From the IMG/VR virus record IMGVR_UViG_3300037485_001238, positions 1-22,522 of that record: DNA of 22,522 nucleotides; one strand, written 5' to 3'. Shown piece by piece: positions 1 through 22,522 of the stretch. The notes under the pieces were generated by a model. The model made no database searches. It worked only from the letters and a program-made list of their open reading frames with translations, and was not told the DNA's origin. The DNA is from a virus. The position numbers and the translations under genes are program-made. Position 1 is the first letter of the stretch. Every line of letters starts with the position of its first letter.

Positions 1-180
1 CCGGTTCCTATCAAGGTCAAATCCGGTAATTTTCAGGCCAATGTTTTCGGCATCGTCATAAACTGAATGATACCATTCCCAATAGTCAACGTTTATGCCG
101 CAATTATCGGCAATAGCGCGCTGCTTCGCTTGGTCTGACAATTCGTCAAATTCGTACAGGTTAATCGTTTTGGTTTTCAT
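1..180 (-). CDS. Small phage protein of the 'INLYEFDELSD' type, 3' end outside window
   Basis: Reading leftward from the ATG at 180-178 gives an open frame that begins MKTKTINLYEFDELSDQA and continues to the window edge (60 codons visible, no stop). The opening resembles a widespread family of small phage proteins that start with 'INLYxFDELSxxAK', sometimes loosely annotated as antitoxin-like; their biochemical role is not established. Later visible motifs are NVDYWEWY, YDDAENIGLKI and FDLDR, which fit that family as I recall it. The ATG is preceded by a 28-nt leader with no G on the coding strand, the same style as the other early genes here. It lies directly downstream of the 59-aa leftward gene and is probably co-transcribed with it. 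The family assignment comes from memory of the motif. Confidence 0.75.
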   Translation of the reverse strand, partial: MKTKTINLYEFDELSDQAKQRAIADNCGINVDYWEWYHSVYDDAENIGLKITGFDLDRNR

Positions 181-208
181 TGTTTTGGGGTTTAAGGGTT
201 AATTAGGG

Positions 209-388
209 TTAATAATTTAAGGATCTCGGATTCGTCAACAGAGTACTCCAAAATCGGATTTTGGCCTCTTTAATAGTGTAGTCAAGGTATTTCATCCTCA
301 AGGGATAGCCCGCTACCCATATCGTCAACAGCAAATAGCCATCAAGGGTACGTTCGTGTTGAATGTCTTTTTTTAGGGGTCTGTTCAT
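209..388 (-). CDS. Small phage protein, 59 aa, unknown function
   Basis: A short leftward frame of 59 codons runs from the ATG at 388-386 to a TAA at 211-209. The product begins MNRPLKKDIQHERTLDGYLL and continues with GYPLRMKYLDYTIKEAKIRFW. This pattern (a Gly-Tyr strand, 'GYP.R..Y..YT.KEA..RF') resembles small phage proteins of unknown function that accompany early genes. Support for coding: it sits 28 nt upstream of the first leftward gene, has the G-poor A/C-rich leader shared by neighbouring genes, and a TAnnTTTG box on the same strand lies 30 nt before its ATG. No function can be assigned. The last nine or so codons look less protein-like, so the true C-terminus is less certain. Confidence 0.6.
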   Translation of the reverse strand: MNRPLKKDIQHERTLDGYLLLTIWVAGYPLRMKYLDYTIKEAKIRFWSTLLTNPRSLNY

Positions 389-418
389 TGTGTAGGGGTT
401 AAAGGGTTAATGATAGGC

Positions 419-426
419 CAAAGTTA
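419..426 (-). promoter_or_regulatory. Leftward promoter -7 box (TAACTTTG)
   Basis: The minus strand reads TAACTTTG, matching the Bacteroidota -7 consensus TAnnTTTG. It ends 30 nt before the ATG of the 59-aa leftward gene, and the leader between them is almost free of G. No clear TTG was found at the usual -33 spacing. The box would drive the two leftward genes. Confidence 0.5.
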
Positions 427-450
427 TATTTATTTTTAGCTGTTGCGCCA

Positions 451-577
451 TCGTCAATCAAAATAATTTTACCATTCGTCAAGGCTTCGTCAATCGTCAA
501 GCCATCGTCAATCGTCAAGCCATCGTCAAGGTGTCGTCAAGGTGTCGTCAAGGCATCGTCAAGGCTTCGTCAAGGTA
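451..577 (+). repeat. TCGTCAA direct-repeat array (11 copies)
   Basis: The heptamer TCGTCAA starts at 451, 476, 487, 494, 505, 512, 523, 534, 545, 556 and 567. From 487 the array is regular: two 18-bp units (TCGTCAATCGTCAAGCCA at 487-504 and 505-522), then five 11-bp units of the form TCGTCAAGGNN (523-577). The array is non-coding and lies between divergent promoter boxes. Iteron-like binding sites for an initiator or repressor are the natural reading, since 11 bp is close to one helical turn. That role is inferred. Confidence 0.85.
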
Positions 578-581
578 GGCC

Positions 582-621
582 GGGATGGGATGGGATGGGA
601 CGGGATGGGACGGGATGGGAT
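582..621 (+). repeat. GGGAT/GGGAC tandem 5-bp repeat, G-quadruplex-capable
   Basis: Eight consecutive 5-bp units read GGGAT or GGGAC (582, 587, 592, 597, 602, 607, 612, 617), followed by GGGGAC. Every unit supplies a GGG run separated by two bases, so the top strand could fold into a parallel G-quadruplex. It abuts the TCGTCAA array. Confidence 0.85.
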
Positions 622-720
622 GGGGACCGGAGGAGCCAGGGACAAAGGACCGGACCAAAGGAACCAGGGACAAAGGAACCAGGGACCGGAGGACCGGCCA
701 AAGATAGGATCCCCGGAGCC
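622..720 (+). repeat. Purine-rich degenerate repeat (AGGGAC / GGACC type)
   Basis: This low-complexity tract contains a 15-bp tandem pair AAAGGAACCAGGGAC at 657-671 and 672-686, and further diverged pieces built from AGGGAC, GGACC and CAAAGG. AGGAGCCAGGGAC at 631-643 recurs exactly at 2517-2529 in the second non-coding region. The overlapping short frames are repeat translations and are not listed as genes. Confidence 0.75.
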
Positions 721-729
721 TGAAAAATT

Positions 730-775
730 TATTTTTGGGTAAGGGATGCATATATATATTTTTACTTTATCTTTG
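730..775 (+). promoter_or_regulatory. Two rightward -7 boxes (TATTTTTG, TATCTTTG)
   Basis: TATTTTTG at 730-737 and TATCTTTG at 768-775 both match TAnnTTTG. The second ends 37 nt before the ATG at 813 and is the better placed of the two for the rightward early genes. The first is followed by GGGTAA, as is a third such box at 2452-2459. No convincing -33 element is seen at the standard spacing. Confidence 0.45.
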
Positions 776-812
776 CCTTAGGCAATTAAGCCAAAACCAA
801 AACCCCCACCAA

Positions 813-1061
813 ATGAACCATTTTTTTCACATCCCCACCGCCACCGGCCCCGCGTATATTTTACCAAAAATTATTCACTTTAAAAAATTTTCGTTAATTG
901 TGGACGAAGCCACAATAATAGACGAATTTGAGTCTCACTACTTTTGGGACCTACCAACAAGCGACCGCGGCACAATTTACGCGGCCATTGCATACAAGCA
1001 CGGAACGGAGATAGCAAACCGGATTCTGAATTTTTTAAAAGACTTCAAACAAAACCAATAA
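813..1061 (+). CDS. Early hypothetical protein, 82 aa
   Basis: I chose the ATG at 813 rather than the longer frame that opens at 735, because the extra 26 codons would run across the promoter box at 768-775 and read unlike protein. The product begins MNHFFHIPTATGPAYILPK and contains 'IVDEATIIDEFESHYFWDLPTSDRG'. It has mixed charged and hydrophobic composition, no signal peptide and no membrane segment. I do not recognise a family. It is the first of three rightward genes separated by G-free leaders (38 nt to the next gene), probably one early transcript ending at the terminator at 2325-2350. Confidence 0.65.
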   Translation: MNHFFHIPTATGPAYILPKIIHFKKFSLIVDEATIIDEFESHYFWDLPTSDRGTIYAAIAYKHGTEIANRILNFLKDFKQNQ

Positions 1062-1099
1062 TTAACCCCTAATTTTTAACCACCCTAAACCCCTAAACA

Positions 1100-1555
1100 A
1101 TGAACAGACACACCCAACCAACCGCAACCAGCCTAAGCCCGGCCGACTTACTTTGTAAATTTGTGGACCAACGGCCCGGAATGGATCCGATAAATTACGG
1201 ATCCTGGAAAGATTACCGCCGGGAATCGGCCGAAGTTACCAGGGACCGCCGCGATTTTTACGAGCTATTTATTTTCGCGCTTCGCAAATTAGGCGCCCCG
1301 GCCCTGGATGCGGCCATAAAAAAGAATTTGCGCAATACGTCCGGTCGTTTATTTATGGATGAATCCGGTAAGCTTGACTACCATACCGGCCAATACTTTG
1401 CGACCGAATATAGGCCGGCCGCCTGTCGCGTTTTGGTGGAGATACTTTGGAACCATACCAGAGAATCCAGGCCAGACCTTGAAACAGGCCACGACCTACG
1501 CGCCTATTTTCGCCGTGAATTTTCGCGCCGTGTTGCATCCGGATATTATAGATAA
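1100..1555 (+). CDS. Early hypothetical protein, 151 aa
   Basis: An open frame of 151 codons starts MNRHTQPTATSLSPADLLCK and ends in VASGYYR. It is rich in Arg and acidic residues (for example KDYRRESAEVTRDRRDFYEL at about residues 38-57, and RREFSRR near the end) and is predicted soluble. The composition would fit a nucleic-acid-associated early protein, but I recognise no domain and assign no function. The ATG follows a 38-nt leader that contains no G at all. The next gene, a clamp-like protein, starts 56 nt downstream behind another G-free leader, so the two are likely in one operon. Confidence 0.7.
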   Translation: MNRHTQPTATSLSPADLLCKFVDQRPGMDPINYGSWKDYRRESAEVTRDRRDFYELFIFALRKLGAPALDAAIKKNLRNTSGRLFMDESGKLDYHTGQYFATEYRPAACRVLVEILWNHTRESRPDLETGHDLRAYFRREFSRRVASGYYR

Positions 1556-1611
1556 TTAACCAAAACAACCAATTAACCCAAACCAAACCCAAACCCCTAA
1601 ACCCCCAAATT

Positions 1612-2301
1612 ATGAATTACTCACAAATTAACAACCGCCTCCCATTTTTACACCTTACAGCAGGTAAAGACACGTTACGTGATGCAATGATGCATGTACA
1701 AATAAAGACGTTCAACGAGCCCGGCACATACGGACCGGCGGGAATCTACGCCACCGCAACGGACGCGCATACCTTAGCGTTCTTCAATTTAGCGGAACAC
1801 CTTAGTAACCTGGAAAACGTCCCAGGCCCTGAAATCCTAATAAAGGCCGAGCAATACAAGAAATTAACCGGTCCAAAGGTCTATTTTTTAGACTTTGCCC
1901 AACCCGGCCAAATTATAACCAGGGACAAAGCCGGCCAACAATTGGACGCGGTGCCATACCTAACAGCCGACCAAGGACCAAAATACCCTAATTGGCCGGA
2001 CGTAATACCAACAGCGGAGCCAGAAGGAACCGCAGTAATAGGAATTCATCCTGAGAAAATAGGCAAAATTTGTAGCATAATGAATGCCGGCCCGCTGATT
2101 TTTGAGCTACGCGGAGCAACGCGCGCAATTATGTTACAATATGTAAACGCGGAGGAACACGGCACCGCCCGAGCCTTAATAATGCCTCTTTATTTGTCCG
2201 GCACTTGGGAACAGGACCGAGACCAAGCCCAAGAGCGCGCCAACAAAGCCTATCAAAAGGCCAAGGACGTAAAGGAACGAGCCGAAAGCACGACCGCATA
2301 A
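1612..2301 (+). CDS. Short sliding-clamp-like (DnaN-type) protein, 229 aa
   Basis: Several features recall bacterial DNA polymerase III beta clamps: ATDAHTLAF at residues 49-57 resembles the clamp signature 'ATDGHRLA', YPNWPDVIP at 125-133 resembles the 'FPdy..viP' segment, IHPEKIGKI at 145-153 resembles a domain-3 helix, and LIMPLYL at 189-195 resembles the C-terminal 'MPM(R)L' strand. A clamp would encircle DNA and tether the phage polymerase. The protein is much shorter than the roughly 370-residue, three-domain bacterial clamp, so it may be a two-domain phage form or a clamp-fold relative. A charged helix-like tail follows (about 200-229, rich in K, E and Q). It ends the early operon 23 nt before a strong terminator. 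The fold is likely; clamp function is inferred. Confidence 0.6.
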   Translation: MNYSQINNRLPFLHLTAGKDTLRDAMMHVQIKTFNEPGTYGPAGIYATATDAHTLAFFNLAEHLSNLENVPGPEILIKAEQYKKLTGPKVYFLDFAQPGQIITRDKAGQQLDAVPYLTADQGPKYPNWPDVIPTAEPEGTAVIGIHPEKIGKICSIMNAGPLIFELRGATRAIMLQYVNAEEHGTARALIMPLYLSGTWEQDRDQAQERANKAYQKAKDVKERAESTTA

Positions 2302-2324
2302 AGCAAGCAACCAACACCACGAAG

Positions 2325-2350
2325 AAGGGGCCCAAAAGGCCCCTTTTTTT
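2325..2350 (+). terminator. Rho-independent terminator after the early operon
   Basis: An 8-bp perfect stem AAGGGGCC / GGCCCCTT with a CAAAA loop (2325-2345) runs into seven T residues (2344-2350). It lies 23 nt after the stop of the clamp-like gene. Confidence 0.9.
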
Positions 2351-2600
2351 ATTGCCTATACTTTTGACCGGTGAAGGGTGAAGGGTCAAGGAATAGAGGA
2401 CCGGGGAAGAGGGGGGAAGGATCCCACCACACCCAGACCGCCCCAAAAAACTAACTTTGGGTAAAACGTCCCCAAAACATAGGGAATAAGAAAAGGGCCA
2501 TTTTGGCCAATGAACCAGGAGCCAGGGACGGAGCCCGGAGGACGGGAACCAGGAGCAAGGGATAGAAGGAGGACCAAAGCTTAGGTAATAAAAAGAGGGC
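2351..2600. other. Non-coding purine-rich tract with two promoter-like boxes
   Basis: No convincing gene is present. TACTTTTG at 2359-2366 and TAACTTTG at 2452-2459 match the TAnnTTTG box and could start short RNAs. The rest is purine-rich sequence (GAAGGGTGAAGGGTC, GGGGGGAAGG) and a relative of the 622-720 repeat, sharing the exact 13-mer AGGAGCCAGGGAC at 2517-2529. GGCCATTTTGGCC at 2496-2508 is a 5-bp inverted repeat that on the minus strand is followed by CTTTTCTT, a weak leftward terminator candidate. Confidence 0.5.
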
Positions 2601-2940
2601 CCTATTTTAGGTCATCGTCAGACCGGGCCCGTCAATCGTCAGGTCCACCGGCCCACCTGCAACCGGGCCCGAATGCAGGTAAATTGCAGGAATGCAGGCC
2701 GAAACCCGGGCAAAGTAGCAGCAGCGCGGGCAATATGCAAGACCCGGGCAAATCGTATAAGGTAAACACATTCTCCCCCACTCCCACTCCACCAACCCCC
2801 TTAACACAATTTGACACGACCTTGGTTGTTGTGTAGGCCGGGGCGAGTTTAAGTGGCTCTAAACGGCCTGTGATTAGAGTCTTTGCGTACCTCTGAAAGT
2901 TGGCTCAAAAAAGTAAGATTGAGCGAAAGAGATATAGATG
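2601..2940. repeat. Non-coding region rich in GC palindromes and TGCAGG repeats
   Basis: GGGCCC occurs in three places between 2597 and 2668 and CCCGGGC twice (about 2706 and 2742), each CCCGGGC followed by AAA. TGCAGG recurs at about 2674, 2687 and 2694. TCGTCAG occurs near 2615 and 2635, echoing the TCGTCAA array. From about 2770 to 2940 I see no gene; the inverted repeat ACACAA / TTGTGT flanks 2806-2835. Confidence 0.5.
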
Positions 2941-2951
2941 GTTATATTAAG

Positions 2952-3029
2952 TATAGATGTCTATATGTATAGATGTCTATATGTATAGATGTCTATATGT
3001 ATAGTTATCTATATATATATATATATATA
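2952..3029. repeat. Tandem 16-bp palindromic repeat followed by a (TA)n tract
   Basis: TATAGATGTCTATATG is repeated exactly at 2952-2967, 2968-2983 and 2984-2999, with a diverged fourth copy at 3000-3015 that merges into an alternating TA tract to about 3028. Each unit carries an inverted repeat TATAGA-tg-TCTATA. Spaced palindromes of this kind suit dimeric operator sites, and the AT tract would melt easily. Function is inferred. Confidence 0.85.
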
Positions 3030-3075
3030 AGGAAGAATAAATAAAAAAGTGCTTTTGTTGAAAAAAGGTTGAGTT

Positions 3076-3137
3076 GTACGATTTATTCGTACGGGTTACG
3101 GTTTGTAACCGATTGAGTTGGCTACGATTTGTTGCCA
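3076..3137. repeat. Three successive 6-bp hairpins with 5-nt loops
   Basis: Stem-loops lie at 3076-3092 (GTACGA, loop TTTAT, TCGTAC), 3094-3110 (GGTTAC, loop GGTTT, GTAACC) and 3120-3136 (GGCTAC, loop GATTT, GTTGCC with one T-T mismatch, plus an outer T-A pair at 3119/3137). The first and third are embedded in a shared TTGAGTTG context with loops around ACGATTT. Stem sequences differ while pairing is kept. Confidence 0.7.
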
Positions 3138-3222
3138 TCTGCCAAAAATGCGGTTTTCTGAATAATAGGGCTACCCCCCCTTTTTTTTTGACGATTTCAA
3201 ACTGACTTTGAGTGAGTTGTGA

Positions 3223-3230
3223 TATATTTG
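3223..3230 (+). promoter_or_regulatory. Promoter -7 box (TATATTTG) for the tRNA-like cluster
   Basis: TATATTTG matches TAnnTTTG. It ends 4 nt before the first base of the acceptor-like stem at 3235, so transcription would be expected to begin essentially at the 5' end of the RNA. A TTTG at 3207-3210 is too close to be a standard -33 element. Confidence 0.55.
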
Positions 3231-3234
3231 CATC

Positions 3235-3359
3235 AGTCAGGTGGCAAATTGGTAAATGCTATTGGTAATGGGTTCGCATCCCTAAGATGAGTGAGCGTAA
3301 TCACACCATAGGCTCTGTCATAGAAGCCCTTACAGGTTCAAACCCTGTCCTGACCTCCA
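3235..3359 (+). tRNA. Atypical tRNA-like RNA, CAU anticodon candidate, 51-nt extra arm, encoded CCA
   Basis: Acceptor strands are AGTCAGG (3235-3241) and CCTGACC (3349-3355): six pairs plus an A-C mismatch at the 1-72 position. A T discriminator (3356) and encoded CCA (3357-3359) follow. The T arm is perfect (ACAGG, TTCAAAC, CCTGT, 3332-3348). A D arm GCA / TGC with loop AAATTGGTAA-type sequence lies at 3244-3259. Bases 3260-3310 form an insertion closed by TATTGGT / ACCATA. Without it, the best anticodon arm is 3311-3328: five pairs with a bulged C3315 and the 7-nt loop GTCATAG, giving anticodon CAT. It could be a divergent Met-type tRNA, a tRNA mimic, or a decaying gene. Confidence 0.5.
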
Positions 3360-3372
3360 GGAGTTCCAATCT

Positions 3373-3445
3373 CAAGTGCTGGTTAGTTTAAGACTGTCCG
3401 ATGAGCCTATCAAAATTGGTGACAGCGTGGAAAGACACGCACTTG
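3373..3445 (+). ncRNA. tRNA-sized structured element between the two tRNA-like genes
   Basis: A 73-nt segment is closed by a perfect 7-bp stem, CAAGTGC (3373-3379) with GCACTTG (3439-3445). Inside are a D-arm-like GTT / GAC stem (3382-3394), a long arm CTGTC / GACAG (3394-3398 with 3421-3425) extended by CCGAT / ATTGG, and a small GTG / CAC hairpin (3427-3438). It has tRNA size and acceptor stem but no canonical anticodon arm or TTC-type T loop. It may be a degenerate tRNA or another small RNA. Confidence 0.35.
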
Positions 3446-3513
3446 GCTATGTGGTGGGAGGCACACACGCCCTTAACTATGGGTCCTTGCAGGTTCAAAT
3501 CCTGCCATAGCTG
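3445..3513 (+). tRNA. tRNA-like gene with 8-nt anticodon loop, identity unclear
   Basis: Acceptor strands GGCTATG (3445-3451) and CATAGCT (3506-3512) pair over 7 bp (first pair G-U). The T arm is canonical (GCAGG, TTCAAAT, CCTGC, 3489-3505). A 3-bp D stem GTG / CAC encloses GGAGGCA (3454-3466). The best anticodon arm is GCCC / GGGT (3469-3472 with 3481-3484) with an 8-base loop TTAACTAT, so the anticodon cannot be read with confidence (AAC or TAA are options). CAA rather than CCA follows the G discriminator. Its first base is shared with the preceding element. Confidence 0.45.
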
Positions 3514-3565
3514 CAAAATCATTTCGTTGACGCCAACAAAATGACGGCTTTCCTTTCTTTATCCC

Positions 3566-3573
3566 TACTTTTG
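3566..3573 (+). promoter_or_regulatory. Promoter -7 box (TACTTTTG) for the late operon
   Basis: TACTTTTG matches TAnnTTTG and ends 4 nt before the ATG of the terminase small subunit at 3578, so the message may be leaderless. The same octamer occurs at 2359-2366. Confidence 0.5.
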
Positions 3574-3577
3574 TGCA

Positions 3578-3994
3578 ATGCCATCAGGGAATCACGAGTT
3601 CATTAAGCGCAAGAAGGCTGAAGTCGTAGTGGTAGAGGAGGACAAGGTGGAGGATGCCTCTACGACCACGGAGAAGCCCGTGGAGAGCGTTATGCCGGTC
3701 TTGTTGAAGGGGAATAGCCGAATGCCTAAGAATGTCACGAGAAGGGACATCAGAGACCTTCTGGAGGCCGACCTTGACCGTACCATTGGCGGGGTGAAGC
3801 GGATGGATGCGTTGATTGCCCGGATGGTGACTGAAGCGATACGGGGCAATATGAGGGCGATGGAATTGACCTTGGCTTATTTGTACGGCAAGCCACAGCA
3901 GCAGCAGACCGCGCCCGACACGGGGCCATTCGTGCTTGAACTCAGCGAACCAACGGAAGATGAAGTTAACGGCCCGGCAGACGCAGGCGTATAA
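3578..3994 (+). CDS. Putative terminase small subunit, 138 aa
   Basis: The product begins MPSGNHEFIKRKK, passes through an acidic, low-complexity N-terminal stretch (about residues 15-42), then a compact helical region with 'NVTRRDIRDLLEADLDRTIGG' and 'MVTEAIRGNMRAMELTLAYLYGKP' (about 52-108). The ending 'A..LTLAYLYGKP' recalls small phage packaging and DNA-binding proteins. Small terminase subunits recognise phage DNA and load it on the large subunit. The main support is position: it lies directly upstream of, and overlaps by 35 nt, the large terminase gene. Sequence alone would not identify it. The ATG is 4 nt from a promoter box, which fixes this start. Confidence 0.65.
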   Translation: MPSGNHEFIKRKKAEVVVVEEDKVEDASTTTEKPVESVMPVLLKGNSRMPKNVTRRDIRDLLEADLDRTIGGVKRMDALIARMVTEAIRGNMRAMELTLAYLYGKPQQQQTAPDTGPFVLELSEPTEDEVNGPADAGV

Positions 3995-5321
3995 ACTCGC
4001 CCTCTCCGGGGAGAAACAGTTCATCTTGTTTGGCGGGGCCATCCGGGGCGGGAAGACTTACTGCCTCCTTCTAACCTTCATCTCGCTTTGTTCTAAATAC
4101 CCTCGCTCCCGGTGGGCGATTATCAGGCAGAGTATGCCCACGCTTCAGCGAACGACTTTGGTCACCTTCACATCCCTGATGAACCAAGGGCTTGGGGCGC
4201 ACGTTGCCGGGTGGGACAAGCAGAGCCAGATTGTGACCTTCAAGAACGGATCCGAGTTGCTCTTTATGGGCGAGAACTACGACACCGACAAAGACTTTGA
4301 CCGCTTCAAAGGTCTTGAGATCAACGGTGCGGGGATTGATGAAATCAACGAGTGCCAGGAGGGGTTGCTCTACAAGGTACTTGAACGTGCCGGTTCGTGG
4401 CTCAATGCCGAAGGCCGACCGCCCATCGTGGTGATGGGCAGTTGCAACCCAAGCAATAATTGGGTGAAGGAGTTGGTGTACGACAAATGGAAGGAGAACA
4501 ACCTTCCCCCCACCTGGGCCTACATCCCCTCCAAGATTACCGACAACCCCCATATCCCGGAGGACTACCTCAAATCCCTGCGCGACAATATGCCGGAGTA
4601 CGAGTACAAGCGATTCGTAGAGGGCGATTGGGAGGTGCAGGAAAAACCCGAAAACCCATTCTTTATATCCTATGATGCCAAACGACACGAATCCTTCCAA
4701 CCAACCTTCCGCACCAACCTGCCCATCTACATCTCTTTGGACTTCAACTTGCAGCCATTCTGCGGCATCGTTGCCCAGATGTGGAGCGATGAAGATGGAG
4801 ACCACCTGCATATCGTGGATGAGTTCAACGTGGTTGATGGCTCCATCCCTAAAATGGTTGATACGATAAAGGCCAAGTACGCCCCTTTCCTGTTCTCCTG
4901 CCAAATCACCGGGGACGCGATGGGCAAGCGGGGCGATTTATCGCAGAGGGACAACGCGAACTACTACGAACAGCTCGCCAGGGGCTTAGGGTTAAGCCAA
5001 CGGCAGATTCGTATTGTCCCCAACCCGAAGCACGAGAACAGCCGGGCGCAATGCAACTACCTCCTTCAATTCCACCCCGATATCAAGGTGAACCCGAAGA
5101 CCTGCCCCGGTATGGCGCGGGATATGAAGATGGTGGCCTGCGATGCGAGCGGGACGATTATTAAGCGAAACCGATTTATTATCAGTCAGCAGTCCGACTT
5201 TGCCGACTGCTTTCGGTATCTTTGCAACAGCTTCCTGAACGAGTGGTACATCAAACACCTCAAGCGAAATGGTTACAGCAAGTTCGGGCCTAACTTCATC
5301 CCTGAAACGAACCACCTATGA
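3960..5321 (+). CDS. terL: Terminase large subunit
   Basis: This is the DNA-packaging motor: an ATPase that pumps DNA into the capsid and a nuclease that cuts the concatemer. With the start at 3960 (453 aa; an in-frame ATG at 3936 adds eight residues), the Walker A loop GGAIRGGKT is at residues 25-33 and the Walker B end GAGIDE carries D127-E128. The RNase H-like nuclease shows acidic residues in ISLDFN (D261), ITGDAMG (D319) and SDFADCF (D413, D416). Length and motif order are typical of tailed-phage large terminases. I prefer 3960 because KLTARQTQAYKLAL reads as the usual N-terminal helix and leaves less overlap with the small subunit gene. The 3' end overlaps the next gene by an ATGA junction. 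Confidence 0.95.
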   Translation: MKLTARQTQAYKLALSGEKQFILFGGAIRGGKTYCLLLTFISLCSKYPRSRWAIIRQSMPTLQRTTLVTFTSLMNQGLGAHVAGWDKQSQIVTFKNGSELLFMGENYDTDKDFDRFKGLEINGAGIDEINECQEGLLYKVLERAGSWLNAEGRPPIVVMGSCNPSNNWVKELVYDKWKENNLPPTWAYIPSKITDNPHIPEDYLKSLRDNMPEYEYKRFVEGDWEVQEKPENPFFISYDAKRHESFQPTFRTNLPIYISLDFNLQPFCGIVAQMWSDEDGDHLHIVDEFNVVDGSIPKMVDTIKAKYAPFLFSCQITGDAMGKRGDLSQRDNANYYEQLARGLGLSQRQIRIVPNPKHENSRAQCNYLLQFHPDIKVNPKTCPGMARDMKMVACDASGTIIKRNRFIISQQSDFADCFRYLCNSFLNEWYIKHLKRNGYSKFGPNFIPETNHL

Positions 5322-5653
5322 GCTGCCTTGAATGCACCGATTGCCTATCCGTAGGAACCTTTGACATCTGCTGCGACAGCATCGTCCTCGCTCAGGCCGA
5401 CCCATCCACCACCTACAAGGTCGTAATCACCGATGTAAGCCTGAACTCCAAGACCACCTACGACCTGACCACCGGGGTGAGTGGCAATATCACCCTATCC
5501 CCCAACGAAGGCGTTTATAGCCCCAATCGCACCTACGAGGTCAGAATCTACCCCGACAACGCCTGCGACTCCAACGACCCCCAAGCAATGGATAACGAAC
5601 TGCACACCAATGCAGAGTTCTGCTTTTCTTTCCAATTTGAACGCCTATCCTAA
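5318..5653 (+). CDS. Small Cys-rich putative virion protein, 111 aa
   Basis: The frame starts at the ATG embedded in the terminase stop (ATGA at 5318-5321). The first 20 residues hold six cysteines (CLECTDCLSVGTFDICCDS), and later cysteines occur in DNACDSND and EFCFSF. The rest alternates Thr/Ser/Asn-rich strands (YKVVITDVSLNSKTTYDL, YEVRIYP), suggesting a small beta-sandwich. I do not recognise a family. The similar Cys- and Thr-rich style of the large appendage genes downstream suggests a structural accessory role, which is inferred from context only. It shares a 1-nt TAATG overlap with the next gene. Confidence 0.6.
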   Translation: MSCLECTDCLSVGTFDICCDSIVLAQADPSTTYKVVITDVSLNSKTTYDLTTGVSGNITLSPNEGVYSPNRTYEVRIYPDNACDSNDPQAMDNELHTNAEFCFSFQFERLS

Positions 5654-5931
5654 TGATGACATCCAAAGACCGCAAAGGCCCGAAGCCTTCCAGACAATTC
5701 AAAGTTGTTGAAGAGTCCTCCAACCCCGCCCAACCCCCCAAACCAATGAGCAACCAACGCAAACGACTGCACATCTACAAACCATTAGATCTCCGAGGCA
5801 ATAGAAACGCGGCATTCACCCGACTGACCCTTGGCTACAAAAATTACTGCATCGGATTTGAAATCAACGATGAGTTCGTTGCTATCTCGTTGATATTCAG
5901 ATACATCGTGTTTTCCTTCAAACCCGTATGA
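5653..5931 (+). CDS. Hypothetical protein, 92 aa
   Basis: The ATG at 5653 overlaps the previous stop by one base; a second ATG follows immediately at 5656. The N-terminal half is basic and Pro-rich (KDRKGPKPSR, NPAQPPKPMSNQRKR); the C-terminal half is hydrophobic and beta-like (YCIGFEINDEFVAISLIFRYIVFSF). The tail could be a membrane-associated strand or helix, but it is short. No family is recognised. It overlaps the next gene by four bases (ATGA at 5928-5931), so it is probably expressed as part of the same coupled series. Confidence 0.55.
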   Translation: MMTSKDRKGPKPSRQFKVVEESSNPAQPPKPMSNQRKRLHIYKPLDLRGNRNAAFTRLTLGYKNYCIGFEINDEFVAISLIFRYIVFSFKPV

Positions 5932-6242
5932 CCGACTACTTCGCCTTGGAGACTTTCTTTAGGGCCGTGGTCGTGAGTTTGATGGTCGTGTCGCTCTCCA
6001 TTTCTATGGAGGACGAACAACTCCTGCACGGTCTGCAAAAGCGACTGCGACTCCTTCTCCCCCCGAACAAGTACCCGATGCTCCACAAACCGGTTTACGG
6101 ATGCGTGGGGTGTATGGCTTCGTTTTGGGGAGGCATCTTTTACCTTCTCACCGCCCCGATTTTCGGCTTCCACCCCCTTGAGATGGCCGTGGTGATGATT
6201 ATGGGCGTGGCTCTCAATTTCATCTTTATCAAACTATCGTGA
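5928..6242 (+). CDS. Small integral membrane protein with a CxxC motif, 104 aa
   Basis: Three hydrophobic segments are visible: about residues 10-25 (AVVVSLMVVSLSI), 63-80 (MASFWGGIFYLLTAPIFG) and 84-101 (LEMAVVMIMGVALNFIFI). Between the first two is a basic stretch (LQKRLRLLLPPNK) and the motif KPVYGCVGCMASFWGG, with cysteines at 59 and 62. Similar 'KP..GC..CM.SFWG' small membrane proteins occur in Bacteroidota phages as far as I recall, without known function. Lying between terminase and tail genes in a late operon, it could act in lysis or in the envelope during assembly, but nothing in the sequence proves this. Its stop overlaps the GTG start of the next gene. Confidence 0.7.
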   Translation: MTDYFALETFFRAVVVSLMVVSLSISMEDEQLLHGLQKRLRLLLPPNKYPMLHKPVYGCVGCMASFWGGIFYLLTAPIFGFHPLEMAVVMIMGVALNFIFIKLS

Positions 6243-6883
6243 TACACAAAATCGTTTACAAACTATTCAAAAAGGAGTTGACCCAAATGGTATGGGACGA
6301 AACCTACAAGCCCGACACAATGAAGGGGCTGAAATTCGCGTTGGTCTGCGAGGGCCACAAGTTCTACATCTACCCGAACATCTTTGACATCCCCATTGAG
6401 CGGATGGGACGGATTCAAGACCTGGTGATTCAGTTGCAGAGGATGGTGAGCCGGGAGGAGATGGACATTTTCTTGGAGAATATGGAGAACGCCTTGAACG
6501 CCTCCGTTTCGGGCGCAGCGGTCAAGAACCTGGCGCAAATCGGCTTTTTGGTTGGGGAGATGCGCAAGAGGAAGGAGATGCTGATTCACCCGGAGGTGAT
6601 GATGGAGTTAGCCGGTGCTGTGTTGATTCGTGAAGACCAGAACCCAGGTGAGTGGAATGCGGAGTTTGAGCAGAAGAAGGTGGAGTCTTTCAAAAACGCC
6701 TACAAGGGCAAGGAGTTGTATGATTTTTTCGTTTTAGCCGGGCTGAGTCAATACTTTCCCAATATCGCACATTTAGAAGAAGATTGGACAATCTTTTGGG
6801 AGATGGCGGCCTCCCGGCTGGAAGCGACCCAGGAACTCCTGAAGTCAGAGCTATCGGCTCGGAACTCTACTTCAGCGACCTAA
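6239..6883 (+). CDS. Putative tail assembly chaperone, 214 aa
   Basis: A GTG at 6239 forms a GTGA overlap with the preceding stop; the first ATG in frame is at 6287 and would remove 16 residues. The protein is helical and acidic, with 'MVSREEMDIFLENMENALNASV', 'LAQIGFLVGEMRKRKEMLIHPEVMMELAGAVLI' split by short turns and 'ELYDFFVLAGLSQYFPNIAHLEEDW'. No family is certain. The chaperone call rests on position: it is the gene upstream of the tape measure gene and is followed by an overlapping -1 frame without a usual start codon, the arrangement seen for lambda G/GT-type chaperones. These bind the tape measure protein during tail assembly. Confidence 0.55.
   Translation: MIHKIVYKLFKKELTQMVWDETYKPDTMKGLKFALVCEGHKFYIYPNIFDIPIERMGRIQDLVIQLQRMVSREEMDIFLENMENALNASVSGAAVKNLAQIGFLVGEMRKRKEMLIHPEVMMELAGAVLIREDQNPGEWNAEFEQKKVESFKNAYKGKELYDFFVLAGLSQYFPNIAHLEEDWTIFWEMAASRLEATQELLKSELSARNSTSAT
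6724..6730 (+). promoter_or_regulatory. Candidate -1 ribosomal frameshift site (T TTT TTC)
   Basis: In the frame of the chaperone-like gene the codons read GAT TTT TTC, so T6724-TTT-TTC is a canonical X XXY YYZ heptamer. The -1 frame has a TGA at 6721-6723 immediately upstream and then stays open to 7032. A nested inverted repeat (TCCCAA 6757-6762 with TTGGGA 6796-6801, enclosing AGATT / AATCT) lies downstream, though farther away than usual stimulators. Confidence 0.45.
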
Positions 6884-7032
6884 ATTGGCGTGAGTTCTTC
6901 GTCTTCCTTGCGGATGGCGATATCTTTCTATACAAGGAGTATATGAAAACATCCGTTGAGGATGTCTTAACTTTGCTCAAGCACTTCCAAGAGGAAAGGC
7001 AACGCAAGGCTAAACAAAACCACAATGGCTGA
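6730..7032 (+). CDS. -1 frame extension of the tail chaperone (GT-like second part)
   Basis: The -1 frame carries about 100 codons ending at a TGA at 7030-7032. The last two thirds look like real protein: SELYFSDLNWREFFVF, ADGDIFLYKEYM, SVEDVLTLLKHFQEERQRK. There is no ATG before 6943 and the only early start-like codon is TTG at 6784, so expression by frameshift from the upstream gene is the simplest explanation; the fusion would be about 264 aa. The first part of the frame (6730-6850) overlaps sequence that also looks real in the 0 frame, so the slip could occur elsewhere in the overlap, or a TTG start could be used. It overlaps the tape measure ATG by eight bases. Confidence 0.5.
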   Translation, partial: RFSRAESILSQYRTFRRRLDNLLGDGGLPAGSDPGTPEVRAIGSELYFSDLNWREFFVFLADGDIFLYKEYMKTSVEDVLTLLKHFQEERQRKAKQNHNG

Positions 7033-10030
7033 TAAAATATCGGTAAGTTACGATGCGAATGTAGATGACCTCAAGAGGAAGCTTGATGAACTGATTGCGA
7101 AGAACAAGGAGCTTGCGGCCCACGCGACCGCAGCGGCCAAGGCTCTATCCAACATTGCCTCGGCCCAAGGGCTGTCCACCATAAACAATATCAACAATTC
7201 GTTCAACACAACGGCGAACGTATTGGCGCAGGTGAACACCAACTTAACCCAGGTTAATGCCCAACTGAACAACACCGTTAATCTCGGCAGGCAAACATCC
7301 AACACGCTGAACAATGTCAAGGTCTCAGCAGACCTTTTGACAAGGGCGTTTCAGTTTCTTGCCGCAAGGATGATTGCTGCATTCAGTATCAATGCCATCA
7401 TAAACTTTGGCAACTCGGTTGTGGACGTGGAGCGCAAAATGGAGCTTCTTCAAAACCGAATCAACTTCGTCTTTGACTCGGCCAATGCCGGCTCGCTTGC
7501 CTTTACAAGGCTTCGCAAAATGTCTTTGGAACTCGGTATTGAGTTCTCTTCCCTTGCTGAGGGCTTTGCCTCGTTTGGTATTGCCGCGAAGATGGCGGGA
7601 TTTTCCGCATCTGAAACCGAAAAGGTGTTTAGCCGGGTGGCCGTTGGTCTTCGCGCTGCGGGTGCGGGTTCGCTTCAAACCCAACGAGCCTTCTATGCCC
7701 TGCAACAGATGCTCTCCAAGGGCGTGGTTGCTGCGGAAGAATTGCGCAGGCAGTTAGGTGAAGCCTTACCGGGTGCATCCGACTTGATGACGCAAGCCTA
7801 TAACCGACTGCATCCAGGTCAAGAACTTACCAACCGACAGTTCACCAAGATGCTTGAGGAGGGCAAGATTATTTCCAAAGAGATTCTGCCAGAGTTCTCC
7901 AAGGTCATTGAGGAAGTCTTTGCGCCTGCCCTTTCCGGAAAGCAAAACTCTCTTGACGCATCCATCCAAAGAGTAACAACGCAGCTTGAAAGATTCAAGC
8001 AATCCCTTGCCAATTTCCTACCGACTAAGACGGTCTTCAATGTTTTGAGCGACTTCTTTGATGACTTGAACACAATGATGGAGGCTGGGTTCTTCAATTT
8101 TACCAAACTCGCAGCATTGGCCGCAACGGGTAACCTTACCGTTTTGACCGCAGAATTTGAGAGGCTTAGAGGCATTCGGGAAGCGGAGCAAATAAAAGCA
8201 GAAAGGGAAGAAACCGAATTGCAGAAGAGGATTGAGCAAAGGGCGCAGATGTACTTCAAGCAGGGAGTCACTTCGGAAAAGGCGATTTCGGGCGAAACCG
8301 ATAGGATTAAAGAGCAAAGGGAAGAACTGAAAGGCCTAATTCAGCAGCTTGAAAAACTTGAAATTGCCGAGAAGCAGGCAAGAAAAGCCCCAATGACAGA
8401 CCAAGGCTTAAAGCAAAAGGAGGATGCGATAAAAGCGGTTTCTGCTCAAAAAGCCCTAATAGAGCAGAAGAAAAAAGAGATAGATTCCACCCAAAGGCTT
8501 ATATCTGAATTGTCCAGGCTTGGACAACAGCGAGAAGAAGCCGAAGGGCCAAATGCGATTGCAGCGGCCAAAGAACGCCTTGCCTTGGAGGAAACCCAAC
8601 TACTCAAAACCAAGGAGAACACCGTGGCCTATGTCAATCAAATGATAAAGGTCATTGAGGCTCGCAAGAACTTGGTGAAACTTGAGAAGGCCAAAACGCC
8701 CAACCAAATGGGTCTTGACCTTGCAAAACTTGACGAGGAGTTGGAGAGGTACAAGAAGATGATTAACTCCTTCACCCCCGAAATGGCCGGTATCGTGGAG
8801 GAAGGGATTTATGTGCCGAGCGTAGAAGCCTGGGAAAAGTTGGATAAAGAGAATCGCAAGTTCGCTGAGAATCAACTTGATTTAGCCTTAACAATGGCTC
8901 AAAGGGGCGTTGAAATCACCGAGGAAGGCACAGAAGCTCGGCTGATTGCCGAAAGAAATTTAGCCCTTCAGGTCGCAGAAATTGAGAAGTTCAAAGTGAA
9001 CATATCAAGCGACTCAGAGGAATTGAAAGCCTCAAAAATTAAACTGATAAATGGTGAGCTGAGGAACAAACTCAAAGCTCTTGATGACAAGTTTCAAAAG
9101 GAAAAAGAGGAAAAGGACAAAGACTATGCCGAGTTCTACAAGCGATTACAGGATGGCTTGGATGGGTACGAAGGGCGTTCTCTGCAACGGAGGCTCAAGG
9201 CTATCCGGGAATACTATGGCAAACTGATTGCAGAGGCTAAGGTTTATGGAGCAACAAAGGAACAGATTGATGCCCTTACCACAGAAAAGGACAAGGCTTT
9301 GTTTCTTGAAAACCTTAAACAAGTTGGGGAATTTATTAATGCGGCAGGGGATTTGTACGGTAGGATGACTGACATTCAGCAGATGGAGCTGGATAGCCAA
9401 AAGGTTGCTCTTGACAACAAACTTGCCCAAGGCCTTATCTCCGAGGAACAACACGCGATTGAATTGACCGAACTTGAAAAGAAGCAGTTTGAGCAAAACA
9501 AAAAGATGCAAAGGGCGCAGGTGCTGATTAACACCGCCTCCGCAATCGTTAGGGCTTTTAGTGATTTCGGGTTTCTTGGTGGCGCACTTGTGTCTCTTGC
9601 ACTTGGCGCAATGGCGATAAAGCAAATCGGCATAATTGACTCCACCGAATTTCCCGGATTCAAAGAAGGGGTCATTGACCTCAAAGGCCCAGGTTCGGAG
9701 ACCTCCGATAGCATTCCCGCTCGGCTATCGCGTGGTGAATCGGTGATGACCGCAGACGAGACGAAACGATACAAACCCGTCCTTCAAGCAATCCGGGATG
9801 GAGAGTTTGAGGCGTTTGTGGCGAAGAAGTACACCGGGGCTATGGCGATGAGTCGGGAGCAAGGCTCTTTTGCCCAAAACATCACCAACTCCCTTGATAT
9901 GAACAACGCAGAGATGGTTGATGCGATCCGCAGAAACAAGAGCGTGAAGATCGCAAATTGGGATGACTTCGGAAGGATTATGAGCAAGCCGAAGACGGCC
10001 TACAAGGTTCACAGAAGGAGGGCTTGGTAA
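7025..10030 (+). CDS. Tail tape measure protein, 1001 aa
   Basis: This protein sets tail length and occupies the tail lumen before ejection. The N-terminal 100 residues are helical and Ala/Asn/Thr-rich (repeated LAQVNTNLTQVNAQLNN-type pattern). A tape-measure N-terminal domain follows, ending in KGVVAAEELRRQLGEALPGA (about 231-250), a well-known signature. A long charged coiled-coil region spans about 375-800. Near 835-870 there is a hydrophobic, Gly/Ala-rich segment (FGFLGGALVSLALGAMAI), then GFKEGVIDLKGPGSETSDSI (about 878-897) with PARLSRGESVMTAD, a C-terminal pattern common in tape measure proteins. With about 1.5 angstrom per residue, the length suggests a tail near 150 nm. It is the longest gene in the window. 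Confidence 0.93.
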   Translation: MADKISVSYDANVDDLKRKLDELIAKNKELAAHATAAAKALSNIASAQGLSTINNINNSFNTTANVLAQVNTNLTQVNAQLNNTVNLGRQTSNTLNNVKVSADLLTRAFQFLAARMIAAFSINAIINFGNSVVDVERKMELLQNRINFVFDSANAGSLAFTRLRKMSLELGIEFSSLAEGFASFGIAAKMAGFSASETEKVFSRVAVGLRAAGAGSLQTQRAFYALQQMLSKGVVAAEELRRQLGEALPGASDLMTQAYNRLHPGQELTNRQFTKMLEEGKIISKEILPEFSKVIEEVFAPALSGKQNSLDASIQRVTTQLERFKQSLANFLPTKTVFNVLSDFFDDLNTMMEAGFFNFTKLAALAATGNLTVLTAEFERLRGIREAEQIKAEREETELQKRIEQRAQMYFKQGVTSEKAISGETDRIKEQREELKGLIQQLEKLEIAEKQARKAPMTDQGLKQKEDAIKAVSAQKALIEQKKKEIDSTQRLISELSRLGQQREEAEGPNAIAAAKERLALEETQLLKTKENTVAYVNQMIKVIEARKNLVKLEKAKTPNQMGLDLAKLDEELERYKKMINSFTPEMAGIVEEGIYVPSVEAWEKLDKENRKFAENQLDLALTMAQRGVEITEEGTEARLIAERNLALQVAEIEKFKVNISSDSEELKASKIKLINGELRNKLKALDDKFQKEKEEKDKDYAEFYKRLQDGLDGYEGRSLQRRLKAIREYYGKLIAEAKVYGATKEQIDALTTEKDKALFLENLKQVGEFINAAGDLYGRMTDIQQMELDSQKVALDNKLAQGLISEEQHAIELTELEKKQFEQNKKMQRAQVLINTASAIVRAFSDFGFLGGALVSLALGAMAIKQIGIIDSTEFPGFKEGVIDLKGPGSETSDSIPARLSRGESVMTADETKRYKPVLQAIRDGEFEAFVAKKYTGAMAMSREQGSFAQNITNSLDMNNAEMVDAIRRNKSVKIANWDDFGRIMSKPKTAYKVHRRRAW

Positions 10031-11811
10031 TGGCGAGTTTCACCGTTATTCTGGATGGTCAGACCTTGACCAACGAGCCGATGGGGTTGCAGGACACCGC
10101 GATCTCCATCCAACGAAACGAAGACCTTCCCGGCCTCTTCACCACGATGGTATCCGACTTGGAGTTCTGGGGCGATGGCTATGAAATCCTGTACGCCTAC
10201 TACAAAGCCAACGACCTATGCAAAGAGGTTTCCTGCGAAATCATTGAGAACTGCACCGATGGGCTGAACTTCAAGGGCATCATCTATCTGAGCGATGTGG
10301 AGTTCAACTCTTACAAGTGCATTGCGACTTGCTCGGTGGAGGATGATACCGTGCAGGGACGATTGATGCGCCTCAAGGACTTGCTTGTGCCGATTAACTC
10401 GGTGAACCAAGAAACGATTAACGGAGTCTCGCTGACCAACTGCGCATCCTACCAATTCTATACCGGTACGACCTACGGCAACCGCTTTGCGTTCAAGATG
10501 TCGGAGTTGTTTCAGTATGTTTTGGACTACCTGACCGATAAGACGGTCATCTTCCAAAGCGACATCTTCACGAATACGGACTACCGACCGCAGATGATAA
10601 GGCTTAACTGCGTCTTTTCGGTGGCCGGGTTTCCCTTGGAGATGAAGTGGATTGATGTGTACGGCAACGAGGTTACAAGGACTTTTGGTGGTGGCCCAAG
10701 CGGTCTTACGATAACGAACAATGCAACCTACGCTCAGGCCATTGCCACGGTGCTTAATCAACAAGTATTCGCTGACGCAGGGGGCAATAGTTATCAGGAC
10801 ATTATTTTTCCATACGCAGCAAGAACGGCCACGGATGGAGTGAATGACTTTGTTGATGTGCATTTCTATCACCAAACCACGTTCACGGCAATCAATGTAC
10901 TTGCCGGGGCAAGCACGGTGACGATTGATTCAACGATTGATGGGACTTACGGGGCGAACAATCTCTACGCCACCAACACCTCTCTGATTGAGCCTACGGT
11001 GTCAATGCCATCCATCTCTTTCTCCCAACTATTCCTTGGGATGAATGCCTTTTTCAACCTAAGCCTTTCCTTTACGAGGGTCGGTACGCAGCTCTACCTT
11101 CGGGCCGATACGCAGCCCTACTTCTTTGATAACACCCAATCTGCCGCTTTTACGGACGCGAAGGACGTGATGCTGAAGACCGACAACCCGCTTGTGTTCT
11201 CGGTGTTGAATTACACCAACCCAACGCTGAATAGCGCATCCATCTTCTATCAGGATGCAGGATATGCTTCGGCTCAATGTGCCGAGAACGAAGCCGGGGC
11301 AACGAACTACTTTCTCATCCCGAACGATTACTACAATGGAAACCCAAGCTCGCCTGCGCCTACGGGCGGTTTGTACTATGGGTTCTCATTGACGCAGGAG
11401 AACAAATGGATTCTTTTTGAGGAAAACACGGACGATATTAAAACGCCCAAAACGATCTTACGGATGGATCAGACGGGGACGCTTTCCCAAACGCTTTTCA
11501 ATAACGCAACGATAAGCGACCCAATATCCTACACCTATGCCGGTTCGTGCATCCACCCCTTTGCCGCGAAGAACTACCTCTTCCGCGCTCCGTTGGGAAT
11601 GCGATATGCCGGGTATTTGTTGGCGAACAACCTACCGATTAAGATAGCCAAGTCGCTCTCCTTTGAATACCCATTGAGCAGGGCGGACTTCAACCAAATC
11701 AGCAACAACCCGACCAACTACATTGTGGTGAACGGGACGAGAGGATGGATTATGAGCGTAGAGCATAATCTAAAAACAGGAATGACTACCTTTGAACTTC
11801 TAACGGAATGA
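10030..11811 (+). CDS. Putative distal tail / baseplate protein, 593 aa
   Basis: I place the start at the ATG in the TAATG junction with the tape measure stop (10030); an upstream in-frame TTG is less likely. The product begins MASFTVILDGQTLTNEP and is rich in aromatic residues and beta-strand patterns throughout, with scattered cysteines (LCKEVSCEIIENCTD, YKCIATCSVED). Position directly after the tape measure gene is where siphophages encode the distal tail protein and tail-associated proteins that form the tail tip. No specific domain is recognised, so the call rests mostly on gene order and the structural-protein composition. The last codons overlap the next ATG by four bases (ATGA at 11808-11811). 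Confidence 0.65.
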   Translation: MASFTVILDGQTLTNEPMGLQDTAISIQRNEDLPGLFTTMVSDLEFWGDGYEILYAYYKANDLCKEVSCEIIENCTDGLNFKGIIYLSDVEFNSYKCIATCSVEDDTVQGRLMRLKDLLVPINSVNQETINGVSLTNCASYQFYTGTTYGNRFAFKMSELFQYVLDYLTDKTVIFQSDIFTNTDYRPQMIRLNCVFSVAGFPLEMKWIDVYGNEVTRTFGGGPSGLTITNNATYAQAIATVLNQQVFADAGGNSYQDIIFPYAARTATDGVNDFVDVHFYHQTTFTAINVLAGASTVTIDSTIDGTYGANNLYATNTSLIEPTVSMPSISFSQLFLGMNAFFNLSLSFTRVGTQLYLRADTQPYFFDNTQSAAFTDAKDVMLKTDNPLVFSVLNYTNPTLNSASIFYQDAGYASAQCAENEAGATNYFLIPNDYYNGNPSSPAPTGGLYYGFSLTQENKWILFEENTDDIKTPKTILRMDQTGTLSQTLFNNATISDPISYTYAGSCIHPFAAKNYLFRAPLGMRYAGYLLANNLPIKIAKSLSFEYPLSRADFNQISNNPTNYIVVNGTRGWIMSVEHNLKTGMTTFELLTE

Positions 11812-13541
11812 TTACTCCCAACCAACCCATTGTCTGCGTAGATAGCACTCTTGGAGCGACCAATTACACGCCATCGGATTGGACAACCAATGTATCCTAC
11901 TATCAGGGAGACGCAACGCTTATTCCAGGAACGGGCGTTGAGTTTGGTGGAGGCGCACCATCCACAAAGATTACTTTCACAACCAAGCCTCCCTGCAAGA
12001 ACGCCATTCTTCGGGTGAATGTAACTGGATTGACAATTGCCGATGGATGTACCGCCACGCTTATTGGGCTGAACAACCTGAACATTAACTCGGTTGGTTG
12101 GTGGCAGATTCCGATTACATCCGCGACATTTGAGATAGCACTATCTTGTCCGTCTGATTTTTTGGCGATTACGGATATGGATATTTTTTGTTTCTCCGTG
12201 GACGAGGAGGACTGCACCAACTGTAAGACGGGCGATTACTCTCAGCCGATCCTAATTAACAAGATTGTCCCAACCAACACGGACTCTTTGTCTTTGCAGA
12301 TGGAGGGCATTTTCTGCCCAACGAGCCTTGTGCCTAATTTTTGCCCGAACAATGGCTTTTGGACTCGCGCAACGAGCGCGCCTTATGCGGCCCAAAACTG
12401 GATTGCCTATCACGCCATTCCTTGCTATTTGTATGTCAATGGAGGTTGCACACCCGTCCAAGCGACCTCAAATTGGTCTGCTACGGCAACGAGAAACATT
12501 AATGTTGTAACCGGGGGACATTACTCCATTAGCCTAACGCTTGACGAACTTTCAAATGAGTTCTGCGGGAATGTGGACATCCTGCTTGATGGAGCCATTG
12601 TAAGTACCGCAGAAAACCTTTCTTGCCCAGGAGATTACACCTTCTACTTTACTTGGACTGGAGCTGCGGGAACTTTCCCTCTTGTTGTTCGCGTTCAACC
12701 ACAGCTTATCAGCGGTCTTTACAAGGCTAAACTAAAGCTTACAAGCATTCAGGTCAACCGGGCATCTGGAGCGACCGTAACTCTTCTCCCATCCGATTCT
12801 CTGACGGGCATTGACTATACCAAGAACTTCAAGACGAGCTATGTCTTCGGGGTGTTTACTGCGATTCAGCCCGACCAAGGCCATTTTTTCTACCAATTCG
12901 GATTCACCTCCGACACCTTATCTCCCTATTCGCAGTACGACTGCTTTAGGCTTTTGATTACGCAGGACTATTCCTGCAACGACACGATGCAGTATTGCGT
13001 CACGGAGACCTACAAATGGGTCACGGACACTTGCAATACCATCCGCGTTCTTGCGTCCCAAGATGTCACGGACGAGAAGGGGGCTTGTGCCTTTGGCTTC
13101 CAATACCCACCTTCGGGCGTGTTCACCGGTGGCTTCTTCCACCGCACCCGGATCTATGGCGAACTGAGGAATCCGCAGTTTGATGGTGAGGTGGTTTCGT
13201 ACCAGGATAGCGCGGGAAGGAAGCGCGTGGTGTACGCGGAGAGCCGGGAGTTTATGGAGATGGTCGTGAACCTATCGCCAAAGTATGTCCACAACTTCCT
13301 CCGCTTGGCTTGCAGACACGACATCTTCAACTTGAACGATAGCATCCTGCCCCAGGCCGACTACTTCACCCGCTCGGAAACCTATTCACCCACCTGGATT
13401 CGGACGAGAACGGTGGCCCCTGCATTCCTTGAGATTGAGGTGAAGGAGCAGAACTTGAGGAAGGATCCGTGTTGCGATGGTACACCGGTGAATCCAACGG
13501 ACTGCGACACCACTTGTGAGCCTTGTGAGGGAATAGGATAA
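11808..13541 (+). CDS. Large Cys-rich tail appendage / putative receptor-binding protein, 577 aa
   Basis: The protein begins MITPNQPIVCVDSTLGATNY and is dominated by Thr, Ser, Gly and aromatic residues in beta-type patterns. I count 24 cysteines, including paired or clustered ones (EEDCTNCKTGD, CCDGTPVNPTDCDTTCEPC at the C-terminus), an unusual load for a cytoplasmically made phage protein. A basic-aromatic stretch (FHRTRIYGELRNPQFDGEVV, then SAGRKRVVY) precedes the C-terminal region. The gene position after the presumed tail-tip gene and the composition fit a tail fibre, tip or receptor-binding protein. No catalytic motif is evident. The clustered cysteines could bind metal or form disulfides after release; both are inference. 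Confidence 0.6.
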   Translation: MITPNQPIVCVDSTLGATNYTPSDWTTNVSYYQGDATLIPGTGVEFGGGAPSTKITFTTKPPCKNAILRVNVTGLTIADGCTATLIGLNNLNINSVGWWQIPITSATFEIALSCPSDFLAITDMDIFCFSVDEEDCTNCKTGDYSQPILINKIVPTNTDSLSLQMEGIFCPTSLVPNFCPNNGFWTRATSAPYAAQNWIAYHAIPCYLYVNGGCTPVQATSNWSATATRNINVVTGGHYSISLTLDELSNEFCGNVDILLDGAIVSTAENLSCPGDYTFYFTWTGAAGTFPLVVRVQPQLISGLYKAKLKLTSIQVNRASGATVTLLPSDSLTGIDYTKNFKTSYVFGVFTAIQPDQGHFFYQFGFTSDTLSPYSQYDCFRLLITQDYSCNDTMQYCVTETYKWVTDTCNTIRVLASQDVTDEKGACAFGFQYPPSGVFTGGFFHRTRIYGELRNPQFDGEVVSYQDSAGRKRVVYAESREFMEMVVNLSPKYVHNFLRLACRHDIFNLNDSILPQADYFTRSETYSPTWIRTRTVAPAFLEIEVKEQNLRKDPCCDGTPVNPTDCDTTCEPCEGIG

Positions 13542-13556
13542 TCCCTATCAATCCGT

Positions 13557-13564
13557 TATCTTTG
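13557..13564 (+). promoter_or_regulatory. Promoter -7 box (TATCTTTG) before the probable tail tube gene
   Basis: TATCTTTG matches TAnnTTTG, lies just after the stop at 13541 and is 67 nt before the ATG at 13632. Together with the terminator at 14234-14263 it would give this one gene a separate, abundant transcript. Confidence 0.5.
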
Positions 13565-13631
13565 CCCTATCGTGCGTTGTGGCCGGTCTGCCATCCAATG
13601 ACAAACTCAAAATCCTTTCAATTTTAATCAA

Positions 13632-14210
13632 ATGGCTTATCTTGAATACGGCTGTTCTGCCTTGCCGAACCACGAACTCGTACTTTGTGGCGCATACAAT
13701 CGGGGCGGCATTTCTGCGATAGGTATTCTTGAGGAAGATGCTTTCGGAACGGGCGCGACTTTTGCGACTGCTGCCGACTGGAGCAATGGCACGAAATACG
13801 CTACTGCTATTGCCGCAAACGACCTCAAGATTATCAAGAACATTCGCGGAACTGTCCCTGACGCATCTCCCGTAGATGTTGACAACCCTGTTGGTTGTGG
13901 CCCACAAAGCCTCTTGGCCGGGTTTGATTTCACCGCTACTTGGATGGATGCCAACACTACGGATGGTGCTATTGACTTCTACAACGCTCTGAACAAGCGC
14001 GTAACGGGGTTGATTCTCTACCTGTGTGGTTCCAACGAGGTTATGGTGATCACCTTGCCCGTGAACTACGTTTGCCTACCGGTGAATGTCCCTGCTTCCA
14101 ACAAGGAGTTGCAGATGTTCAACTGTACGGCTCGTGCTTCCCTCGGCCCCGACCAACTGCCCCAGAAGTACCCTGCGCCTTCCAACGCAGACGCTATCTT
14201 CGGAGTGTAA
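13632..14210 (+). CDS. Probable abundant structural protein (tail tube candidate), 192 aa
   Basis: The product starts MAYLEYGCSALPNHELVLCG and contains GGISAIGILEEDAFGTGATF, 'LLAGFDFTATWMDANTTDGAIDFYNALN' (interrupted here by description) and a C-terminal RASLGPDQLPQKYPAPSNA. Size, Gly/Ala/Thr-rich beta composition and placement among tail genes suit a major tail (tube) protein, which polymerises around the tape measure. Its monocistronic layout, with a promoter box upstream and a strong terminator directly downstream, also suits a highly expressed virion protein. I cannot exclude a decoration or other abundant structural protein. The gene is in a 90-nt gap from its neighbour, unlike the overlapped genes before it. 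Confidence 0.55.
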   Translation: MAYLEYGCSALPNHELVLCGAYNRGGISAIGILEEDAFGTGATFATAADWSNGTKYATAIAANDLKIIKNIRGTVPDASPVDVDNPVGCGPQSLLAGFDFTATWMDANTTDGAIDFYNALNKRVTGLILYLCGSNEVMVITLPVNYVCLPVNVPASNKELQMFNCTARASLGPDQLPQKYPAPSNADAIFGV

Positions 14211-14233
14211 GTTAATCTTCGGGAAAAAGAAGA

Positions 14234-14263
14234 ATCCTCGGCCAATGGTCGGGGATTTTTTTT
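14234..14263 (+). terminator. Rho-independent terminator
   Basis: A 10-bp stem with two G-U pairs (ATCCTCGGCC 14234-14243 with GGTCGGGGAT 14247-14256, loop AAT) is followed by eight T residues (14256-14263). It lies 24 nt after the stop at 14210 and 24 nt before the next ATG. Confidence 0.9.
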
Positions 14264-14273
14264 GGGATTTACC

Positions 14274-14281
14274 TATATTTG
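14274..14281 (+). promoter_or_regulatory. Promoter -7 box (TATATTTG) of the glycan cassette
   Basis: TATATTTG sits between the terminator and the first glycosyltransferase gene and ends 5 nt before its ATG at 14287, predicting a leaderless or nearly leaderless message. It is the same octamer as at 3223-3230 and 20765-20772. Confidence 0.6.
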
Positions 14282-14286
14282 CACAA

Positions 14287-15234
14287 ATGAGTGAACAAAC
14301 AACGGGCATAGTGATAATGGCCTTCGGGAAGGCAGCCTATCACGAAATGGCATACAACTTCGCCCTATCGGTAAAGCATTTTGACCGAGACCTGCCGATT
14401 CAGCTGATTTGCGACAAGAATGACGTTTTAATCGGCCACAAATACTGGGTCTTTGACATTTTGACGCTGATTGACGAGCAGGACTTGTACCACAACAATG
14501 TGTTCAGCCCTGGAAGGGCCAAGACCCGTATGGACAAGTATATGGCCTTTGACAACAACCTATACTTTGACATTGATGGGATTGCGCTCAAGTCGCTGAA
14601 GCCTTTGGTGGATCATCTTCTTGCGCTACCTAAAGAAGGATTTTTCTATTCGCAAACCGCCTCGTGGAATGACCCAAAAGGCAGAACGCCAATGGCAAAC
14701 CTAAAGCAAAATGGCCCTGACTTCCCGGAGATGCAATGGGCAACCCTTGACACCATTTGGGAATACCACGAACTACCTGACGATGCGATGGTTACGGCCA
14801 TCAATAGCTCTTTTATGTTTCTTCGCAAGGGGAAGAAGTTGACTCAATTCTTTGAGCAGGTTAGGGACAACATTGACAACGGCATCCCGGTAGAGAAACT
14901 GAAGATGCCTTGGGGAGGAACGTATCCTGACGAACTTGCCTTTAATATCGCCTGCGCTCAGTTCGGCATTGATCCGTGGTGCGGATTGAACCCCGTATTT
15001 TTTCAGTTTCGTAATGCTATCAACGGCAAGACCGTAAAATGGATTTACGAAAACTATTTTGTCCTCGGCCTTTACGGAGGAGCCGGATTCTCTCACAACT
15101 CTGTTTGGGAGATGTCCTGCAAGCTTTTGGGGCAGTACCACGCTGCTATGGGATTAACTCACGAATACAAATGGCATAGCCTTGTAAAGCAAAAGCACGC
15201 AGGAAAGCAAAAGCAACTGATACGATGGAATTAG
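14287..15234 (+). CDS. Glycosyltransferase-like protein (GT-A fold, DID motif), 315 aa
   Basis: I start this gene at the ATG at 14287, five bases after a promoter box; the frame continues upstream to 14086, but that part would cross the terminator and the previous gene. The N-terminus MSEQTTGIVIMAFGKAAY leads a Rossmann-like region (PIQLICDKND at 38-47), and NLYFDIDGIAL carries a DID motif at residues 95-97, the metal and nucleotide-sugar binding position of GT-A enzymes. Later motifs are NSSFMFLRKG and MPWGGTYPDELAFN, typical of acceptor-site loops in family-8-like transferases. Donor and acceptor sugars are unknown. It is first of five co-directional sugar-modification genes and overlaps the next by 10 nt. 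Confidence 0.7.
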   Translation: MSEQTTGIVIMAFGKAAYHEMAYNFALSVKHFDRDLPIQLICDKNDVLIGHKYWVFDILTLIDEQDLYHNNVFSPGRAKTRMDKYMAFDNNLYFDIDGIALKSLKPLVDHLLALPKEGFFYSQTASWNDPKGRTPMANLKQNGPDFPEMQWATLDTIWEYHELPDDAMVTAINSSFMFLRKGKKLTQFFEQVRDNIDNGIPVEKLKMPWGGTYPDELAFNIACAQFGIDPWCGLNPVFFQFRNAINGKTVKWIYENYFVLGLYGGAGFSHNSVWEMSCKLLGQYHAAMGLTHEYKWHSLVKQKHAGKQKQLIRWN

Positions 15235-15881
15235 AAGGATTCGTTTCTATCATAACGACCTGCAAGGGCCGTATGCACCACTTGGAGGAAGCACTACCAA
15301 CTTGGACGAGCCAGGTAGGTAACAACTATGAAATTATCGTGGTGGACTACGGAGATCCTGACAAGAGCGCGGATTATGCTGAGGAACTATGCGATCACCG
15401 GGTTCGGGCGGTAAGGCACGAGGCTGAAGGCTTCAACTTGAGCCACGCAAGGAACCTGGGTGCTTTGGCCGCTTCACCAAAGGCTGACACCTTCCTTTTT
15501 ATGGATGCTGACGCTTTAATGACCAATGACTCGTTCGTGAACTACCATCGGCAAAAGGTTATGGTTGGGGGTTCGTTTGTGACCGGTTGGGGCTTCGGAG
15601 ATGGTACGGGATGCTGTATGGTTTGGAGGGAGTTGTTTAGCCGGGTTCGTGGTTACAATGAGGTGGTTGATGGATGGGGCTTTGACGATGTGGACTTCTA
15701 TTGGCGCATTGAAGCTCAAGGATTTGAGCAAAGAGCCTTCCATAACGGCCTAAGCACCATTAAGCACGATGACGAGGACAGGGTTCGCTTTTACCGGGAC
15801 AAGAACCTATACAAGACCAATCAAAACAACCATAAGCGTATTCAGGCCAATTTTGTGAGTTGCATCCCCGAAAGCTTTTGA
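15225..15881 (+). CDS. Family 2-like glycosyltransferase, 218 aa
   Basis: The enzyme shows the GT2 pattern: VSIITTCKGRMHHLEEAL at residues 7-24, YEIIVVDYGD at 35-44, a metal-binding DAD at 94-96 (FLFMDADAL), and GWGFDDVDFYWR at 150-161, which matches the 'GWG.ED.D...R' acceptor-side motif of galactosyltransferase-type C-terminal domains. It is therefore likely to transfer a hexose or N-acetylhexosamine from a nucleotide sugar. At 218 residues it is a compact, single-domain form with no membrane anchor, so it probably acts in the cytoplasm on a phage protein or lipid-linked precursor. The start overlaps the previous gene; the next starts two bases after its stop. Confidence 0.85.
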   Translation: MELEGFVSIITTCKGRMHHLEEALPTWTSQVGNNYEIIVVDYGDPDKSADYAEELCDHRVRAVRHEAEGFNLSHARNLGALAASPKADTFLFMDADALMTNDSFVNYHRQKVMVGGSFVTGWGFGDGTGCCMVWRELFSRVRGYNEVVDGWGFDDVDFYWRIEAQGFEQRAFHNGLSTIKHDDEDRVRFYRDKNLYKTNQNNHKRIQANFVSCIPESF

Positions 15882-15882
15882 T

Positions 15883-16740
15883 ATGAGCATTAAGGTAAGG
15901 GCGATTTGTAATTGGACTGATTCCGCGTCCTTGAACCGCAGGATTATGGAGCAGTCCCTCTGGAAGGAGTCGGATGGCATTCAGTTCGTGGATGACGATT
16001 CCTACGATTGGCTTGTGGTTTTCAACGATAAGCGGGGCGCAGAGCCTCGCGTACCAAAGGAAAGGGTTATCGGCTTTATCCAAGAGCCACCCGACCACGA
16101 TTTCTTTGACCGCAATATCGGGTCGTACTGCTCCACCGTTTACACCTGCGCTCACCCAAGCACCTACGGCATTCCCGGCAACCTGGTTGGCTTCCCCTGC
16201 GGGATGTTCTACCACATGGATGGCCCTCTCACGGATTACCTAAAGGACTCCATTGCCGACCGCAAGAGCCGGGTGCTTAGTATGGTGACGAGCGGCATCT
16301 CCCACGGCTTCTACTTGAACCGCGTTAAATTGGCCCGTGAACTTGCACAGACGGCCTATGCCGATGTCTATGGGCGTGGCCTTGGTCTTGGTAAGGGCGA
16401 GTTGCAGAACAAGGCTGACGGCCTTATTCCGTACCGTTATTCGGTATGTATGGAGAACGGCATTTGGCCGGGCTACATCTCCGACAAGATTATTGACGCG
16501 ATTCTCTGCCGGGCCATCCCTATTTATGTGGGTGCGCCCGATGTGCTTGAGTACATCCCGTTTGCCCTCATTTTGAACAACTACACCAACTCACACATTG
16601 CCAGAGAGAATGTGAACGGCATTATCACCTGCACTCGGCCTCAGCCTATCGTTGAGCAGATGGACGAGTGGGTTCATAAGTATGCTGAGGAGTACACGAT
16701 TTATTCAAAAATCAAAAGCCACATTAAGAATGAAAACTGA
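15883..16740 (+). CDS. Family 10-like glycosyltransferase (fucosyltransferase-like), 285 aa
   Basis: The C-terminal half carries the family 10 signature: from Y184, YRYSVCMENGIWPGYISDK, followed by IIDAILCRAIPIYVGAPDV to about residue 220, corresponding to the known 'YkF.l.fENs...dYvTEKl.dal..g.vPiY.G' GDP-fucose-binding segment of alpha-1,3-fucosyltransferases. The N-terminal half (ICNWTDSASLNRR, WLVVFND, ERVIGFIQEPPDH) is the acceptor domain. The reaction is presumably transfer of a deoxy sugar such as fucose, but the donor is not proven by sequence. No transmembrane segment is seen, unlike eukaryotic relatives. The 3' end overlaps the next gene by 11 nt. Family assignment is firm; substrate is unknown. 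Confidence 0.85.
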   Translation: MSIKVRAICNWTDSASLNRRIMEQSLWKESDGIQFVDDDSYDWLVVFNDKRGAEPRVPKERVIGFIQEPPDHDFFDRNIGSYCSTVYTCAHPSTYGIPGNLVGFPCGMFYHMDGPLTDYLKDSIADRKSRVLSMVTSGISHGFYLNRVKLARELAQTAYADVYGRGLGLGKGELQNKADGLIPYRYSVCMENGIWPGYISDKIIDAILCRAIPIYVGAPDVLEYIPFALILNNYTNSHIARENVNGIITCTRPQPIVEQMDEWVHKYAEEYTIYSKIKSHIKNEN

Positions 16741-17356
16741 ACTCTGTAATTTAATGACCTCCAATGGGAGCGATAAGGGTGGGTCTTGGCATAACTACAC
16801 CGAAATCTACTCGGTGTTGTTTGGGCATCTTAGAGATAAACAACTGAACATCTTTGAGTTAGGCATTGGCACTTCAAATTTGGACATACCTTGTAATATG
16901 GGGGCAAATGGAATACCCGGTGCTTCCTTAAAGGCTTGGGCAAAGTATTTCCCTTTTGCCAACTTGTATGGTGCTGACATTGACGAATCGTCCTTATTTC
17001 AAGACGATGAAAGAATAAAGACTTTCTACTGCGACCAACAAAGCGATGAGAAAATCAAGGCAATGTGGAAGAATAAGGCTCTCAATAAGGTTCAGTTTGA
17101 CATTATCATAGACGATGGCCTACACGAGCATAGCGCAAATATGACTTTTTTGAGGAACTCAATCCACAAATTGAAAGACGATGGCCTTTACATTATTGAG
17201 GACATCACCAATTACGCTAAGAGCCTGTATGTTCAGTCTCTTGACCAAATGAGCGAGGCTCTATCTTTTGTGTACTACATTGTATCTATGCCGAGCGACA
17301 AGAACCAATACGACAACAACATAGCTATCATAAGACGCATTAAAGCAAACTCCTAA
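16730..17356 (+). CDS. SAM-dependent methyltransferase-like protein, 208 aa
   Basis: I start at the ATG at 16730 (MKTELCNLMTSNGSDKGGSW); the longer upstream frame is the shadow of the previous gene. Motif I is ELGIGT at residues 43-48, an acidic ribose-binding position follows in ADIDESS (82-88), and FDIIIDDGLHEHS at 123-135 with GLYIIEDI further on matches the class I methyltransferase group that includes TylF/CmcI-like sugar and antibiotic O-methyltransferases. In this group the Asp-Asp-His cluster binds metal. Set among glycosyltransferases, the likely substrate is a sugar hydroxyl on the glycan they build, which is inference. A 1-nt TAATG overlap links it to the next gene. Confidence 0.75.
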   Translation: MKTELCNLMTSNGSDKGGSWHNYTEIYSVLFGHLRDKQLNIFELGIGTSNLDIPCNMGANGIPGASLKAWAKYFPFANLYGADIDESSLFQDDERIKTFYCDQQSDEKIKAMWKNKALNKVQFDIIIDDGLHEHSANMTFLRNSIHKLKDDGLYIIEDITNYAKSLYVQSLDQMSEALSFVYYIVSMPSDKNQYDNNIAIIRRIKANS

Positions 17357-18021
17357 TGAAAGTCTTTTCCTGCATAACCGAAAGTCACAAATCGCTTGCC
17401 CCTTATTTTCTTGGTTCTTTTCCTTTTGAAGACGGAATGAACCTGGAAGTAAGGTGTATTCCGCAGGACTGCAAGACCGGGGAGTATTTTGAGGATGGAT
17501 GGGCTGACTCAATGAAGAGGAGGATGATAAACATTCTTGATGCGTTGCAGGCTCTCAATTACAATGACCTATTCTTGCATTGCGATATTGACATTGAGTT
17601 CTTTGGCCCGATACGGCACGACTTAACAAACCTTTTGGGTGACAAGGATTTTGCCATTCAAAAAGACCATCCGAGTGGACAGGTTTGTAATGGCTTTTTC
17701 GTTTGCAGAAAGACGGACAAGGTTTTGGAATTGATAAGTCGCACCATCGCAATGACGGGGACTCGCTTTAACTGCGACCAACCATCCTTAAATGCGGCCC
17801 TTGCAGAGATGAACTATGGCCACATTCTTCTTCCAGAAAGGTATTACACCATAGGTCAAACCGGCAATGGTTGGGATGGCGTTGGGAATCCTAATTTAAG
17901 CCTTCCTAAAGACGTATTGATGTATCACGCAAATTGGACTAAAGGCATTGAGAACAAGATTAAGCTGCTTGAGGCAGCTAAGTCAATAGTAATTGGTCGT
18001 GGTGATTGCTTAACTTTGTAA
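17356..18021 (+). CDS. Glycosyltransferase-like protein (DxD type), 221 aa
   Basis: The product begins MKVFSCITESHKSLAPYFLG and has DLFLHCDIDIEFFGPI (residues 71-86) with a DID motif at 77-79, then QVCNGFFVCRK (109-119), NCDQPSLNAALAEM (139-152) and a late MYHANWTKG. This order (DxD, 'NGFF..R', 'DQ..LN', 'HANW') is typical of nucleotide-diphospho-sugar transferases of the GT77 and related type. The sugar is unknown. It is the last gene of the glycan cassette; its final codons contain a TAACTTTG promoter box (18011-18018), so head-gene transcription may restart here. Confidence 0.75.
   Translation: MKVFSCITESHKSLAPYFLGSFPFEDGMNLEVRCIPQDCKTGEYFEDGWADSMKRRMINILDALQALNYNDLFLHCDIDIEFFGPIRHDLTNLLGDKDFAIQKDHPSGQVCNGFFVCRKTDKVLELISRTIAMTGTRFNCDQPSLNAALAEMNYGHILLPERYYTIGQTGNGWDGVGNPNLSLPKDVLMYHANWTKGIENKIKLLEAAKSIVIGRGDCLTL
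18011..18018 (+). promoter_or_regulatory. Promoter -7 box (TAACTTTG) before the head module
   Basis: TAACTTTG lies inside the last codons of the preceding gene. It is 20 nt before the ATG of a 10-codon mini-ORF (18039) and 55 nt before the portal ATG. The box at 20765-20772 has the same 20-nt distance to its ATG, and both leaders contain CATAAAC. Confidence 0.4.
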
Positions 18022-18038
18022 GCATAAACTCCATTCCA

Positions 18039-18071
18039 ATGTGCAAATGCAGAGGCGGTAAAAAGCGATAG
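18039..18071 (+). CDS. Possible 10-aa peptide MCKCRGGKKR upstream of portal
   Basis: ATG at 18039 opens ten codons, MCKCRGGKKR, ending in TAG two bases before the portal ATG. The start lies 20 nt from a promoter box. CxC plus a basic Gly-rich tail is not what random sequence usually gives, but ten codons is too few for statistics. It could be a real micropeptide, a leader that couples translation into portal, or chance. Confidence 0.3.
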   Translation: MCKCRGGKKR

Positions 18072-18073
18072 CT

Positions 18074-19930
18074 ATGACAAATGAACAGGTCAAACCCTTG
18101 TTAGACCACATCATCGCTGAGTACAAGAAGTACGAGGTGAAGAAGAAGTCTGACAAATTCTACATTCCCGATTTCTACCCGACCTACCGGGCCTGCGTAG
18201 AAATGGAGATGAGGCTTCGTATTCACTCCGACTACGATGCTTTCCCGGAAAAGTTGTTTAGGGAGAAGGCTCCCAACGAGCTTCCCCACGAGTTCAACTA
18301 CCGCAAGAACATCTACAAGCCTATCACCGTGCCTTACTTCCACAAGGCCGTGAACATTGCCGGGCGCGTGTGGAACCGGCAGAACTACGAGATGCGCTTT
18401 GATGACGCTTCCGAGGAGCGCTACTTCACCGAGGACTACCCTCGCTTTGGTTCTTTGGAGAACTACTTTCAGCAGATTGTGAGCTTTATGACCTTGACCG
18501 ACCCCAACGCGGTCTTGGCGATTATGCCTGCGAACCTCCAATACTTTGAGGACGGCACGTTCAACGACACCGTTGAAACGACCCCGGTGGCCCATTGCTT
18601 TCACTCTAAGCGCATCTGGGCCTGGAAGGAGAACGAGTATGCTATCATTAAGGCCGACTACGGCTCGGAGGTGGAGAATGGCCGTACCAAAACGGACGAT
18701 GGCCTTGTCTTCTTCATCTTTGACAAGAACGAGATTCAGATCGCCAAGCAGGTGGGCAAGAAGGCTGACTACACCTTTGAGATTGAGCTTTACTACAAGC
18801 ACGATATGAACAAACTGCCCTGCACTCGTTTGGGCGGTATTTCGGTTCAGGAGCAAGGCGATTACTATTTCCAATCTTTCTACACCCCTGCTATCCCGGC
18901 CCTTGACCAAGCGGTGTGCGACTTCAGCACCTTGCAGATGTCCAAGTACAGCCACGCTTTCTTGCAGAAGTGGGAGTATGTGGACGAGTGCGATAAGTGT
19001 AGCGGTTCGGGATACACTGAGGAGGCTTTAGGTTTTGAGGAGAAGGTTGCCATTGCTTGCTCCAACTGTGGTGGTTCTGGCACGAAGCGGATGTTCGGGC
19101 CGATGTCGGTTTACCAGGTTCAGACCCCGAATCGCTTTACCTCGGAGGTAGAGACGAAGGTGAACATTCCTCCTGCCGGGTTCATTGAGTTGGATCCGCA
19201 GATTCTTGAGTTCTTGAACAAGCAGGTCATTACGAACATCCAGATGGCCTTTGAGTTGTTGTCCATTGATGTAATGAACAACGAGAAGATTTCTGGCCGT
19301 GAGACCGCCACGGGTAAGGCCATTGACCGGGAGGAGCTGTATTCCTTCCTGCTCCGCTTTGCCAACACGGTCTTCCACGACTTTGAGTTCGCTATCAAGA
19401 CGATTGGCGAGATGCGGTATGGCGCAGACTTTGCAATGCCTGCGATTCGCTATCCGCAGAACTTTGAGATGCGCACCGATGCCGAGTTGACTGCCGAGAT
19501 TGAGAAGGCTCCGACCTTCAGCAAGGCGATGTTGGCACAGCAGTATTTGGATACCCGATTCCCCATTCAAGAGGAGAAATCAGCGATTATGAAGTTGGCG
19601 GTGCAGGCCGATCCGTTGTTCAACCTGGAAACGAAGGATGTCTTAGCGTTGGTTTCTACCGGGCTTGTCCCCAAATGGAAGGCTATTCTGCACTTTGAGT
19701 TGGAGTCGCTGATTAAGACTGCGATTGCCCAAAACGACAACTTCTTTGAACTCACCCTGGAAGAGCAGAAGGAAGCCCTTGCGACCCTCGCAAAGACGCT
19801 TGTTCCGGCTGAAGAAGCCCCCAGAACGATGACTCCGCAGAGCGTGATGAATGCTCGTACTGCCGTTCCTGCCGAAGAAGAAGAGGAAGAAGAGGAGGAG
19901 GAAGAGGAGGAGGAAGAAGAAACGACCTAA
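18074..19930 (+). CDS. Portal protein with embedded zinc-ribbon-like insert, 618 aa
   Basis: Portal proteins form the dodecameric ring through which DNA enters the capsid. The call rests on length, location just upstream of a MuF-like gene, scaffold and capsid, and on portal-like regions: N-terminal YRKNIYKPITVPYFHKAVN, then a middle region NKQVITNIQMAFELLSIDV and a helical ETATGKAIDREELYSFLLRF near residues 415-435. Unusual is an insert with paired cysteines, CDKCSGSG (C306, C309) and CSNCGGSG (C329, C332), which copies the DnaJ-type CxxCxGxG zinc motif. The C-terminus is a run of about 16 Glu. The gene starts two bases after a mini-ORF and is followed nine bases later by the MuF-like gene. 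Confidence 0.8.
   Translation: MTNEQVKPLLDHIIAEYKKYEVKKKSDKFYIPDFYPTYRACVEMEMRLRIHSDYDAFPEKLFREKAPNELPHEFNYRKNIYKPITVPYFHKAVNIAGRVWNRQNYEMRFDDASEERYFTEDYPRFGSLENYFQQIVSFMTLTDPNAVLAIMPANLQYFEDGTFNDTVETTPVAHCFHSKRIWAWKENEYAIIKADYGSEVENGRTKTDDGLVFFIFDKNEIQIAKQVGKKADYTFEIELYYKHDMNKLPCTRLGGISVQEQGDYYFQSFYTPAIPALDQAVCDFSTLQMSKYSHAFLQKWEYVDECDKCSGSGYTEEALGFEEKVAIACSNCGGSGTKRMFGPMSVYQVQTPNRFTSEVETKVNIPPAGFIELDPQILEFLNKQVITNIQMAFELLSIDVMNNEKISGRETATGKAIDREELYSFLLRFANTVFHDFEFAIKTIGEMRYGADFAMPAIRYPQNFEMRTDAELTAEIEKAPTFSKAMLAQQYLDTRFPIQEEKSAIMKLAVQADPLFNLETKDVLALVSTGLVPKWKAILHFELESLIKTAIAQNDNFFELTLEEQKEALATLAKTLVPAEEAPRTMTPQSVMNARTAVPAEEEEEEEEEEEEEEEETT
19874..19921 (+). repeat. GAA/GAG codon run encoding a poly-Glu portal tail
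   Basis: Sixteen consecutive GAA or GAG codons encode the acidic end of the portal protein just before ACG ACC TAA. Such trinucleotide runs can change length by slippage; changes in multiples of three would only lengthen or shorten the tail. Confidence 0.85.
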
Positions 19931-19939
19931 CCCTAACCA

Positions 19940-20749
19940 ATGACTTTAGAAGAGATTGCAGCCTCCAAGCAGGAAGGCTTGGACACGATTGGAGAAGAGT
20001 TTGGAAAGAAGGTTGACAAGTCGCAGGATGAACTGCTCGCTTTGCTCCTTTTAATGCTCTCTAAGCTCTCCTACGACACCGAAGGCAATCTCCTATCCAC
20101 CACCGACAATTACGCCCGTGTAGAGGCTCTGATGGCCGAATTTAAGGATGCCGTATCGCGGAGCAGTTATTACGATGCGTTGGTGTTTTTGGCGAAGAAG
20201 ATTGACACGCAGGCCGACTTGACCAAACAGTATTACGATAAGTTGGGCTTTGATGTAAACTCGGCTTCAGAGGTCGGTTACGAGGAGCAAATGCGGTCAA
20301 TGTTTGACGATTTGACCAACCTTGAGACGAATCTATACGCTTATATACGAAACTTTGTCCTTGCGTCCATTGCTTCGGGTTCGGCCCGGTCGCTTTTGGA
20401 GGGAGGGATTAGCGAGATAATGGTTGGAGGTGGCCCTGACAAAAAGGGTCGCTTGTTCAATATGGCGGTCTTGACTGCTGACACGATGTTTGCGGTGATT
20501 GACCGTTCCTTCACCTACGCTTTGGGTAAGGCTTTGGGCATTAAGAAGTTCAAGTATTCCGGGGGATTGGTGAACGATTCGCGTCCTTTCTGCGTGTCAA
20601 GGGATGGCAAGGTTTTTGATGAGGGGACGATTCGTTCGTGGGGAAGGTTGGGCGATTGGAAGGGAAAGATTCCCGGCACGGACGAGGCCACCATTTTCAT
20701 TTATTTGGGAGGCTATCGTTGTAGGCATTGGCTTGTTCCGCAAGTTTGA
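19940..20749 (+). CDS. MuF-like minor head / head morphogenesis protein, 269 aa
   Basis: The N-terminal half is helical with an LLALLLLMLSKL stretch near residues 32-43 and amphipathic helices. The C-terminal part (about 205-269) has the layout of phage Mu F / SPP1 gp7 proteins: NDSRPFCVSRDGKVFDEGTI, then a strand, PGTDEATIFIYLGGYRCRHW and LVPQV, where conserved Cys and Arg/His-rich ends recall 'D.RtR..C....g' and 'HpnCRC.l'. These minor head proteins bind portal or DNA ends and are encoded just after portal, as here. The CRC-type end is reduced to YRCRHW. The gene follows a short G-free CCCTAACCA gap. Confidence 0.75.
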   Translation: MTLEEIAASKQEGLDTIGEEFGKKVDKSQDELLALLLLMLSKLSYDTEGNLLSTTDNYARVEALMAEFKDAVSRSSYYDALVFLAKKIDTQADLTKQYYDKLGFDVNSASEVGYEEQMRSMFDDLTNLETNLYAYIRNFVLASIASGSARSLLEGGISEIMVGGGPDKKGRLFNMAVLTADTMFAVIDRSFTYALGKALGIKKFKYSGGLVNDSRPFCVSRDGKVFDEGTIRSWGRLGDWKGKIPGTDEATIFIYLGGYRCRHWLVPQV

Positions 20750-20764
20750 ATACCCATTTTTGTT

Positions 20765-20772
20765 TATATTTG
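20765..20772 (+). promoter_or_regulatory. Promoter -7 box (TATATTTG) before the scaffold/capsid genes
   Basis: TATATTTG ends 20 nt before the ATG at 20793, with a G-free leader between. A TTG at 20746-20748 is 16 nt upstream, slightly short of the usual spacing to a -33 element. Confidence 0.55.
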
Positions 20773-20792
20773 CACCATAAACCCTTAAATAT

Positions 20793-21143
20793 ATGAATGA
20801 TGAAATGAGAGGCAGGCGCATTCGCGCTATCAAGTCAAACGGTCAAGTCGTAATGATTAGCCGTGAGACCGCAAGAAGCACCGGGTTCTTGAAAAAGTAC
20901 GGCATCCGCATTGAGGATGAAGCCTACTTGAATCCCCAAAACCAAATGGCCGAACGGGTCTTGGAAGCCCCTAAGCGCAGGAGAGTGATCCAGGCAGAAG
21001 AGCCACAAGTTATTGTTTCGCAGTCTGCCGAAACGATGATGGAACAAACCCCCGAAGTACCTGGAGAGGAAGAGGCTGAAGAGTCATTCCCCCAAGAAAT
21101 ACCAACCGAAGAAACACCAACCACTAAAACCCGTAGAAAATGA
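20793..21143 (+). CDS. Small basic-then-acidic protein, possible head accessory, 116 aa
   Basis: The first 50 residues are basic and compact (MNDEMRGRRIRAIKSNGQVV, then RETARSTGFLKKYGIRI), the rest is a flexible acidic tail (GEEEAEESFPQEIPTEETP) ending TKTRRK. A short globular head joined to a disordered Glu/Pro tail resembles small accessory proteins encoded near scaffolds, but no family is recognised. The last four bases overlap the scaffold ATG (ATGA at 21140-21143), and the pair sits behind its own promoter box. Head assembly is a contextual guess. Confidence 0.6.
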   Translation: MNDEMRGRRIRAIKSNGQVVMISRETARSTGFLKKYGIRIEDEAYLNPQNQMAERVLEAPKRRRVIQAEEPQVIVSQSAETMMEQTPEVPGEEEAEESFPQEIPTEETPTTKTRRK

Positions 21144-21955
21144 GCGTAGATTCCAAAGAGATGGCCAAATGGCTATTTGACCAAGAGAAAGAGTTTGCAT
21201 CCCTTGACGAGTTCAAGGAAGAACTTGCGAAGAAGTATGTGTCCCGTGAGGTGGCCGTTGACGATGAGGACATCCGCAATCGCGTAACAGGCAAGACTCT
21301 CGGAAGCCTTGAGACCAAGTTCAAAAGAGCTTTCAACTTGACCGAGGACGATGTAAAGGGCAAGAAACTGTCCGATCTGTTTGAGGTTGCCCAACAGCGT
21401 ATCAATACGCAGATTGAGGACTTGAAGGAGCAGGCCAAGAACACCGGGAAGGACGATGAGGGCTACAAGACCCAACTCGCTGAGTTGAAGAAGCAGAAGA
21501 GCGAATACGAAACCTTAGCGGGTGAGTTGACGCAGAAGCTTGAGCAGAAGGAGGTTGAGTCGCAGAAGGCGATTGACAATTACATCATTAACCAAGAGGT
21601 GATGAAGATTAAGTCATCCCTTTCGTGGAGCGATTCGGTCAATCAGTTTGCCAAGAAGGGCTTTGACTTAGAATTGAATGAGCGTTATATCTTTGCATTG
21701 TCGGACGGGAAGTTGGTGGTGACAGACAAGAACGGAAGCCAGATCAAGAATGAGAAAGGCACGGGCTATCTGACACCTGAAGAGTTGGTTCGCTCGGAGG
21801 CTGACAAGGCTCAAATGCTCAAGAAGGCAGGAGAAGCCGGGAAGCAAGACCGAGAGCCAATTCGGACAACGACCTCTGGCACAAAAGAAGGAAATCGCGA
21901 ACGGTTCTTGCACCCAAGGGCCGCGAAGCATAGAGAAGAGATTAGCGCACGATGA
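21140..21955 (+). CDS. Capsid scaffolding protein, 271 aa
   Basis: The sequence is almost entirely charged helix: DQEKEFASLDEFKEELAKKY near the start, VAQQRINTQIEDLKEQAK (about 96-113), QLAELKKQKSEYETLAGEL (about 122-140) and EQKEVESQKAIDNYIINQEV. This Lys/Glu/Gln-rich coiled coil followed by a small C-terminal part with basic residues (GNRERFLHPRAAKHREEI) is typical of scaffolds that guide capsid assembly and are then released. Its position immediately before the major capsid gene supports the call. A pre-capsid gap of 79 nt follows. Confidence 0.8.
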   Translation: MSVDSKEMAKWLFDQEKEFASLDEFKEELAKKYVSREVAVDDEDIRNRVTGKTLGSLETKFKRAFNLTEDDVKGKKLSDLFEVAQQRINTQIEDLKEQAKNTGKDDEGYKTQLAELKKQKSEYETLAGELTQKLEQKEVESQKAIDNYIINQEVMKIKSSLSWSDSVNQFAKKGFDLELNERYIFALSDGKLVVTDKNGSQIKNEKGTGYLTPEELVRSEADKAQMLKKAGEAGKQDREPIRTTTSGTKEGNRERFLHPRAAKHREEISAR

Positions 21956-22034
21956 TGTGTCGGGGGGACAATAAGCTCCATAGTGCCTGGCTTGGCAAGA
22001 AATAGCCGACAAACCTTTCTTTCATTCCAAAAAA

Positions 22035-22522
22035 ATGTCATACGCTTTTTCATCTTTCGTATCGTGTCCCGACATCCAAGGTCGTTTGGACGATGGCTAT
22101 TTCAATGCCGATCCAACGATGTTCCCCGGACACATCAACACTCTTCGGGCTATCACCTCCCCGATGAACGAATCTGGTATCATCCAAAACCAGATTGACA
22201 CCAAGAACGGCCACTACCGCCAGGTTGAGGTCGTGTACCAGCCTCGTATGAACGATGCCGGGACTTCCACTTCTGCTGAGTTGAACTGCGCTGCCGGGCC
22301 AACTTACGGAGAAACCTCTACCGTTTACAACATTGACCCTGCCACCGGTGCTTCTCGCAGGTGGTCGGTCAGCCTTGACGATTTGGCCCCTCGTTGTGAG
22401 AATGACGAGAACTATATCGCTCGGCAGTTGGCGATGAACCTTCAGGCTCTCAAGCGTTTTATGAACGAAGAGGCCGTGAACTACATCTCTACCAACTTCG
22501 GTAAGTTCCCCTTCAATGCAGG
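22035..22522 (+). CDS. Major capsid protein, 5' part (runs off the window)
   Basis: An open frame starts at the ATG at 22035 and stays open to the last base (162 complete codons). It begins MSYAFSSFVSCPDIQGRLDD and includes 'ADPTMFPGHINTLRAITSPM', 'IQNQIDTKNGHYRQVEVVYQ' and 'ASRRWSVSLDDLAPRCENDE', ending at 'NTNFG'-like sequence (NYISTNFGKFPFNA). The Asn/Arg/Thr-rich N-terminal arm and position right after the scaffold gene support a capsid subunit. No fold can be proven from the visible part. The leader has the A-run CCAAAAAA before ATG and no Shine-Dalgarno sequence, as elsewhere in the window. Confidence 0.75.
   Translation, partial: MSYAFSSFVSCPDIQGRLDDGYFNADPTMFPGHINTLRAITSPMNESGIIQNQIDTKNGHYRQVEVVYQPRMNDAGTSTSAELNCAAGPTYGETSTVYNIDPATGASRRWSVSLDDLAPRCENDENYIARQLAMNLQALKRFMNEEAVNYISTNFGKFPFNA

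Follow-up and report, generated by a model that had tools for sequence, protein, structure and literature searches.

Evidence for a non-decoding, tRNA-scaffolded phage RNA in which an exchangeable domain takes the place of the anticodon arm

Results

A small RNA array lies upstream of the terminase genes

We analysed a 22,522-nt stretch of viral DNA (the window), a 22.5-kb phage contig in which a tRNA-like element is bordered by an AT-rich intergenic region on one side and the terminase genes on the other (Table 1). Upstream of the array, positions 2953-3031 form an AT-rich tandem repeat of TATAGATGTCTATATG units, at which weak matches to microRNA families are low-complexity artefacts. The promoter box that an earlier note on this DNA had placed 4 nt before the acceptor stem is indeed there, in the form of a Bacteroidota-type -7 box; an identical box stands at equal distance in the related contigs L001, L005, L006, L007, and L008, and it lies within the stretch that is absent from relatives with an empty site (e.g. 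L003, L004, L046, and L047), i.e. it comes and goes with the array. No good match to a -33 box was found upstream of the element.

The spacer that follows the element holds two separately conserved modules, AGTGCTGGTTAG..GATGAGCC.ATCAAAA and TGACAGCxTGGAAAGACAxGC, the latter with a covarying hairpin, and their homologues adjoin tRNAs or tRNA-like elements in tRNA arrays of other phages. The modules had no Rfam match, and a hammerhead or HDV-like identity of the spacer, judged by eye, was unsupported by Rfam. Next in the array is a second tRNA-like element, the only one reported by ARAGORN at default settings, as an odd Ser(act). It has a shortened D loop, its homologues in L008, L156, L005, and L063 have anticodon loops of 5-8 nt with changing sequence, and it is apparently non-decoding as well. 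The hairpin and T-rich tract behind it are the probable end of the transcript; a terminator scan made no call there. The closest terminase large subunit (TerL) from an isolate is that of Flavobacterium phage 11b (31% identity), and it is from this protein and the promoter type that a Bacteroidota host is indirectly assigned.

Table 1 Features of the array and its flanks in the window
Feature	Position	Strand	Evidence
Bacteroidota-type -7 box TATATTTG	3223-3230	+	Direct reading; 4 nt upstream of nucleotide 1
RNA read as tRNA-scaffolded, anticodon arm replaced by 63-nt domain	3235-3359	+	cmsearch, tRNA model, 28.3 bits; homologues L001/L418, L417
Acceptor stem, 5' strand, AGTCAGG	3235-3241	+	Pairs with 3349-3355; near-invariant across 318 families
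D arm GCA-AATTGGTAAA-TGC, with GG and A14 equivalents	3244-3259	+	T8 97%, A14 91% in 381 relatives
Exchangeable domain	3260-3322	+	61/63 identical to L417; scaffold 48/59
Variable-arm hairpin GGCTC-TGTCATA-GAAGCC	3311-3328	+	5 bp, shifting bulge, in all three homologues; placed in variable region by tRNA model
T arm ACAGG-TTCAAAC-CCTGT	3332-3348	+	T stem fully paired in 95% of the 490 elements collected; compensatory changes in other families
Acceptor 3' strand CCTGACC, discriminator T, CCA	3349-3359	+	C72 and CCA specific to this copy
Spacer RNA with separately conserved modules	3360-3444	+	Homologues L118, L199, L297, L350, L362, L386, and others
Second tRNA-like element, acceptor GGCTATG	3445-3514	+	ARAGORN 'tRNA-Ser(act)'; tRNA model 31.2 bits at 3445-3513
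Hairpin CATTTCGTTG..CAACAAAATG, then T-rich tract	3515-3562	+	-8.8 kcal/mol, z -1.88; kept in many relatives
Terminase small subunit ORF, probable (flank)	3578-3994	+	Precedes TerL; no PHROG match
Terminase large subunit (flank)	3936-5321	+	phrog_979, 2.3e-27; query for finding relatives

The element has a tRNA body and a replaced anticodon arm

All three arms that the earlier note had found readable (acceptor, D, and T) are present together with the tRNA tertiary bases, and the covariance-model search with insertions allowed that it had proposed gives a match: the Rfam tRNA model covers 3235-3356 just below its cut-off of 29 bits and treats the middle as an insertion (E-value 8e-6 in a search of the record and 5.9e-4 in another search). 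At default settings ARAGORN misses the element, which it detects only when introns are permitted and the threshold is lowered. Apart from the tRNA model, no known RNA family in Rfam matched the element. Specifically, the tmRNA model matched nothing at the element or in the arrays of L205, L209, and L210, and a theta or HDV-like ribozyme had no Rfam match at E-values up to 1 in the window and the arrays of L404, L086, L417, L281, and L206, or at E-values up to 0.1 in the arrays of L205, L209, and L210. The folding energy of the element is unremarkable (z -0.46), and single-sequence folding is uninformative here. With regard to a tag frame of the tmRNA kind, an open reading frame begins with an ATG at 3287.

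The middle of the element is a large structured insert, as had been noted. Its closing stem, TATTGGT (3260-3266) with ACCATA (3305-3310), and the GGG/CCC and GTGA/TCAC hairpins are all present in the sequence, and the exchangeable domain ends in the start of the variable-arm hairpin (GGCTC-TGTCATA). What we read differently is the arrangement. The earlier note had seen a 51-nt extra arm inserted ahead of a bulged anticodon arm with a CAU loop. Because the tRNA model aligns GGCTCTGTCATAGAAGCC as variable-region material, while the remaining insert falls at the anticodon-arm position, the alignment indicates a class II, leucine-type tRNA body with a replaced anticodon arm, and the supposed anticodon arm is better taken as the class II variable arm. 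In the loop TGTCATA, U33 is missing from its expected register, and CAU therefore does not form an anticodon. A canonical anticodon arm, i.e. a 5-bp stem and a 7-nt loop with U33 and an anticodon, is not found in the element.

Many phages carry elements with the same ends and unrelated middles

It is comparison, and not folding energy, that sets the window RNA above chance. Search patterns built from the element ends only were run on a viral collection (one such scan was complete, with 85 stretches), and the fetched loci of environmental phage contigs hold at least 490 distinct elements with near-invariant ends and lengths of 73-211 nt. With exact 3' ends as bait, 95/99 and 56/63 of the matches listed had the 5' acceptor mate upstream, a total of 151/162 compared with 8/162 (5 and 3, respectively) in shuffled sequences. 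Conservation is ~100% at the element ends and at the level of base composition in the middle; the middles fall into at least 318 unrelated families, 227 of them singletons among those listed, with families defined by blastn similarity at E 1e-4 and their number dependent on this threshold. The acceptor is fully paired in 94% of the elements and the T stem in 95%. Of 381 elements whose D arm is clearly recognisable, only five can form a normal anticodon arm, which equals the rate in shuffles (1.0%), whereas 91-97% retain T8, A14, the T stem, and the acceptor stem. Inserts in the D loop also occur (elements E262, E429, and E482).

These comparisons also bear on the likeness to an initiator tRNA that the earlier note had drawn from the CAU loop and the mismatched first pair. 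Bacterial initiator tRNAs have a C1-A72 mismatch, a CAU anticodon, and three G-C pairs in the anticodon stem. The acceptor of the window element is paired at six of seven positions with A-C at 1-72, and TCCA follows at 3356-3359, so the mismatch and the encoded CCA are real. Nevertheless, 1-72 is A-U in 293 of the 318 family representatives and A-C in the window only among the matches listed, where the discriminator is A73 in 287/318 and CCA is encoded in 4/318. Because the family norm is T72 and A73 with no CCA, the A-C pair and the CCA are point changes of this copy; with CAU out of register and no normal anticodon arm, we reject the initiator identity.

Regarding distribution, 124 of the 195 elements with enough flanking sequence have a canonical tRNA no more than 3 kb away, in every case including one on the strand of the element itself, and 31 of the 195 are solitary. 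One 62-kb contig has 27 ARAGORN tRNA calls, mostly ordinary tRNAs, and at least 11 elements in a single array. The scaffold with this acceptor occurs in 0 of 198 Bacteroidota genomes, and an origin from a host tRNA-Leu with the same acceptor was rejected on this count. The exact 3' end was found in four contigs only among ~85,000 species genomes, and records of isolated phages gave partial tRNA matches with none covering the element.

Several observations concern the surroundings of such arrays. A noncoding spacer of ~160 nt in a 13-kb contig (L005, 4255-4413) is nearly identical to one between the second and third elements, on the reverse strand, of a 219-kb contig (L417), and a conserved spacer of ~150 nt (CAATGAGTAAGAGATACTCAGAG...) is common to L417, L205, and others. 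In L086 (7609-8193, minus strand), a group I intron (RF00028, 97.8 bits) immediately adjoins, or is inserted into, a phage tmRNA (RF00023, 49.2 bits). A freshwater-1 RNA (RF02979, E 3e-14) lies at 14249-14311 of L206, surrounded by the scaffolded RNAs of a phage tRNA array, a location that suggests a context for this orphan Rfam family. Scaffolds with different acceptors (GGCTCTA, GGTTGGG, TGTAAGG, and relatives), whose long inserts recur between phages, are possibly further classes of scaffolded RNAs (L302 5162, L234 4129, L326 484, L334 1363, L341 7277, L115 2258, and L410 1605). Members of the family of E330 (L168, L139, L147, and L005) are Leu(UAA)-like, and their anticodon stem has ~7-8 bp where a normal one has 5 bp; these members perhaps link working tRNA-Leu to the non-decoding elements.

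The middles behave as RNA domains that do not depend on the tRNA

Compared with shuffled copies, the domains fold more stably, at a mean z of -0.86, with 43% of them below -1 and 2.5% above +1. In family A1 (seven members), an 8-bp stem with an inner hairpin stands in place of the anticodon arm, and four pairs of the whole RNA have changed on both sides. In nine sequences of the A5 domain (46 nt), a six-pair helix keeps every pair (100%), and three of these pairs differ between sequences on both sides; the domain also has an invariant candidate crossing helix (7-9/29-31). The covariation score of each family was reached by 0/500 shuffles. In the domain of the window element, which is represented by three near-identical sequences, the internal pairs rest on conservation and not on covariation.

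Domains also move. One and the same domain is found on the differing self-complementary acceptors AATTAGA/TCTAATT (L351), AACAGAG/CTCTGTT (L270), AGCCGGG/CTCGGCT (L435), and AGTCAAG/CTTGACT. The domain of the window element recurs in L417, where it lies among other scaffolded RNAs, with spacer RNAs in common with L001 and L005; comparing the two copies, the domain is conserved independently of the body (61/63 versus 48/59). At least two domains occur outside tRNAs, one of them as a promoter-driven small RNA gene. A5 has 11 distinct free-standing copies, enclosed by a perfectly paired stem (AGAGTAAG/CTTACTCT) that in many cases has a T run behind it; directly upstream of nine of the 11 lies a textbook Bacteroidota promoter (TTTG-N17..23-TAnnTTTG). 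Copies of the A6 domain lie in AGTCAGG scaffolds as well as in plain stems (L086 and L463). A free-standing copy of the window domain was not found.

Searches for what the domains might recognise or derive from gave negative results within their scope. No domain matched an Rfam family. A5 had no match beyond chance in 395 Bacteroidota genomes, and the window domain had only short, weak matches in Bacteroidota genomes, none beyond chance. As antisense guides to local phage DNA, the domains had longest matches equal to those of shuffles; a short motif common to all domains gave weak enrichments only; and clustering of the ORFs near elements at 330 loci revealed no constant protein partner, no protein family being present in more than 28 loci.

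The terminase-flanking site varies among close relatives

TerL relatives were fetched, and those with 94-99% identity were compared at the array site. L003, L004, L046, L047, L011, and L016-L020 have no element there, L006 and L007 have one, L001 and L008 have two, and L005 has three. The arrays all start near AGTCAGGTGG, and the majority of elements end near CAGGTTCAAATCCTGTCCTGACTACA. Inside the first element, only the window and L001 resemble each other; all other first elements have unrelated interiors. Because the site holds from zero to three elements with differing interiors, we read it as an accessory cassette site with fast turnover.

Discussion

Taken together, the comparisons show a constant scaffold with interchangeable domains, modular exchange, no decoding capacity, and no intron signature; they also show that domains are conserved between unrelated phages and occur without a tRNA, and that whole cassettes turn over at one site. 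The locus therefore most probably encodes a non-decoding, tRNA-scaffolded phage RNA, in which an exchangeable, structured, phage-specific domain replaces the anticodon arm on a tRNA-Leu-like body. By analogy with tRNA biology, the adjacent promoter box would start the RNA at or near nucleotide 1, RNase P and 3' tRNA processing would trim the ends before CCA is added, and the tRNA fold would stabilise the domain; maturation is thus probably carried out by host tRNA enzymes.

Two readings would make the element a damaged or interrupted tRNA gene, and we regard both as highly improbable. The earlier note had listed an intron-containing gene among its options, and for an intron placed in or close to the anticodon arm, ARAGORN at lowered thresholds draws a tRNA-Ile(aat) with a 34-nt intron; however, anticodon arms could be restored in 23/200 real sequences and in 27/200 shuffled ones, inserts are also placed in the D loop, Rfam detects no group I core at the element, and the domains, like similar inserts, are found outside tRNAs. 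A decaying tRNA pseudogene would fit the 1-72 mismatch and the bulged variable arm of the window copy, and merely decaying stems in relatives had been named beforehand as grounds for dropping the case. The relatives contradict this for the class with their paired acceptor and T stems, the compensatory changes in their middles, and the near-identity of the window domain in a distant phage; inactivity is conceivable only for this one copy in the window.

The remaining alternatives grant that the elements function but assign the function elsewhere. The constant acceptor/T/D body might itself be active as a decoy or sponge that saturates host enzymes attacking tRNA ends or bodies, with the middle as unselected filler. 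The scaffold is the most constant part of the elements, and defence effectors acting on tRNA are well known: PARIS AriB acts on tRNAs (PMC12409363), Septu cuts the variable loop of tRNA-Tyr (PMC13096335), Cas12a3 cuts tRNA tails (PMC12851939), and the toxSAS FaRel2 reads the acceptor stem (PMC11559606). Nevertheless, we consider a sponge unlikely, given that the middles are conserved and covary, in some cases more strongly conserved than the body around them, and that they are exchanged among scaffolds whose acceptors differ and also occur where there is no tRNA. Less likely still is that the elements serve as punctuation, i.e. as RNase P and RNase Z cut sites that free the structured spacer RNAs between them. 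Spacers are conserved across distant phages, as this would predict (window/L362/L297, L001/L417, L005/L417, and L205/L417), but punctuation does not require a conserved, exchangeable domain inside the tRNA, and 31 of the 195 elements are solitary.

If the elements are scaffolds for exchangeable domains, the question becomes what the domains do. It is plausible, although somewhat short of an even chance, that the phages infecting aquatic Bacteroidota draw on a common, open-ended pool of structured RNA effectors. These would be presented on a common tRNA scaffold or on plain stems, swapped as cassettes, and each directed at a particular host or rival factor. Such a pool would be the RNA equivalent of protein anti-defence islands and would exploit host tRNA maturation and stability. 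More tentatively, the domain may act in trans on a factor of the host or a competitor, e.g. a defence system, with the large pool resulting from an arms race. The rapid exchange of elements at one site and the large number of domains have the look of such a race, and defences that target tRNA are common (PMC12409363, PMC13096335, PMC12851939, PMC11555353); the function of the domain is possibly counter-defence. A tRNA mimic that disturbs host factors, also considered in the earlier note, is possible. A natural tRNA scaffold with so many exchangeable domains would provide a list of new, fold-conserved small RNAs that could be screened for inhibition of defence systems and of host processes, and would readily supply stable formats for RNA display. 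The elements also make testable the role of the many 'undetermined' tRNAs in phage arrays.

No matching description was found in Rfam or in the open literature searched, and the elements apparently form a large, so far undescribed class of phage noncoding RNAs, which tRNA gene finders skip or mislabel and which may for this reason have gone unseen. Among known RNAs, a canonical class II tRNA-Leu shares the acceptor, D, and T arms, T8, A14, the GG of the D loop, and the prevailing A73, and the 5' 24-25 nt of the elements match annotated phage tRNA-Leu genes at ~96%, whereas the elements lack the anticodon arm and have A-U at 1-72. In tmRNA (RF00023), too, a domain flanked by tRNA ends stands in for the anticodon arm; the elements, however, have a full D arm, a leucine-type scaffold, and an insert of mostly 23-160 nt. 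The pseudo-tRNA or tRNA-Other of Bacillus cereus (PMC3399842) and mascRNA/menRNA (RF01684) are also non-decoding tRNA-like RNAs, but are single genes without an exchangeable domain; the second window element scores 20.0 bits with the mascRNA model, below the cut-off of 42.5. Defence-evading phage tRNAs (PMC11555353, PMC12409363) likewise come in accessory, fast-changing arrays directed against host defence, but are functional tRNAs that substitute for damaged ones of the host. Theta ribozymes (PMC10879173) are structured RNAs beside the tRNAs of Bacteroidota and Bacillota phages; unlike the domains, they are HDV-like self-cleaving units outside the tRNA. In the engineered 'tRNA scaffold' for recombinant RNAs (cf. 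PMC3753655), a foreign structured RNA is placed where the anticodon arm would be and is stabilised by the tRNA body, while the phage elements are natural and carry hundreds of domain families. The nearest natural layouts are tmRNA, pseudo-tRNAs, and mascRNA, and the nearest concept is the laboratory tRNA scaffold: phages, too, seem to employ tRNAs as prefabricated carriers of other RNAs.
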